This document shows, one piece after another, positions 1 through 64,000 of a DNA stretch of 64,000 nt. Every line of letters begins with the position of its first letter. Position 1 is the first letter of the stretch. A program made the translations under genes and the position numbers. The stretch comes from Syntrophobacter sp. SbD2 (GTDB taxonomy: Bacteria > Desulfobacterota > Binatia > UBA9968), in contig CAMDBU010000007.1 in NCBI GenBank assembly GCA_945889495.1, positions 1 through 64,000 of the forward strand, given 5' to 3'. The notes below the pieces were generated by a model, which saw only the letters and a program-made list of their open reading frames with translations, searched no databases and was not told the DNA's origin.

Positions 1-298
1 TCCAGAAGTTGACGCAACGCGTGTGGGGATTCGCAATAACTCCAAAACTTTGCCGTTCGCACATGAAAACACGAAACCCGCGTGTTGCGCTCAAAAATTA
101 GCAGGCCGGGTTCTAAAAAAACGGGGTTTTCTGTCAGGCACTAATTAGCGGAATGGAGCGATGAACGTGGGTATTTTGTATTTTAGTCTGCGGGGCCGCT
201 TTTGGATTTTGGATTATCGGAAAAGAGTTCACAGCCAAGTTGCGACCTCCAACTCTTACGTCCCCAATCTAAAATCCAAAATCCAAAATCCAAAATTA

Positions 299-1405
299 GT
301 GGCGTTGGCACTTGGCTTGTTGCTAGCTACGAACCTACACGCGGCTGAAACGCCAAAGTGGCAGCAAGAATGGGATCGCACCGTCCGGGCGGCGGAGCAG
401 GAAGGGCAGGTCAACGTATCCATCGGCGGCTACGGGGCGGTGATCGAATCCGGGGTCTTTCAGAAGAGCTATCCCAAGATCAAGGTCAATTATATCACTG
501 GCGCCGGTACCGATATTACCCAGCGCATCGTTACCGAGCGCCGGGGCGGCAAGTATCTGCTCGACGTCTACAATGGCGGCGGGGTTTCACTCTACCAAGT
601 GCTTTATTTGGGTAAGATGATCGAGCCGATCAAGCCGGCGTTGATCCTCCCCGAAGTCCTGGACACCGGCAAGTGGTGGGAAGGCAAACATAAGTACTCG
701 GACAAAGAACGCGAATATGTTTTCGTCTACGAGGGTAATGTCTCGGCGGGGGCCGGCGCGGCCTACAATACCCAGCTCGTCGATACGCGCGAATACAAGA
801 GCTACTGGGATCTGTTCAACTCAAAGCTCAAAGGCAAAATCCTCTCCAGCGATATTCGTAGAGTTCGCGGCGCAGGAATTCCCTGGCAGTTTCTCTATTA
901 CAGTCCGGAGCTGGGGCCGAAGTTCTTGCGCCGCTTCTTCAGCGAGATGGAGGTCACCATGAGCGCCGACATTCGCCAGTCGGTGGACTGGTTGGGCGCG
1001 GGCAAATATAGTTTGATTTTGCCGATCCAGGGCGGCGAGGTTCATCGGGCGAAGAATCAGGGGCTGGCGGTGGAAGAATTCGAACCTCAACAGTTCAAGG
1101 AAGGCGTGAATCTGTCGTCAGCCTTTGGCTCGCTGGCGCTGATGAACCGCGCGCCTCACCCCAACGCGGCCAAGGTATTCATCAATTGGCTCTTGTCGCG
1201 CGAGGGGCAGGCGCTGTTTCAGAAGGTCATCAGCGTCCCCGGCGACGCGCGCAATTCGCGACGCATCGACGTGCCCAAGGATCATGTGCCGGCCAATCAT
1301 GTGCGGCGCGACAAGATGGCGTACTTCGATACCGATGACCCCGACACCAAGGATCTGACGCCACTCTACAAATTGCTCGACGAAGTGCTGCCGGTGAAGA
1401 AGTAG
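299..1405 (+). CDS. ABC transporter substrate-binding protein (extracellular solute-binding, AfuA/PotD-like)
   Basis: ORF 161..1405; the hydrophobic signal LVALALGLLLATNLHA-AE begins near GTG299, and the upstream codons lie in an AATCCAAAATCC repeat, so the exact start is uncertain; paralogous to the next two ORFs. Confidence 0.8.
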   Translation: MALALGLLLATNLHAAETPKWQQEWDRTVRAAEQEGQVNVSIGGYGAVIESGVFQKSYPKIKVNYITGAGTDITQRIVTERRGGKYLLDVYNGGGVSLYQVLYLGKMIEPIKPALILPEVLDTGKWWEGKHKYSDKEREYVFVYEGNVSAGAGAAYNTQLVDTREYKSYWDLFNSKLKGKILSSDIRRVRGAGIPWQFLYYSPELGPKFLRRFFSEMEVTMSADIRQSVDWLGAGKYSLILPIQGGEVHRAKNQGLAVEEFEPQQFKEGVNLSSAFGSLALMNRAPHPNAAKVFINWLLSREGQALFQKVISVPGDARNSRRIDVPKDHVPANHVRRDKMAYFDTDDPDTKDLTPLYKLLDEVLPVKK

Positions 1406-1414
1406 CGGGAGCGA

Positions 1415-2608
1415 ATGAGAATGGCCGCAAAGAACGCAAAGGGCACAAAATCGGAATTGTTGATTACTGTAGCCGTTGCTAGGTTCCGCGCGGCGCTATT
1501 TGTTTTGCTCGCTGTCTTGGCTTTACCATCAGCATCACTGTTCGCGGCCGATAGTAAACCGGGTTGGCAAGCGCAGTGGGACAAGACCGTGGCCGCGGCG
1601 AAGAAAGAGGGACGGCTCAATCTCTACGTCGGCCGCTACGGCAGCGAGCCGATGCTCAACGAGTTCCGCAAGGAGTTTCCCGAAATAAAAATTTCCAGCA
1701 CCAACGGTGCCGGCAACTCCCTGGGTACGCGCATCGTCGCGGAGGCGCGCGCCGGCGCCATGCTCGCCGACGTTTATAGCGGCGGCGCGGTGACCAATTA
1801 CGAGATCCTCTACAAAGCCAAAGCGCTCGACTCGATCAAGTCGGCATTGATACTGCCCGAGGTGGTCGACGAGTCGAAATGGTACGGCGGCAAGCACCGC
1901 TATAACGATGCCGAGCAAGAGCATGTGTTCATCTTTATTGCCAATCCGACCGCGGCGAGCATCTATTTCAACACCCAACTGGTGCAGCCCAAGGAATTCA
2001 AGTCCTACTGGGATCTGGTCCAGCCCAGGTGGAAAGGCAAGTATGTCTCCCAGGAGCCCACCGGCACCGGCATCGGACCGTCGTTGACGTTTTTCTATTA
2101 CAACCCCGATCTCGGCGCGGAATTTCTGCGCAAGCTGTTCGTCGACATGCAGCCGGTTTTTTCCCGCGATCGGCGCCAGATGACGGATTGGTTGGCGCAG
2201 GGTAAGTTTGCTTTGTGCATGGGCTGCCGCGACTCCGAGCGGGCCAATAAGCAGGGGCTGCCGGTGGACGAAATGGATATGGTCGATTGGAAAGAAGGGG
2301 CGCATATTTCTTCCGGCGGCGGCTCGCTTAGCTTGATCAAAGGCGGTCCAAACCCCAACGCGGCCAGGGTCTTTATCAACTGGCAGCTCTCCCGGCGCGG
2401 CCAGTTAGCGGTGCAAAAATATCCCGATCTCTACAACGAAGAGCCACCCAATTCGCGGCGCATCGATATTCCCAAGGACATGCTGCCGGTAGGGAGCCGG
2501 CTGGTGGAGGGGCGGCGCTATTACGACTTCTCCGATCCCAAGCATTCCGACATGACACCGATCTTTCAGTTGGCCAAGGAACTCATGAAAGGACGTGAAG
2601 GTAAATAA
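1415..2608 (+). CDS. ABC transporter substrate-binding protein (paralog 2 of tandem triplet)
   Basis: Signal peptide ...FVLLAVLALPSASLFAAD; strong similarity to the 2611..3738 product (KEGRLNLYVGRYGSEP/LLNEFRKEFPEIK); the first codons lie in a GCAAAGAACGCAAAG repeat, so the start is uncertain. Confidence 0.82.
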   Translation: MRMAAKNAKGTKSELLITVAVARFRAALFVLLAVLALPSASLFAADSKPGWQAQWDKTVAAAKKEGRLNLYVGRYGSEPMLNEFRKEFPEIKISSTNGAGNSLGTRIVAEARAGAMLADVYSGGAVTNYEILYKAKALDSIKSALILPEVVDESKWYGGKHRYNDAEQEHVFIFIANPTAASIYFNTQLVQPKEFKSYWDLVQPRWKGKYVSQEPTGTGIGPSLTFFYYNPDLGAEFLRKLFVDMQPVFSRDRRQMTDWLAQGKFALCMGCRDSERANKQGLPVDEMDMVDWKEGAHISSGGGSLSLIKGGPNPNAARVFINWQLSRRGQLAVQKYPDLYNEEPPNSRRIDIPKDMLPVGSRLVEGRRYYDFSDPKHSDMTPIFQLAKELMKGREGK

Positions 2609-2610
2609 TC

Positions 2611-3738
2611 ATGAAGCGCGCGATAGGATGGTTGTTAACTCTTTGGGCGATGGGCTGGGGATCGGCGAGTTTCGCCGCCGAGGCCAAACCGGCCTGGCAA
2701 GCCAACTGGGAGCAAACCCTGGCGGCGGCCAAGAAAGAGGGCAAGCTCAATTTCTATGTCGGCCGCTACGGCAGTGAGCCGTTGTTGAATGAGTTTCGCA
2801 AAGAGTTTCCCGAGATCAAGATCGTCACCGTCAACGGCGCCGGCAATACGCTCGGCACCCGGATCATCACCGAGATTCGCGCCGGCCATGTGGTCGCCGA
2901 CCTGTTTAGCGGCGGCGCCAATACCAATTATGAAGTCCTCTACGAAGGTAAGGCGCTCGACTCGATCAAGTCGCTGTTGATCCTGCCGGAAGTGGTCGAC
3001 GAAAGTAAATGGTACGAGGGGCGCATTCGCTACACCGACACCGAGCAGCGCCATGTGTTGGTCTATATCGCCAATCCGACCTCTTCTGGTTTCTACTACA
3101 ATACCAACTTGGTGAACCCCAAGGAGTTCAAATCCTACTGGGATTTGGTGGCGCCCAAGTGGAAAGGTAAGATCGTCTCCCAGGACCCTTTGGGCACCGG
3201 CCTGGGCGCATCGCTGCAACACTTCTATTATCACCCCGAACTTGGCCCGGAGTTTCTCAAAAAATTATTCGGCGAAATGCAGCCGACCTTCGGCCGCGAC
3301 CGGCGCCAGATTACCGACTGGATGGCCCAGGGACGATTTGCGCTGTGCGTCGGTTGCCGCGATACGGCTAAAGCGAAATCCCAAGGCCTGCCGGTGGATG
3401 AGATGGATCAGGTCGAGTGGAAAGAAGGGTTCAATATCACGTCGGGCGGCGGCTCGATCAGCTTCATCAAGGGCGCGCCGAATCCCAATGCGGCGAAAGT
3501 TTTCGTCAACTGGTTTCTCTCCCGGCGCGGCCAACTCGCGCTCCAAAAACATCAGGATCTCTACGGTGAAGACGCTCCCAACTCGCGCCGCATGGACATT
3601 CCCAAGGACATGTTGGTGCAGGCGGCACGCATGACACCGGGGCGCAAATACTTCGATGTCTCCGACCCCAAGTACGCCGACATGACGCCGATGTTCGATT
3701 TGCTGAAGCAGATCGTCAAAGTGAAGGAGGGGAAGTGA
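2611..3738 (+). CDS. ABC transporter substrate-binding protein (paralog 3 of tandem triplet)
   Basis: Complete ORF with signal peptide WLLTLWAMGWGSASFAAEA; near-colinear with the 1415..2608 product. Confidence 0.85.
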   Translation: MKRAIGWLLTLWAMGWGSASFAAEAKPAWQANWEQTLAAAKKEGKLNFYVGRYGSEPLLNEFRKEFPEIKIVTVNGAGNTLGTRIITEIRAGHVVADLFSGGANTNYEVLYEGKALDSIKSLLILPEVVDESKWYEGRIRYTDTEQRHVLVYIANPTSSGFYYNTNLVNPKEFKSYWDLVAPKWKGKIVSQDPLGTGLGASLQHFYYHPELGPEFLKKLFGEMQPTFGRDRRQITDWMAQGRFALCVGCRDTAKAKSQGLPVDEMDQVEWKEGFNITSGGGSISFIKGAPNPNAAKVFVNWFLSRRGQLALQKHQDLYGEDAPNSRRMDIPKDMLVQAARMTPGRKYFDVSDPKYADMTPMFDLLKQIVKVKEGK

Positions 3739-3814
3739 TGGCTCTACGGAGCGCGCATCGGCCGAAAGTCATGCGGCTTGGGATCGGGTAACTTGGCGTC
3801 GACTCGTTTTCCGA

Positions 3815-3922
3815 GTCATTCCCGCGCAGGCGGGAATCCAGGTTTTTTTGATGCAGCGTTAGAATCGAAGCTGGATGCCGGCCGGAGTCTATCCTGAGCC
3901 ATGTCGACGGGCCGGCATGACG
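3815..3922. repeat. REP-like facing palindromes
   Basis: gtcattcccgcgcaggcgggaatccagg ... ggatgccggccgg ... ggccggcatgacg; same family as copies near 7648, 32820, 37393, 46288, 56192 and 57520. Confidence 0.75.
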
Positions 3923-3971
3923 AACAGCCATTTTTTCACGAGGCGTAACATACCAGCGAACTCCGACTTCT

Positions 3972-4262
3972 ATGCCGACGCAAATTCACATCTACACCAT
4001 CAACCGCGGCGGCTTGGACGACTTCGCCGCCGAGTGGCGCGATAAGATCAAACCGCTGCGCGAGAAGTTTGGCTTTCAGGTCAGCGGCGGCTGGAAGGTT
4101 AAAGAGACCAATCAGTTTGTTTGGTTACTGAGCCGCGAGAGCGCCGACGATTGGGAGGCGCAGAATCAAGCGTTCTATCAATCCAACGAACGGCGTTCGC
4201 TTCAGCCCGATCCGGCGCGCCATATAGCACGGGTGGAGCAGTATTATGTTGAGAGTGCGTAA
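3972..4262 (+). CDS. NIPSNAP-like small protein
   Basis: 96-aa ORF MPTQIHIYTINRGGLDDFAAEWRDKIKPLREKFGFQVSGGW...; NIPSNAP/antibiotic-biosynthesis-monooxygenase-like ferredoxin-fold pattern. Confidence 0.6.
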   Translation: MPTQIHIYTINRGGLDDFAAEWRDKIKPLREKFGFQVSGGWKVKETNQFVWLLSRESADDWEAQNQAFYQSNERRSLQPDPARHIARVEQYYVESA

Positions 4263-4282
4263 CGGAAGTCTAAAGGAAAAAG

Positions 4283-4310
4283 AAAGGGCAACCACGAGGG
4301 GTTGCCCTTT
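4283..4310. terminator. Rho-independent-like bidirectional terminator hairpin
   Basis: AAAGGGCAACC-acgagg-GGTTGCCCTTT, 11-bp perfect stem between convergent genes. Confidence 0.75.
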
Positions 4311-4359
4311 ATCGACAAGTCCTTTTTGTGATCTTTGCGTTCTTTGCGGCCATCCATTC

Positions 4360-6588
4360 CTAATTCTTTAGCGCCCCATAAACCTTCTCCGCGGTAATCG
4401 GCAGATCTAATATCCGCACGCCGCAGGCGTCTTGGACGGCGTTGGCGATGGCCGCGGCGGTGGGGACGTTGGGGATCTCGGCGATGGCTTTGCCTTGGTA
4501 GGGGATCGGCCCGGCCGGATCTTCCATCAACACTGTGGTCAGCTTCGGCACGTCGGCGATGCAGGCCATCTTGAACTCGCCGAGATTCGCCGCCGGCATC
4601 TTGCCGTCGACAAGCGAATTATCTTCCATCAGCGCGAAGCCCATGCCGTTGATGATACCGCCGTCGATCTGGCCGGTGTAGCTCAAGTGATTCAAAACCG
4701 TGCCGGAGTCATGCACGGTGGTGAGCTTGGTGACTCTCACCTGGCCGGTGCCACGATCGACTTCGACCTCGGCGACTTGGGCGGCGAAGGACGTGATCGC
4801 CGCGCGGATGGGCTCGTAAATGCTCAGATGGCTGAGGGCGCCGCCGTTCTGGGCAACCGCATGGCCGATCAGATCGGCGCAGGTCATAGGTTTCTGTCCA
4901 GGAATGACGTAACGGCCTTTGCTCTCCTGGATCGCTTCACGCGGGCAGGTGAATTTCGCTGCCGCCAGGCCGAGTAGTTTTTCTTTCAACTCGGTCACCG
5001 CTTGATAGGCGGCGGTGCCGACGCTGTTGGTCGATTTGCTGCCGCCGGTGCCCGAGTCAAAGGGCGATTTGTCGGTGTCGACGACGACCACTTTGACGCG
5101 CTCCCGCGGCAGATCGAGGACTTCGCTGACGATCTGCTGGACCACGGTATGAATGCCGGGGCCGACGTCGGGTACGCCGAGATTGACGCTCAAAATACCA
5201 TCGGTGCCGACGGTGATCTCGGCGCCGGATTTGCCCGCGCCGCTAGGGCGCTCGTAGACCGCGACGCCGCGGCCGATGTTTTTGCCCTTGGGTTTGTTCC
5301 AGCCCGAGACTTCCAGCGCTTTGGCTAACGTCTCTTTGACCAGGATGCCTTTGAGTTTCTGGCCGAAGGGCGTCGGTTCGCCGTCGTTGATCAAATTGTC
5401 CATGCGGAATTTCACCGGATCGATGCCCAGTTCGCGGGCGATGATGTCGATCTGCGATTCGACCGCGAAGGTGGTCTGCGGGCTGCCCGGCGTGCGTGTC
5501 TGGGTGCAGGGCACCTGATTGGTGTAGGCGCAGATGGTTTCCACCTGAATCGCTGGGAAGCGGTAGTAGCTTGCCGCCCGCCGCGGCCCTTGGACCGTAA
5601 CTTCGGCGTTGGCCTTGAGTCCGGCGTAGCCGCCGCCATTGAACACGGCGCGCACCGCCATGGCGCAAATTTTATTTTGTGCGTCGACGCCGGTTCGTAA
5701 GGTTAGCGCCACCGGATGGCGGTGCGAGACCGCGGTGACTTCTTCGGTGTATTCCAAAACCATGCGCACCGGCTTGCCGGTTTTTTTGGCGAGGAAATAA
5801 CAGACCGGCACTTCGGTGACCGAGGTCTTGCCGCCGAAGTCGCCGCCGACCGGTAGAATGTGAACTTTGACGTCTTCGTCTTTGAGACCGACGTCGCGGG
5901 CGAAGCGGTTGCGCAGCGAGAACGGCGCTTTGTTCGACGCCCAGACCTCGACCCGGCCGTCATCTTTGATCTGCACGGTGCAGGCATGGGGTTCGATGTA
6001 GCCGTGGAAACCCAGCGGCGTGCGAAAAGTGTGTTCGAAAACCCGCGCCGCTTTCTGAAAGCCGGCCTCGACATCGCCATTGGACCACTTGCCGTAGGAT
6101 TGAATGTTCGGCAGCTCACTCTTTTCGCCTTCGGGAGCGTTCTTGTAGATGGAGGTATCGTCATGCAGTACCGGCGCGCCGGGGGTGATCGCTTCCAAAG
6201 GATCGGTGACGTAGGGCAGCTCTTCATAGCGCACGTCGATCAGATTCAACGCCTCTTCGGCGATCTCGTCGCTGTCAGCGGCCACGGCGGCCACCGGCTC
6301 GCCGGAAAAGCGCACCCGGTCATGGGCCAACAGCGGCATGTCCTTCATGCGCAGACCGACCATGACGCCTTTGACATCGGCGCCGGTGATGACGCCGCGC
6401 ACGCCTTTCAACTTCTCGGCTTTGCTGGTGTCGATGCTGATGATCTTGGCGTGGGGCAGTGAGCAGCGCAGCATCTTCGCCGCTAGCGCGTTGGGGAATG
6501 GCAAATCCGCGGCGTAGCGCATGTTGCCGGAAACTTTATCCGCGCCCTCGATGCGCGGGACTGATCGGTTGACGCTTTTGTAGGCCAT
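4360..6588 (-). CDS. xanthine dehydrogenase family molybdopterin-binding subunit (orphan CoxL-like)
   Basis: 742-aa ORF with PRIEGADKVSGNMRYAADL..., GGDFGGKTSVTEVPVCYFLAKKTGKPVR, DVGPGIHTVVQQIVSEVL; no CoxM/CoxS partner adjacent. Confidence 0.9.
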   Translation of the reverse strand: MAYKSVNRSVPRIEGADKVSGNMRYAADLPFPNALAAKMLRCSLPHAKIISIDTSKAEKLKGVRGVITGADVKGVMVGLRMKDMPLLAHDRVRFSGEPVAAVAADSDEIAEEALNLIDVRYEELPYVTDPLEAITPGAPVLHDDTSIYKNAPEGEKSELPNIQSYGKWSNGDVEAGFQKAARVFEHTFRTPLGFHGYIEPHACTVQIKDDGRVEVWASNKAPFSLRNRFARDVGLKDEDVKVHILPVGGDFGGKTSVTEVPVCYFLAKKTGKPVRMVLEYTEEVTAVSHRHPVALTLRTGVDAQNKICAMAVRAVFNGGGYAGLKANAEVTVQGPRRAASYYRFPAIQVETICAYTNQVPCTQTRTPGSPQTTFAVESQIDIIARELGIDPVKFRMDNLINDGEPTPFGQKLKGILVKETLAKALEVSGWNKPKGKNIGRGVAVYERPSGAGKSGAEITVGTDGILSVNLGVPDVGPGIHTVVQQIVSEVLDLPRERVKVVVVDTDKSPFDSGTGGSKSTNSVGTAAYQAVTELKEKLLGLAAAKFTCPREAIQESKGRYVIPGQKPMTCADLIGHAVAQNGGALSHLSIYEPIRAAITSFAAQVAEVEVDRGTGQVRVTKLTTVHDSGTVLNHLSYTGQIDGGIINGMGFALMEDNSLVDGKMPAANLGEFKMACIADVPKLTTVLMEDPAGPIPYQGKAIAEIPNVPTAAAIANAVQDACGVRILDLPITAEKVYGALKN

Positions 6589-6628
6589 CGAATATCTCTC
6601 CGTCTTGGTGATGTTTAGCGCTCGCTTG

Positions 6629-7609
6629 TTAGATTTTCACCTTGGTGAAAACCTTCAATGGATTCTTTTGAAAAATTTTCAGCTTGTCTTCGGCGCTCAA
6701 AAATCCTAGGCCGTCGATCACCGGGATCATGTCGTCGGACGGCTTGCCGGTGTCTTTGCGGATGGCGCCGCCGGAGCCGGGGGACTCGGTGCCGAACAGC
6801 ACCTGATCGACGCCGCGCTGCTTGATGCCGGCTTCGAGATAGTTCACGTCGTAGACGCAGGAGTCGTAGAACAGATTCTGACTGAAGTCACCCTGGCCGA
6901 CGTGATGGTCGTTGGGGATGAAGCGGTGCAAGCCGCCGCCGCAGTGGCAGATGACGATCTTCAGTTTGGGGAAAGTCTGAAAAACCTTGCTGTGCATGTA
7001 GAGATTCATGGCGACGAACTCTTCGAGATAGTTGTTCATCTGATAGTTGGCCGGGATGATTTCCAGGCGCCGATCGTAAGTGGTCGACGGATGGACCATC
7101 AGCGGCACGTCTAACTGCACCGCCTTCTCATACAGCGGATGCCAATACTCTTCATGGACGCCGGGCGTCTGCTTGTCGCCGGCGGGATCGGGATTCAAAT
7201 AGGCGCCGACAAAGTTAAGTTCCTTGATGCAGCGCTCGAACTCGGGCAAGCAGTTGCGCGTGTCTTTGTCGCGGGATTGCGGTAGTTGGGCCATGCCGTG
7301 GAAGCGGTCGGGATGGAGTTTGACGATGCGCGCGATCACGTCGTTGGTCGTTCTGGCCCAGAACTCCTGCAGGAATGGGCGCATCCAGTGCCACATGGCG
7401 ATGGGGCGCGGGCCGATGAGTTGGACGTCGATGCCGCGGTCGTCCATGAATTTCAAATGGCGCTGCTGCGCGGCCTCCAGCTGCTCGTCGCTCATGTCGA
7501 GTTTGCGATTGGGCGTATTCTGCGACACGCATTCGGCCAAGAACTGGCGGAACACCGCGGGGGTGGTCATATGGCCGTGAACGTCGACGGTTTTTTGTCC
7601 GTTATACAT
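6629..7609 (-). CDS. amidohydrolase family protein (ACMSD-like)
   Basis: VDVHGHMTTP metal-binding motif, LMVHPSTTYDRR, VICHCGGGLHRF, VLFGTESPG. Confidence 0.88.
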   Translation of the reverse strand: MYNGQKTVDVHGHMTTPAVFRQFLAECVSQNTPNRKLDMSDEQLEAAQQRHLKFMDDRGIDVQLIGPRPIAMWHWMRPFLQEFWARTTNDVIARIVKLHPDRFHGMAQLPQSRDKDTRNCLPEFERCIKELNFVGAYLNPDPAGDKQTPGVHEEYWHPLYEKAVQLDVPLMVHPSTTYDRRLEIIPANYQMNNYLEEFVAMNLYMHSKVFQTFPKLKIVICHCGGGLHRFIPNDHHVGQGDFSQNLFYDSCVYDVNYLEAGIKQRGVDQVLFGTESPGSGGAIRKDTGKPSDDMIPVIDGLGFLSAEDKLKIFQKNPLKVFTKVKI

Positions 7610-7647
7610 AAAGGCTCCTTGCTTTTGTCTGAATCGTTCTTCGTTTC

Positions 7648-7753
7648 GTCATTCCGGCCCTTCGACTTGGCTCAGGATAGACTCCGGCCGGCATCCATCT
7701 TCGGACCCGCCCGGCACCACCTGGATACCGGCCTGCGCCGGTATGACGGAAGG
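7648..7753. repeat. REP-like facing palindromes
   Basis: gtcattccggcccttcgac...ccggccggcatcc ... cctggataccggcctgcgccggtatgacgg. Confidence 0.7.
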
Positions 7754-7758
7754 GACAA

Positions 7759-8970
7759 CTAATCTTCTTCCGGCGCCGGCACCTGGTGCTTTAGGTAAAT
7801 TTCTTTGCGTTGTTTCGCCGACTCGATAATCGCCAGGCAGACCTCCAAGGTCGCCATGCCCCAGGGGCCGGTGTGGCGGATCGGTTTGTCGAGCACCACG
7901 GCGTTGTAGAGCTCCATCAGTTCGCCGCGCCGCGACGGGCCGCCGCCGCCGATGAGCGGTACATCTTTGGTTCCTTCGTCGCTGTGGACGAAGAGGCCGT
8001 ATTGCGACTGGCGGATGTCCCCCTTTTCGCAAGTGGCGACTAAAATGCCCAAGTCGTTGGGCAGCCAGGGTTTCACTTTGCTGCGGTCGCGAATCTCGCT
8101 TTCATTGGCGCCGCCGATGCGCATGGCGTCCTTGTCGGCGTTTTCATCACGCGTGCCATCGAGCAGAGATTTTCGTACTTTGGCCCGTTCGGCTTCCGAG
8201 TAGCGGCTGTTCTGGCCGCCCCAGGGGACGAGTTCGGACGCTAGAAAATAGCCGTAGCCGTTGTGCATGAGGGTCGCCGGCGTGCCGTCTTCAAATTCCA
8301 TGAAGCCGGAATAATAGCCGGGGATCGGCCGGCCCTTGAACCAGGCGCCGGTTGATCCGCGCACGCTGCGCACCATGCCGCCGCCGAGGAGCCGTAAGGT
8401 GTCGATCTGGTGCGGCCCCTGGCGGTAGGGCACGCCGCCGCCTTGATTGATATCGAGCTCGTCGGCCGTGCGCGGCCTGAGCATCCAATCTGTGTAGGCC
8501 CAGACGTGGAGCGCGCACAGCCGGCCGAGTTCGCCGGAGCGGATGATTTTGCGCATGGTGCGAATATGCGGGCCGAAACTCTGGGTGTGGCCGCATAAGA
8601 GTTTAATCTTATTCTTGATCGTCGCCTCGATCATGTTCTCGGCTTCTTGGAGCGAGATCGCCATCGGTTTCTCAACGACGACATGCTTGCCGGCGTTGGC
8701 GGCGATGATCGTATGGGCGGCGTGGAAGCGGTTGGGCGTCGAGATCCAGACCACTTCGACATTGGGATCGGCGCACAGCTTCTCGACGCTGTCATAAGTC
8801 TTGGTGTGGTATCGGTCACGGAAAGTTTCCAGCACCCGCGGATTGACATCCGCCGCGGCGGCGAGCTCGAACTCGGGAATTTGCTCCATGGCCGGCAGGA
8901 TTTCCGAGGCGCCGACGCCGATGCCGACGATGCCGAGTTTGAGTTTTCTAATGGGAGTTTCATTCGCCAT
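7759..8970 (-). CDS. Gfo/Idh/MocA family oxidoreductase
   Basis: N-terminal Rossmann motif LGIVGIGVGASEILPAMEQIPEFELAAAADVN; KHVVVEKPMAIS. Confidence 0.9.
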   Translation of the reverse strand: MANETPIRKLKLGIVGIGVGASEILPAMEQIPEFELAAAADVNPRVLETFRDRYHTKTYDSVEKLCADPNVEVVWISTPNRFHAAHTIIAANAGKHVVVEKPMAISLQEAENMIEATIKNKIKLLCGHTQSFGPHIRTMRKIIRSGELGRLCALHVWAYTDWMLRPRTADELDINQGGGVPYRQGPHQIDTLRLLGGGMVRSVRGSTGAWFKGRPIPGYYSGFMEFEDGTPATLMHNGYGYFLASELVPWGGQNSRYSEAERAKVRKSLLDGTRDENADKDAMRIGGANESEIRDRSKVKPWLPNDLGILVATCEKGDIRQSQYGLFVHSDEGTKDVPLIGGGGPSRRGELMELYNAVVLDKPIRHTGPWGMATLEVCLAIIESAKQRKEIYLKHQVPAPEED

Positions 8971-9062
8971 ATACTGGTTTCTTTCGGTTATGAGAATTCC
9001 TCTTTGTTAGCAGGCCTGGCAACCTGCCGCAAGCAAAGCCATCGGCTTCGACGGATTACCGT

Positions 9063-10196
9063 TCAGACGACTTTATAAAACTCGGCGCAGTTATCCCAAA
9101 GTATTTTGCGTTTGTCGGCGTCGGTGATTTTTAAATCGAGGAAACTGCTGACGGCGTTGGGATACTTCGAATCGCCGTGGGGATAATCGGTGGAGAAGAC
9201 CAGGCGGTCGGTGCCGATGTAGTCGATGACGTATTTGACGCCGGCTTCGTCCGGTTCGACCGAAACGAACACTTGGCGTTTGAAATAGTCGCTGGGTTTC
9301 ATGGTCATATCCTTGGCCCAGACATCGCCTTCGCGTTCCCAGCCTTCGTCCAAGCGCCACAGAAGCCAGGGCAGCCAAGTGCAGTTGGCTTCGAGAAAGG
9401 CGACGCGTAGCTTGGGATGGCGCGCCAAGACGCCGCCGGAGCAGACCGCGACGAGACCGAGCATCTGCTCCATCGGCTGGGCGACGGCGCGGCGCAGCAT
9501 GAAGTTGGGCTCGAACCAGTCGCCGGTCTGGCGGCCGGCGGAAGATGACGACTCGTGAAAGCCCACCGGCACAGCGAGCTCTTCCAAGGTGTTCCAGAGC
9601 GGCTCGTAATAGTCGTCATGCCAATTGCGGTCGTTGAGTATATTTGACCGCAAGAACACCGCGCGAAAGCCGAGCTCCTTGACGCAACGCTTGGCTTCCT
9701 TGACCGCGTCGTCGATGGCGAAGGTCGATAGCATGCCGGCGCCGAGCAGGCGGTTGGGATCTTTGGCGCAGAAATCGTAGAGCCAGTTGTTATAGGCGCG
9801 CGCCAGGGCGGCGGCGAACTCGGGCTCCATATGCGGTTCACTCAAGACGTTCAAGCCGCGGGTCGGATAGAGGACAGCGACATCGATGCCTTCGGTGTCC
9901 ATCGCTTCGAGCTGCACTTCGGCGCTCCATTGGCGCTCCGAGTGGTCGCGGTAGGTGCCTTGGTTGCGGGTGAAATTTTGCCCGCGGTTGGGCGCGCCGC
10001 TGCGTGCGCCGTTGGCGCGATACACGCCCCAGGCTCGGCCGTCGGGATGGGCCATGCGCAGATCGCGGACGTTCTCGCTGGTCAGACCGCGCGGCGCGAT
10101 GGCTTTGAATTTGCCGTCGATGTAGCGGTCCCATAAATCCACCGGCTCCATCAGGTGCATGTCGCTGTCCAAAACTTTCATACCGTTCTTGGTCAT
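9063..10196 (-). CDS. amidohydrolase family protein
   Basis: Start moved from the tracked 10382 to ATG10196 (MTKNGMKVLDSDMHLMEPVDLWDRY), which has an AAGGAGGA Shine-Dalgarno; DSDMHL and VFSTDYPHGDSKYP motifs. Confidence 0.88.
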   Translation of the reverse strand: MTKNGMKVLDSDMHLMEPVDLWDRYIDGKFKAIAPRGLTSENVRDLRMAHPDGRAWGVYRANGARSGAPNRGQNFTRNQGTYRDHSERQWSAEVQLEAMDTEGIDVAVLYPTRGLNVLSEPHMEPEFAAALARAYNNWLYDFCAKDPNRLLGAGMLSTFAIDDAVKEAKRCVKELGFRAVFLRSNILNDRNWHDDYYEPLWNTLEELAVPVGFHESSSSAGRQTGDWFEPNFMLRRAVAQPMEQMLGLVAVCSGGVLARHPKLRVAFLEANCTWLPWLLWRLDEGWEREGDVWAKDMTMKPSDYFKRQVFVSVEPDEAGVKYVIDYIGTDRLVFSTDYPHGDSKYPNAVSSFLDLKITDADKRKILWDNCAEFYKVV

Positions 10197-10284
10197 GGCG
10201 TCCTCCTTGGGATAGATGATCGTTACATTAGCGCTCGCATTCCTGTCAATGTATCTGGTAAATTGACGACGACTCGGAGGTACG

Positions 10285-10743
10285 ATGCGCTTTGGAATTT
10301 TTGCTATTCTGTTCTTCAACTGGTTTCTGGCCAACGGGCAAGCCGCGGAGCTGCCAACCAAAGCGGCGGTTAAATCCATCACCGTTTATCAAGACCCCGG
10401 CTGAGGCTGCTGCACTGGCTGGGTCAGCCATCTACAAGCCAATGGTTTCAAGGTCGAAAAGAAACCACTCATGAGCAGCAAACTAGTCGCGGTGAAAGAC
10501 CAATATAAAGTCCCCGAGAAACTGCGCGCCTGCCATACCGCGGTGATCGACGGCTACGTCATCGAAGGCCATGTGCCGGCGGATTTGATTCATAAGCTGG
10601 TCAAAGACAAGCCGGCGGTGCTGGGCATCGCGGTTCCCGGCATGCCCAATGGCTCGCCGGGCATGGAAGGCGGCAAGCCGGAGCCGTATAGCGTGCTGAC
10701 CTTCGACAAGGATGGGAAGACGGCGGTGTATGCCAAGCGGTGA
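10285..10743 (+). CDS. DUF411 domain-containing protein, putative selenoprotein (in-frame TGA at 10402-10404, Sec40)
   Basis: Track shows only 10471..10743. Reading through TGA gives MRFGIFAILFFNWFLANGQAAELPTKAAVKSITVYQDPG-U-GCCTGWVSHLQANGFKVEKKP...RACHTAVIDGYVIEGHVPADLIHKL...LGIAVPGMPNGSPGMEG; TGA sits at the first Cys of the DUF411 CGCC motif; SD ggagg just upstream of ATG10285. Confidence 0.85.
10416..10430 (+). promoter_or_regulatory. candidate bacterial SECIS hairpin for DUF411
   Basis: TGGCTG-GGT-CAGCCA, 6-bp perfect stem; loop starts 17 nt after the TGA and begins GG. Confidence 0.65.
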
Positions 10744-10784
10744 GGAGGGGAGGTGGAGTGATGGAGTATTGGATTGATGGAGTG

Positions 10785-11786
10785 ATGGGTGTTCGGAAGA
10801 GACTGCAAATTTTTATTTGTCTGCTGGTGATCGGTCTTGCCGCTGGAACGTCATTCGCCCAGGAGAAGCGCAATGTCCGCATGGTCTTCGTCAGTCTGGC
10901 TTGGAATAGCGAGATTCCCTTTCGCGTGGCGTTGGCGCGCGGTTACTTCAAGCAGCAGGGGTTGCAGGTGGAGCCGATATTAATCGGCGGCGGGCCGGCC
11001 GCACTGTCGGCGTTGATCTCTGGCGAGGTCGATTTCGCCAGCATCGGCGGAGCCCAGGCGATCTTTCGCGGTAAATCCCGCGGCCTCGACGTGACGATCA
11101 TCGGCTGCATATCGGGCACAACCAATTACATGCTGCTCGGCAACAAGCAGACCCGCACCGTGGAAGATTTGCGCGGCAAGGTGATTGGCGTCACCGGCGC
11201 GGGCACTTACTCGGAATTTGCCGTCAAGGCGTTTCTCCGCAAGCATAATCTCAATCCCGACAAGGACGTGGTCCTGCGCGCGATTGGCGGCACGGTGCTG
11301 CGCGCGGCGGCCATCGAGAAAGGCATCATCGCGGCGGCGCCGTTTTCCACCGAAGATGGCGTGCGCTTGATGCGCGCCGGTTATGCCGCCATCAGCAATA
11401 TGAGCGAGTCCTTGGGCATCCCGCAGAATATTCTGGTCACGCGCAACGAAGTGCTCGACAAATATCCCGAGACCAGCAAGCGTATGCTCAAGGCCTACAT
11501 TCAAGGCATGCAGCTGGCCAAGTACAACAAAAAAGAAGCGATCAAAGCCGGTTTCGACGCCGGCTTAAAAGGCGATCCGGACATCGTTAGCGCGGCTTGA
11601 AATCTCTATTCCGGCGGTCTGCAAGGCGACTTGTCGGTGGCATTGCCGGGGCTGCAACAGATGCTTGACGAAGATATCCGTACCGGCCTGGTCGATAAGA
11701 ACTTCACCATCGACCGGGCGATCAACGACCGGATTTTGAAAATCGCCCAGCAGGAGCTGCGCGCCGAAGGCAAGTTGAGGCAGTAG
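10785..11786 (+). CDS. ABC transporter substrate-binding protein (NMT1/TauA-like) interrupted by in-frame TGA at 11598-11600
   Basis: Tracked ORF 10740..11600 ends in ...GDPDIVSAA*; the same frame continues NLYSGGLQGDLSVALPGLQQMLDEDIRTGLVDKNFTIDRAINDRILKIAQQELRAEGKLRQ*, matching the C-terminus of the adjacent paralog; N-terminal codons before 10785 lie in a TGGAGTGATGG repeat. Confidence 0.75.
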
Positions 11787-11789
11787 CCG

Positions 11790-12782
11790 ATGATCTACGT
11801 TCTCCGCACTTTGATATTGCTCCTATCCGTCCTATCAATCGGATCCCATGGTGCCGCTCAGGAGCGCAAAACACTGCGCGTCGTCTTCACCGGCCTGGCC
11901 TGGAATAGCGAGCTGCCGTTTCGAGTCGCGTTGGCACGCGGTTTTTTTAGACAGCAGGGGCTGGAAATCCTACCGATCTTCGTGCGCGGCGGGCCGGCGG
12001 CACTGGCGGCGCTGTCTTCCGGCGAGGTCGAGTTCGCCGAGATCGGCGGCGCCCAGGCGATCATGCGCAGCCGGGCGCGCGGTTTGGACGTCGCGATCAT
12101 CGGCACGATCTCCAACGCCGTGACCTACCAGCTGGTCGGCAACAAGAGCACGCGAACTCTCGAAGATCTCAAAGGCAAACTGATCGGTGTCACCGGCGCC
12201 GGCGCATTCTCCGACTTCGCGACCCGGACGTTTCTACGCCGCAAGGGCATCGATCCCGACAAGGACGTGTTCCTGCGCGCCATCGGTGGCAGCGCGTTGC
12301 GCGTCAGCGCCCTGGAGAAGGGCATCGTCGCCGCCGCGCCGTTCTCGCCCGAGGACACCGTGCGGCTCACCCGCATGGGCTATCCGATGATCGCTAACTT
12401 CAGCGATATCTTGAACATCCCACAGACTCTGATCACCGCGCGCAACGATTATCTCGACAAGCAGGCCGACATCAGCAAGCGATTTTTGAAAGGGCTGATC
12501 CAGGGTATTCACTACGCCAAGACCAACAAGGCGGATGCGATTCGCGCCGGCTATGAAGCCAAGCTCCAAGGCGAAGCGGAAATCGTCCAGCAGGCCTACG
12601 ATCTATTCGCGCCCGGCTTCAGCGACGATCTGTCGGTCAATATGGCCGGCCTACAGGTGATGCTCGACGAGGACAAGCGCGCCAATCTGATCGACGCCAA
12701 GTTCACCGTCGAGCGCGCGGTCAATGATCGACTGCTCAAACTCGCCCAGCAGGAACTGCGCGCCGAAGGAAAGCTTAAGTAA
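11790..12782 (+). CDS. ABC transporter substrate-binding protein (NMT1/TauA-like)
   Basis: Signal peptide; tandem paralog of 10785..11786. Confidence 0.87.
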   Translation: MIYVLRTLILLLSVLSIGSHGAAQERKTLRVVFTGLAWNSELPFRVALARGFFRQQGLEILPIFVRGGPAALAALSSGEVEFAEIGGAQAIMRSRARGLDVAIIGTISNAVTYQLVGNKSTRTLEDLKGKLIGVTGAGAFSDFATRTFLRRKGIDPDKDVFLRAIGGSALRVSALEKGIVAAAPFSPEDTVRLTRMGYPMIANFSDILNIPQTLITARNDYLDKQADISKRFLKGLIQGIHYAKTNKADAIRAGYEAKLQGEAEIVQQAYDLFAPGFSDDLSVNMAGLQVMLDEDKRANLIDAKFTVERAVNDRLLKLAQQELRAEGKLK

Positions 12783-12790
12783 GCGGTGCC

Positions 12791-13192
12791 ATGGCCCCCG
12801 AGGTTTGCTTGCGCCAGCTGTCGGCACGGCGCGCTGGCGCGGCGGGTCAGTGGCGCATACGCTGGCAAATCGATAATCCTGGCGCCGATGCGCTGAGCAT
12901 CAATTCCGTGCGCGTGCCCCATGGGCAGTTCAAAGCCGATGAGCAATCATTGGTTCCACCATTGGTTCTACCGGCGGGAGGGATCGTTGAGTTTATCAGT
13001 CATGTTCATTGCGACGAGCCGGCCGGCTTAGTGACCGAGAACGCTTTCGTGATTTTTCACTGCCAATGGCGCGGTAAACCCTGGCGCATTTTCATTCGCA
13101 TTCGCGTAACGGTTACGGACGAAGGCGTGCCGGAAACCGCCGTCGAGCTAGTCACCACCCAGCAGGTGGGCTTTTCCGGAATCTCCAATTGA
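12791..13192 (+). CDS. hypothetical protein, possible beta-sandwich fold
   Basis: 133-aa ORF in the same orientation, 8 bp after the upstream gene and immediately before the TGA-containing ORF. Confidence 0.55.
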   Translation: MAPEVCLRQLSARRAGAAGQWRIRWQIDNPGADALSINSVRVPHGQFKADEQSLVPPLVLPAGGIVEFISHVHCDEPAGLVTENAFVIFHCQWRGKPWRIFIRIRVTVTDEGVPETAVELVTTQQVGFSGISN

Positions 13193-13203
13193 GAGAGGCT
13201 GAC

Positions 13204-13425
13204 ATGGCGAGCAAGGAAGACGATCTCTATATACTCAAACGGATGCGCGGCTGACATAGCAATTGAGGCCTCGGCTTCGAAGAGACCACGGGTATGGTCT
13301 CCAACGCGGTAAAGCAGAGTCAGGAAGAAGTCATCGCCGCGCTCAAGCGGCTGCGCGCCGGGCATGGCGATGACGCGGAATATAAAAAGTTGCGCAAGGA
13401 TTTGCCGGCGGAGTGGCCGTGCTGA
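13204..13425 (+). CDS. small putative selenoprotein with two in-frame TGA codons (13252-13254, 13264-13266)
   Basis: Absent from track. MASKEDDLYILKRMRG-U-HSN-U-GLGFEETTGMVSNAVKQSQEEVIAALKRLRAGHGDDAEYKKLRKDLPAEWPC*; SD gagagg upstream. Confidence 0.65.
13282..13301 (+). promoter_or_regulatory. candidate bacterial SECIS hairpin
   Basis: GAGACCA-CGGGTA-TGGTCTC, 7-bp perfect stem; loop lies 34 and 22 nt after the first and second TGA. Confidence 0.6.
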
Positions 13426-13486
13426 AACAGTTGTTAGTTGTCAGTGGTTAGTTCTCAGTTGGAAATTGCCAGATGCACATGGGCGT

Positions 13487-14242
13487 TTAGTTAGATAGCT
13501 TCACTGTCGGCTGGCGCAAATTCAGATCTTTAACCCCGCCCCAAAACTCTCGTTTGCCGGTCATCGCTTGGACATGGCCGTCCCATTCTAGCGTGAAGGC
13601 GGTGAGGCCGAGTTTGACCGCGGCGCGAATTTTGTTTTGCGTTACGTCATCGGTGGCGAGTTCACGGATGGCATCGATCTGGCGGCTGCCATGGCCTTCG
13701 TCTTGGGCGGCGTGCAGTTGATAGGTCGCCGCGGCGCGCGGCGAGAAGCCGTAGTGGCCGGTGAGTTCGCGGTAGACCTTCTCCGAGATCTTGCCGGCGC
13801 CGCCCAGCTGGCTTTCGACAAATGCCAGCATGGCGACGCCTTCCAGCGCCGAGCGCCGTTGGCAGCAGCCGACGATCATTTCGATGGCCGCCAAGGTGCC
13901 GGGGGCGGGCTCGGCGTTGTCCGCCTGTTCACGGCTGATGCCGCCTACTTCTAAAAATTGCAGCATGATGTCGACATGGGTGCGCTTGCCGCCCAGCTCT
14001 TCCATGAAATTTTCCAACACCGTGGACATCACTTCGTATTCTTTTGCCGATACTGCATTGATCGCCATATGGCCGAAAAAGATCGGGTTGGTGCGCACCC
14101 GCAGGTAGTGCTGCACCTCGCCGAGAATGATCTGTTCTTTGCTCCAGCGGTGCTTGATGATGCCATCGAACCAGGGGTGTTGTTCCATCGGCACTTCGGC
14201 GGCGTAGCTCCAGAGTTCAGCTATAAAGTCATCGGGCTTCAT
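13487..14242 (-). CDS. iron-containing redox enzyme / TenA-PqqC-like protein
   Basis: Helical TenA/PqqC-like pattern: HPWFDGIIKHRWSKEQIILGEVQHYLRVRTNPIFFGH, FVESQLGGAGKISEKVYRELTGHYGFSPRAAATYQLHAAQDEGHG. Confidence 0.75.
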   Translation of the reverse strand: MKPDDFIAELWSYAAEVPMEQHPWFDGIIKHRWSKEQIILGEVQHYLRVRTNPIFFGHMAINAVSAKEYEVMSTVLENFMEELGGKRTHVDIMLQFLEVGGISREQADNAEPAPGTLAAIEMIVGCCQRRSALEGVAMLAFVESQLGGAGKISEKVYRELTGHYGFSPRAAATYQLHAAQDEGHGSRQIDAIRELATDDVTQNKIRAAVKLGLTAFTLEWDGHVQAMTGKREFWGGVKDLNLRQPTVKLSN

Positions 14243-14376
14243 GGCTCACCAAGTAGCGCAAGCCCGCGCGCTTGTCTAGCCCAGTGACGTAGCCGCGATT
14301 TGGCTTGATTGCGATTCCGATTCCGCGCTAGATAGCCGAGAGTAATTAAATCGACGCGAGTGCTTGGGAGGCGATC

Positions 14377-14907
14377 ATGGCAGCGGTGGTTGGTTTGGGA
14401 CATGTCGGCATTTACGTGCGCGATCTGGAAAAAATGGTGGGGTTCTACCGCGACACCCTGGGCATGCGTATCACCAAGCAGAACTGGTGCGCCGGAATCG
14501 TTTTTTTCAGCACCGATGCGGAGCGGGCTGATCATGAGATCGCGCTATTCCGCGGCCGACCGGCAGACGCCGATTCGCGTTTGATCAATCAGATCTCGTT
14601 GCGGGTGGAGACGCTCGACGATCTCCGCGTCATGCACAAAAAATTACTCGCTCTGGACCTGCGCATCGACGCCCTGGTCAACCATGTCAGCGCGCTGGGC
14701 TGCTATTACTTCGACCCAGAGGGCAATCGGTCGGAAGTTTTCTGGGTCACCGGCCGGCCTTGCTGGGTGCCGATCGCGCACCTGATCGATATTCACCAGT
14801 CGGACGAAGCGGTGCTGGCGGAGATCGAAGCCCTGTGGCAGCGGCTGCGCCATGTCGGCATGGGCGAGCGCATGGCCAACGAGCCGGCGACGTTACAGTT
14901 GGATTGA
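14377..14907 (+). CDS. VOC family protein (extradiol dioxygenase/glyoxalase-like)
   Basis: VVGLGHVGIYVRDLEKMVGFYRDTLGMRITKQN; YYFDPEGNRSEVFW. Confidence 0.85.
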   Translation: MAAVVGLGHVGIYVRDLEKMVGFYRDTLGMRITKQNWCAGIVFFSTDAERADHEIALFRGRPADADSRLINQISLRVETLDDLRVMHKKLLALDLRIDALVNHVSALGCYYFDPEGNRSEVFWVTGRPCWVPIAHLIDIHQSDEAVLAEIEALWQRLRHVGMGERMANEPATLQLD

Positions 14908-14918
14908 GGCATTAATTA

Positions 14919-15788
14919 ATGGAAGAACTCAAGATCGGTATCGGCACATCGAGCATCGGCCGCTTTCTGCCCTATGTGGCGGAGGCGGCGGGCTTGTTCA
15001 AGCAGCAGAACATCGCGGTCGAGATCGTCAATCAGCTCGACGAAGAGAAAGTCGTCGACGATATCGTCAGCCAAGAGATTCCCATCGGCACGCCCAATGC
15101 GCCGTCGCTGATCTTTTCGCGGCTGGAGGGCAATGACTTGGTCATTGTGGGCGGGCTATTGAACCGCCCGGCGTTCTATCTAGTGGCAAATCCGCGGCTC
15201 ACTTCCGTCGAACAGCTCAAAGGCAAACGGCTGGGCATCAACCAGCCGCGCCGGATGGCCGGGATGATGATGCTGGAACTGCTACGCCGCTGGGGCATCG
15301 ACCGCGACAAGGATTTGCAATTGGTCGATCTCGGTCTCAATGACCGCAGTTTCGAGGCGCTAATCAAGGGCGATCTCGACGGCGCGCTGTTGCCGCCGGA
15401 GAAGGCGTTTGCCGCCGAAGCCGAAGGGTTGCGCATTGTCGCCGATACTCTCGATCTCAAGAGCCAATGGGTGGTGCTGGCGACCAGCGAGCGATTTCTC
15501 GCCAGTCATCGCGTACTGGTTGGTAAAGTCGCGGCGATCTATCGCGAGAGTATTGCGATCTTCAAGAACGATGCGCCGCTGGCGCACGAAGTGATCGGCC
15601 GGCAGCTGCCGGCGCTACGCGCCAAACCGGCGGTGATCGAAAAGTGTTATGGCGTCTTCGCCGAGCTGTTCGAGCCGACTATGATCGCCACGCCCGCGGC
15701 GCTAGCCGCCATCCTTGGCGAAGTTGCTTTGCAAGATCGCCGGGCCGGCGCGCTGCGGCCGGCGGATTTAACCCGAGCCGTCGGCTAA
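14919..15788 (+). CDS. NMT1/THI5-like substrate-binding-fold protein without apparent signal peptide
   Basis: MEELKIGIGTSSIGRFLPYVAEAAGLFKQQNIAVEIV starts directly in the mature-domain beta strand. Confidence 0.75.
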   Translation: MEELKIGIGTSSIGRFLPYVAEAAGLFKQQNIAVEIVNQLDEEKVVDDIVSQEIPIGTPNAPSLIFSRLEGNDLVIVGGLLNRPAFYLVANPRLTSVEQLKGKRLGINQPRRMAGMMMLELLRRWGIDRDKDLQLVDLGLNDRSFEALIKGDLDGALLPPEKAFAAEAEGLRIVADTLDLKSQWVVLATSERFLASHRVLVGKVAAIYRESIAIFKNDAPLAHEVIGRQLPALRAKPAVIEKCYGVFAELFEPTMIATPAALAAILGEVALQDRRAGALRPADLTRAVG

Positions 15789-15837
15789 GCGCGGCCTAAA
15801 TTTCAATCAAGAATCATTTGTCGTAAAGGAGCATCCG

Positions 15838-16680
15838 ATGGCCAAGAAAAAAGAATACAGCTGTGTGCTAGTCGAGACCGACGGAGACGGGATCACCTGG
15901 ATCACCTTCAACCGGCCGGAGAAACGCAACGCCATGAGTCCGACCCTGCATGTCGAGATGGAGGAAATTCTTTATGGCCTGGAAACCGATGAGGAAACCA
16001 AAGTCATCGTCCTCACCGGCGCCGGCAACAGCTGGAGCGCGGGCATGGACTTGAAGCAATACTTTCGCGAGACCGATAAAGATCCGGTGGCGCGTTTTCG
16101 CGCCGCCACGGCGCACCGGCGCTGGGCGACGGAACTACTCACATGGTCTCGCAAACCGACCATCGCCATGGTGAACGGTTACTGCTACGGCGGGGCCTTT
16201 GTCTCCTTGGCTGCCTGCGACATCGTCATCGCGGCGGAGAGCGCGACCTTCGGTTTGTCCGAGGTCAACTGGGGGATTATTCCCGGCGGCAACGTCAGCA
16301 AAGTGTTCGGCGAAATGGTCGGCTTCCGTAACGCGATGTTTTACGCCATGACCGGCCGCACCATCGACGGCAAGAAAGCCGCCGAGATCGGCATCGCGAC
16401 CATGGCGGTGCCGGCGGATAAATTGCGCGAGGAAACCGTCACCATCGCCCGCGAACTGATCGCCAAGGCGCCGACGGTGCTGGCCTACACCAAGCACGCG
16501 ATCCGCGCCGTGCGCGGCATGGATATGGATCAAGCCTACGAGTACTTGGGCGCCAAGAGCATGGCGCTGCGCGCCGCCGACCCGGAAAAGACCCGCGAGC
16601 GCGGCATGCGCGAATTTCTCGACGAGAAAAAATACCGGCCAGGATTGGAGCCGGTGAAGCGGCCGAGCGAGGAGAAGTGA
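15838..16680 (+). CDS. enoyl-CoA hydratase/isomerase family, p-hydroxycinnamoyl-CoA hydratase/lyase-like
   Basis: FNRPEKRNAMSPTLHVEMEEIL, LTGAGNSWSAGMDLKQYFRE, NGYCYGGAFVSLAACDIVIAAESATFGLSEVNWGIIPGG; C-terminal FLDEKKYRPGLEPVKR. Confidence 0.88.
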   Translation: MAKKKEYSCVLVETDGDGITWITFNRPEKRNAMSPTLHVEMEEILYGLETDEETKVIVLTGAGNSWSAGMDLKQYFRETDKDPVARFRAATAHRRWATELLTWSRKPTIAMVNGYCYGGAFVSLAACDIVIAAESATFGLSEVNWGIIPGGNVSKVFGEMVGFRNAMFYAMTGRTIDGKKAAEIGIATMAVPADKLREETVTIARELIAKAPTVLAYTKHAIRAVRGMDMDQAYEYLGAKSMALRAADPEKTRERGMREFLDEKKYRPGLEPVKRPSEEK

Positions 16681-16725
16681 TCCAGCCGTTCGGCTAACCG
16701 ACGTTGCTCACAAGAATTAAGGAGG

Positions 16726-17748
16726 TTGCGAATGAGTCACTTCCGTTCGGTTCTTGTCTCTGTGGCTTCGCTACTTATCGGCATTGCCCAGTTTCCCGTC
16801 GCTTCGGCGCAAAGCAAAATCACCATCGGCTACGCCGCCGTCAGCCCGCGCACCACGCCGCTCTATCTGGCCCAGGAGCAGGGGATTTTCGCCAAGTACG
16901 GTCTCGATCCCAAGATCGTTCTGGTGCGGGCGGCGGCGTCTTTGGTGGCGCTCTTGGTCTCCGGCGAGATGGAAGTGGGATACACCGGCGGCACATCAGT
17001 GTTGGGCGCGGCGGGGCAGGGCTCCTATTTGAAAATTCTCTCATCGATCTCCAGCACGTTGACCCATACCTTGGTCGCCCATCCGAACTTCAAGCGCGCC
17101 GAAGAACTGCGCGGTAAGCGCTTCGGTATTCAAAATCCCGGCGGCACCACTTGGATCAATACGATCTTGGCCTTGGAGCATGTCGGTCTGGATTATAAGC
17201 GCGACAACATCAACTTGTTGGCCATCGGCGATTCGGTGCTGGTCGGCCAAGCGTTGGAAGCGGGCAGGGTCGATGCAGCAGTGTTGGACGGCGCCCTGGT
17301 GCGTCGGCTGCGCGCCAAAGGTTTTACCATCATCGCCGAGCTCCAGCCGGCCAAGATTCCCTTGCTCAGCCAAGCGATCGTGGTGTCGCCGGAGTTTTTG
17401 CAAAAGCGCGCCGACATCGCCGAGAAATTGCTCATGACCCTGGTTGAAAGCCTGGCCTATAGCATGGCGCCGGCCAACAAAGCGGTGGTGATCAAAACCA
17501 TGATGCGGCGCTTTCAGATCAACGATCCGGCGGTGGCCGAAGAGGGCTATCAGGATTATTTGAGCGGTGTCGAGCGCCGGCCGATTCCCCGGGTGGACGG
17601 CATGCGCAACGTCAGTCGGCTACTGAGCACGCTCAATCCGAAGATCGCCGGCGTGAAAATTGAAGAGCTGATCGATGGGCGGTTGATTCGCAAGCTCGAC
17701 GAGAACGGCTTCATTGACAAGATGGCGGCGAATTATGGGCTGAAGTAG
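16726..17748 (+). CDS. ABC transporter substrate-binding protein (NMT1/TauA-like)
   Basis: Signal peptide; KITIGYAAVSPRTTPLYLAQEQGIFAKYGLDPKIVLV. Confidence 0.87.
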   Translation: MRMSHFRSVLVSVASLLIGIAQFPVASAQSKITIGYAAVSPRTTPLYLAQEQGIFAKYGLDPKIVLVRAAASLVALLVSGEMEVGYTGGTSVLGAAGQGSYLKILSSISSTLTHTLVAHPNFKRAEELRGKRFGIQNPGGTTWINTILALEHVGLDYKRDNINLLAIGDSVLVGQALEAGRVDAAVLDGALVRRLRAKGFTIIAELQPAKIPLLSQAIVVSPEFLQKRADIAEKLLMTLVESLAYSMAPANKAVVIKTMMRRFQINDPAVAEEGYQDYLSGVERRPIPRVDGMRNVSRLLSTLNPKIAGVKIEELIDGRLIRKLDENGFIDKMAANYGLK

Positions 17749-17760
17749 GATCGGATTTTT

Positions 17761-17821
17761 AACCACGAAAAACACGAAAGACACGAAAAAAGATTTTCCG
17801 AGTTTCGTGCCTTTCGTGGTT
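17761..17821. repeat. inverted short-period repeat AACCACGAAAAACACGAAAGACACGAAA / TTTCGTGCCTTTCGTGGTT
   Basis: Inverted arms read directly; similar element at 21303-21376. Confidence 0.8.
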
Positions 17822-17865
17822 GCATTCTCTTCTCTTCTTCTCGAAATTTGGTTAATCCATAACCC

Positions 17866-18537
17866 ATGTCAAAATCCTTCAGCGGCGAACTGCGCCAGCG
17901 TAGCGCGCGCATTTGGCGCGCCATCGACGGCCATCCGTTCTTGAGCGAATTGCATGCCGGCAGCCTGCCGATGAACCGCTTTACCAATTTCATCTTGCAG
18001 GACTATGTCTACCTGCTCGACTTCGCCCAGGTGCTCTGTCTGGGCGGCGCCAAGTCGCCCAATCTGGAGATACTCGAACTTTTCTGCCGCCACGCTTTGG
18101 GCGCGGTGGAGGTGGAGCGGAGTTTTCACGCTAGCTTCGGCAAGAGCTTGGGATTGACCCGCAAGCAGTTGGACGCGGTGCCCAAGGGGCCGCGCACCCA
18201 GGCTTACATCGATCATCTTCAATCGGTCGCCCGCGGTGGCACGCTGGCTGAATTGGTGGCGGCGGTATTGCCTTGTTATTGGATCTACGGCGAGACCGGT
18301 AAGCGCTTGTACAAAGGGCGGCCGAGCAAACCGAAAATCTATCGCGAGTGGATCGAAACCTACGCCGGCGAAGCTTTCTGGGCGCCAGTGCGCGAGCAGA
18401 TTGCGCTGCTCGACCGGCTCGCCGCCAGCGCGAGCGCGGTGGAGAAACGGCGCATGACTGAGTTGTTTATACTTAGTAGCCGCTATGAATATCTTTTCTG
18501 GGAGCAGGCCTACCGGCTGGAAAGCTGGCCGGTTTAG
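17866..18537 (+). CDS. tenA: TenA family protein (thiaminase II / aminopyrimidine aminohydrolase-like)
   Basis: HPFLSELHAGSLPMNRFTNFILQDYVYLLDFAQVL; AAVLPCYWIYGETG with catalytic-position Cys. Confidence 0.85.
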   Translation: MSKSFSGELRQRSARIWRAIDGHPFLSELHAGSLPMNRFTNFILQDYVYLLDFAQVLCLGGAKSPNLEILELFCRHALGAVEVERSFHASFGKSLGLTRKQLDAVPKGPRTQAYIDHLQSVARGGTLAELVAAVLPCYWIYGETGKRLYKGRPSKPKIYREWIETYAGEAFWAPVREQIALLDRLAASASAVEKRRMTELFILSSRYEYLFWEQAYRLESWPV

Positions 18538-18917
18538 GATTTGTTTTGATCATCCGATTGGGCGTGGCGCTGGCGCGCGGCGATCATGTGGACAATGCCG
18601 ATGGTGAGAATGCCCAACAACAAGTGGCCCGCTTGAACCAGCCAGTGATAGTCGCCGGGAAGCAGGGCCGCTTGATTGATGCCGATATAGATCGTCAACG
18701 CGCCGACCAACGTGCCTATCAGCGCCAACACCCTGCTGCCGCCGCGCGCGAACGCCTGGCCGATGGCGACGGTACACATTCCGCTCACCGCCAAGAAGCC
18801 CAGCAACATGTGCATGGACAGTAAGCTCGGCGCGGCGCCCAGCCAAATGATCAGTCCTGAGAGCAGTGCGAGAGTGCCGGCCAGGGTGACCAGCGCGGTA
18901 GCGTAACGATTTATCAT
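18534..18917 (-). CDS. small multi-helix membrane protein, hypothetical
   Basis: 127-aa ORF with four apparent transmembrane helices. Confidence 0.65.
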   Translation of the reverse strand: MINRYATALVTLAGTLALLSGLIIWLGAAPSLLSMHMLLGFLAVSGMCTVAIGQAFARGGSRVLALIGTLVGALTIYIGINQAALLPGDYHWLVQAGHLLLGILTIGIVHMIAARQRHAQSDDQNKS

Positions 18918-18930
18918 GGCGAAACTAGAT

Positions 18931-19005
18931 TCCTAAAACCCCGCAGCTTGCGGCGGGCATCGATAAATTTGGTCGTGAGCGGGGTTCAAATCCCGCTCAC
19001 GATAC
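18931..19005. repeat. degenerate copy of the ccccgc-cttgcggcggg structured repeat (lacks the middle hairpin)
   Basis: ccccgcagcttgcggcgggcatcgataaatttggtcgtgagcggggttcaaatcccgctcacgatac; compare 20264-20380. Confidence 0.6.
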
Positions 19006-19161
19006 TAAATAGACTTGCGCGCCAGCGATTACAATTAGCTACGCCGGTGATGGGCTGATTCACCCTGACAAAACTTGCCTGTAGCGCCATTGCTACGGCA
19101 TGATCCTTCCTATAGAGTATTCTTCAGTCATGTCTCGATCCTATTGGCGCGCAAGAGGTCG

Positions 19162-19230
19162 AAGACCGGGAACCCGCAGTTCTTAAGACATGACCCACGG
19201 CGAGTAATTCGCCGTACTTTCCCCGGTCTT
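19162..19230 (+). other. possible structured leader RNA upstream of 19291
   Basis: AAGACCGGG (19162-19170) pairs with CCCGGTCTT (19222-19230), enclosing ACGGCGA-gtaat-TCGCCGT (19197-19215). Confidence 0.35.
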
Positions 19231-19290
19231 GCAACCCCTCCCTCTTCCAATATCCGCGGATTTCAATCATCCGCTTGCGGAGGGAGTAAT

Positions 19291-19833
19291 ATGCATCCAA
19301 TCGTTATTGTCTTGATACCGTTAGTGTTGATCGTCGCCGGCATGGTGCTGAACAGCATCGGTCTATCCTTCGATCAACCGCCCAGCTCCGCCGAGCAGGA
19401 TCCTACCAAGCGCCTGACCATCGAACGAGACACTTTCCGCCAGTTTTTCGATCGCCAGCGCAAAACGGTCCTGACCCGACAGCAGCGCAACGGGCAGTAC
19501 TGTTGGTTGTTGCTGATCGCCACCATCGGCTCATTTATCTGGCTGTACAATTACACCGTCGATAAGACCGTGGGCTTGAACCGGATCGCCGCTTTGCAGA
19601 CTTTGGGCGCGCAAGAGGTGAAGGATCTGATTCTTTCCGTGACTCTGATCGACGGCAGCAATGTTAAGTACATCATCAAGATGCCGGCCGCCGAGCAGAA
19701 GGCCGATCCTAAGGCCAAGGAAGGCATCTCGACCGAAAAGGTTTCCTCCTGGGAGATGGAAAAGCTCACCACCGCATTGAGCATCGGCGATAACGCGTTA
19801 CCGTTAGGCATCGCGCTGAAAATTGCCAATTAA
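19291..19833 (+). CDS. membrane-anchored hypothetical protein
   Basis: Start at ATG19291 after SD ggagggag; two hydrophobic segments IVIVLIPLVLIVAGMVL and YCWLLLIATIGSFIWLY. Confidence 0.65.
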   Translation: MHPIVIVLIPLVLIVAGMVLNSIGLSFDQPPSSAEQDPTKRLTIERDTFRQFFDRQRKTVLTRQQRNGQYCWLLLIATIGSFIWLYNYTVDKTVGLNRIAALQTLGAQEVKDLILSVTLIDGSNVKYIIKMPAAEQKADPKAKEGISTEKVSSWEMEKLTTALSIGDNALPLGIALKIAN

Positions 19834-19944
19834 GTTTCTTCCCGGCGCGGTGACGGCCCGCGAAGGGCGCTTTTCAGTGATGGCGGCAGGTGCGGTTCGC
19901 CGCAGCCTTGGTGTGCGCCCGCCAAGCGCGAAGGGAGCCAGGAA

Positions 19945-20235
19945 ATGATCGAAGAAACCAAGCCCCTGTTCGTCGGCATCAAGATATCGAAAGCGTTGCA
20001 AAACGATCTCGATAGTCCGGCGCCAGGAACGAAACATTATTTCGAAGCGAGCGACAATAAGGACTATCTCCAGATTGTCGACCGGGGCGAAGATAAGTTC
20101 ATCGGCCGTTACATCAAGAGCGGCTATCCGGCGGTGGGCTTGGCCGACGTCAGCCGCAATATTTGCAGCATCGTCAAACTGATCGCCCGTGGCCGGCGCA
20201 TCGAGGAGAACGACGTGCATATTTACTCGTCGTGA
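19945..20235 (+). CDS. hypothetical protein
   Basis: 96-aa ORF, SD-like ggagccagg. Confidence 0.55.
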   Translation: MIEETKPLFVGIKISKALQNDLDSPAPGTKHYFEASDNKDYLQIVDRGEDKFIGRYIKSGYPAVGLADVSRNICSIVKLIARGRRIEENDVHIYSS

Positions 20236-20263
20236 ACGGCGACAAGATGTTGTTAAGTTTTAA

Positions 20264-20380
20264 TCTAATATTCCCCGCTGCTTGCGGCGGGCACAATTAA
20301 ATGGGGTTTCCAAAGGGGGCGAGCATCCCCTTTGGTCGCGAGCGGGGTTCATACCCCGATCGCGAAATGCCAGGTTGATT
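20264..20380. repeat. 117-bp three-hairpin dispersed repeat, copy A
   Basis: By eye 3 mismatches out of 117 versus 25418-25534; contains CCAAAGGGG-gcgagcat-CCCCTTTGG and TCGCG-ag-CGGGG-ttcata-CCCCG-a-TCGCGA. Confidence 0.9.
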
Positions 20381-20431
20381 GAACCGGAGTTCTCAGTAGC
20401 CGTTAAGCACAATATTTGAAGAGAGGTATTT

Positions 20432-20878
20432 ATGGAAGATAAGCATGTGGTGATCAGTCTGCGCGACGGCACAGTGGTGCGCCATAAGAACAAAGGCTAC
20501 GAGGGCAAGATCGAAGGCACCACGGCGATCAAAGCTTGCTTCACCCGGGGCGGCATGCTCCTGGATGCGCCCATGGCTAAGGATGCCTTTCAGTACCGGG
20601 TCGTGGTCACCGGCGAAAAGGCCCGCTGCATCGCCCCCGCCGAGGATCTAGAAATCCTCGATGCCACCAGCGGCATCGTCTGCATACGCTGCGAAAAACT
20701 TTTTAACACCAAGCCCGGCTTGGTCGGTAAACCGGGCGGGCGCTGTGCTTGTGGTAGTTGGATTTGCCCCAGCTGCCAGGGCTGTCGCGTCGACGTGCCG
20801 GGTGAAGACAAGAAGAAAGCCTGCCTCAACCAGCGCAAGCGTTTCCTGCGTAAGACTGCCGCCGCTCTTAAGAAATAG
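20432..20878 (+). CDS. hypothetical protein with Cys-rich (zinc-ribbon-like) C-terminus
   Basis: 148-aa ORF; CIRCEKLF...CACGSWICPSCQGC. Confidence 0.65.
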   Translation: MEDKHVVISLRDGTVVRHKNKGYEGKIEGTTAIKACFTRGGMLLDAPMAKDAFQYRVVVTGEKARCIAPAEDLEILDATSGIVCIRCEKLFNTKPGLVGKPGGRCACGSWICPSCQGCRVDVPGEDKKKACLNQRKRFLRKTAAALKK

Positions 20879-20911
20879 CGGGCTGACAATCTGATCGGTT
20901 GATCCGTCGGT

Positions 20912-21211
20912 CTAATTTTCCTGTTTAGCGTAATCGCAGCGAGGGCAGGTGGCGCCGACTAGCATGGGCCAATCGCAGTCCTTGCAGTTCTCCACCGGCT
21001 CGCCGAGCATGCCGCGCACCAGCGAGCCGCAACGCCGGCCGCCGCAGGGACCGGTACCGACGCCGGTGCGTTTGCCGACCTGTTCGAAGGTCTTCGCCCC
21101 GGCTTGAATCGCCTTGATCACGGCACCGCGGCGAATCTTGTTGCAGATGCAGGCCGGTTTGAAATTGTCGATGACCGCTTGTTGGCGGGCTTTTAGTTCT
21201 TGCTCGTCGAT
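20912..21211 (-). CDS. BFD-like [2Fe-2S]-binding domain protein, apparent non-ATG/GTG/TTG start
   Basis: Tracked ORF starts at GTG21121, but the same frame upstream encodes IDEQELKARQQAVIDNFKPACICNKIRRGA before VIKAIQAGAKTFEQVGKRTGVGTGPCGGRRCG, completing the CxC...Cx4C pattern; only ATC (21211) fits the SD AGGCGAGGT before the in-frame TAA at 21218-21220. Confidence 0.6.
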   Translation of the reverse strand: MDEQELKARQQAVIDNFKPACICNKIRRGAVIKAIQAGAKTFEQVGKRTGVGTGPCGGRRCGSLVRGMLGEPVENCKDCDWPMLVGATCPRCDYAKQEN

Positions 21212-21302
21212 GGCGTGTTACCTCGCCTTTGCTAGTTATAAACCGCAGCTTAGCACAAATCTCGGCGAAACTAAGCCAGTTCGCGATTCATCGGATTGGG
21301 GA

Positions 21303-21376
21303 TTAACCACGAAAAACACGAAATACACAAAAAATGAATTGCCGACTTTCGTGCCTTTCGTGTTTTTCGTGGTTAA
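21303..21376. repeat. inverted short-period repeat TTAACCACGAAAAACACG... / ...CGTGTTTTTCGTGGTTAA
   Basis: Inverted arms read directly. Confidence 0.8.
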
Positions 21377-21452
21377 ATCCGATTCCGAAACATTCCTACC
21401 GTCTGTGTTCTCTGTGCCCACTGTGGTGAGTGAATCTTCCGTTTTTAGAAAC

Positions 21453-22442
21453 CTAATGCCTACCGATAACCAGCGACGATGTCAGCGGTGCCGGTAAATC
21501 GATGCGCTCGACGCCGCTCAGTCCCGCTTGTGTCATCCAACTAGCGATCTCGGCGAAGCTGTAGCAGCGTCCGCCGTCGGTGGTAAGTAGCATGAGCAGG
21601 CTGAAGATCGCCCCCACCGGCGGCGCGGTGCGGCTGTCGTCGAGGATAGGGTCCTTGACGATCAAGCGCCCGCCGGGATTTAGATTCGCCGCCAGTTTGC
21701 CTATCAACGCGCCGTTGCACGCAAACTTCTCGCCGTGAATGATGTTCGATAACAAGATCGCGTCGAATTTCCCTGGGATCGGATCGCTGCGGTAGTCCGC
21801 TGGGTAGAGCGCAATCCGCTCGCTTAGCTTAGCGTCGGTGATGAAGCGCTCAGTTATTTTCAACGTTCCTGGCAGATCGACGATGGTGGCGCGTAGCTCT
21901 GGGAAGCGCTGGCAGAGCGTGATCGGATAGGTGGCCGGACCGGAGCCGACGTCGAGCAGGGTGGCGACATGGGACCAGTCGATAGCGCCGGCCAACACAG
22001 CGCCGTCGCCGCGCGCTTTGACCAAGAAATCCATGGCGGTGATAAATACTTCGGTCTCGCCAGTATCCGCTTGATACATGTTGGGCGGACGGGTTGGCTG
22101 GCCGGTGCGAATTGCCTCGGGAAGTTTTTCCCACGCCTTCCAGAGCATGGCGTCGAAGCCGATCATGCCGCCGACATAATGAGCTGAACTGCGCCGGAGA
22201 TGTTTGTACGCGATTTCAGTCAGAAAAAACTCTTCGCCGCGCTTGTCCAACAGCTTCATGGCGGCGAGCGCGTTCAATATCAGTTCCAAAGCCGGCTCAT
22301 TGAGTTGCAACTGGCTGCCGATGGCGGATGCCGAACGTGAATGGCTTTCGAGGGCGTCGAAGATTTTCAGTTCGACGGCGCTTTGGACGATGCGCGCTTC
22401 GACATGGCCGCTGGAGAGCGCCATCAGTTGGGAGAAGTCCAT
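21453..22442 (-). CDS. class I SAM-dependent methyltransferase (O-methyltransferase, hydroxyneurosporene/acetylserotonin-MT-like)
   Basis: Winged-helix N-terminus and LLDVGSGPATYPITLCQRFPELRATIVDLP. Confidence 0.87.
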   Translation of the reverse strand: MDFSQLMALSSGHVEARIVQSAVELKIFDALESHSRSASAIGSQLQLNEPALELILNALAAMKLLDKRGEEFFLTEIAYKHLRRSSAHYVGGMIGFDAMLWKAWEKLPEAIRTGQPTRPPNMYQADTGETEVFITAMDFLVKARGDGAVLAGAIDWSHVATLLDVGSGPATYPITLCQRFPELRATIVDLPGTLKITERFITDAKLSERIALYPADYRSDPIPGKFDAILLSNIIHGEKFACNGALIGKLAANLNPGGRLIVKDPILDDSRTAPPVGAIFSLLMLLTTDGGRCYSFAEIASWMTQAGLSGVERIDLPAPLTSSLVIGRH

Positions 22443-22454
22443 GGCGCACTGGGC

Positions 22455-23900
22455 TCAGAGTTTTTCGACGATGCGATAGCTGCGGCTTTTCGGTTTGAGC
22501 GGCGCGACGATGCCGTTTTTCATCATCAAACGAATGTCACGGTAGGCGGTGTCACGGTCGACCTCGGCGATCCGTTCGTATTCCGTGGTCGAAAAGGTCT
22601 TGCCATGGCAATAGGCGTAGGCGAGCAGGCGGCGCTGGCGCATGTTGACCTGACGGTTGGCGAACTGGTTCAACCACAACAGCGTCGCTTCGTCGTACAC
22701 CGGCGCGTTGCGCAGGGTGACCGTGAAGACAAAGCCTTCGGCGGAGAGCTCCGGCGGATGGAGGCCGTAGGTTTCCATCTCTTGATAAATCCGCGGCACG
22801 CCTTCGCCCATCTCGCGCAGAAAGCCCAGATCGGCGAGCACCCGGACGATTAATGGATTGCGAGAGAAGTGAATGCTTCTTTGCAGGCGCAATTGTTCGA
22901 GGGTCACCGGCGGCGGCGGCAGGCCGGGGCTGCGCACGCTGATATGATCGTCGAACATCCAGACTTCCACCGGCGCGCCGGCGAGCGAATAATCGCGGTG
23001 CGCCACCGCGTTGACCAGCGCTTCCTGCCAGGCGAAGGTCGGGTACTCCAAACGCTCGCGGAAAAACAGATCGTGCAGAATGGTGCGCTCGCGAATCTGT
23101 TCCTTGATCCGTCCCACCGCTTCGTCGATCAAGCGCACCAGCGGCGCTTCGAAGCGCATGCGCTTGATCACGTTGAGCGACGCGCCATGCTGGCGCTCGT
23201 TGCCGTCGTACTTGACGAAATCGATGCCGGCGCGCGGGTGCCAGCGGCTCGGGTCCTTGGCGAACAGTAACAGCGCCGCCATGTTGGGGCAGGGGATGGC
23301 GCGCGAGTTATCGAGCAGATGATAGGTTTGATTGAGCACCTGCTGGGGATCTTGACCGGGATGGAGCTTGTTGACGAATTGGGTCACCAGATCGAGATCG
23401 AGATCGTACCAAGTGGCGTTGAGGGTTTGCTGGCGTTCGTAAAAAACATTGCGCTTGGCTTCCTTGAGCGAATGGATTTGCTCGGCGGGCAGCGCCGGGG
23501 TCTCGGCGGCGACCCGGTAATAGGAGCGGCCGCCGGCGATGCGGTGGATCTCCATGCTCGAAGCGACTTCAAACTTGAGCAGCTGGAGATTACCCAGGTG
23601 AATTTTTTCACAAGCCGGCGAGAGCTGCGGGCGTAGCAAATTCTGCGGCGCCTGGAGCAGAGTCTGCAGCTCATCGCCGCTATGCGGCACGCCGGTGACG
23701 CTCTTGTCCGGCTCGACGCCGACCAGCACGGTGCCGCCGTCGGCATTGGCCATGCCGGAGAGCACGCGCACCAGTTCCCGCGCCAGTTCTTCCTCGCGTT
23801 TCTTTTGCCCGGTGCTGCGGCGATACTCGAAGGCGCTGATAAATTCGAGGAATTGGCCGCGCTCCTGTTTGAGCAGAAGTCCGATTTCGTCAGCTTGCAT
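22455..23900 (-). CDS. AlbA_2/Schlafen-type ATP-binding domain transcriptional regulator-like protein
   Basis: ANADGGTVLVGVEPDKSVTGV; FAWQEALVNAVAHRDYSLAGAPVEVWMFDDHISVRSPGLPP; GEGVPRI; C-terminal HTH. Confidence 0.82.
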   Translation of the reverse strand: MQADEIGLLLKQERGQFLEFISAFEYRRSTGQKKREEELARELVRVLSGMANADGGTVLVGVEPDKSVTGVPHSGDELQTLLQAPQNLLRPQLSPACEKIHLGNLQLLKFEVASSMEIHRIAGGRSYYRVAAETPALPAEQIHSLKEAKRNVFYERQQTLNATWYDLDLDLVTQFVNKLHPGQDPQQVLNQTYHLLDNSRAIPCPNMAALLLFAKDPSRWHPRAGIDFVKYDGNERQHGASLNVIKRMRFEAPLVRLIDEAVGRIKEQIRERTILHDLFFRERLEYPTFAWQEALVNAVAHRDYSLAGAPVEVWMFDDHISVRSPGLPPPPVTLEQLRLQRSIHFSRNPLIVRVLADLGFLREMGEGVPRIYQEMETYGLHPPELSAEGFVFTVTLRNAPVYDEATLLWLNQFANRQVNMRQRRLLAYAYCHGKTFSTTEYERIAEVDRDTAYRDIRLMMKNGIVAPLKPKSRSYRIVEKL

Positions 23901-23979
23901 GTTTCTAAACAGTAAGGAGTCAGTAGTAAGGAGTCAGGAGAAGAAGATTTCGGATCCGAATCTCCTTATTACTTACTCC

Positions 23980-25137
23980 TCACTCCTTACTTAATCCCCC
24001 AGCATTGAGTTTAACGATCTCCAAAACCATTTGCGCCGAGAGGTAGAGATCCTTCAGATCGAGCCATTCGTTGACCGTGTGGATCTCGCGCATGCCGGTG
24101 CCGAGGTTGGCCACCACCAGCCCTTTTTGATTGAGCACATTGGCGTCGCAGCCGCCGCCGGTGGCGCGGGTTTTGACATCAAGATTGAGGTTGCGCGCCG
24201 CCGCATGGACCAACTGGACGATGGGCGCGCTCTCGGGCACGTCCATGCGGTCGTAGTCGCGCTCGATCTTGGCCTCGACCCGCGCCTGGTGATGTTTGCC
24301 ATCGAGGTCTAAATAATATTTCGCCGCCGCGTCTTCCAGGCAGCGCTGCATATGTTCGGTCTGCTGTTTGAGCTTGTCCGAGTCATGGCTGCGTGCCTCG
24401 CCCTTGAGGATCACTTGATTGGGCACGATGTTGACCGCCATGCCGCCCTCGACCACGCCGATGTTGGCGGTGGTCTCATGATCGATGCGGCCGAGCTTCA
24501 TGTTGGCGATGCCCTCGGCGGCGACTTTGATGGCGTTGATGCCCTTCTCCGGGCAGACCCCGGCGTGGGCTTCTAGTCCGTGAATGCGAAACTCCATGCG
24601 GTTGGCCGCCGGCGCCTTGGTGAACAAAAAGCCCACCGAATCGCTGTCGAGCACCAGGCCGGTGCGTGCCCGCAGGCTATTGATGTCCAGGCACTTGGCG
24701 CCGATCAGACCGGCCTCTTCGCAGATGGTAAAAATCACATCGATGGCCGAGCAGGGTAGGTTGTTTTCTTTCACTACGCGCAACACTTCACAGATGATCG
24801 CCACGCCGCTCTTGTCGTCGCCGCCAAGTACCGTGGTGCCGTCGGTGCGCAGGACATCGCCGTCGAGGATCGGTTTGATGCCTTCGCCCGGCACCACCGT
24901 GTCCATGTGCGCCGAGAGCAGTAGGGCTGGAGCGTCGTTCGAATTACCGCGAAACTTGGCGATCAGATTACCGACATTGCCGCCGACCATTTCGCCGGCG
25001 TTATCGATAGACACGTCGGCGCCCAGTTCTTCGAGCTCGCGTTTGAGCCGCATGGCGACGTCATACTCGCGGCGCGACAGGCTGTCGATCTTGATTAGTT
25101 CGATGAGAAAGTTTTTCAACCGTTCTTGATTAATCAC
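23980..25137 (-). CDS. M20/M25/M40 family peptidase (PepT-like)
   Basis: Start adjusted to GTG25137 with SD ggaggag; LLLSAHMDTVVPGEG, LGGDDKSGVAIICEVL, ICEEAGLIGAK. Confidence 0.87.
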   Translation of the reverse strand: MINQERLKNFLIELIKIDSLSRREYDVAMRLKRELEELGADVSIDNAGEMVGGNVGNLIAKFRGNSNDAPALLLSAHMDTVVPGEGIKPILDGDVLRTDGTTVLGGDDKSGVAIICEVLRVVKENNLPCSAIDVIFTICEEAGLIGAKCLDINSLRARTGLVLDSDSVGFLFTKAPAANRMEFRIHGLEAHAGVCPEKGINAIKVAAEGIANMKLGRIDHETTANIGVVEGGMAVNIVPNQVILKGEARSHDSDKLKQQTEHMQRCLEDAAAKYYLDLDGKHHQARVEAKIERDYDRMDVPESAPIVQLVHAAARNLNLDVKTRATGGGCDANVLNQKGLVVANLGTGMREIHTVNEWLDLKDLYLSAQMVLEIVKLNAGGLSKE

Positions 25138-25417
25138 ACTGGACTCCTCCGCTATAGTGGCGGGGAAAGACACGCACAGATTTGTCTGGTGCCGTGCTGC
25201 CGATGCGGGTTCAATCTGCCATAGTTCGGGGACCAAAGCCAAGCCGCTAGCGAGGGATTTTACCGTAGAAGTTTCCGCGCATCAGCTGCCATCTTCGATG
25301 CGCTTGATGAGATGGGTATATAGCAGTTTGGCGATGATCGACGTCAATTGCGTGTCGCCGCCCCAACGGAAATTCGCGTCGGACTTGGGCACGGCGACAT
25401 CAAATCCAATTCTTGAA

Positions 25418-25534
25418 TCTAATATTCCCCGCTGCTTGCGGCGGGCGCAACTAAATGGGGTTTCCAAAGGGGGCGAGCATCCCCTTTGGTCGCGAGCGGG
25501 GTTCATACCCCGATCGCGAAATGCTAGGTTGATT
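25418..25534. repeat. 117-bp three-hairpin dispersed repeat, copy B
   Basis: By eye 3 mismatches out of 117 versus 20264-20380, same orientation. Confidence 0.9.
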
Positions 25535-25544
25535 CGAATCGTGC

Positions 25545-26189
25545 CTAGGCCACCTTCGCAAAACTTTCGCTCACTTCGTTCTCAAAGGCGAGCAGTTTTT
25601 TGACGCTCGGGCGCTCCAGCATGCGCTTGAAATGGGCCGTGACGTTGGGGAAATCGGCGATGCTCACTTCTAACTGGGTAGCGCGCCGGCAGCACCAAAA
25701 GAAATGCGCGTCGGGGGCGGTGAAGTGGTCGAAGAAGTAGTCACGTTCGGCGAGCATTTCGTCGGCGATCCCGAAGCTCTCGAACAGCACTTCGGTGGCG
25801 AACTTGACCACGCTGGCGGCTGAACCCTCGGTCTCGCACACTTTGGACGGGTTGTTGATCCTGCTTAGATACGGGTGAATACCGCTGGCGCACCAGGCGT
25901 GCAGCGAGATCGCCTTCAACTCATCCCAGGGATCGCTGGGCAGAAGCTTGGCGGCGGGAAAAGTGCGATGGACCCATTGATGGATGGCGACGTTCTCGGT
26001 GAGGATCTTGCCGTCGACCACCAACGCCGGCACCTTGTGCTTGGGATTGATCTTTAGGAACTCGGGCGAAAAGTTTTGCCGCTTGCGGAAATTGAGCGGC
26101 CTGGCCTCGAAGTTAGCGCCCGCTTCGGTGAGCGTGACATAGGGCGCCAGCGCGCAGGTATTGGGGGAATAATACAGAGTGATTTCCAT
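25545..26189 (-). CDS. glutathione S-transferase family protein
   Basis: LYYSPNTCALAPYVTLTEAGANFE; NPKHKVPALVVDGKILTENVAIHQWV. Confidence 0.88.
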   Translation of the reverse strand: MEITLYYSPNTCALAPYVTLTEAGANFEARPLNFRKRQNFSPEFLKINPKHKVPALVVDGKILTENVAIHQWVHRTFPAAKLLPSDPWDELKAISLHAWCASGIHPYLSRINNPSKVCETEGSAASVVKFATEVLFESFGIADEMLAERDYFFDHFTAPDAHFFWCCRRATQLEVSIADFPNVTAHFKRMLERPSVKKLLAFENEVSESFAKVA

Positions 26190-26299
26190 TGGCGTCTCCT
26201 GTGAATCGAACCCTGTGTTGTCGAGGGTGAGTGAGGTTATTGAGAAATGGCAAATGCCCGGCGGCCGCTAGACAACTGCTTACCTAGCTCTGGGTCGCC

Positions 26300-26331
26300 A
26301 GCGCCGGCTCGTCTGACCGCGAGCCGGCGCT
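26300..26331. terminator. strong hairpin downstream of the amidohydrolase gene
   Basis: AGCGCCGGCTCG-tctgaccg-CGAGCCGGCGCT, 12-bp perfect stem, no T-tract. Confidence 0.5.
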
Positions 26332-26344
26332 GCTAATCGATTGT

Positions 26345-27427
26345 TTACTGCACCGGGGTGGGCACAGGAATGTTGTACAACTTTGCGACGTTGTCGCGCA
26401 CCAATTTGGCGCGCACGTCGGCGGGCAGAGTGCCGAGATCGCGGGCGATGATGTCGCGGGATTTCGGCCAGGTCGAGTTGCCGTGCGGAAAATCATTGGA
26501 CCACATGCAGTTGTCCTGGCCCCACCAGGTGAGCGTGTGGCCGCCGACGGCGTCGTTGAAGAAGGTGGTATAGATCTGGCCGTGGAAATATTCGCTCGGC
26601 AATTTCTTGATCGCCAGACCGGCGCGATTGGCGCCGTGGCGTTTGAAGTAATAGTCCCACTGCTCCAAGACGAACGGGATCCAGCCCAGTTCGTTTTCAA
26701 CCAGAACGATTTTCAGTTTGGGGAAACGTTCGAGCACGCCGGAATAGATCAGGTCGTACAGGCTGTCGACCGACTGAAATAATTTCATGTTGACGCTGTT
26801 GTGCTCGGCGGTCATGCCGGTGGGGGTGTCGCCCTGGCCGAAGGAGCGACTAAGGCTGTAGCCAAAACCGCTCAGGATATGCAGGTTGACCGGCATGTTG
26901 AGATCCTGGGAGGCGGCCCAAAACTTGTCGTAGTGGGGCGACGAGAACGGCAGCTTGGGGTCCGGCACCTGCCAGATCACCGAGCCGCGCATGCCGGTCT
27001 TGCGGCAGCGCTCCATCTCCTTCACCGCGCCGTCGATGTCGTACATGGATAGCATCGCGATGCCGATCAATCGGTCGGGCGCGACGCTGCAATAGTCGAT
27101 CAGCCAATCGTTGTAGACCCGCGCGCAGGCGGCCTCCAAGTCGTGATCGCCCAGGCTCAGGCACTTGAGGCCGTGGGTGGCGTAGAGCACTTCAGCGCTG
27201 ACGCCGTCGGCGGCCATCTCGGCGACCCGCTTGTTCTTGTCCTGGGCGCCGCCCGGGGTGTCGTTGGGCCGTTGGCCGCCGAAGTCCGGCGCCCGGTCCT
27301 GAAATTGTTTCGGTAGTTGTTTTTGCCACAATCCCGCCGGCTCGATGACATGGGAGTCCGACGAGATCAGCACTTCGCTAATGGTGACATTGTTTTCATT
27401 GCCGTAGGTTCGTTCGAGTATGCCCAT
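26345..27427 (-). CDS. amidohydrolase family protein
   Basis: LISSDSHVIEPAGLW; MWSNDFPHGNSTWPKSR. Confidence 0.88.
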   Translation of the reverse strand: MGILERTYGNENNVTISEVLISSDSHVIEPAGLWQKQLPKQFQDRAPDFGGQRPNDTPGGAQDKNKRVAEMAADGVSAEVLYATHGLKCLSLGDHDLEAACARVYNDWLIDYCSVAPDRLIGIAMLSMYDIDGAVKEMERCRKTGMRGSVIWQVPDPKLPFSSPHYDKFWAASQDLNMPVNLHILSGFGYSLSRSFGQGDTPTGMTAEHNSVNMKLFQSVDSLYDLIYSGVLERFPKLKIVLVENELGWIPFVLEQWDYYFKRHGANRAGLAIKKLPSEYFHGQIYTTFFNDAVGGHTLTWWGQDNCMWSNDFPHGNSTWPKSRDIIARDLGTLPADVRAKLVRDNVAKLYNIPVPTPVQ

Positions 27428-27600
27428 AAATTTGGCTCCTTTGCCGCTAGTTCTTGTCTTTTCAATAGCTCACTAGCAGGGCGGAGTGCAAGTCAATGGA
27501 TAATGGATAATTGACAATGGATAATGGGGGGAGGCTCGCTTCGCATCGCTCTCTTCGGATCGCCTTGGCGGTGTTGTTTGAACGATGGGCGGCGTGGTAG

Positions 27601-27756
27601 GAAGCCAATGAAACGCTTTATCGGATGGAGCTTCTCCATCAAGGCGGGTACATTGACGCGGAATGCTTCAACTCGATCGACGCCGATAGTAAGGAACTGA
27701 TCAAACTGCCAACCGCTATCGTAGAGACGGCAAAACTCGCAAAACGCTCCGCCTAA
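27601..27756 (+). pseudogene. C-terminal remnant of a four-helix-bundle / S23 (23S rRNA intervening-sequence) protein
   Basis: Frame EANETLYRMELLHQGGYIDAECFNSIDADSKELIKLPTAIVETAKLAKRSA* directly after an in-frame TAG; flanked by inverted ATTATCCATT repeats. Confidence 0.7.
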
Positions 27757-27779
27757 TTATCCATTATCAATTATCCATT

Positions 27780-29225
27780 ATGCCAAAATCGTTACGCACT
27801 TTTCTCGAAGATTTTCGCCGGCAATACCCGAGCGAGGTCGTTAGTATCGCCAACTCCGTGAACCCGCTGACCTACGACATCACTGCTATCGTCAAGCAGT
27901 TGGGAGCGCTGAAGAAATTCCCGGTGCTGGTCTTCGAGCGTCCGCTCAACGCCCATGGCCGGGCGACCGACATGAAAGTTGTCATGAGCGCGGAGAATTC
28001 GCAGAGGAAGATTCAAGTGGCTTTGGGGTTGCCGGCGGTCATGGATCGCGCCGAGATGGCGCGGGAATGTTTGCGCCGGGAGGCGGGGAAGATCGGGCCG
28101 GTGATCGTTAGCCGAGATGCGGCGCCGGTGAAGGAGATTGTTCAAACCGGCGACGCCGTCGATCTCTACGAGCTACCGCTGCTCAAACATCACGAGATGG
28201 ACGGCGGGCCTTATATCGATCTGTCGAGCGTCGCCCGGGATCGCAGTTCTGGCGTTTACAATTGCTCCTATCACCGCATGGAGGTGAAGGATCGCAATCA
28301 CACCGGCTTCCTGATGACGCTGCAACATATGTGGCGCGTCTTTCGCGGCCACGAAGAGGCCGGCGAGGAGTGTCCGGTGGCTACCGTGATCGGCCACCAT
28401 CCGGCCTATCAGATGGGTGCTTGCTACGGCGGCAAGTTCGAGATCAGCGAGTACGATATCATCGGCGGCTACATGCAGGAGCCGCTGCGGCTGACGCCTT
28501 CCGAGACCTGGGGCGAGCGCTTACTCGTGCCGGCGGACGCCGAGATCGTCATCGAAGGCGCTTTGCTCCCCGGCAAGCGCATGGTCGAGGGACCGTTCGG
28601 CGAGGTGAACGGCTATCTTGGCGTGCAAGGCTACCAGCAGTCGGCGCACTATGAAGTCCGCGCCATCACCCGGCGCAAAGGCGCGCTGCACACATCGATC
28701 CTCACACCGGAAGGGGACAAGCCATGGATGGATTTGGCCCGGGAAGGCGCCTACCTGCGGCGCGCTCGCGAGGCGGTGCCCAATGTCGTGGCGGTGTGCA
28801 CCAGCGGGCGGCACGCGCTGCTCAACGTTTTCATCTCGATGAAAAAAATGTCCGAAGGCGATCCCGGACGCGCCGCCGCCGCGGTGCTGACCTGGGACTG
28901 GTGCAAGAACGTGTTTGTCTTCGACGAAGACATCGACGTCTACAATCCCACGGAAATCCTCTGGGCCGTCGCCACCCGGGTCCAGCCGCACCTGCAAGTG
29001 TCGATCATCAAGGAGATCATGCGTGGCAGCTTGATCGATCCATCCATGGTCACCCCGCGCAAGACTTCGGCGATGATCGTCGATGCGACCAAACCGTTGG
29101 ACCGTCCGTTCTCGCCGGTGTCGAAATGCCCCGACGGCGCCATGGCGAGGATAAAGTTAGAAGACTTCGTGCCGGGCGAAGTCTTGCAGCATATTCCCAT
29201 CGACCGGACGACCTATTGGGCGTAA
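27780..29225 (+). CDS. UbiD family decarboxylase
   Basis: RTFLEDFRRQYPSEVVSI; ARDRSSGVYNCSYHRMEVKDRNHTGFLMT; FDEDIDVYNPTEILWAVATRVQP. Confidence 0.9.
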   Translation: MPKSLRTFLEDFRRQYPSEVVSIANSVNPLTYDITAIVKQLGALKKFPVLVFERPLNAHGRATDMKVVMSAENSQRKIQVALGLPAVMDRAEMARECLRREAGKIGPVIVSRDAAPVKEIVQTGDAVDLYELPLLKHHEMDGGPYIDLSSVARDRSSGVYNCSYHRMEVKDRNHTGFLMTLQHMWRVFRGHEEAGEECPVATVIGHHPAYQMGACYGGKFEISEYDIIGGYMQEPLRLTPSETWGERLLVPADAEIVIEGALLPGKRMVEGPFGEVNGYLGVQGYQQSAHYEVRAITRRKGALHTSILTPEGDKPWMDLAREGAYLRRAREAVPNVVAVCTSGRHALLNVFISMKKMSEGDPGRAAAAVLTWDWCKNVFVFDEDIDVYNPTEILWAVATRVQPHLQVSIIKEIMRGSLIDPSMVTPRKTSAMIVDATKPLDRPFSPVSKCPDGAMARIKLEDFVPGEVLQHIPIDRTTYWA

Positions 29226-29355
29226 TTGCTAGGATAAGTTCAAGCCGTTCAATACGCTCCAGTCGTTCAAGCTGTCTGGGAAGTTCCTTCTCTCAGCGTC
29301 GGAAAGCGACTTGACTGGCTTGAACTTTTGAACCTTTGAACCAATAGTACTTCCC

Positions 29356-30333
29356 ATGTCCGGCATCTTCATCAGCTATCGGCGCGACGACAGCGCGGCG
29401 AACGCGGGACGGTTATGCGACCGTTTGGGCGCGGAGTTCGGCGCCGACCAAGTTTTCATGGATGTCGACGACATCCCGCCAGGCGCCGACTTTAGCGCCC
29501 ATATCAGCGCTAAGATTGGCGCCTGTGACGCGCTCCTCGCGGTGATCGGCAAACAGTGGCTCAGCGCGCGACTCAACGATCCAAACGATCTGGTCAGCCG
29601 AGAAATCGCCCTGGCGTTGCAGCGCGGTCTCTTGGTCATCCCAATTTTAGTCGGAGGCGCGGTCATGCCAAAAGCTGCGGATCTGCGCAGTGATCTGAAA
29701 CCACTGGCGCAGCGCAATGCGGTGACCGTCAGCGATCAGGATTTTCACGGCGATACGGTCAAGCTGATCAAAACCCTTCGAGCCTTACCTAGCCTGCGCA
29801 AGCAAACCGCGCCGCCCAAAGGCGATTGGCGCGGCGAAATGCGCCAGCACTTGCAGCGCCGGCTGATCTGGAAGATCCCATTGATACTCGTGCTCGTCGG
29901 TTTCGCCGTCTGGTGGCAGGTGCGCCAGCAGGCAGTGCTTACGCCCGCGCCGACAGTCACGCCCAGCGGTGCCGCGTTCGCCGCCAAACTCGCTGGCCGC
30001 TGGCGCGGCGAGATCACCTATCCATGGGGCGCCAAGTATCAAGAAGAGTTTTTCTTCACGGCCGAAGGCAATGCGCTCTACGGCACCGCGTCGTTCATCG
30101 GCATCAAGCGCGGCGTCGAAGAGGGACGAATTGTGGGTGAGACGATCCTGTTCAAGGTGAGCTTCGAAGAAACATCCAGTAGCGGCATCAGGATCGGAAC
30201 TAATCGCTACGAAGGCCAATTCAGCGGCGACAATTTAGTAATCAAGTTCTTCGATCAGGCGGGGAGTGCTCCGGTGGAGTTGAAGCTGACTCGGCAAAAC
30301 GACGTGGAAACCGTTGCACCAGCAAAACCTTGA
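29356..30333 (+). CDS. TIR domain-containing membrane-anchored protein
   Basis: GIFISYRRDDSAANAGRLCDRLGAEFGADQVFMDVDDIPPGADF; TM segment IPLILVLVGFAVWW; extra C-terminal beta-rich domain. Confidence 0.85.
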   Translation: MSGIFISYRRDDSAANAGRLCDRLGAEFGADQVFMDVDDIPPGADFSAHISAKIGACDALLAVIGKQWLSARLNDPNDLVSREIALALQRGLLVIPILVGGAVMPKAADLRSDLKPLAQRNAVTVSDQDFHGDTVKLIKTLRALPSLRKQTAPPKGDWRGEMRQHLQRRLIWKIPLILVLVGFAVWWQVRQQAVLTPAPTVTPSGAAFAAKLAGRWRGEITYPWGAKYQEEFFFTAEGNALYGTASFIGIKRGVEEGRIVGETILFKVSFEETSSSGIRIGTNRYEGQFSGDNLVIKFFDQAGSAPVELKLTRQNDVETVAPAKP

Positions 30334-30393
30334 GCCGGTTCCGCGCTTCCCTTGACCCTCCAGTGACCAGCCGATATTCTCCGGACACCCACC

Positions 30394-31506
30394 ATGGACC
30401 AAGAAATCATCGCGCGCTTGATAAACCGCATCACCGCCGCCGGCCTCGACGCCATCGTCGCTCTGTCGCCGGAAAATGTCACCTATGTGTCCGGTTTCGT
30501 CGTGCCGTCGCAGTCGCTGATGCGCTGGCGCCATGCGGCTTGTATCGTTACCTCGGATGGGAAGATTTCCATGGTTGCCATCGACATGGAGGCGACGACG
30601 GTCAAAGCCCATGCTGGCATCGACGATTTGCGCATCTATCGGGAATTTAGCGACGATCCGATGGATAAGTTGGCTGAAGCGGTGAAAGACTTAAAGCTCG
30701 ATCATGGCAAGGTTGCCATCGAGATGGAGTTTCTGCCGGCTAAGGATTTCGCCACGCTGCAAAAGAATCTGCCGAATGTGAACTGGTCGGCGGCCGACCC
30801 GATATTTAACAAGGCGCGCCAGATCAAGACGGCGGGGGAGCTGGCTTTGCTCCGCTCGCTCAGCAAGCTCACCGACAACGCCATCGGCACGGCGCTCCGT
30901 TCGGCCAAGATCGGCATGAGCGAGATGGAGCTGGCTGGCACGTTGCTGACAACGTTGTTCGCCGGCGGCGCTGAGAGCTACAAGCTGATGATCATCGCTT
31001 CGGGCGAGCGCAGCGAGTTTCCCAATGTCGGACCGAGTGCGCGCAAGTTGCAGCATGGCGATATCATCCGCATGGAGATTTTCGGCCAGAAGAGCGGTTA
31101 TTTGACCGGCGTCTGCCGTACCGCGGTGGTCGGCGACGCGACGGCGGAGCAGTATAAGATTTGGTCCAATCTGATCGAATGCAAATATCTGGTGTTGGAG
31201 TTAATCAAGCCGGGGGCGAGCTGCCCGGAGATCTATCGCAAGTTTCTCGAAAAGTTCGGCCAGCTGGGTTTCGATCCGATCAGCTTCGTCGCTCATGGCA
31301 TCGGCCTGCATCTGCACGAAGAGCCCTACATGGGACGTTACGGCAACGAGATTGTCGAAGCCGGGATGGTCGGCGCCTTCGAGCCGTTGGTTTACATCCC
31401 CGGGCGCTTCGGCATGCAGAATAAAGATATGTTTTGCGTCACTGACAAGGGCTGCGAGCTGCTGTCCGATGTGACGCCGACCGATACGTTGTTGAGAGTT
31501 GCTTAG
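30394..31506 (+). CDS. M24 family (Xaa-Pro) peptidase
   Basis: Creatinase-type N-terminus; ISFVAHGIGLHLHEEPYMG. Confidence 0.88.
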   Translation: MDQEIIARLINRITAAGLDAIVALSPENVTYVSGFVVPSQSLMRWRHAACIVTSDGKISMVAIDMEATTVKAHAGIDDLRIYREFSDDPMDKLAEAVKDLKLDHGKVAIEMEFLPAKDFATLQKNLPNVNWSAADPIFNKARQIKTAGELALLRSLSKLTDNAIGTALRSAKIGMSEMELAGTLLTTLFAGGAESYKLMIIASGERSEFPNVGPSARKLQHGDIIRMEIFGQKSGYLTGVCRTAVVGDATAEQYKIWSNLIECKYLVLELIKPGASCPEIYRKFLEKFGQLGFDPISFVAHGIGLHLHEEPYMGRYGNEIVEAGMVGAFEPLVYIPGRFGMQNKDMFCVTDKGCELLSDVTPTDTLLRVA

Positions 31507-31619
31507 AAAAATTAGGTTCGAGAGATAATCGCGCCAAGCACGCAAAGAACGCCAAGACAATCGGTCAATAATTTTTTGCTTGGCGAGTTTGGCGGTCTTT
31601 GCGCGTGAAACACACATTC

Positions 31620-32774
31620 ATGAAAATCACCAAGATTGAAACCATCCCGATTCGCCTGCCGACCCGCCGCGTGCATCAATGGAATAGTCTGACCACACCC
31701 ATCGGCGTCTACGTCATCATCAAGCTTTACACCGACGAAGGTTTGATCGGACTCGGTGAGGCGCCGGTGTTGAAGGACTGGGGCGGCGACCATGGCAAGT
31801 ATTTCGGCGAGACGCCACAGACCACGGCGCATATCATCGGCGACATTCTGGCGCCGGCCTTGGCCGGACAGGATCCCAGCCGTTTTGAATGGATTCACAG
31901 CCTGATGGACAAGGCGGTGAAAGGTTATCCCTACTGCAAAGCCGCCATCGATGCGGCGCTCTACGATGTCGTCGGCAAGCATTTGAACGTTCCCGCATAC
32001 CAATTGCTTGGCGGTTTGTTTCGCGAGCGTATTCCCATCGCTCATAGTTTGGGGTTGATGGAAATTCAGAAAGCGGTGGACGAAGCGCTGCAAGCCAAAG
32101 CCGAAGGCGTGAAAACCATCAAGCTAAAAGGCGGCGTCGAACAAAAGCGCGATGTCGAATTGGTCCGGCAGATTCGCCAAGCCATCGGCCCGGATCTAAA
32201 TATCTGCGTTGACGCCAACCAAGGTTATCCGACAGCCAAAGCCGCGGTGAAGATCATTAGGGAGATGGAAATATATAATCTGCTCTACATGGAACAGCCG
32301 GTGGAAGGCATCGATCAAATGGCCGAGGTAACGCGCCGGGTCGACACGCCGATCATGGCCGACGAGAGCGCCTGGACGGCCCAGGACGTGATTGAAATCA
32401 TCCAGAAGAAAGCCGCCGATGTGATCTCGATCTACACCACCAAGCCGGGCGGCATGTTCAAAGGCAAAAAAGTCGCGGCGGTGGCCGAAGCGGCGGGCAT
32501 GAAGTGCAACGTCAATGGCTCCGTGGAGACCGGTGTCGGCAATGCCGCCAACATTCATCTCGCCGCGTCTACCGGCGTAGTGACCTATGGCTGCGTCGTG
32601 CCGGTGTCGACGCCCAAGGGCCAGGGCAGCGGCGGCATCGCCGGGATTTATTATTCGGACGATATCATCACCGAAGCCTTCGAATACGCCGACGGCGATG
32701 TCATCGTGTCGTCGAAGCCAGGGCTGGGGATTGAGCTGGATGAAGATAAGATGAAGCACTATCGGATCGATTAG
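31620..32774 (+). CDS. mandelate racemase/muconate lactonizing enzyme family protein
   Basis: MKITKIETIPIRLPTRRVHQWNS; KLKGG, ICVDANQGYP, MADESAW motifs. Confidence 0.9.
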   Translation: MKITKIETIPIRLPTRRVHQWNSLTTPIGVYVIIKLYTDEGLIGLGEAPVLKDWGGDHGKYFGETPQTTAHIIGDILAPALAGQDPSRFEWIHSLMDKAVKGYPYCKAAIDAALYDVVGKHLNVPAYQLLGGLFRERIPIAHSLGLMEIQKAVDEALQAKAEGVKTIKLKGGVEQKRDVELVRQIRQAIGPDLNICVDANQGYPTAKAAVKIIREMEIYNLLYMEQPVEGIDQMAEVTRRVDTPIMADESAWTAQDVIEIIQKKAADVISIYTTKPGGMFKGKKVAAVAEAAGMKCNVNGSVETGVGNAANIHLAASTGVVTYGCVVPVSTPKGQGSGGIAGIYYSDDIITEAFEYADGDVIVSSKPGLGIELDEDKMKHYRID

Positions 32775-32819
32775 ACTGCCGCGTCTTCGAATGATTCATT
32801 CCCTCGCGATACTTACGGC

Positions 32820-32912
32820 AGGCACTTCCGTCATACCGGCGCAGGCCGGTATCCAGCCGGGGCTGGGTGGGGAAGACCGAACCTGGATTCCCGCTTGCGC
32901 GGGAATGACGGA
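32820..32912. repeat. REP-like facing palindromes
   Basis: gtcataccggcgcaggccggtatccag ... cctggattcccgcttgcgcgggaatgacgg. Confidence 0.8.
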
Positions 32913-32951
32913 TGAACCAGTCCGGCTGCTATTCTCCCAAGCTGAATCGAT

Positions 32952-34058
32952 ATGACCATCAAGAAAATCGCTATCCTCGGCGCCGGCAACGGCGGCTGCG
33001 CCGCCGCCGCCGATTTGACGCTGCGCGGTTTTCAAGTGCGATTGTTCTCGCGCTCGGAAAGCACCACGGTCAAACTCGGCAAGCTGGGCGAGATCGAGTT
33101 GGTTGAGAATGGCGTGACTAAGAAAGCCGCGCCGTTTTTTTTGAGCCCGCATTTGCCGCCGGTGGTCCAAGGCGTCGATCTAATCGTCGTCACCACGCCG
33201 GCGGTGGGGCATGAGTACTTGGCCGAGGGCATCGCCAACTACCTCACCGACGGGCAAAAAATCCTCCTCAATCCCGGCCACACCGGCGGCGCGCTGCACT
33301 TCGCCAACGCTTTGCGCCAGGCCGGCTGTAAAGCGGATGTGCAGCTGTGCGAGACGGTGACGCTGACTTATATCTGTCGCATGCCGCAGTTTGGGCGGGT
33401 CGAAGTCTACCGGCGCACGACTAACCTGCGCTGGGCGGCATTTCCGGGCAAGCACACGGCTGCATTGGTCGGGGAAATTCAAACCGTCTTCCCCAATGTT
33501 GTAGCTGCCGCCAACGTGATGGAAACCGGTTTCTGTAATATCAATGCGATCATGCATCCGGCCGGCATGCTCGGCAACGTCGGTTGGATCGAGAAATCCG
33601 GCGGCGACTTTCTCTACTACCGCGAAGGGATCACGCCGGCGATCGGCGCGTGGATCGATGCCGTGGACCAGGAACGGCTAGCAATCGTCCGGCGGTTGGG
33701 CCTGCCGGCGCTGCGCTTCGTCGACATTTTTCATCAGGCGGGACTGACGACCGCGGAGGCCCGCGATACCGGTTCGGCATATGAGGCGATTCACAACAGC
33801 GAGCCCAACTTCACGATCAAAGCGCCGCCGGCGCTCGATCACCGCTACATCCGCGAAGATGTCGGTTACGGTTTGGTGCCGATGGCGGAGATCGGTAAAT
33901 TGTTGGGCGTACATACCCCGGTGATGGATGCGCTGATCAAACTTGCTTCGACCGCCTTGGGCGTAGATTTTCGTAACGAAGGTTTGACACTGGGGAAGAT
34001 GGGATTGGCGGGAGTCGCCGCCGAACGATTGCCGGCAATTCTTGCCGATGGTTTCTAG
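32952..34058 (+). CDS. NAD/NADP octopine/nopaline dehydrogenase family protein
   Basis: IAILGAGNGGCAAAADLTLRGFQVRLFSRSE; PGHTGGALHFANAL; central MHPAGMLGNVGWIE. Confidence 0.87.
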   Translation: MTIKKIAILGAGNGGCAAAADLTLRGFQVRLFSRSESTTVKLGKLGEIELVENGVTKKAAPFFLSPHLPPVVQGVDLIVVTTPAVGHEYLAEGIANYLTDGQKILLNPGHTGGALHFANALRQAGCKADVQLCETVTLTYICRMPQFGRVEVYRRTTNLRWAAFPGKHTAALVGEIQTVFPNVVAAANVMETGFCNINAIMHPAGMLGNVGWIEKSGGDFLYYREGITPAIGAWIDAVDQERLAIVRRLGLPALRFVDIFHQAGLTTAEARDTGSAYEAIHNSEPNFTIKAPPALDHRYIREDVGYGLVPMAEIGKLLGVHTPVMDALIKLASTALGVDFRNEGLTLGKMGLAGVAAERLPAILADGF

Positions 34059-34066
34059 GAGACTTT

Positions 34067-35050
34067 ATGAGAGTTGGGCTTTGCTTCGATGGCTTCTATT
34101 CGATTCAGGAGATGATCGAGCTGGCGCGGTTGGCCGATGACATCGGTATGGACTCGATCTGGATGTCGGATCATCTTTGTTTCCGCGATTCCATGACCAC
34201 CGCCATGGCGCTTCTGGCTTCGACCAAGCAGATCAAAGTCGCGGCGGCGCCGGCGAGCCCGTACTCGCGCAACCCGATCATCACCGCCATGGCGCTCGCC
34301 ACCATGGATGAGTTCGCGCCCGGTCGGGTCATCGGCAGCCCGGGCACGGGCAACGCCGCGGCGCTCAAGGAAGCCGGCATGGAGTCGCCCCATCCGCTGC
34401 AAACCATGCGCGAGTATGTCGAGATCCTGCGCCGCTATTTGAAAGGCGATACGGTCAGCTATCAAGGCAAGATGTTTCACATCAACGGCGCCAAGATGGG
34501 TTTTGTGCCGGCGGCGCCGATCAAGATGTATATCACCGCGGTGCGCTCGCGCATGCTGCAATTGGGCGGCGAGATCGGCGACGGTGTCTTGCTGTCGGCG
34601 GGCTGCGCGCCAGGTTATATCCGTAAGTGCGCCGACGATATCGCGGTCGGCGCGGCCAAGGGCGGCAAGCCGGCGCAGCATGTGGAAGTCGCCGGCTTTG
34701 TCACCGCCGCGGTTGCCGATAGCGCCAAGGAAGCCATCGAAGCCAACAAGCATTTTCTCGCCTACATCTTTCGCAACGTGCACCATGCCGAGAACATCCG
34801 TCTGGGCGGCGGCAAAGTCGATCAAGATGGGCTCGCGGCGGCGGTGGGCAAGCGAGATTGGGAAGCGGCCAAGAAATTTATCAGCGACGAAGTGGTCTTC
34901 GCTCACTCGGTGGCCGGGACGCCGGGCGACTGCGCCAAGCAGCTCGACGCCTTCACCAAGGGCGGCTTGGGTTTGCCGATCATCCTGCCCACCGGCACTC
35001 AGGAGGGGCGCATGCGGGTGGTGCGCATGGCAAGGGAAGTTATCGGATAA
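34067..35050 (+). CDS. LLM class flavin-dependent oxidoreductase
   Basis: LADDIGMDSIWMSDHLCFRD; GAPGTGN-like GSPGTGNAAALKEAG. Confidence 0.87.
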   Translation: MRVGLCFDGFYSIQEMIELARLADDIGMDSIWMSDHLCFRDSMTTAMALLASTKQIKVAAAPASPYSRNPIITAMALATMDEFAPGRVIGSPGTGNAAALKEAGMESPHPLQTMREYVEILRRYLKGDTVSYQGKMFHINGAKMGFVPAAPIKMYITAVRSRMLQLGGEIGDGVLLSAGCAPGYIRKCADDIAVGAAKGGKPAQHVEVAGFVTAAVADSAKEAIEANKHFLAYIFRNVHHAENIRLGGGKVDQDGLAAAVGKRDWEAAKKFISDEVVFAHSVAGTPGDCAKQLDAFTKGGLGLPIILPTGTQEGRMRVVRMAREVIG

Positions 35051-35116
35051 ATTGATAATGGAGAATGGAGAATTGAAAATTGATAATGTTTTCGGATTGG
35101 GATTAAGAGGAGAGGG

Positions 35117-36139
35117 ATGAATTTTATGTCGGCGATAAATACGCGCAAGTTAGCGGTGCTTTCGTTGTTCTTTCTATTTGCCAGCTCTCAATCGCTGCCA
35201 GCGCAGCAAGTCAGCTTGGAGGCGGCGAAGAAGGAAGGTAAAGTTTTTGTCTACGGCACGATCATTCCCCAGGTGATGAAACTGATCGAAGCCGGCTTTG
35301 AAGCCAAGTACGGCGTCAATATCGAATACTGGCGCGGCGACGCGACCAAGGTGGTCGACCGCATGTTGACCGAGTGGCGCGCCGGCAAGCCGGGTTTCGA
35401 CATGGTGATCGGCGCGCGTGGGCCGTTGTCGTTGGCCAAGGCCGATGGCGTCTACGCCAAGTTCACGCCCGCCAGCGCGGCTAATTTTCCCGCCAAGTTC
35501 CGTGACAAGGATGGCCAGCTCACCGCCTGGCGCATCACGCCGGTGGGGATTCTGGTCAATACCGAGCTCGTGAAACCCGCTGACATGCCGAAGAGTTTGG
35601 ACGATTTATTAGACCCCAAATGGCAGGGCAAGATCAGCATGCCCGATCCGTCACGCCACGCCAGCACGGCGACGTTTTTGTGGAACCTGCAAAAGCTCAA
35701 GGGCGACAAATGGCTCGACTTCGTGCGCGCCCTGGCGAAACAGAGGCCGCTGTTGGTGGAGTCATATTCCTCAGTCCCCAACGCCATCGTCCGTGGCGAG
35801 GCTGCGCTGGGCATTTCCTACATTCAATACGTGCCCCAGACCAAAGGGCCCATCGGCTTCGCGCCGATCGATCAAGTGTTCGCCGATCCGAGCGATGCGG
35901 CGATTAGCGCCAAAGCGGTCAATCCCAATGCGGCGCGCTTTTTGATCGATTACCTCTGTTCCCCCGAGGGTCAAAAGAAGGTCGCCGAGACCCATGAGTT
36001 CGTGCTCTCGCCGGGCGTTTACCCGGCGATCAAGGGCGCCGAGCGGATCATGGCTAACCTGCAACTCTTGGAAGATCCGAGCAGCGAGCAGTTGCAAAAG
36101 CTGCTGAGCGACTTCCGCCAACTGTTCGTCGCCAAGTAA
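35117..36139 (+). CDS. extracellular solute-binding protein (FbpA/AfuA-like)
   Basis: Signal peptide; AAKKEGKVFVYGTIIPQVMKLIEAGFEAKYGVNIEYWRGDATKV. Confidence 0.87.
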   Translation: MNFMSAINTRKLAVLSLFFLFASSQSLPAQQVSLEAAKKEGKVFVYGTIIPQVMKLIEAGFEAKYGVNIEYWRGDATKVVDRMLTEWRAGKPGFDMVIGARGPLSLAKADGVYAKFTPASAANFPAKFRDKDGQLTAWRITPVGILVNTELVKPADMPKSLDDLLDPKWQGKISMPDPSRHASTATFLWNLQKLKGDKWLDFVRALAKQRPLLVESYSSVPNAIVRGEAALGISYIQYVPQTKGPIGFAPIDQVFADPSDAAISAKAVNPNAARFLIDYLCSPEGQKKVAETHEFVLSPGVYPAIKGAERIMANLQLLEDPSSEQLQKLLSDFRQLFVAK

Positions 36140-36212
36140 CCTGGCGCCGTCGACTTACTTGACTTAAGCGGGGCGCGTCGGTACTTTTTGTTCGCTCTAA
36201 CCGGAGGATACG

Positions 36213-37226
36213 ATGAAGCGTTTTGCGACACTCTTAGCTCTGCTGGCCGGTCTCACTTTCCACGGCGCGCCGTCCTGGGCGCAGCCGGCCAATGTCGACG
36301 CCGCCAAGAAGGAAGGCAAGGTGGTGGTCTACGGTTCCGTCGTGCCCCAGGCGATGGACGGGCTACACCAGGCGTTCAAAAAGAAATACGGCATCGACGT
36401 CGACTACTGGCGCGGCTCTTCGACCCAGGTGTCCGAGCGCGCCTTGACCGAATGGCGCGCCGGCAAGCCGGGCTTCGACATCGCCGAGGGTAATCGCGGC
36501 GTGCAGCTGATCATGAAAAACGAGGGCTTGTTTCAAAAATTCGTGCCGCCCAACTCGGACAAGTTCCCCGCCCAGTACAAAGAGAAAGACGGCATGATCA
36601 CCCCCTGGCGGGTGCTGCCGATCAGCATTCTTTACAATACCGAGATGGTCAAGCCGGCCGATCTGCCGAAGACCTTCGACGATTTGTTGAATCCCAAATG
36701 GAGCGGCAAGATTTCCATTCCCGATCCGACCCGCCATACCACCACGGCGCAATTTCTCTGGAACCTGCGGCGCAAAGAGTTCAAGGGCGACAAGTGGCTG
36801 GACTTCGTCAAGGCGCTGGCCAAACAAAATCCGGTGTTGGTCGACTCTCTGGCGCCGGTGACCACCACGGTGATCAAAGGCGAAGCGATTTTGGGCGTCA
36901 CCTACATCAAGTACATCAAGCAATATAAGGGGCCGGTGGATTACATCCCGATGGATAAGTATTTGACCGATCCCAATTACCTGAGTCTCAGCGCCAAGTC
37001 GACCCGGTCCAATGCCGCCAAGCTCTATATCGACTTCGCCTGCTCCGTCGAAGGTCAAAAGGAAATCGCCGAGGACGGCGAGTTCGTCCTGGCGCCGGGC
37101 GTCTATCCGCCGATCAGGGACGCCGAAAAAGTCGCGCCGCGCATGGTCTTCATGGAAAATCCCACCGAGGATGAGTTCAAGAAACTCATGAGCGGGACTT
37201 TTCGCGAAATCTTCGCCGCCAAGTAA
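36213..37226 (+). CDS. extracellular solute-binding protein (FbpA/AfuA-like, paralog)
   Basis: Signal peptide; AAKKEGKVVVYGSVVPQAMDGLHQAFKKKYGIDVDYWRGSSTQV. Confidence 0.87.
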   Translation: MKRFATLLALLAGLTFHGAPSWAQPANVDAAKKEGKVVVYGSVVPQAMDGLHQAFKKKYGIDVDYWRGSSTQVSERALTEWRAGKPGFDIAEGNRGVQLIMKNEGLFQKFVPPNSDKFPAQYKEKDGMITPWRVLPISILYNTEMVKPADLPKTFDDLLNPKWSGKISIPDPTRHTTTAQFLWNLRRKEFKGDKWLDFVKALAKQNPVLVDSLAPVTTTVIKGEAILGVTYIKYIKQYKGPVDYIPMDKYLTDPNYLSLSAKSTRSNAAKLYIDFACSVEGQKEIAEDGEFVLAPGVYPPIRDAEKVAPRMVFMENPTEDEFKKLMSGTFREIFAAK

Positions 37227-37260
37227 TTATTGAAAAGGGTCGGCGAATAGTGAATATAGG

Positions 37261-37292
37261 AGGGCCAGCCAACCGGCTGGCCCTTGTTTTTT
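37261..37292 (+). terminator. Rho-independent terminator
   Basis: AGGGCCAGCC-aacc-GGCTGGCCCT followed by tgtttttt. Confidence 0.88.
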
Positions 37293-37392
37293 GGTGTTGC
37301 GCCAGTAATCGAAGAAGCAACTGAGAATCGGATGATTGGCCGCAAAGAACGCAAAGGGCACAAAGTAGTTCCCAAACTCAAATCCGGGGTAG

Positions 37393-37483
37393 GGGCATAT
37401 GGCATACGCCCTGGGTGGGGAGCGGGGTTCGCCGAGCAGGGTGAAGGGAAGCCTGGATTCCGGCCTACGCCGGAATGACGGAA
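37393..37483. repeat. REP-like palindromes
   Basis: cctggattccggcctacgccggaatgacgg plus degenerate partner upstream. Confidence 0.6.
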
Positions 37484-37588
37484 GAAAGAGACTACTTCTG
37501 ATCGATGGGATTGAAACCTCTTCATTCAAAGCCGGGAGTGGTTTGACGGCAGTAAACCGAAGAGACTCAACGGAATAAGCGAACAGCG

Positions 37589-39307
37589 ATGTTTTCACGA
37601 GTGGCCGGCATGTTCCGGCGCGATCCGCAGTTGGCGGTGGTGTTGTCGGTGGGCGCGGTGATCGCTTATCTGAGCCTGTCGCCGACGCTGATGCTGTTCT
37701 ACGGCAGCTTTCGCAGCAAGCCGCTGGGCGTTCCCGGCGAGTTTACCTTGGCGCACTACATCAACGCCTACAGCGATCCGCTGACCTATAAGTTACTGTT
37801 CAATTCCTTCGTCTTCGCCGGCGGCTCGGCGATCGTCGCCACCGCGCTGGCGGCGACCTTGGCGTGGATCTCGATCCGCACCAACGCGCCGTTTCGTAAG
37901 TTCTTCGAGATCACCGCCATCGTGCCGAATATTTTTCCGCCGGTGATGTTGTCGGTGGCTTGGACGGTGCTCTTGAGCCCGCGCACCGGGCTGATCAATC
38001 GCGCTTTGATGGCTACCTTCAATCTGTCCGAGGCGCCGTTCAATCTCTATTCGCTCTGGGGCATGGTGTTCGTTGAAAGTTTAATCACCACGCCGCTGGC
38101 CTTCCTGATGGTGTCCGCGGCGCTCTATTCCATGGACCCGTCCTTGGAAGAGTCGGCGCGGGTGGCCGGATCGAGCAATATGCAGATCGCCTGGCGCATC
38201 ACCATGCCGATCGTTCGGCCGGCGCTCTTGGCCTCGGCGATGTTGAATTTCGTCCGCGCCATCGAGAGCTTCGACACTCCGGCGATCATCGCCCTGCCGG
38301 CGCGCATTGAAGTGTTCACCACCAAGATCTACCGGGAAGCCATCGGCGCCTTTCCGCCCAATCAAAATCTCGCCGCCGCCTACGGCGTCACGCTGCTGAT
38401 GATCACCATGGTGTTCGTCTATTTTTACCGGCGCCTGACCGCGCGCTCGGAGCGTTACGTGACGGTTACCGGGCGCGGCTATCGGCCGATGATCATCGAT
38501 CTCGGTCCCTGGCGCTATCTGGCGTCCACGGTTGCCGGGTTGATTTTGATCTTGATCGTCGTGCTGCCGGCCCTGGTGCTGATCTACGTTTCCTTCATCA
38601 CCTACGTCCATGTGCCGGGACCTAAGACTTGGGAGCTTCTGACTCTCGACAACTACAAAGCCAATCTCGGCGACTCTCGCACCTACCGGGCGCTGCAAAA
38701 TAGTTTGTTTCTAGCGATCGGCGGCGCGACCCTGTGCATGCTTTTGGCGTCGCTCACCGCCTGGGTGACGACCAAGACCAAAGCGCGGGGACGCGGCCTC
38801 ATCGAAGCTTTGACGTTTATTCCCTTGGCCTTTCCCGGCACCGCGCTGGCGATCGGTTTACTTTGGACCTACGTCTATATACCGCTGCCGATCTACGGTA
38901 CTTTGTGGATTCTCATGATCGGCTATATCACGCGGTTTTTGCCCTACGGCCTGCGCACCATGACCAGCACCATCGTGCAGCTGCACGACGATCTCCAGCA
39001 GGCCTCGATGGTCTGCGGCGCGAGCTTTCTGACCACCTTCCGGCGCATTCTCTTGCCGCTCCTGCGGCCGGGGTTTATCGCCGGCTGGATTCTCTTGGCG
39101 TCGATCTTTCTGCGCGAGTTTAGCACCTCGGTGTTTCTCTACTCGCCGGGGTCCGAGCCCTTGGGGCCGCTGCTGTATCATTTCTACGTCGACGGCAATC
39201 TCGGCCCCATGTGCTCGCTGGCGTTGGTGGTGAGTTTGGTGTGCATGACGCTGATCTTGATCGCGCGCCGGATCGGCAAAGCCTGCGGCGGCTTGGACGG
39301 TCATTGA
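37589..39307 (+). CDS. iron(III)-type ABC transporter permease, fused two-domain (FbpB/ThiP-like)
   Basis: 572-aa polytopic membrane protein with two BPD motifs: EESARVAGSSNMQIAWRITMPIVRPAL and QQASMVCGASFLTTFRRILLPLLRPG. Confidence 0.9.
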   Translation: MFSRVAGMFRRDPQLAVVLSVGAVIAYLSLSPTLMLFYGSFRSKPLGVPGEFTLAHYINAYSDPLTYKLLFNSFVFAGGSAIVATALAATLAWISIRTNAPFRKFFEITAIVPNIFPPVMLSVAWTVLLSPRTGLINRALMATFNLSEAPFNLYSLWGMVFVESLITTPLAFLMVSAALYSMDPSLEESARVAGSSNMQIAWRITMPIVRPALLASAMLNFVRAIESFDTPAIIALPARIEVFTTKIYREAIGAFPPNQNLAAAYGVTLLMITMVFVYFYRRLTARSERYVTVTGRGYRPMIIDLGPWRYLASTVAGLILILIVVLPALVLIYVSFITYVHVPGPKTWELLTLDNYKANLGDSRTYRALQNSLFLAIGGATLCMLLASLTAWVTTKTKARGRGLIEALTFIPLAFPGTALAIGLLWTYVYIPLPIYGTLWILMIGYITRFLPYGLRTMTSTIVQLHDDLQQASMVCGASFLTTFRRILLPLLRPGFIAGWILLASIFLREFSTSVFLYSPGSEPLGPLLYHFYVDGNLGPMCSLALVVSLVCMTLILIARRIGKACGGLDGH

Positions 39308-39353
39308 AAATAAAGCCATGCGGCGTGGGGTTTGAGGCACGAGGAAGAAAGTT

Positions 39354-40544
39354 ATGTTGGACGCAGGTACTGCTAAGAAATTAATCGATAAGAACTTATC
39401 CTACGACGAGGTCAAGCGGCTTACCGTGAAGCTGGTGCAGCACGCCAGCCCCCAGACCCGATTGCTCGAAGCCGAGCCCCAGGTGCTGGCGCTGATCAAA
39501 GACGTGGTCATGCCGGAGTTGCAACAGTCGGGGCTGAAGCCGTTCATCGATAAGATGGGCAACTTGGTGCTGATCATCAAGGGGCGCCAACCCCAGGGCC
39601 GCTTGATGCTGGTGGGCTACGCTATGTGCGCGGCGCCGAGCACCATGAAAAATCCCTACTCCGGTGAGATCGTCGATGGCGCGCCCTATAAACTCAACGG
39701 CGAATGCGTCTGGGGGCGCGGCGCCTGCGAGCAGAAGGGCAGCCTGGCCGCCATGATGGCGGCGGTGAAGTTCATCGGCACCAATAATGTCGAGCTGCCC
39801 AGCGATCTTTATTTCGTCGTCAGCACCGCCGGCGAGACCGGCAAGCATGATTCGCTCGTGCATGTGCTCGATCATGACAACGTCCAGGCCGAGTGGTGCG
39901 TCATCGATGGTCCGCCGGAGATTCAGTTGGGCAACAAAGGCCGAGTCGACGTGCTGGTCACGGTGAAGGGCAAACAGGCCCATAGCAGCCGCCCCTGGGA
40001 GGGTGTCAATGCCATCGACGGCGCCATGCGGGTGTTGGAGCGCTTACGGCCGCTGATGCCGGTGCCGGAAGATAAGCGCCATCCGGAGTTGGGCAACGTG
40101 AGCCTCACCACCAACGCCATCGAAAGTTTCCCCAAGGCTACTCATACAATCCAGAGCGAATGCCGCATCATGTTCGACCGCCGCCTGCTTCCCGGTGACG
40201 ACGCCGGCCAGGCGATCGAACAGATGAAGCAGGCGATCGGCACAATAGAACCCTTCGAGGTTGTCGTTGAAGCGCGCGATTTTATGTATCCCAGCGAAGT
40301 GGCGAAAGACGCCGAAGTGGTGCAGGTGCTGGAGCAGGGGATCAGGACGATGCTCAACTACGAGCCGAAGTTTTCTTATTCAACCGCCGCCAACGACACC
40401 GGCCTGTTCAACCATCGCGGCATCCAGGCGATCAACTACGGCGCCCGCGACATCCGCTTTCAACATACCGATCATGATTTGGTGGCGTTGAACAACGTTT
40501 TTAACGCGGCCAAGGTTTTTGCCTTTTTAGGCATTCATCGTTAA
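39354..40544 (+). CDS. M20 family metallopeptidase
   Basis: VWGRGACEQKGSLAAMMAAVKF; GKQAHSSRPWEGVNAI; NDTGLFNHRG. Confidence 0.85.
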   Translation: MLDAGTAKKLIDKNLSYDEVKRLTVKLVQHASPQTRLLEAEPQVLALIKDVVMPELQQSGLKPFIDKMGNLVLIIKGRQPQGRLMLVGYAMCAAPSTMKNPYSGEIVDGAPYKLNGECVWGRGACEQKGSLAAMMAAVKFIGTNNVELPSDLYFVVSTAGETGKHDSLVHVLDHDNVQAEWCVIDGPPEIQLGNKGRVDVLVTVKGKQAHSSRPWEGVNAIDGAMRVLERLRPLMPVPEDKRHPELGNVSLTTNAIESFPKATHTIQSECRIMFDRRLLPGDDAGQAIEQMKQAIGTIEPFEVVVEARDFMYPSEVAKDAEVVQVLEQGIRTMLNYEPKFSYSTAANDTGLFNHRGIQAINYGARDIRFQHTDHDLVALNNVFNAAKVFAFLGIHR

Positions 40545-40625
40545 AGAAATCTGTTCCAGACGTTCCAATCGTTCCAAAGGTTCCATCCGGAATTACGGTT
40601 GGAAGGATTGGAACATTTGGAACAG

Positions 40626-41321
40626 CTATTTCGCCTCGTGACGCTGCAACATCCTCAAATAATATTCCCAGAGATTGATCATCGCGTCGGGCCGGTAGAT
40701 GCGCTTTCGCTTTAACAGCGCGTCGGCGTCGGTGGCCCAGGTGAAGGGGCCGGTCATGGATGCGGCTTTGACTTGGGTCTTGGCGCTATGCTCGAGCAGC
40801 ACGCCGCGGATGCAGGTCTCTTCGATGTTCGGCCCGGCGACGACGATGCCGTGGTTGCGCAGCAGCACGATCTGGTGCTCGCCCAATAACTTCGCCACCG
40901 AGCTGCCTTGATCGGCGGTGACAATCAAGTCAGAAGATTCCTCGAACTTGTCGATGGCCGGTGGATAAAAGGCGCAGCTTAAGTTGGTGATCGGCAGGAT
41001 CGATTTGTCCGACGACGCGATGATCGTCGAGTAGGTCGGGTGGGTGTGAATGACGCACTGGATGGCGGGATTGGCGCGGTAGATTTCACTGTGGATCGGG
41101 AATTCGTTGTGCCGTTTGCGCTTGCCGGCCAGAGTGTTGCCTTCGAAGTCGATCAGCACCATGTCGTCGGCGGTGGCTTCTTCCAAGCCGATGCCCGAGC
41201 CCTTGATCCAATATTGATCCGGCCGTTCGGTGCGCGCCGAGACATGGCCGTAGATCATGTCGTTGTGCCCCTGCATGGCCAGGATGCGGCACGCCAGGGC
41301 AAGTTTTTCTTGAATCGTCAT
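40626..41321 (-). CDS. class II aldolase/adducin family protein
   Basis: NDMIYGHVSARTERPDQYWIKGSG; VIHTHPTYSTIIASS; VLLRNHGIVVAGPNIEETC. Confidence 0.9.
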   Translation of the reverse strand: MTIQEKLALACRILAMQGHNDMIYGHVSARTERPDQYWIKGSGIGLEEATADDMVLIDFEGNTLAGKRKRHNEFPIHSEIYRANPAIQCVIHTHPTYSTIIASSDKSILPITNLSCAFYPPAIDKFEESSDLIVTADQGSSVAKLLGEHQIVLLRNHGIVVAGPNIEETCIRGVLLEHSAKTQVKAASMTGPFTWATDADALLKRKRIYRPDAMINLWEYYLRMLQRHEAK

Positions 41322-41339
41322 TGGCTTATCTCCTTGAAA

Positions 41340-41672
41340 CTATCGGTTACGGTGACGCCAGCGGGCATGGTCCCCGCGATAATACTTGCCGAAGACCCGC
41401 TGCGGGTGATTGACGACTTCGCGCTGGACGCTCGGATGGCGCTTAAAAAACTTCTCCAGATCATCATGTTTCTTCAAGTACTTCTTGCTGTTGGCCAGGC
41501 TCGGGTTGTTGCGCAGCTCGGTGGCCACCTTGGGATGCTCTTGCAGAAACGTATGGAACTGGCGGACTTCGTTGCGCAGGTGATCATGGTCGCTCCACGC
41601 CGGCGCGGCGGTGGCGAGTAGCGCGGCGAAGATCGACATGAGAGACAGCGATCGCAGATTAGTCAGTTTCAT
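41340..41672 (-). CDS. small secreted hypothetical protein
   Basis: Signal peptide ...MSIFAALLATAAPAWSD; repeated motif HPKVATELRNNPSL / HPSVQREVVNHP. Confidence 0.65.
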   Translation of the reverse strand: MKLTNLRSLSLMSIFAALLATAAPAWSDHDHLRNEVRQFHTFLQEHPKVATELRNNPSLANSKKYLKKHDDLEKFFKRHPSVQREVVNHPQRVFGKYYRGDHARWRHRNR

Positions 41673-41699
41673 CGATGGATCCTTTCTCCGCGAAGTTCT

Positions 41700-42470
41700 C
41701 TATTGTATCAGCAACTGCGCGCCATGGGTGAGCTGGAGGTCGAGCATCGCTCCCGCACCGTTGGCCGACTTCAGCACCGCGGCGTAGGGCGATGGGCCGT
41801 ACTCGCGCAGCCAATGGATGAGTGGGCTGGCGGCGTCGCGCGGCGTGACGAATTCAAATCGATGGGGACCAACTTGGAAGCGCAATCCGTCGGCGGCGAG
41901 GGCGGCATCGATGAACCGTTCGCCCTGCACGCCGAGCAGGGCGCCGTACCATTTGTCGATCTGGCTGGGCTCGCCGACGGCGATCACCAACTTGTCGATG
42001 CCGACGATGCCGTTAGCGTGAGCGAACTCCTGCGGGATGCGCTCGCCGCGCGGCGTCACATCTTCGATCAAAAATGGCGCCACGCCTCGGTGGCTGCCGG
42101 TGGCCAGGGACAAGAGCCATTTGAGTTCGAAACCGTCGGGGCGCTTACGCGACCAAGGCACCGGGTTGTTGATCGCCACGCCGGCGTTTTGCAATTTCCC
42201 AGTGTCGCCGCGCAGATCGTCGGTCTGAAGGCAGAAGTCGACCAGACGCTCGCCCTTTTGTAGCGGGTCCCACCAGCGGTGATCGATCGCCTCGCGATAG
42301 AAAGCGATGATCTCCAGATAGGAACCGTCCTGAAGCGAGATCAACACGTTATGGCTACCCACCGGATGTTGGCCGCCAGGGACCACGGTGAAGCCCAACT
42401 GGCGGTAGTCGCGCGCCGCTTGGTCGAGATCATTAACCACGATGACCAGATGATCGATACCTTGAATCAT
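41700..42470 (-). CDS. VOC family / glyoxalase-like domain protein
   Basis: GIDHLVIVVNDLDQAARDYRQLGFTVVPGGQHPVGSHNVLISL. Confidence 0.85.
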   Translation of the reverse strand: MIQGIDHLVIVVNDLDQAARDYRQLGFTVVPGGQHPVGSHNVLISLQDGSYLEIIAFYREAIDHRWWDPLQKGERLVDFCLQTDDLRGDTGKLQNAGVAINNPVPWSRKRPDGFELKWLLSLATGSHRGVAPFLIEDVTPRGERIPQEFAHANGIVGIDKLVIAVGEPSQIDKWYGALLGVQGERFIDAALAADGLRFQVGPHRFEFVTPRDAASPLIHWLREYGPSPYAAVLKSANGAGAMLDLQLTHGAQLLIQ

Positions 42471-42513
42471 GGGGAATAACTTCTTGTAGCTTGGTTATTT
42501 TGTAGAAATCAGT

Positions 42514-43482
42514 TCAGCGAAGTTTAAGTTCCTGTTGAACCTCGCGGAGAAAGCTAAAGTCCACCGCTTGGGCCGCCGTCGGCTCCTTGTCGGTCTTGAT
42601 GCCGCTGCGCGCCTGGCGGATCGCGAACTGCATCGCGGCATCGGTGGCGCTGCCGTTGGGGCTCATGGTCTTGACCACTAGCTCGTAGCTCTTCTCAGCT
42701 TGTTTTCTGTCGAGCTTCCAAAAGCGCTGGGCGAAGCTCGTGACCTGGTCGGGCTGCTGGCGGATGAACAGCAACGTCTTGACGATCGCCCGCACCATCC
42801 GTTTCACTTGGCCCGGCTGCTCTTTGATGCGCCGCTCGCTGGTGCCCAACACGCCCAGGATGCTGTCCTCCATGAAGTCGCCGGTGAAGACCAGCAAGCG
42901 AAATCCCTGAGCCTCGGCTTTGAGATCGTTGGGCGGGGTGACGATGGCGCCGGCCACCGCGCCGGCTTGCATCGCCGCCATGCGCTGAGGCTGGTCGCCC
43001 AGACCGACGGTGGTGATGTCGCGCTCGGGATTGAGGCCGTAGTGCTTGACGATCTCCCGGGCGGTGAAATCGGTGGTCGTGCCCGGCGTCGAGATCGCGA
43101 TCGCTTTGCCTTTCAAATCGGCGACGGTTTTGATCTCCGGCCGGACGATCAAGGACAACGACGGCTTGACGCCGATGGCGGCGAGCATTTTGATCGGAAT
43201 ATTTTGCAACGCCGAGCGAATGGTCGCGTCGCTCGATGTCGTGTAGCCGAGCTCGCCGGAAAGCAGCGCGGCGACTACCACGTTGCCCGCCACCCGCACC
43301 AGCTGCACATCGATGCCTTCATCGCGGAACTGGCCGAACTCGCGGCCGACGAAGACCGGGAAGTGGCTCATCGCCGTGGCCGGATAGCCGATCGAGATGC
43401 GCTCGGTTTGGGCCTGGCCATCGGCGACGCCGAATAGACTAGCGGCGCCAAGCAGCGCAAAAAATGTCGTGAGCAGTTTCAT
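42514..43482 (-). CDS. ABC transporter substrate-binding protein (NMT1/TauA-like)
   Basis: Signal peptide; ERISIGYPATAMSHFPVFVGREFGQFRDEGIDVQLVRV. Confidence 0.87.
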   Translation of the reverse strand: MKLLTTFFALLGAASLFGVADGQAQTERISIGYPATAMSHFPVFVGREFGQFRDEGIDVQLVRVAGNVVVAALLSGELGYTTSSDATIRSALQNIPIKMLAAIGVKPSLSLIVRPEIKTVADLKGKAIAISTPGTTTDFTAREIVKHYGLNPERDITTVGLGDQPQRMAAMQAGAVAGAIVTPPNDLKAEAQGFRLLVFTGDFMEDSILGVLGTSERRIKEQPGQVKRMVRAIVKTLLFIRQQPDQVTSFAQRFWKLDRKQAEKSYELVVKTMSPNGSATDAAMQFAIRQARSGIKTDKEPTAAQAVDFSFLREVQQELKLR

Positions 43483-43506
43483 CAGTCGCTCCTAAATGCC
43501 GTCAAA

Positions 43507-44505
43507 CTATTTGAACGCCGGTACCACTTCGTCGAGAAAGCGTTTGAGCTGGCCGCCCTGGTCCCAGGAGGTCATGCGCAGGGTGACATGCTCGATGCCG
43601 GCGGCGAAATAGGCCTTGAGTTCGTCGATGCACTGCTTGGGACTGCCGGCGGTGGTGAAACCCTCGACGAACTTCATGCTGAAGTTGGACGTGTAGTATT
43701 TGTCGAGGAACGCTTTGCTTTCGTCCAGGGCGGCCTGGCGGTTCTCGTTGATGTTGATGTTGTGGTAGAGCGAGCTGCCGATCTTCGACGGATCGCGCCC
43801 TTCCTCCTTGGCCATGGCCAGAATGCGCGTCCACTGCGACTTGAATTCCTCCGGCGTGACCTTGTTGGTCATCCAGCCGTCGGCGTATTTCGCCACCCGG
43901 CGCAACCCTTTTTCCACCGCCGGCGAGGGCGCGCTGGCGCCGTCTTTCCAAGTGAGGCCGGTGGGATTGCTGGCGATCCAGATCGGCAGCGGTTTTTGCA
44001 CCGGCCGTGGCTGAATGGTCACGCCTTCGAATTCATAGAAGCGCCCTTTGTGCGAGGCTTTTTCTTCATTGAAAAACTTTTTCAAGATGACGATGCCCTC
44101 TTCGAGGCGGGCGACGCGCTCGGTGTCCTTGATGCCCATGACTTTATGTTCGAGGGCCTGGGCCGGGCTCTGCTCGTTGGGGCCGCCGAGGCAGACCGCC
44201 AGCCACGAGCGGCCGCCGGAGATGACATCGAGGCTCGCCCATTGTTGGGCGAGTAGAGCTGGATGGCGATGGGGAAAGGTCGCCATGCAGCCGACCGCCA
44301 GTTGGACTCTTTTAGTTACCACCGCGAGCGCGGAGAGAAGCGCGATGGACTCCAAGCGCGGCTTGGCGAGCAAGCTGTCGCCCACCCACACCGCGGAGAA
44401 TGCGCCGGAGTCCTCACCCCGCCGCGCCATGTCGAAGAGTTCCGGTACCGTGACCGCGCCGATGATCACGCCGCGGTTCGCCAAAGTCAGTCCAAAGGTA
44501 GCCAT
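43507..44505 (-). CDS. LLM class flavin-dependent oxidoreductase
   Basis: Start adjusted to ATG44505 (MATFGLTLANRGVIIGAVTVPELFDMARRGEDSGAFSAVWVGDSLL); tracked upstream codons lie in a GCAAAGAACGCAAAG repeat. Confidence 0.87.
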   Translation of the reverse strand: MATFGLTLANRGVIIGAVTVPELFDMARRGEDSGAFSAVWVGDSLLAKPRLESIALLSALAVVTKRVQLAVGCMATFPHRHPALLAQQWASLDVISGGRSWLAVCLGGPNEQSPAQALEHKVMGIKDTERVARLEEGIVILKKFFNEEKASHKGRFYEFEGVTIQPRPVQKPLPIWIASNPTGLTWKDGASAPSPAVEKGLRRVAKYADGWMTNKVTPEEFKSQWTRILAMAKEEGRDPSKIGSSLYHNININENRQAALDESKAFLDKYYTSNFSMKFVEGFTTAGSPKQCIDELKAYFAAGIEHVTLRMTSWDQGGQLKRFLDEVVPAFK

Positions 44506-44687
44506 AGATCGCCTTTCCAATTGCTCAAGTTCGCCGCCGTTTATAACACATGGAGTTGGCTTTGCGAAATACGTGGCAAGCGGTTGAATGGCCGCAAAGA
44601 ACGCAAAGTACCCGGAGTTTTCGACCGATGGCATAAACTCCATCGCCATGTTAATTCTCCTCGAAATAAACCTCTTGGAGTCAATTC

Positions 44688-46262
44688 ATGAAGGCGAGCT
44701 TTCGCGATTACATTCAGACCCTGCGCAAGAACGACGAACTGTTGGAGATCACCAAGCCGGTGGATTTGCGCGACATCGCGGCCTTGGTGGCGCAGTCGGA
44801 GAAGGCGCTGCTGTTCAAAAATCTGCCGGGCTATTCCATGTCGCTGGTGTCGGGATTGTTGCAATCGCGTAACCGCATCGCGCTGGGCATGGGCGTGGCC
44901 TATGACGAAATCGCCGACAAGCTCGGCCGGGCGATGGACAAACCGATCCCGCCCAAGCGGGTTGCCAACGCGCCGGTGAAGGAAGTCAAAATCACCGGCA
45001 AGAAGGTCAATCTCTTCGATCTGCCGGTGCCGGTGTTTTCGATCATGGACGGTGGGCCGATGATCACCGGCGGCGTGGTGATCGCCGAAGACCCGGAGTT
45101 CGGCATCAACGCCGGGATTTACCGCTTGATGCTCAAGGAGCGCAACATCACCGGCATCGACATCGTCACGCCCAACAACATGCGCAGGTTCGCCGAGCGC
45201 GCCCTGGCGAAGAAAAAACCGCTGCCGATCTCGATCTCCATCGGCACCCATCCCTACGAACTGGTCGCCGCCACCTTCAAAGCCAATCTCGGCGTCAACG
45301 AGCTGACCTTCGCCGGCGGTCTGCGCAATGAAGGATTGCGTTTGGCCGACGGCGAGACCGTGCCGGTGCCTTGCATCGCCGACGCGGAGATCGTCTTGGA
45401 AGGCGAAATCTTGCCGGAAGGCTGGGTCCACAGCGAGGGTCCGTTTTCAGAATTCAACCGGCTCATGGGCGGCATGCACATGAACCCGCGGGTGCGCATC
45501 AAGTCGATCATGCACCGTAAGGACGCCATGTACTACGCCCTGCAAATGCCCTGGGAAAATATCTGGATGTCGGCGCCGATCTACGAAGCCGCGGCGCGCC
45601 GGGTGCTGTTCGAAGCCGGCGTCCAGACCGCCGCCATCAACGTCACTCCGGGCGGCTGCTGCCACTGGCATATCGTCGCGTCGATCAAGAAAGTGCCGGG
45701 CGACGGCAAGAACGCGATCATGGCGCTCTTGTCCATCGCCGATATCAAGCATGTCACCATCGTTGACGACGACATCGATGTCTTCGATCCGGTGGACGTC
45801 GAATGGGCGGTAGCCACCCGGGTCCAGGCCGACCGCGACGTGGTGATCGTATCGAATGCCAGATCGAAACCGCTGGACCCGTCCTTGCCGCTTCCGATCC
45901 ACGGCAAAGTGCCGACGACGGCCAAGATGGGCATCGACGCGACCATCCCGGAGAACATTCCGGCGGAACGCTACAAACGGATCATCTATTTCAACCAGGA
46001 TAAAATTAAATTGAGCGACTATCTCGGCGCGGCGGAAGCCTCTGCCAAACCGAAAGCTGAAGCGAAATTGGCGGAAACCGTCGAGACCTTGAGCGAAAAA
46101 ATCCTCGCCGCGCTCGGCAAGTCGCACTGCTTCTTCGCCGATCTCTTGGATAAGTTCCCCAAGGTGGATTACAAAACCGTCGCCAACACGGTGGGGCGGT
46201 TGTTCGAGGATGGGAAGATCAAGCAGGATAAGGATGGGAAGCTGGAGTTAGCAACTGAATAG
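44688..46262 (+). CDS. UbiD family decarboxylase
   Basis: SFRDYIQTLRKNDELLEITKPVDL; VDDDIDVFDPVDVEWAVATRVQADRDVVI; RSKPLDPS. Confidence 0.9.
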   Translation: MKASFRDYIQTLRKNDELLEITKPVDLRDIAALVAQSEKALLFKNLPGYSMSLVSGLLQSRNRIALGMGVAYDEIADKLGRAMDKPIPPKRVANAPVKEVKITGKKVNLFDLPVPVFSIMDGGPMITGGVVIAEDPEFGINAGIYRLMLKERNITGIDIVTPNNMRRFAERALAKKKPLPISISIGTHPYELVAATFKANLGVNELTFAGGLRNEGLRLADGETVPVPCIADAEIVLEGEILPEGWVHSEGPFSEFNRLMGGMHMNPRVRIKSIMHRKDAMYYALQMPWENIWMSAPIYEAAARRVLFEAGVQTAAINVTPGGCCHWHIVASIKKVPGDGKNAIMALLSIADIKHVTIVDDDIDVFDPVDVEWAVATRVQADRDVVIVSNARSKPLDPSLPLPIHGKVPTTAKMGIDATIPENIPAERYKRIIYFNQDKIKLSDYLGAAEASAKPKAEAKLAETVETLSEKILAALGKSHCFFADLLDKFPKVDYKTVANTVGRLFEDGKIKQDKDGKLELATE

Positions 46263-46287
46263 CACGGGTTGCGCGGTTCCAACCTTC

Positions 46288-46375
46288 CGTCATGCCGGCG
46301 CAGGCCGGCATCCATCTTCGATCGAGCTGCGACATAAAAGCCCTGGATTCCGGCCTGCGCCGGAATGACGGATCG
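46288..46375. repeat. REP-like facing palindromes
   Basis: gtcatgccggcgcaggccggcatcc ... cctggattccggcctgcgccggaatgacgg. Confidence 0.8.
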
Positions 46376-46388
46376 GATTGAGTCGTAA

Positions 46389-47486
46389 TCAACTCCGACT
46401 TTCCTTCTTGAGCAGCGCCCGCTTGCGCTCAACGCCCCAACGATAACCCGACAAACTCCCGTCAGTGCGCACCACACGATGGCAGGGGATGGCGATCGCC
46501 AAAACGTTAGTCGCGCAAGCCCGCGCCACGGCCCGCGCCGACTTCGGTGCGCCGATGCGCTGGGCGACCTCCGTATAAGTCGCGGTCGAACCGATTGGAA
46601 TGTCGCGCAACGCTCGCCAAACCCGCTGCTGGAACGCCGTGCCGCGAATGTCGAGCGGCAGGTCGAGACCGATGGCCGGATTGTCGACGTAGCCGACGAC
46701 ATGCGCAACCCATTTTTCGAATTGAGCATCGCCGCCAATCAGCTCGGCGCGGGGAAATCGGTCCTGAAACTCGCAAGCCAGCTTCTCCGGATCGTCGCCC
46801 AAGGAGATCGCGCATACGCCACGCTCGGTGGCGGCGACGAGGATCGCACCGAGCGAACAGTCACCGATGGCGAATCGAATCGCCGTGTTGGCGCCGCCGG
46901 CACGAAACCTGGTCGGTGTCATACCCAGTAGACCATCTGACTTCTCATAAAATCTCGATGAAGAGTTGTAGCCGGCGCCAAAGATCGCTTCGGTCACGCT
47001 CTCGCTTCGGCCGAGCTCGGCTCGAACGCGAATCGCGTGATGGGCGGCGGCGTAGGACTTCGGGGTTATGCCGGTGATCGATTTGAAGACGCGATGAAAA
47101 TGAAATGGACTGAGACCCGCGTGGCTTGCTAGCTGTCCTAGCTTAGGTGGATCTTCGGACTTCTCGATTATTCGGCAAGCGGCCGCAATTTCTTTGGCGT
47201 ATTGCTCTTTCAACGAAGGCTGATTGGGTTTGCAGCGTTTGCACGGACGAAATCCAGCTCGCTCGGCATCGGCGCAAGTTGAATGGAACTGCACGTTCTC
47301 CGGTCGAGCCCGTCGCACCGGACAGGATGGCCGGCAATATACGCCGGTCGTTTTCACGGAATACAGAAACTTGCCGTCAGCGGCTGGAGTGCGAGCCCTT
47401 AGCATTGCCCAGCGCGGGTCGGTCTGCGTTGCGGCTGGGACCTGGATTTTGCTGGATGGTAGATCCATGGCGTAGCTCTTTTTCAT
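46389..47486 (-). CDS. ada: bifunctional transcriptional activator / O6-methylguanine-DNA methyltransferase Ada
   Basis: VKTTGVYCRPSCPVRRARPENVQFH...GFRPCKRCKP; AraC HTH FHFHRVFKSITGITPKSYAAAHH; IPCHRVVRTDGSLSGYRWG. Confidence 0.95.
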   Translation of the reverse strand: MKKSYAMDLPSSKIQVPAATQTDPRWAMLRARTPAADGKFLYSVKTTGVYCRPSCPVRRARPENVQFHSTCADAERAGFRPCKRCKPNQPSLKEQYAKEIAAACRIIEKSEDPPKLGQLASHAGLSPFHFHRVFKSITGITPKSYAAAHHAIRVRAELGRSESVTEAIFGAGYNSSSRFYEKSDGLLGMTPTRFRAGGANTAIRFAIGDCSLGAILVAATERGVCAISLGDDPEKLACEFQDRFPRAELIGGDAQFEKWVAHVVGYVDNPAIGLDLPLDIRGTAFQQRVWRALRDIPIGSTATYTEVAQRIGAPKSARAVARACATNVLAIAIPCHRVVRTDGSLSGYRWGVERKRALLKKESRS

Positions 47487-47594
47487 GACGCCAAGCTAAC
47501 AGCGACAGACAGTGCCTGCACTCCGTTTCTTGCGGTTGAATGCGAAATAATCGAGTACGAGATCAAATGATGTAGGAACGTTCGTCGGGGATTT

Positions 47595-47825
47595 TTAGGC
47601 AACAATTTTTAAAGCTTCCCCTTGATTGTGTAGCGGGATGATCTGGCTACGGCGTAACGCCAACTCAGCGTAGGTTGCGCCGTCGTCATCGCAAAATTCT
47701 ACTTCATAAACATCTGTCGTCAAGATCTCTACCACTGTGCCGACTTCACCTCGTCTCAGCTTTCGCGTAGGGATATCCTGCAGTAGCGCGATCGTGTCTA
47801 GCAATTTGATCTTTGGCGTTTTCAT
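47595..47825 (-). CDS. DUF4926 domain-containing protein
   Basis: KLLDTIALLQDIPTRKLRRGEVGTVVEIL...YEVEFCDDDGATYAELALRRSQI. Confidence 0.8.
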   Translation of the reverse strand: MKTPKIKLLDTIALLQDIPTRKLRRGEVGTVVEILTTDVYEVEFCDDDGATYAELALRRSQIIPLHNQGEALKIVA

Positions 47826-48169
47826 TTCCGTTTCCTCTTCATCACGTAGCAGGTTGTTAGGCGTGGAATTCTCGTGGCGCGCAAGATGATCCAGCCGCTT
47901 CGGATAGTCGCGCTGCCGGTTCCGGTTCGCAGCTCGAAATCAATGGTATATCGCTGACCATAGAGGTCAAGTTCTCCGGGCTGTACCTCCACGGTTGCAG
48001 CGGCTTCTCGTAACTTATCTCGTAGATAAGCAGCGTCGGCGGCCGTAAGACTCAGAGCGGAGGCGAAGACACGCGCCTTATGTCGCCCTCTGGGATTGTC
48101 CGGATTGAGGCAATAGTCACGCAGCTTTCGAATATCGACGATTGCGCGTTTGCCGTTGGGCAATGTCAT
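47822..48169 (-). CDS. DUF6883-like domain protein
   Basis: LPNGKRAIVDIRKLRDYCLNPDNPRGRHKARVFASALSLTAADAAYLRDKL; 4-bp overlap with the DUF4926 ORF. Confidence 0.75.
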   Translation of the reverse strand: MTLPNGKRAIVDIRKLRDYCLNPDNPRGRHKARVFASALSLTAADAAYLRDKLREAAATVEVQPGELDLYGQRYTIDFELRTGTGSATIRSGWIILRATRIPRLTTCYVMKRKRK

Positions 48170-48291
48170 GCCGGGAGATTACAACCAGTGGACTAGAGTT
48201 GGCAAATGGACATTGGGGATGGAAGGCAGATTCCGCCATCACTCTAAGCAACCTTACGATCAGGTCCGCTTATGCGGAGACCCTATTTCCG

Positions 48292-49395
48292 CTACACGTT
48301 GAACTTAAACAGCATCACATCCCCATCCGCGACGACGTATTCTTTACCTTCCATGCGGTACAGCCCCTTACCGCGGGCGGCGGCGACGGAACCGCATTCG
48401 ACTAGATCCTTGTAGGCGACGGTTTCGGCTTTGATGAAGCCGCGCTCGAAGTCCGAATGGATGACGCCGGCGGCTTTGGGCGCGGTGTCGCCGGCGTGGA
48501 TGGTCCAGGCGCGCACTTCTTTTTCGCCGGCGGTGAGGTACGTCCTGAGACCAAGCAGGTGGTAGGTGGCGCGGATCAGCGTGCCGATGCCGCTCTCTTG
48601 CACGCCCAGCTCTTTGAGAAACGCTTCGGCTTCCGCCGGCTCGAGGTCGACCAGGTCGCTTTCGATCTGCGCGCTGATCACCACGGCTTCGCAGGCGAGA
48701 TGAGTTTTGGCGTACTCGCGCACTTTGATGACGTAGGGATTGTCGTCGGCGCTGGCGAGGTCGGACTCCTTCACATTACAGGCGAAGATCGTTTTCTTGT
48801 CGGACAGGAGGAAAAATTGCGCCGAGAGCGCATGCTCCTCCGGCGTCAGCTCGACGGTGAGGGCTGGTTTGCCGGCGTCGAGAGAGTTTTCGATCTTCAC
48901 CAGCACGGCGTCTTCAGCGGCAGCGGTCTTGTCGCCGCGCTTGATCTCCTTGGCGATGCGCTCGCGGCGCCGTTTAACGGTTTCCAGATCGGCGAGCATG
49001 AGCTCGGTGTTGATCACTTCGATGTCGCGCACCGGATCGATGGAGCCCGAGACATGGTGGATGTCCTCGTCTTCGAAGCAGCGAACCACCTGGACGATGG
49101 CGTCGACCTCGCGGATATGGGTGAGAAATTTATTGCCGAGACCTTCCCCTTGGCTGGCGCCCTTGACCAGGCCGGCGATGTCGACGAACTCGATCACCGC
49201 TGGGATGACGACGTTGGTCTTGACCATCTTCTGCAACACTTCGAGGCGAGCATCCGGCACGGTGACCATGCCGACGTTGGGGTCGATGGTGCAAAAGGGA
49301 TAATTAGCCGCCTCGGCTTTACGCGTGCGGGTGATAGCGTTAAACAGTGTCGACTTGCCGACGTTGGGCAGGCCGACGATTCCAGCTCTCAGCAT
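48292..49395 (-). CDS. ychF: redox-regulated ATPase YchF
   Basis: [60 protein letters not shown]. Confidence 0.96.
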
Positions 49396-49505
49396 GATGA
49401 TTCAATCCTTGTGGTGGTGAATTAGCGTCGCGGCACAGCGGCGATCGATAACGCTGACGCAGTTATTTCTAGCAAGTTATCGGAGCTTCTTAAAGCTGGG
49501 TGGCG

Positions 49506-50309
49506 CTACTTGGTTTTGCTCTCGATCAGCGTCCAGCCGATATCGCCGGCCGGTTTGAAGTCGTCGAGCACCGACTCGTAAATCTTGCGCAGGTTCTTCC
49601 ACGGGTCTTCGTCACGGTAGAAGCGGTGCAGGAATAGCATGTCGGTGACCAGGCTGAGCATCCAATTGACGTCAGTCGTGTAGCCGAGCACGGCGCGGCA
49701 GCCGGAAGCCTCGAGAAATTTCTTGGCGAACTGTTTGCCCTTTGCGTCGCGCAGGACGCTGCACGCGGCGAAGTAAACTAGACTCGGCTTGACGCCGAAG
49801 CCTTTGAAGGCGTCGCACAGTTCCTGCTCGCCGATGGTTTCGAGTACCGAGATCACCTCGCTGGGCGCGCCATGAAAGGCCAGGTAAAAGATCGGTGCAT
49901 CGGCGGCACCGGCATCGCGCCACAGGAGGCCGTCGGGAGCCGCGGTGTAGTGCGCTAGTCCGCGCTGGGACTCGACGAAGCGGTGTGCCAGTTGCAATGG
50001 CGGATCGTGCAATGGTCCCATGGACTCGAAGAAGCCTTTGACCGTCATGGTCTGAAACAGCCGGCTGTCCCAATAGGATTCGAGTACGACCAGCTTCGAC
50101 GCCACGCGCCGGCCGCGATCGACGCTCGGCCAGGTCGGATGGCCGGCGCGGGCGCAGGCGGCGAACCACTGCGGCGTTTCTTTCGGGCACTGCTCGACGC
50201 AGCAGCTGCTGCACACTCTGCTCTTGCCGTCGTAACAAAGGAACGAGTCGCTGGGCTCGATGTCGTGTTTCCAGTAGCAGAGGTCGGTGGGCATGGGGGG
50301 CCGCGTCAA
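49506..50309 (-). CDS. hypothetical protein, candidate caspase-fold (CHAT/C14-like) protease domain
   Basis: IFYLAFHGAPSEV ... SLVYFAACSVLRD His/Cys motif spacing typical of caspase-like folds; Cys-rich N-terminus. Confidence 0.55.
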   Translation of the reverse strand: MTRPPMPTDLCYWKHDIEPSDSFLCYDGKSRVCSSCCVEQCPKETPQWFAACARAGHPTWPSVDRGRRVASKLVVLESYWDSRLFQTMTVKGFFESMGPLHDPPLQLAHRFVESQRGLAHYTAAPDGLLWRDAGAADAPIFYLAFHGAPSEVISVLETIGEQELCDAFKGFGVKPSLVYFAACSVLRDAKGKQFAKKFLEASGCRAVLGYTTDVNWMLSLVTDMLFLHRFYRDEDPWKNLRKIYESVLDDFKPAGDIGWTLIESKTK

Positions 50310-50372
50310 ATGGAATAGTGGAGTGTTGGAAAAATAGAGTAATGGGTCTTCGGCGAATGCATTGGGTCACCG

Positions 50373-50834
50373 TTATGGGCGGGCTAATTCTTTCACCGCC
50401 GCCAACACTTCCTTGTAAGTCCCGCAGCGGCACAGATTCCCCGACAGATAATCGCGCGCTTGCTCCTCGCTTGGCTGCTTGTGCGCGTTCAGAAGTCCTT
50501 TGACCGCCATGATCATGCCGGTGGTGCAGAAGCCGCATTGGAAGGCTTGGTGTTTCAAAAACGCTTGCTGCACCGGATCGAGCTCGCCGTTTTGCGATAG
50601 CCCTTCGATGGTGGTGACCGACTTGCCTTCGATGTTGCTGGCTAGGGTTAAACAAGAACTCACCGGCTTGCCGTCGATCAACACCGTGCAGGAGCCGCAC
50701 ACCCCGACGCTGCAACCTTCGACGGCGCCTTTGAGTTTCAGCTCGTCGCGCAGGAATTCGAGCAGGGTTTGGTTAGGGTGCACGGCGATCTCTTCGCGCT
50801 GGCCGTTGATGGTGGTGGCGATGGCGAGCTTCAT
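50373..50834 (-). CDS. (2Fe-2S)-binding protein, CoxS-like small subunit
   Basis: GCSVGVCGSCTVLIDGKPVSSC; QCGFCTTGMIM; LSGNLCRCGTY. Confidence 0.94.
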   Translation of the reverse strand: MKLAIATTINGQREEIAVHPNQTLLEFLRDELKLKGAVEGCSVGVCGSCTVLIDGKPVSSCLTLASNIEGKSVTTIEGLSQNGELDPVQQAFLKHQAFQCGFCTTGMIMAVKGLLNAHKQPSEEQARDYLSGNLCRCGTYKEVLAAVKELARP

Positions 50835-50835
50835 G

Positions 50836-53112
50836 TTAGCGGCGCTCCTTGGCGTTGCTCAGCGCGGCGACGATCTTATGCGGCTTCACCGGCAGGTCGC
50901 GCACGCGCACGCCGCTGAGCGCATTGGCGATGGCGTTGCCGATGGCTGGCGCCATGGGCGGCAGCGCCGCTTCGCCCATACCCTTGGCGCCGCAGGGCCC
51001 GTCGGGGTGCGGCGTTTCGACCAGCATCGAGTTAAATTCGCCAGGATGATCGAGCATGGACGGCAGGAGATAATCGAGAAAGCTGCTGTTGATCGGCTGG
51101 CCATTGTCGTAGCGCATTTCTTCAACCAGCGCCGAGCCCAGTCCGGCCAGCGCCGAGCCATCGTTTTGCAGTCCGCACTGAATCGGGTGCACCGCCTTGC
51201 CGACATCGACGGCGCTGGCGACTTGCAGGACGCGGACTTTGCCGGTCTCGGTGTCGACTTCGACCTCGGCGCCGGCGGCGGAGTAAAACCAAAAGGACGA
51301 GCCTTTGCCATGGCCCTGAGCATCGATACCGCCCTCGGTGCGTAGCGTGTGGCTGCCGAACAGGCTGCCGGCGGCTTCGCCATAAATCGCTTTGAAGAGC
51401 TGCGGGTAGGTGAGACTTCTTTCCGGCACGCCTCTTACTTGCAGGCGGCTATCGCGCAGCTCTAAATCCTCGATCCGCGCTTCGAGAGCCTTGGCGCCGG
51501 CTTGAAACAATTGCTCGCGGATCTGGCCGACGGCGAGCTGCGCCGCCTTGCCCATGTGAAAAGTCGCGCGGCTGGAGCTGGTCGACTTGTCGTAGGGTGT
51601 GATGTCGCTGTCGGGAAAAGTTACGGTGATGCGCTCGAAGGGCAGCGCCAATTCGTCGGCGACGATCTGCGCCAGCGCGGTCTGGGCGCCCTGGCCCATG
51701 TCGGAGGTGCTGGTGAGCAAGATCGCCGAGCCGTCGGCGTTGAGCCGCACGCTGGCCGCCGATGTGCTCGGCGTCGAAGTACTCTTGATCGCGACGGCGA
51801 GGCCTTTGCCACGGACAATCGTATCGCTACGCTTTTCTTGTTCCGCTATTCCGTTCCAACCGATGGATTGCGCCACTTGCTTGACGCACTCGGACACGCC
51901 GACGGAAATCATCGTTTCGCCGGTGATGAAGCGGTCGTTCTCCTGAATTAGATTTTTCAACCGCACTTCGAGCGGATCGAGTTTGCAGCGCCGGGCGATG
52001 TCGTCGAGGTCCGATTCGTAGGCCCAGCAGACGTGCGACGCGCCGACGCCGCGGTAGGGACCGGCGGGGGGCAGATTGGTATAAACCGCGTAGGTGGTGT
52101 AGTCGCGATGGGGAATGTTGTACGGCCCGCCGGCGATGATGGCGGCATTTTTGGTGTTCGCCGGACCCGACAGCGCGTAGGCGCCCATGTCGTACCAAGC
52201 TTCAACTTTGCGCGCCCAGAGTCGGCCGTCACGTTTGAAGCCGGTTTTGATTTTCACCACGGCGCCGAAGCGCCGGCCGGTGTAAAACACTTCCTCGCGA
52301 GTGAGTATCCATTGCACCGGGCGGCGCGCTTTACGCGCGAGCAGCGCCACCACCGGCTCAATCCTCGCGTGGTTCTTGCCACCGTAGCCGCCGCCGATGA
52401 ACGGCACGATCACGCGCACGCGATTGAGTGGCATTTGGAAAACTTTGGCGATCTGCTCTTGCAGCGGCGACGGCGTCTGGCTCGGCGTGTGGACGACAAG
52501 CTTGCCGCTGGGCTCCCACAGTGCGGTGACGACGTGCGGCTCGATGTGGCCATGCTGCACCGGCGGAATGTGGTAAATATTTTCGATGATCTCGTCGGAC
52601 TCTTTGAATCCCTGCTCGATGTCGCCGCTAGCGGCGCGATAAACGCCGTGGATGTTGCCGCCGGCATTTTTGTCGACATGCCGCTCTTGCACCAGCGGCG
52701 CGCCGGGTTTGGCGGCTTCGAGAATATCGGTAGCCGCCGGCAGTTCTTCGTAATCCGCCTCGATCAGCGTGATCGCTTCCTCGGCGATCTCTTTTGAGTC
52801 CGCGGCCACTGCGGCGATGATGTCGCCGACGCAGCGCGCTTTGTCGATGACTAGTACTGGTTGGTCTTCGACGCCGGTGCCGAAGTAGGGATTCAACCCC
52901 GCCAAGTCGTCACGCGTCACCACCGCGCGCACGCCGGGCAGCGCCGCCGCTTTGCTGGCGTCGATGCGCAATAGTTTCGCATGAGGATAGGGGCTGCGCA
53001 GCGCCTTGGCGTAGAGTTGGCCGGCGAATTCCATATCGGCGACATAAGTCACCGCACCGGCGACTTTGGCGCGGCCGCCGACCATTTCAACGTTGGTGCC
53101 GACCAGTGTCAT
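50836..53112 (-). CDS. xanthine dehydrogenase family molybdopterin-binding subunit (CoxL-like)
   Basis: 758-aa ORF; PFIGGGYGGKNHARIEPVVALLARKARRPVQW; PYRGVGASHVCWAYES; SDMGQGAQTALAQIVADEL. Confidence 0.94.
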   Translation of the reverse strand: MTLVGTNVEMVGGRAKVAGAVTYVADMEFAGQLYAKALRSPYPHAKLLRIDASKAAALPGVRAVVTRDDLAGLNPYFGTGVEDQPVLVIDKARCVGDIIAAVAADSKEIAEEAITLIEADYEELPAATDILEAAKPGAPLVQERHVDKNAGGNIHGVYRAASGDIEQGFKESDEIIENIYHIPPVQHGHIEPHVVTALWEPSGKLVVHTPSQTPSPLQEQIAKVFQMPLNRVRVIVPFIGGGYGGKNHARIEPVVALLARKARRPVQWILTREEVFYTGRRFGAVVKIKTGFKRDGRLWARKVEAWYDMGAYALSGPANTKNAAIIAGGPYNIPHRDYTTYAVYTNLPPAGPYRGVGASHVCWAYESDLDDIARRCKLDPLEVRLKNLIQENDRFITGETMISVGVSECVKQVAQSIGWNGIAEQEKRSDTIVRGKGLAVAIKSTSTPSTSAASVRLNADGSAILLTSTSDMGQGAQTALAQIVADELALPFERITVTFPDSDITPYDKSTSSSRATFHMGKAAQLAVGQIREQLFQAGAKALEARIEDLELRDSRLQVRGVPERSLTYPQLFKAIYGEAAGSLFGSHTLRTEGGIDAQGHGKGSSFWFYSAAGAEVEVDTETGKVRVLQVASAVDVGKAVHPIQCGLQNDGSALAGLGSALVEEMRYDNGQPINSSFLDYLLPSMLDHPGEFNSMLVETPHPDGPCGAKGMGEAALPPMAPAIGNAIANALSGVRVRDLPVKPHKIVAALSNAKERR

Positions 53113-53978
53113 GATTTCATCTCCGTCTTGCCGTTGGCGAGCTGTTCCAGTGCCCGGCGCGTCAACACGCCGACTAGGTGGCGCTTGTAATCGGCCGATC
53201 CGCGGACATCGTCGATAGGATCGATGGCGCGCGCCGCTTCGGCAGCGATGGTGGTGATCAAATCAGCCGTCAGGATTTTGTCTTTGGCGAGAGCTTCGGC
53301 GGTAATGCGCGACGGTTTCGCCGACACCGCCCCCACCGCCAAGCGTAGTTCACGGCAAACTCCGCCATCGATGCGCGCCAAGGCCGCGACCCCGGCGCAG
53401 GGCCGCTCCTCAGAGGAACCGGTGGTAAATTTTACGTAATGGCCGCTCATGCCCGCCGGCAGCGGCGGAATGACGACTGCGGATAACAGCTCGCCGGGCT
53501 GGAGAGCGGTTTCATAGCTACCGAGCTGAAAATCCGTCAGCGCCAGCTGGCGGACATTGGCTGCGCTCATGACCTCGACGCACGCGTCCAATGCCGCCAA
53601 CACCGTCGGCGGATCGGATTGATAATCGCCGTGGCAGAGGTTACCGCCGATGGTGGCCATATTGCGGATGCGGATATTCGCCACCACATGGCAAGCTTCG
53701 GCGAGGGCGGGATAGTGCCGGTTGACGATCTCGGAAGTTTCGATCTCGTTGATGGTTGCCAGGGCGCCGATGCGCAGGCCTTGGACCGGGTCGAATGTGA
53801 TCGCCGAGCCGTCGATGATCTTTTTCAAGTTGACCAATAACTTCGGCAGCAATAGGCCTTGCTTAATGATCGTCAGCAGCGCCGTGCCGCCGGCGACGGC
53901 TTTGGCGTCGGGGTGGTTGCCAAGCAGTGCGCAGGCTTCGGCCAGGGATTTCGGTTCGATGAGGTCAAACTTTCGCAT
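53109..53978 (-). CDS. FAD-binding subunit, CoxM-like
   Basis: AVAGGTALLTIIKQGLLLPKLLVNLKKI; IRNMATIGGNLCHGDYQSDPPTVLAALDA. Confidence 0.93.
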   Translation of the reverse strand: MRKFDLIEPKSLAEACALLGNHPDAKAVAGGTALLTIIKQGLLLPKLLVNLKKIIDGSAITFDPVQGLRIGALATINEIETSEIVNRHYPALAEACHVVANIRIRNMATIGGNLCHGDYQSDPPTVLAALDACVEVMSAANVRQLALTDFQLGSYETALQPGELLSAVVIPPLPAGMSGHYVKFTTGSSEERPCAGVAALARIDGGVCRELRLAVGAVSAKPSRITAEALAKDKILTADLITTIAAEAARAIDPIDDVRGSADYKRHLVGVLTRRALEQLANGKTEMKS

Positions 53979-53990
53979 CGACGGCTATCC

Positions 53991-54695
53991 TTACTTCGCC
54001 GGCCGTGGATAGGTCCGCAAGCTATGGGTCGTGCCCATGCGCACCAGCATCTCGGCGGTTTGGATGCTGGTCTTGAGCGCGTCCATCACCGGCACGCCCA
54101 GCTCTTGTTCCATCTCCTGGGGCGAATACTGCACCGGCACCATGGTGACGCCCATGGGCACGATCACTTCGGCGTCGCATTGATCGATTAAATAGCGCGC
54201 CACTTCGATGAAGCGGCCGCGCATGGCGTCGCGGTTCTTCGAGCTCTCGGGCAGCGGGATGCCGATGCCGCGGATACCGACGACGTAATCGGCGACCCGC
54301 CAGGCATGAATCTGCTTGCGCATGAACGGCACGCTCTTGTCTTCGTAGGCGACCACACCCAATCGGTTAGTCAGCTGGGCGCCCAGGTGCAGAACCGATT
54401 GGCCGGCGCCGACCACCGGGATTTTGACTAAATTGCGCGACAACTCGACACCGGCATCCAGAGTGCCGAAGGGCACTACGGCGTCATAGCCGGCGGCTTC
54501 GGCCTTAATCGCCACCTCGGCGACCAACGGACCGGCCGACAGAGAATTGACCTGCGAATTGGAATGGCGAAAAAAAGTCGCGCCGATCACGTCGAAGCCG
54601 ATCTCGGTGCCTGGCGAGGCGCACTTGAGCACGGCTTGGCGGCGCTGTTCGCCTTCCGCGGGCGGGTATTCGCCCATGACCACCATGATTTTCAT
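53991..54695 (-). CDS. aspartate/glutamate (hydantoin) racemase family protein
   Basis: EAAGYDAVVPFGTLDAGVELSRNLVKIPVVGAGQSVLHLG; CDAEVIVPMGVTM. Confidence 0.8.
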   Translation of the reverse strand: MKIMVVMGEYPPAEGEQRRQAVLKCASPGTEIGFDVIGATFFRHSNSQVNSLSAGPLVAEVAIKAEAAGYDAVVPFGTLDAGVELSRNLVKIPVVGAGQSVLHLGAQLTNRLGVVAYEDKSVPFMRKQIHAWRVADYVVGIRGIGIPLPESSKNRDAMRGRFIEVARYLIDQCDAEVIVPMGVTMVPVQYSPQEMEQELGVPVMDALKTSIQTAEMLVRMGTTHSLRTYPRPAK

Positions 54696-54830
54696 CGAGT
54701 TCTCCTGATTGCTGTGAACCGTTGCGGCGAATATCCCGTATTCGCCGAAGGATTGTCAAACCGGCGACGGCAATTTATCGCTGCGGTCATCTTGACAGCC
54801 TGGCTAGGGCAAGATTAATTGAGATTTCCT

Positions 54831-55262
54831 ATGAAAATATCCAACGGCGTGCTTGGCCATATCGTCCTCAACGTCGCCGACTTGAAGAAGTCTGAGCGGT
54901 TTTATCACGATGTCCTGGGTCTTAAGGTGTCGGCGCGCAATTTACAAACCAAGATGACCTTCATGAGCTACGGCCGTGAGCATCATGACATTGCACTGCA
55001 AGCATTGCCGAAAGGCGCTAAGCATGTGAGCGGCAAGGGCATGGCCAAGCTGCACCACTTCTGCATCTACGTCGATAAAAACGAAATCATCGATCAGCTT
55101 TATCCGATCTTGAAGCGGCGCAAGATTCCGGTGGTGAGCGGGCCGGAGACCTTGGTGGTGGCCGGCAACCGCTCGGTCAGCTTTCTCGACCCCGACGACA
55201 ACCGCGTCGAGATCGCCTGCAACGCCAACAAGTTCAAGTGGGATAATCGCAAGAAACGCTAG
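54831..55262 (+). CDS. VOC family protein
   Basis: MKISNGVLGHIVLNVADLKKSERFYHDVLGLKVSAR; FLDPDDNRVEIACNA. Confidence 0.88.
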   Translation: MKISNGVLGHIVLNVADLKKSERFYHDVLGLKVSARNLQTKMTFMSYGREHHDIALQALPKGAKHVSGKGMAKLHHFCIYVDKNEIIDQLYPILKRRKIPVVSGPETLVVAGNRSVSFLDPDDNRVEIACNANKFKWDNRKKR

Positions 55263-55281
55263 CCAAAGTTAAGGAGAGTTC

Positions 55282-56070
55282 ATGTCCCGTTTCGATTTCC
55301 AACGCGAGGCCGCCTATGGCCAAGACGAGTTCATTGGCATGGTCAAGGCCGAGGCGCTCGAAGGCAACGCCCGTCTCGACCATCCCTACGTGAAACTGCT
55401 GGTCGACGGCAAGCTGACCCGCGAGCAGTTGATCGATTTCGCCAAGCAGGATTACCAATTGAAAAAAGTCCCGAGCTGGTGGTCGGCGCAGCGGATTGCC
55501 AACTGCCTGACCATCGCCGATCAGAAGGCGATCTCCAAAGCCTTCGCCGAAGAGATGGGCGGTGCCGACGAGCGTTTCACCGGTCATCAGGCGATGTATT
55601 TGAAGTTCGGCGCGGCGTTGGGCCTCGAGCCCGAAGAGTTGGAACACGCGCCGGTGCTGCCGTCGACCATCCTCGCGGTTACCATGCTGATGCATATCAA
55701 CAAGTATCGCAGCACGCCGGAGGGGTTGGCGTCGGGCAGCGTGCTTGGCGAGCAGACCAACGTCCGGGTGGCGCAGATGTTCGTGCCCGCCTTCGAGAAG
55801 CATTACGGCTTGGCGCGCGAAGGCTTGGAATGGTTTCTTGAACATATCGAGGCCGACACCGAACATGGCGGCATGGGCGAGAACTTCGTCAAGAAGTACG
55901 CCAAATCCAAAGACATGCAAAACAAAATCTGGGATACCATCATCCGTACCAAGTCGGCCTGGTGGATTTTCTTTGACGGTCTATATTCGGCGCAGATCAC
56001 CGGGGTCAAGTTGCCGCGCTATACGATTGGCAAGGATTTGCCGGAGTTCTTCCCCAACGAACCTTATTGA
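55282..56070 (+). CDS. TenA/PqqC-like iron-containing redox enzyme family protein
   Basis: HPYVKLLVDGKLTREQLIDFAKQDYQLKKVPSWWSA; EEMGGADERFTGHQ. Confidence 0.78.
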   Translation: MSRFDFQREAAYGQDEFIGMVKAEALEGNARLDHPYVKLLVDGKLTREQLIDFAKQDYQLKKVPSWWSAQRIANCLTIADQKAISKAFAEEMGGADERFTGHQAMYLKFGAALGLEPEELEHAPVLPSTILAVTMLMHINKYRSTPEGLASGSVLGEQTNVRVAQMFVPAFEKHYGLAREGLEWFLEHIEADTEHGGMGENFVKKYAKSKDMQNKIWDTIIRTKSAWWIFFDGLYSAQITGVKLPRYTIGKDLPEFFPNEPY

Positions 56071-56191
56071 GGGAATGGCCGCAAAGAACGCATAGGGCGC
56101 AAAGGGAGATTTATTCGTCCCACCTTCGTTTCGTCCTACGAAAGTAAACGCAAGGAAATGATCTGGACAACGAAGAGGTCTCCCGATATCC

Positions 56192-56270
56192 GTCATACCC
56201 GCGAAAGCGGGTATCCAGGCTAATTCGCCAGTGAACAAACCTGGATTCCCGCCTGCGCGGGAATGACGAA
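56192..56270. repeat. REP-like facing palindromes
   Basis: gtcatacccgcgaaagcgggtatccagg ... cctggattcccgcctgcgcgggaatgacg. Confidence 0.8.
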
Positions 56271-56367
56271 TCGAGTAAAAGACATTTTCACGGAATACCA
56301 GCGATATTTAGGCTCCGCGGGGGAGCGCAAGCTCGTCGGCGCTTCGTGGTGAAAGGGGAAATGCGAT

Positions 56368-56925
56368 ATGGATTTTCTGTCGACCTACAATCTGAAGAAC
56401 TGGGTTGCTGACAACCGGCAGCTCTTCAACCCTCCGTTTCGCACCAACCAACTGCTCGTTCATCAGAAAGATTTTCTCGTCATGATCCTGCGCGGGCCCA
56501 ATACTCGCTTGGATTTTCACATCGAGCCTGGGGATGAATTTTTCTATCAAGTGGAAGGGGAGATGGAGTTGGTGCTGAAGCCCGAAGGCGAACGGCGCCA
56601 GAACGTCAGGATTAAGGAAGGCGAGATTTTCGTTTGTCCGGGCGGCTTGCCCCATTCCCCGCGCCGCTTTGAAAACACCTGGGGGCTGGTCATCGAGCGT
56701 AAGCGGCGCCAGGAGGAGACCGAAGAGTTTGCTTGGTTCTGCGAGCAGTGCGACGAGTTGGTGCTCAAGCGCGTGGTGAATCAAGGTAACATTCCATCCC
56801 AGGTGACGGCGGTTTATACGGAGTTCAACGCCAGCAGAACCATGCGCACCTGCAAGTCCTGCGGCTACGTCTTTCCCGAAACACCGATGGCGGAGCGTTT
56901 GAGTTTTCTCGATACCAAGAAGTGA
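56368..56925 (+). CDS. nbaC: 3-hydroxyanthranilate 3,4-dioxygenase
   Basis: RTNQLLVHQKDFLVMILRGPNTRLDFHIEPGDEFFYQVEGEM; PHSPRR; C-terminal CEQC ... CKSC rubredoxin-like site of bacterial HAO. Confidence 0.93.
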   Translation: MDFLSTYNLKNWVADNRQLFNPPFRTNQLLVHQKDFLVMILRGPNTRLDFHIEPGDEFFYQVEGEMELVLKPEGERRQNVRIKEGEIFVCPGGLPHSPRRFENTWGLVIERKRRQEETEEFAWFCEQCDELVLKRVVNQGNIPSQVTAVYTEFNASRTMRTCKSCGYVFPETPMAERLSFLDTKK

Positions 56926-56950
56926 TTTTTCGACCTTGAAGGAGCGAGCG

Positions 56951-57496
56951 ATGGCAAAGACCTATCAGGAAAAATTCGGCTACCCGGCGGAACGGACCAA
57001 GGGCAAAGTTCGACCCTACATGGCCGAGTGGATTCAGGATTTCATCCGCCATGCGCCGTTTTGTGTCATGGCGACCAGCAACGCCAGCGGCGATTGCGAC
57101 GCGTCGCCCAAGGGCGGCAAGCCGGGCTTCGTCAAAATCCTCAACGACAAGCAATTGTTTCTGCCCGACGTGGCCGGCAACAAGCTGTTCCACGGCTACG
57201 GCAATCTCGAAAGCAATCCGAAAGTGGGCTTGATCTTTCTCATCCCCGGCCATGACAACACCGTGCGCATCAATGGCCGGGTCAAGGTGGTCGACCGCGG
57301 CGATCTGAAGGATGTGCGGTTGGAAGTCTTCAACGCCGATGAGAAGGCGGAGGTTCTTCAGGGTTTGTTGATCGATGTCGACGAATCCTACAGCCACTGC
57401 CCGCGGGCGCTGAAATTCTCCAAGCTCTGGGATACCGAACTGATCGCCAAGAACATCGTCGCGCCGCCGCTGCCGCCGAAGGAACCGGGAATCTAG
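56951..57496 (+). CDS. pyridoxamine 5'-phosphate oxidase family (FMN-binding) protein
   Basis: FIRHAPFCVMATSNASGDCDASPKGGKPGFVKI; GNLESNPKVGLIFLIPG. Confidence 0.88.
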   Translation: MAKTYQEKFGYPAERTKGKVRPYMAEWIQDFIRHAPFCVMATSNASGDCDASPKGGKPGFVKILNDKQLFLPDVAGNKLFHGYGNLESNPKVGLIFLIPGHDNTVRINGRVKVVDRGDLKDVRLEVFNADEKAEVLQGLLIDVDESYSHCPRALKFSKLWDTELIAKNIVAPPLPPKEPGI

Positions 57497-57519
57497 GGTG
57501 AGTTCTCCGGGGGGTGGTC

Positions 57520-57595
57520 CGTCATACCGTTGAAGAACGGTATCCAGGTTGTGGTGGCGGGGATGGACCCCGGTCTGCACCGGGGTGACGGCTAT
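57520..57595. repeat. REP-like facing palindromes
   Basis: gtcataccgttgaagaacggtatccagg ... accccggtctgcaccggggtgacgg. Confidence 0.75.
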
Positions 57596-57609
57596 AGAGG
57601 TCAGTTAAT

Positions 57610-59025
57610 TTGATTGACAACATCTGTTTTGCCAGCGCCCGCGATCTGGCGGCGGCGCTTCGCGCTCGCACCTTGTCGGCGCACGAAGTGATGACCGCGT
57701 TGTTGGGCCAGATCGCGCGGCTCAATCCGAAAATCAACGCTATCGTCGCCAAGCTGCCTGACGAAAAATGTCTGGCGCTGGCCGAAGAAGCCGATCGCCA
57801 ACTGGCTCGCGGCGAATGCGTCGGCCCACTGCATGGTCTGCCGTTCGCATTCAAAGAACTCGACCCTGTCGTCGGATTTTCGATGACGCGCGGTTCACCG
57901 ATTTTTAAAGGCTTCATGCCGAGCGAAGATTCCGTGTTAACTGAGCGGCTGCGCCGCGCCGGTGTCATTCCCATCGGCAAGACCAACATCTCCGAGTTCG
58001 GCATGGGCTCCCATAGCTATAACGAAGTCTACGGCACGACGCTCAATCCCTACGATTTGACAAAAAGCGCTGGCGGATCGTCGGGCGGCGCTGGCGCGGC
58101 CTTGGCCGCTGGTCTATTGCCGCTCGCCAGCGGCAGCGATCTTGGCGGCTCGCTGCGCAATCCGGCCAACTTCAACAATATCGTCGCGCTACGGCCGAGC
58201 GTTGGACTGGTTCCGTCCGCGCCCGTGGCCTTGCCGTTTCTTGGTTTCACCGTCAAAGGGCCGATGGCGCGTTCGGTGGCCGACGCCGCGTTTTTGCTAA
58301 GCGTGATGGCCGGCGCTGACCGACGCGATCCGGCTTGTTATCCGTCCGATCCGCGAGCGTTCGCTGAACCGTTGGAGCGCAGCTTCAAAGACGTTCGCAT
58401 CGCCTGGTGCCCGGACCTCGGCGGCCTGCCGCTCGACCGGCGCGTTCGGACCATGCTCGACGGCCAGCGCCAGAGCTTCGTCGATCTCGGCTGTATCGTC
58501 GAGGATGCCGCGCCGGATTTGACTGGCGCCGATGAAGTATTCTTAACCCTGCGCGCTTGGCACTATTGGCACACCCTCGGTTCATTGCTCAAAGATCATC
58601 GCGACAAGATGAAACCCGAAGCGGTGTGGCAGATCGAGCAGGGGCGAAATCTCACCGGCGACGATATCGCCAGAGCCATGCACCTGCACGGCGAGCTCAT
58701 GCAGCGCATGAGCCGCTTTCAAGAGCGGTTTGAGTTCGTCATCTGCGCGGTCAATCAAGTACCACCCTTCGATGCGAGCCTGGATTGGCCCCATGAGATC
58801 GATGGCGTCAAAATGACGACTTATCTCGATTGGATGAAGTCGGCCTACTGGATCACGGCGACCTTCTGTCCGGCGATCTCGGTGCCGGCGGGATTCACGC
58901 CGGATAGTTTGCCGGTGGGGATTCAAATCGTCGGCCGCTACCGCGATGATCTTGGCGTGCTCCAACTCGCTCATGCGTTTGAGCGAGCAACTGGGTTCGG
59001 CAAGACGCGCCCGGCCGACGCTTAG
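57610..59025 (+). CDS. amidase (AS family)
   Basis: Amidase-signature motifs GLPFAFKEL, LTKSAGGSSGGAGAALAAGLLPLASGSDLGGSLRNPANF. Confidence 0.93.
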   Translation: MIDNICFASARDLAAALRARTLSAHEVMTALLGQIARLNPKINAIVAKLPDEKCLALAEEADRQLARGECVGPLHGLPFAFKELDPVVGFSMTRGSPIFKGFMPSEDSVLTERLRRAGVIPIGKTNISEFGMGSHSYNEVYGTTLNPYDLTKSAGGSSGGAGAALAAGLLPLASGSDLGGSLRNPANFNNIVALRPSVGLVPSAPVALPFLGFTVKGPMARSVADAAFLLSVMAGADRRDPACYPSDPRAFAEPLERSFKDVRIAWCPDLGGLPLDRRVRTMLDGQRQSFVDLGCIVEDAAPDLTGADEVFLTLRAWHYWHTLGSLLKDHRDKMKPEAVWQIEQGRNLTGDDIARAMHLHGELMQRMSRFQERFEFVICAVNQVPPFDASLDWPHEIDGVKMTTYLDWMKSAYWITATFCPAISVPAGFTPDSLPVGIQIVGRYRDDLGVLQLAHAFERATGFGKTRPADA

Positions 59026-59035
59026 TTCTGGAGTA

Positions 59036-59992
59036 ATGAAAATACTGTACGTCGCCGTCTTCTTGGCACTCTGGCTGGTGCCGATTTCAACGCACGCGGC
59101 CGACAAAATCCGCATCGGTATGCCAAACGACGCCGGCCACTTCACGCTGCAACTGGCGCAAAAGCGCGGCTTTCTGCGCGACGAGGGATTCGACGCCGAG
59201 ATCATCACCATCAATGGACCGGTGGCCAACGTGGCGCTGGCGAGCGGCGACATCGACTACTTCACCGGCTATGGCTCGGCCATGCGCGCCATGTTGCAAG
59301 GGCAGTTGCCAACCCGGATCGTGGTTTGCTTTCGGCCGGTGGCCCATTTCGTCATGCTCAGCCGGCCGGAGTTCAAATCCGTTAAAGATCTCAAGGGCAA
59401 AACCATCGGCGGCATGCCGGGCAGCGCCCCGGATCTGATCGCCCGGTTGATCCTTAAATATTTTGGCTTGGACCCAACTAGAGACGTGAAATTTATCGGT
59501 AGTCCGGGCGGCGAGACCGCGCTGATGCGCCTGAGCCAGGGACAGATCGATGCTCAGGTGACGCCAGTGCCATGGGACTACCGCAGCCGGAGGCTCGGTC
59601 TAATCGTTCTCGCCCGAGCCGAGGATCTGTTTAGCTACCCGATCAGCGGCTTGATCGCGCACACCCGCAAGATCAGGGAGCGGCCAGAGGAGATTCGCCG
59701 CGTGATCCGCGCTGGTATCAAAGCCAACCGTTACATACGCGCGGAACGCGACGGGACGATAGAGGTCTTGATGAGCAGTTTCCGGCTCGACAAAGAAGCC
59801 GCCACTGCGCTCTATGGCTCGCTGGTGAAGGGCTTCAGCGAGGACGGCAATTTGCCCGATGACGGCCTGCGCCGGCTCATCGAGGACACCAAGTCGGTGA
59901 CCAAAATCGATCGGGAAGTCGCCTTCAGCGAAGTCGCCGAGCTGTCGATACTGCGCGAAGCGCAACGGGATCTCGGCATCAAGGCCAAATAA
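59036..59992 (+). CDS. ABC transporter substrate-binding protein (NMT1/TauA-like)
   Basis: Start adjusted to ATG59036; signal peptide MKILYVAVFLALWLVPISTHAAD. Confidence 0.87.
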   Translation: MKILYVAVFLALWLVPISTHAADKIRIGMPNDAGHFTLQLAQKRGFLRDEGFDAEIITINGPVANVALASGDIDYFTGYGSAMRAMLQGQLPTRIVVCFRPVAHFVMLSRPEFKSVKDLKGKTIGGMPGSAPDLIARLILKYFGLDPTRDVKFIGSPGGETALMRLSQGQIDAQVTPVPWDYRSRRLGLIVLARAEDLFSYPISGLIAHTRKIRERPEEIRRVIRAGIKANRYIRAERDGTIEVLMSSFRLDKEAATALYGSLVKGFSEDGNLPDDGLRRLIEDTKSVTKIDREVAFSEVAELSILREAQRDLGIKAK

Positions 59993-60043
59993 CGCCCCAC
60001 CGAGAGCGCTAGCTAATCGCTAATTCACTAACCCCTAACTTAC

Positions 60044-61045
60044 TTATTTCTGGTACAGCCGAGCGGCAAAGCCGCTCTTCTCGATGTCGCGCAGAATCGC
60101 GCCGTCGATGAACTGCTCGGGCTTGGCGTTTCTAGCGCGCACGTCTTTCTCCGCCATCCAAGTGAGTTGGGTTTGGATCGCCGCCGGCGATGGGTGGGGA
60201 ATCGGCTGGTAGATGTCGTAATAGATCCGGTAGACCTCTTCCAAGGCTTCGCGGTCGTTCAAGCGCAGGTATTTACTCAGTGAGCGGATGCTGCCTTCGC
60301 GGTCGTTCTTGTAATTATGAATCCCTTCGACGATGGCGCGCATGTAGCGGGTGGCGACCTCGGGGCGATTTTTGAGATAGGTTCGGGTGGTGATCACTTC
60401 GAGCTGGGGGAAGTCGATCTTATATTGCGTCGGGTCCACCAGGATGGTGAATCCGGCTTTCTTGGCGACCAGGAAAAACTCCGGCGTCAAGATCGTCGAG
60501 TCCACCGTGCGTTTACTGAGCGCGGCGAGCCGCGTGCTGGTGCCGCCGATTTGCAGCAGCGTGACGTCCTTGTCGGGCACCAAACCGAACTTTTGCAGGA
60601 TCAAGCGCGAGCCCAGATCGGCGACGCTGCCGAAGCGCGAAATCGCATGGCGCTTGCCCTTGAGCTGGTCGATGGTTTTGATGTCCTTCTGCGCCAGTAG
60701 GCCGTAGGGCAGGCGGCTTTCGATGCTCGAGATCGACACCAGATCGCTGCCGCCGAGCGCGCTGCTGACCGCCACCGTGCCGCCGCCCATGGCGAGATCG
60801 GTCTCGCCGGCGATCAACGCCTGGATGGTGATGGTGCCGTTCTCAATCAGCACGACATCGACGTCCAAGCCATGCTTCTCGAACAGTCGGCTGTCCTTGG
60901 CCAACCAGTAAGCGCCCATGTTGGCGGTGAGGGCGCTGTAGGAGGTCTTGAGCTTGGTGAGCTGGGCGTGGGTTTCCGTAGCCAATAAGCTCATTAGAGC
61001 GATCAGACCGATGGGTCCGATCCGACTGATCCGTCCGATCTTCAT
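60044..61045 (-). CDS. ABC transporter substrate-binding protein (NMT1/TauA-like)
   Basis: LKTSYSALTANMGAYWLAKDSRLFEKHGLDVDVVLIENGTITIQALIAGETDLAMGGG. Confidence 0.87.
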   Translation of the reverse strand: MKIGRISRIGPIGLIALMSLLATETHAQLTKLKTSYSALTANMGAYWLAKDSRLFEKHGLDVDVVLIENGTITIQALIAGETDLAMGGGTVAVSSALGGSDLVSISSIESRLPYGLLAQKDIKTIDQLKGKRHAISRFGSVADLGSRLILQKFGLVPDKDVTLLQIGGTSTRLAALSKRTVDSTILTPEFFLVAKKAGFTILVDPTQYKIDFPQLEVITTRTYLKNRPEVATRYMRAIVEGIHNYKNDREGSIRSLSKYLRLNDREALEEVYRIYYDIYQPIPHPSPAAIQTQLTWMAEKDVRARNAKPEQFIDGAILRDIEKSGFAARLYQK

Positions 61046-61878
61046 GCCACATCCCCCTCGCTTAGCAAAAACTCGGTCAATACCCGGTTAAACTCTTCGG
61101 TCTCTTCGATCTGCGGCTCGTGGGACGAGTGCTGAAAGCGGTGTACCTTCGAGCCTGGAACGATCTTCTGAAAGTTAACATCCCAGTCGCTCTGGTTGAG
61201 CGGATCATGCTCGCAGGACATGAGCAGCAGCGGGATGGTCAATTGCGATAGCTGCTTGACGAACTCATCGGTGGTCGAGCGCACTTGATGCACCGGACTG
61301 CGCAGCCGCGCCGCCGACAGGGTCTCCCAGGCGCCGGGCAGGATCGAGCTCTCATAGCGTTCGCGAATGTTTGCCTCGCTCTGCCATTTATTGTCGTGGT
61401 AGAGCAGGGCGACGATCTTTCTCATGTTATCCAGCGACGGCGTGTAGTTTTCGAGATCGGCCTGGGAGTTGGTCTTGAACACACTGGCGTTGCCGCAGAT
61501 GGTGACCATTTTTCTAATCTGCAGTGGCGCCGGCTGGCGCACCGAGGCGCGCAGCACCAAACCGCCGCCGGCCGAGTTGCCGACGAAGAACGCTTTGCCG
61601 ATGCCCAGAGCTTCGAGCAAGCGTTGCAAATGTTTGATGCGCAGGCCGGCCGGATCGCTGAAACTGTAAAGCTTGTCGGTCTGCCCCCAGCCCAGGGTGT
61701 CCGGCGCAATGACGTGGAAAATCTTCGCCAAGACGTCGATGTTAGAGCGCCAGGTGATCTCCGCCGAGGCGCCATACTCGCCGCCATGCAGCAATATCAA
61801 ATCCGCGCCGCTGCCGGCTTCGAGGAAGTGGGTTCGAATATCGCCGACGTAAATTGTCCGGTGTTGATATGCGGGCAT
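61042..61878 (-). CDS. alpha/beta fold hydrolase (MhpC-like)
   Basis: Start adjusted to ATG61878; LILLHGGEYGASAEITW; FVGNSAGGGLVLR. Confidence 0.88.
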   Translation of the reverse strand: MPAYQHRTIYVGDIRTHFLEAGSGADLILLHGGEYGASAEITWRSNIDVLAKIFHVIAPDTLGWGQTDKLYSFSDPAGLRIKHLQRLLEALGIGKAFFVGNSAGGGLVLRASVRQPAPLQIRKMVTICGNASVFKTNSQADLENYTPSLDNMRKIVALLYHDNKWQSEANIRERYESSILPGAWETLSAARLRSPVHQVRSTTDEFVKQLSQLTIPLLLMSCEHDPLNQSDWDVNFQKIVPGSKVHRFQHSSHEPQIEETEEFNRVLTEFLLSEGDVA

Positions 61879-62004
61879 TGATTGGGTTCCTCGGTGAAGA
61901 CGAAGAAGAGATTTTTTCGCGCCAAGCACGCCAAGGGCGCCAAGTTCGGAATTAAATTTCTTTCCTTTGCGGCCTTGGCGTACTTGGCGCGAGATATTCC
62001 GAGA

Positions 62005-62775
62005 CTACAGGAAGCACACGCCGCCGTCGACGGCGACGGTCTGGCCGGTCATGAAGTCGCTCAGCGGCGAGGCGAGGAACAGCATGATGCCGACCAAGTC
62101 CTTCGGTAGCTGGACCCGTTTCAAAGCGCGGTCGGACAAACGGGCGCCGCGCATCTTGAGAACTTCTTCGGTGGGGTTTTCTTCCGACAGAGTCGAGCCC
62201 GGCGCGATGGCGTTGACGTTAATGTTATCTTCGCCGACTTCCCGCGCCAGGGTGCGGGTGAAGCCAATGACACCGGCCTTCGACGTCACGTAATGGATCC
62301 GCCCGGCGCTGCCATTGAGCGCGGTGCCCGACGAGATGTTGATGATCTTGCCCGACTTCTGCTGGCGCATGGCCGGCAGCACGGCGCGGCTGCAAAAGAA
62401 CAACCCCTTGAGGTTGACTGTCATCATGCGGTCCCATTCCGCTGGATCGATGGTGTCGATGCCGCCGCGGTTCATGGGGATGGTCGAAAAGATCGCCGCG
62501 TTGTTGACCAGCACGTCGATGCGGCTGAATTTATCCAGCGCCAGCTTGGCCATGTCCTTGGTCGACTGCTCGTTGGCGACGTCGACTTTGGCCGCCAGCG
62601 CTTTGCCGTCGAACTGTTTGACCACTTCGCCGGCGACTTTCTCCGCCGCCGGCGCGTCGATGTCGGCGACGATGACCTTGGCACCCGCCTCGGCGAAGCC
62701 ATGGCAGTAGGCGCGGCCGATGCCATGGCCGCCACCGGTGACGATGACGACTTTATCTTTCAGTCCTTGAATCAT
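62005..62775 (-). CDS. SDR family NAD(P)-dependent oxidoreductase
   Basis: VVIVTGGGHGIGRAYCHGFAEAGAKVIVADID; VNNAAIFS; IHYVTSKAGVIGFTRTLA. Confidence 0.93.
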   Translation of the reverse strand: MIQGLKDKVVIVTGGGHGIGRAYCHGFAEAGAKVIVADIDAPAAEKVAGEVVKQFDGKALAAKVDVANEQSTKDMAKLALDKFSRIDVLVNNAAIFSTIPMNRGGIDTIDPAEWDRMMTVNLKGLFFCSRAVLPAMRQQKSGKIINISSGTALNGSAGRIHYVTSKAGVIGFTRTLAREVGEDNINVNAIAPGSTLSEENPTEEVLKMRGARLSDRALKRVQLPKDLVGIMLFLASPLSDFMTGQTVAVDGGVCFL

Positions 62776-62898
62776 AATTTTTCTCCGTTAAATTGAATTG
62801 CCGTCAAAATAGCCTTAGATGTTTTTGACTGTCAAGGCGAGTGGTTGCGTCTAATCGGAAAAGCGGGAAATATGCATGAGCAAAAGGCGGTCGTTGGC

Positions 62899-63630
62899 AT
62901 GACAAAGTTTTTCACCTCTAGTTTGGCGAATCTCAGCCGGCTCATGCTCGGCATCGCCCTCGCTTGCGCGCCGGCTTTCGCGGCGGCGCCGACACCGCCC
63001 AGCCCCGATACCTTGCCGATGTTCGGCCAACCGAAGATTGCCCGCAGCGACAGCCAGAAGCAAGCCGATGAAGTGTTTATCCGCGACAACGTCGTGCGCT
63101 ACAAGACTCGCCAGGCGGCCAGCATTGCTCTAGCGAACCAGGGTTGGACCGCGGTGCGCGCCAAGCAACTGGACGCGGCCATGCTGCGCTTCAACTATGC
63201 CTGGCTGCTCAACGGCAAAAATTACAGCGCCTTCTGGGGCTTCGGCGCGGTCTTGACCGAGCGCGGCAGACTGGCCGAAGCCATCGAGCAGTTGGAAACC
63301 GCCCGCGAGCTGATCGACGATCCCAGTCAACGCCCGGCGCTCCTTGCTGACCTAGGCAACGTCCATTCGGAATATGCAACCCGGCTTGGTAACGACAAAC
63401 AGTTGGAGCGGGCGCATCATTTTGTCGTCGCCAATAGCCGCTTCACCGAAAGCTTGGAGAACGATCCTAAGTTCGCTTCGGGTTGGCGCGAGTGGGCGAT
63501 GTCGCTCTACGACCAGGAGCGCTATTCTGAGGCGTGGGTCAAGGCCAAGCGCGCGCGCGAGCTCAAGGCTGAGCCGTTTGCGCCGGAGTTCCTGAAAAAA
63601 CTTTCGGCCAAGATGCCCGAGCCGAAGTAG
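62899..63630 (+). CDS. TPR-like repeat protein with signal peptide
   Basis: Helical repeats AMLRFNYAWLLNGKNYSAFWGFGAVLTERGRLAEAIEQLETARELID; likely start ATG62899 (MTKFFTSSLANLSRLMLGIALACAPAFAA). Confidence 0.7.
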   Translation: MTKFFTSSLANLSRLMLGIALACAPAFAAAPTPPSPDTLPMFGQPKIARSDSQKQADEVFIRDNVVRYKTRQAASIALANQGWTAVRAKQLDAAMLRFNYAWLLNGKNYSAFWGFGAVLTERGRLAEAIEQLETARELIDDPSQRPALLADLGNVHSEYATRLGNDKQLERAHHFVVANSRFTESLENDPKFASGWREWAMSLYDQERYSEAWVKAKRARELKAEPFAPEFLKKLSAKMPEPK

Positions 63631-63658
63631 CCAGCATCGACCGTTGTAACTTGCAAAA

Positions 63659-64000
63659 ATGAGTTGGCGATACTTGCCTGTATCAGATTGGAAACCCCGA
63701 TTCGGTAGAATTTATCTGCTTCGTGGCTTGCTATTCATCGTAGCCGCATTCTTTCACAGTCAATCGGCCGCGCAGAGTTCTCTTGATGGAAACAAACTCC
63801 TGACGCTTTGGGCCGGTTCCTTGCCGATCATTCTTACCGCGCCTCACGGCGGGCGCGAAGCGATTCCTGGGATCCCAGCGCGGCGCGGCATCGGCGTGGC
63901 GCAGTTCACGGCCGAACGCGATAGTAACACCGCCGAGCTGGCCGAAGCCCTGGCGGTCAAGTTGCGCCAGCGCTTGGGCGCGGCGCCATTTCTCGTCATC
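63659..64000 (+). CDS. N-formylglutamate amidohydrolase-like protein, truncated by window end
   Basis: Not in the track because it is open at the window edge; frame MSWRYLPVSDWKPRFG...LPIILTAPHGGREAIPGIPARRGIGVAQFTAERDSNTAELAEALAVKLRQRLGAAPFLVI. Confidence 0.65.
   Translation, partial: MSWRYLPVSDWKPRFGRIYLLRGLLFIVAAFFHSQSAAQSSLDGNKLLTLWAGSLPIILTAPHGGREAIPGIPARRGIGVAQFTAERDSNTAELAEALAVKLRQRLGAAPFLVI

Follow-up and report, generated by a model that had tools for sequence, protein, structure and literature searches.

The window, a 64-kb stretch of DNA from an uncultured Binatia bacterium with a 5.64-Mb draft genome, carries intergenic hairpins, not assigned to a strand, whose arms consist of short tandem words. 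A sequence-only reading had picked out seven such structures, all of which we found again to within a few bases. Two belong to a family with the 9-nt unit CACGAAA-NN. The first (17761–17821; RNA-folding z-score −5.4) starts 12 nt past the stop codon of an NMT1/THI5-like gene (16762–17748, +) and is directly preceded by an outer ATCGGAT bracket; the second (21291–21388, previously given as 21303–21376; z = −7.6) has the paired outer bracket TCGGATT/AATCCGA. A 9-nt GTTCAA-NNN hairpin at 29236–29327, with outer repeats reaching about 29345, begins 10 nt past the stop of a ubiD-like gene (27780–29225, +), and a 9-nt GTTCCA-NNN hairpin (40551–40625; z = −7.9) fills the gap between two convergent genes (39354–40544, +; 40626–41321, −). 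At 31530–31612, 3′ of the stop of an M24 peptidase gene (30394–31506, +), lies a 9-nt CGC(C/A)AAG-NN hairpin with mixed cores and the weakest fold in the window (z = −2.5), and a 9-nt CGCCAAG-NN hairpin (61917–61992; z = −8.5) with TTCGGA at the start of its loop stands 3′ of an SDR gene (62005–62775, −). The 7-nt period is represented by a AGTAAGGAGTNAG hairpin with apex TTCGGATCCGAA (23911–23991), which overlaps the 3′ end of a gene at 23980–25173 (−), and by an eighth hairpin, absent from the sequence-only reading: a TTGGATT-family element, TTTTGGATTTTGGATT / AATCCAAAATCCAAAA, at 200–299, the right arm of which matches Nostocales plasmids at 91–100%. Its unit is of the same kind as TDNGATT, the unit of the Nostoc P6b stem discussed below. 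Folding z-scores of the window elements range from −2.5 to −8.5, and no Rfam family matched above its gathering score within the window.

Arms of this kind also occur singly in the window: CCGCAAAGAACGCAAAGATCACAAAA at 4320–4348 (−), for which no partner was detected, CGCAAAGAACGCAAAGGGCACAAAA at 1426–1455 (+), CGCAAAGAACGCAAAGGGCACAAAG at 37341–37370 (+), which follows an ATCGGAT, and the two-unit arm CGCAAAGAACGCAAAG at 44593–44622 (+). At 10754–10800 (+) an 8-nt array, TGGAGTGATGGAGTATTGGATTGATGGAGTGATGGG, stands alone with TTCGGAA after it, and 7-nt GGATAAT arrays oppose each other at 27505 (+) and 27776 (−) in what amounts to a long-loop version of the hairpins (27495–27790, no strand assigned). 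Other repeats share the window. A dispersed repeat of about 123 nt, without an Rfam match here, lies at 20258–20381 (+) and 25413–25535 (−); it recurs dozens of times in this genome and its congener G002 (mostly 94–98% identical), in G003 (mostly 85–95%) and at one listed place in G004. REP-like non-periodic hairpins of the CGTCAT..CCGGCGCAGGCCGG..ATCCA type, which as a group are not near gene ends, are found at 32827–32912, 46286–46372 and 56191–56268; another non-periodic family, CTTCGACAAGCTCAGGACGAACGG, occurs outside the window (C5:4069). A TIR-domain gene (PF13676; 29356–30333), possibly a signalling or defence gene, immediately follows the GTTCAA hairpin.

Periodic hairpins are abundant and form families

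Genome statistics cover 1.66 Mb assembled from stretches, in which a simple hexamer gene finder called 1,478 genes (84% coding) and left 1,142 gaps (251 kb). An ungapped finder (score ≥14) returned 139 strong inverted repeats in these gaps and just 10 beyond them, whereas nine of ten dinucleotide shuffles gave none and the tenth gave one. The arms of 58 of the 139 were periodic at p ≤ 0.01, compared with 1.4 expected from a column shuffle that preserves pairing, with periods of 9 (24), 8 (17), 7 (15) and 6 (2). When pairing was ignored, exact 3×5-mer tandem arrays in the gaps numbered 14, 38, 36 and 99 at periods 6, 7, 8 and 9, respectively, and 12 at period 14 (twice 7), with 0–2 at periods 5 and 10–13 and 0–1 per period in shuffled gaps. 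Together with the folding z-scores, these comparisons place the hairpins far above their frequency in shuffled sequence. The shared architecture first noticed in the window holds far more widely than could be seen from there, with a unit length of 6–9 nt in place of the 7–11 nt originally proposed.

The claim that the sequence differs at every locus is only half right: it stands at the small scale of a window, and even here the elements at 17761 and 21303, at 31530 and 61917, and at 29236 and 40551 share families. Genome-wide, the loci fall into about a dozen multi-copy families, such as CACGAAA-NN, CGC(A/C)AAG-NN, GTTC(C/A)A-NNN and TGGAGT-NN. Words repeated at 9 nt include CACGAAA, CACGAAG, CACAGAG, CACAAAG, CGCAAAG/CGCCAAG and GTTCCA/GTTCAA; those at 8 nt include CGCAAAG, here spaced by 1 nt, and TGGAGT; those at 7 nt include AGTAAGGAGTNAG, CAGTT, TTGGATT and GGATAAT; and TCGTG recurs at 6–7 nt. 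A 19-nt CACGAAA arm sequence had 100 genome matches with at most one mismatch and the GCCAAG array pattern had 61, the larger families reaching dozens of copies. Combinations of spacers, for example AA,GG and GG,AT, recur across loci, a sign of descent. Composite arrangements were also seen: CACAAAG hairpins whose loop contains a CGCAAAG arm beside TTCGGA/TCGGA (G000:C28:7109-7252 and G000:C32:36720-36861, G000 being the host genome), rows of differing arms in one orientation (G000 C2 near 10592, C12 near 5260) and at least seven CACGAAA arms crowded into 900 bp (G000:C81:13815-14701).

Arms follow a grammar and share a bracket

Each arm consists of 2–4 copies of one word comprising 4–7 conserved and 1–3 variable nucleotides. 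Arrays of 9-nt units had two (126), three (82) or four (1) units, those of 8 and 7 nt seldom more than four, and CACAGAG arms from IMG/VR contigs had exactly three in 96 of 101 cases under a search pattern that required at least three. Arms measure about 25–30 nt irrespective of period (medians of 24.5, 26 and 28 nt at periods 7, 8 and 9), and loops are mostly 10–80 nt. Polarity is fixed, the word lying in the 5′ arm for 98 of 101 family assignments in this genome and 47 of 51 elsewhere; the 5′ arm is purine-rich in 74 of 86 hairpins. With respect to the gene, the best-conserved arm lay on neither side preferentially, in small numbers. Cores pair between arms, whereas spacers vary and do not pair: in diverse lineages 24 of 54 spacer positions paired (21.8 expected), and in this genome spacers matched between arms 45 times, compared with 63.4 ± 5.5 for randomly re-paired arms. 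Descent from a founder whose spacers were already mismatched could account for this deficit, so we do not claim active avoidance of pairing.

In this genus, many arms, across families, are bracketed on one or both sides by TTCGGA in a single orientation. TTCGGA/TCCGAA was present in 40 loops (4.9 expected), with the order arm–TTCGGA–loop–TCCGAA–arm in 40 of 47 loop occurrences; the loop motif marked 36 of 89 periodic hairpins, of periods 7, 8 and 9, and none of 17 REP-like hairpins. Just outside the arms, TTCGGA occurred 51 times in the same orientation (5.4 expected) and 3 times in the opposite one. Across 244 arrays of nine families, TCGGA was found within 25 nt upstream of 97 (chance 3.5%) versus 1 in the opposite orientation, and within 20 nt downstream of 98 versus 18. 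The upstream copy is common with the CACGAAA, CACAGAG, CACAAAG and CGC(A/C)AAG families and rare or absent with TGGAGT, GTTC(C/A)A and CACGAAG. Congeners G002 and G004 carry TTCGGA in the equivalent position, and the bracket was not evident in Bacteroides or in other sampled genomes of the phylum. In host lineage L244, TTTAAAAGATT brackets both CACAGAG and CGCAAAG arrays, and AAAACCTTTT appears to serve as the bracket of a third lineage, L203; with these two besides this genus, support for lineage-specific brackets as a general rule comes from few lineages.

We considered whether TTCGGA might be a DNA-uptake or HIP-type motif. Such motifs occur in genes too, and this candidate was rejected because the density of TTCGGA is fivefold lower in coding DNA (0.13 per kb) than in gaps (0.64 per kb).

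Elements turn over between congeners and share words across phyla

Among 93 gene/ortholog pairs with congeners, neither side carried a recognised family in 50; 27 had one in this genome only, 7 in the relative only, 5 the same family and 4 different families. For the 36 sites of this genome with a congener ortholog, 27 orthologs lacked a recognised family, 5 carried the same and 4 another. These counts are approximate, because a fixed word list misses families such as the CCCTC-type hairpin that occupies the M24 peptidase site in G002. That site carries CGCCAAG here; in G003 its arms are of the CACAGAG and CACGAAG types. Across Binatia, the gap behind ubiD holds GTTCAA, TNNGATT, CCCTCNC, TCGTG, TTGAATT-type or other arrays, or none; the metagenome-assembled genome (MAG) CoA_1_bin.89 (L031) has the GTTCAA-NNN family at the site equivalent to 29236 in the window. 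The nearest named relatives of the window's ubiD-like protein are from Binatia/‘Deltaproteobacteria’ MAGs. G002 has an element of the AGTAAGGAGTNAG family at the equivalent of 23911–23991. No clean pair of empty and filled sites was found among congeners, because these are only about 80% identical and their gaps cannot be aligned. At the site of the 17761 element, G002 has a non-periodic hairpin, TGTAGGGGCCGACCTGTGTGTCGGCCC (L169, G002:C47, 12063–12123), and a similar GTAGGGGCG..CGCCCCTAC type is present at several other loci.

CACAGAG-NN ×3 had a patchy distribution: of 297 genomes in the phylum, 21 carried it, with up to 113 matches; the reversed pattern gave none in element-bearing genomes and six matches in one element-free genome. 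The same array was found in Bacteroides ovatus/finegoldii and in Gemmatirosa; IMG/VR contigs contributed at least 120 stretches with it, and words recur in Bacteroides, Nostocales, Gammaproteobacteria and elsewhere. Arms of the CGCAAAG, AGTAAGGAGTNAG and TTGGATT families match plasmids of Sphaerospermopsis, Thiodictyon, Nostoc, Tolypothrix, Pseudomonas silvicola and others; the matches in P. silvicola and one Nostoc plasmid are long CAGGAGT tandem arrays, not capped hairpin arms. Another array-rich genome, G126 (L189–L202), contains, within 280 kb, many copies of long dispersed elements that have TGATGAACTCGTAAAAAGTC / GACTTTTTACGAGATCATCA at their ends and REP-like hairpins inside.

RAYT-type mobilisation was rejected for lack of local support: of the genome’s own three Y1 transposase loci (PF01797), none is flanked by a periodic hairpin; the association of arrays with Y1_Tnp at phylum level was weak (20/21 versus 192/276 genomes, p = 0.01, uncorrected for relatedness or genome size). 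MITE-type target-site duplication did not show in a comparison of flanks, in which direct matches around elements averaged 3.78 against a null of 3.73 and none reached 7 nt. GTAG/GGAG lay within 10 nt of the hairpin foot in 19 of 86 cases, a raw count without a chance level.

Hairpins concentrate behind stop codons

Among gaps of at least 80 bp, the share with a periodic hairpin was 15.4% for convergent, 9.1% for co-directional and 2.9% for divergent ones. Gene 3′ ends were within 15 nt of a periodic hairpin in 44% of cases versus 34% under random placement, and 5′ ends in 12% versus 25%, that is, farther away than expected. In annotated Bacteroides DNA, a 9-nt element starts 11 nt past the gmd stop, and further elements follow shortly after a DUF4248 gene and after an IS3 transposase gene. 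In B. ovatus the gmd–fcl gap is at 96278–96351 of record NZ_CP081918.1, and three 7-nt elements are at 646, 61688 and 182554.

The position at gene 3′ ends upholds part of the original suggestion of a shared function such as transcription termination. A stable hairpin behind a gene, one feature of an intrinsic terminator, is present, but the U-tract directly after the stem is not (at least six T in 9 nt in 5.7% of cases versus 2.4% of controls), which disfavours intrinsic termination. A Rho rut-like YC spacing was dropped as a candidate because a 7-nt core almost always holds YC on one strand.

More broadly, the hairpins could be functional RNA 3′ ends, either terminators or mRNA 3′ stabilisers, in which the repetitive stem provides a robust, strong, bidirectional hairpin and any long stem would serve. 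Their location behind stop codons, depletion from divergent gaps and strong RNA folds agree with this, as do the Bacteroides arms described below, which are much better conserved than synonymous sites, and the interchange of whole classes at a single site, comparable to that in the Nostoc trnL P6b stem (PMC4476775). Besides the missing U-tract, however, classical bidirectional terminators exist separately in the genome (for example, C4:55391 and C29:29745), many sites are empty in congeners, and the function of a stem need not produce identical successive words, fixed polarity or words shared across phyla. As a full account of the class we regard this as rather unlikely.

An element inverted as a unit in Bacteroides

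Of the elements in the gmd–fcl gaps of B. ovatus and B. finegoldii, one has as its right arm exactly the left arm of the other. Once the element is un-flipped (read from the printed sequences), 62 of 64 arm positions are identical, compared with 74% at gmd third codon positions; mirrored arms combined with such identity indicate that the element was inverted as a unit and that its sequence is strongly conserved. For this single species pair, the conservation suggests a function at that site. Template switching between inverted arms can invert the intervening segment (PMC8604942, PMC8794818).

The sequence-only reading had offered slippage plus inversion, or templated repair, as the generating mechanism. 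On this idea, replication slippage in situ would make the arms and template switching between them (quasipalindrome correction) would keep them alike, with no copying between loci. The short period of the arms fits, hairpins are known to arise and to be homogenised by template switching (PMC8794818, PMC8604942), and the Bacteroides flip is the inversion between relatives that such correction predicts, in one case. The 9-nt arrays, however, end at three units and lack the open-ended spread of unit number typical of slippage. Arm copying would also make spacers match, but they match less than in re-paired arms, and homogenisation at variable positions was not seen. Neither does the model explain fixed polarity, or why words and spacer combinations are repeated across dozens of loci and other bacterial families. 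On the unit cap and the unpaired spacers we reject slippage with quasipalindrome correction as the origin, and polarity and the words in distant phyla speak likewise against slippage plus inversion as generator; in-situ generation without copying is thus improbable. Templated repair fares better as a maintenance process, for which the whole-element flip speaks, although it is not wholly supported.

Equally improbable is that the arrays would be binding sites for sequence-specific nucleic-acid-binding proteins, with cores as sites, NN as spacing and TTCGGA as a partner site: conserved cores with variable spacers, fixed direction and spacing, and the annotation of Geobacter multicopy heptanucleotides as putative global regulator sites (PMC2700814) would fit, but a dozen words per genome would require as many proteins, periods of 7–9 are off the helical phasing of B-DNA and a 3′-end preference is unusual for regulator sites.

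A proposed dispersed class of hairpin cassettes

We read the hairpins, with a probability of about one half, as small non-coding dispersed cassettes forming a family of families, which would be copied, maintained by template switching and sometimes kept as 3′-end RNA structures. High copy number, recurrent spacers, patchy distribution, turnover at sites, words shared across phyla, the bracket, the unit cap, polarity, the 3′-end rule and the Bacteroides flip all favour this reading. Families may spread by copying both inside a genome and from one lineage to another, entering short gaps 3′ of stop codons, by a process that would leave no target-site duplication and would be akin to REP elements or to other copying by single-strand or template-switch routes. 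Template switching between arms would then keep them complementary and at times flip the element, and some copies may become useful RNA 3′-end hairpins that selection retains. The cassette reading leaves the likeness of successive units unexplained.

A stronger version, which we put forward tentatively as possible though doubtful, is a cross-phylum class of mobile hairpins, each arm a 2–4-fold 6–9-nt word of fixed polarity within a host-lineage bracket common to many families, spread as well as written by an undescribed machinery that would recognise or provide the bracket and stop the array at about 27–30 nt. If true, Nostoc heptad stems, Geobacter heptanucleotides, TAACTGA repeats and many unannotated environmental hairpins would be one dispersed class with testable rules, raising the questions of what copies the hairpins, why the array ends at about 27–30 nt and why families share a lineage bracket (TTCGGA). 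If some copies act as 3′-end structures, they would be a renewable source of bacterial transcript ends.

Relation to known repeats

No paper on the class as a whole was found in the open-licence literature, and searches with the literal words returned no bacterial-repeat paper there. The nearest published relatives are the P6b stem of the Nostoc tRNA-Leu(UAA) group I intron (PMC4476775) and the multicopy heptanucleotides of Geobacter (PMC2700814). The P6b stem consists of seven-nucleotide complementary repeats of Class I or Class II; the region has repeatedly been swapped in place for another class, and Class II variation falls mostly at unpaired positions (PMC4476775). A repeat-built stem and class replacement at one place are thus shared, but P6b is one cyanobacterial intron site with variable repeat number, whereas here many families with capped units and lineage-specific brackets occupy many intergenic sites. 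The class 3 multicopy elements of Geobacter metallireducens, five tandem heptanucleotides MTYCTGA, many of them intergenic, are likewise drawn folded back on themselves; they were read as regulator-binding sites, and the accessible part of that source describes no period 8/9 families, unit cap, bracket rule or cross-phylum words (PMC2700814).

REP/REPIN elements and their RAYTs are similar in being short, dispersed, intergenic, high-copy hairpins without target-site duplication, but the hairpins described here have periodic arms of many families and flank no Y1 transposase in the genome. Template-switch quasipalindromes share two known outcomes, inter-arm homogenisation and segment inversion (PMC8794818, PMC8604942), yet denote a mutational process rather than an element class and do not explain shared words and brackets. 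TAACTGA repeats of Beggiatoaceae, Cyanobacteria and Bacteroidetes also place a 7-nt word in distant phyla, with no evident mechanism of transfer; unlike the hairpins, they are direct repeats mostly upstream of start codons and essentially without an inverted partner (PMC4679880). Simple sequence repeats and cyanobacterial-type heptamer arrays (CAGGAGT; P. silvicola, Nostoc plasmids) have similar heptamer words, but such arrays are long and open-ended, in contrast to the 2–4 units of paired arms.
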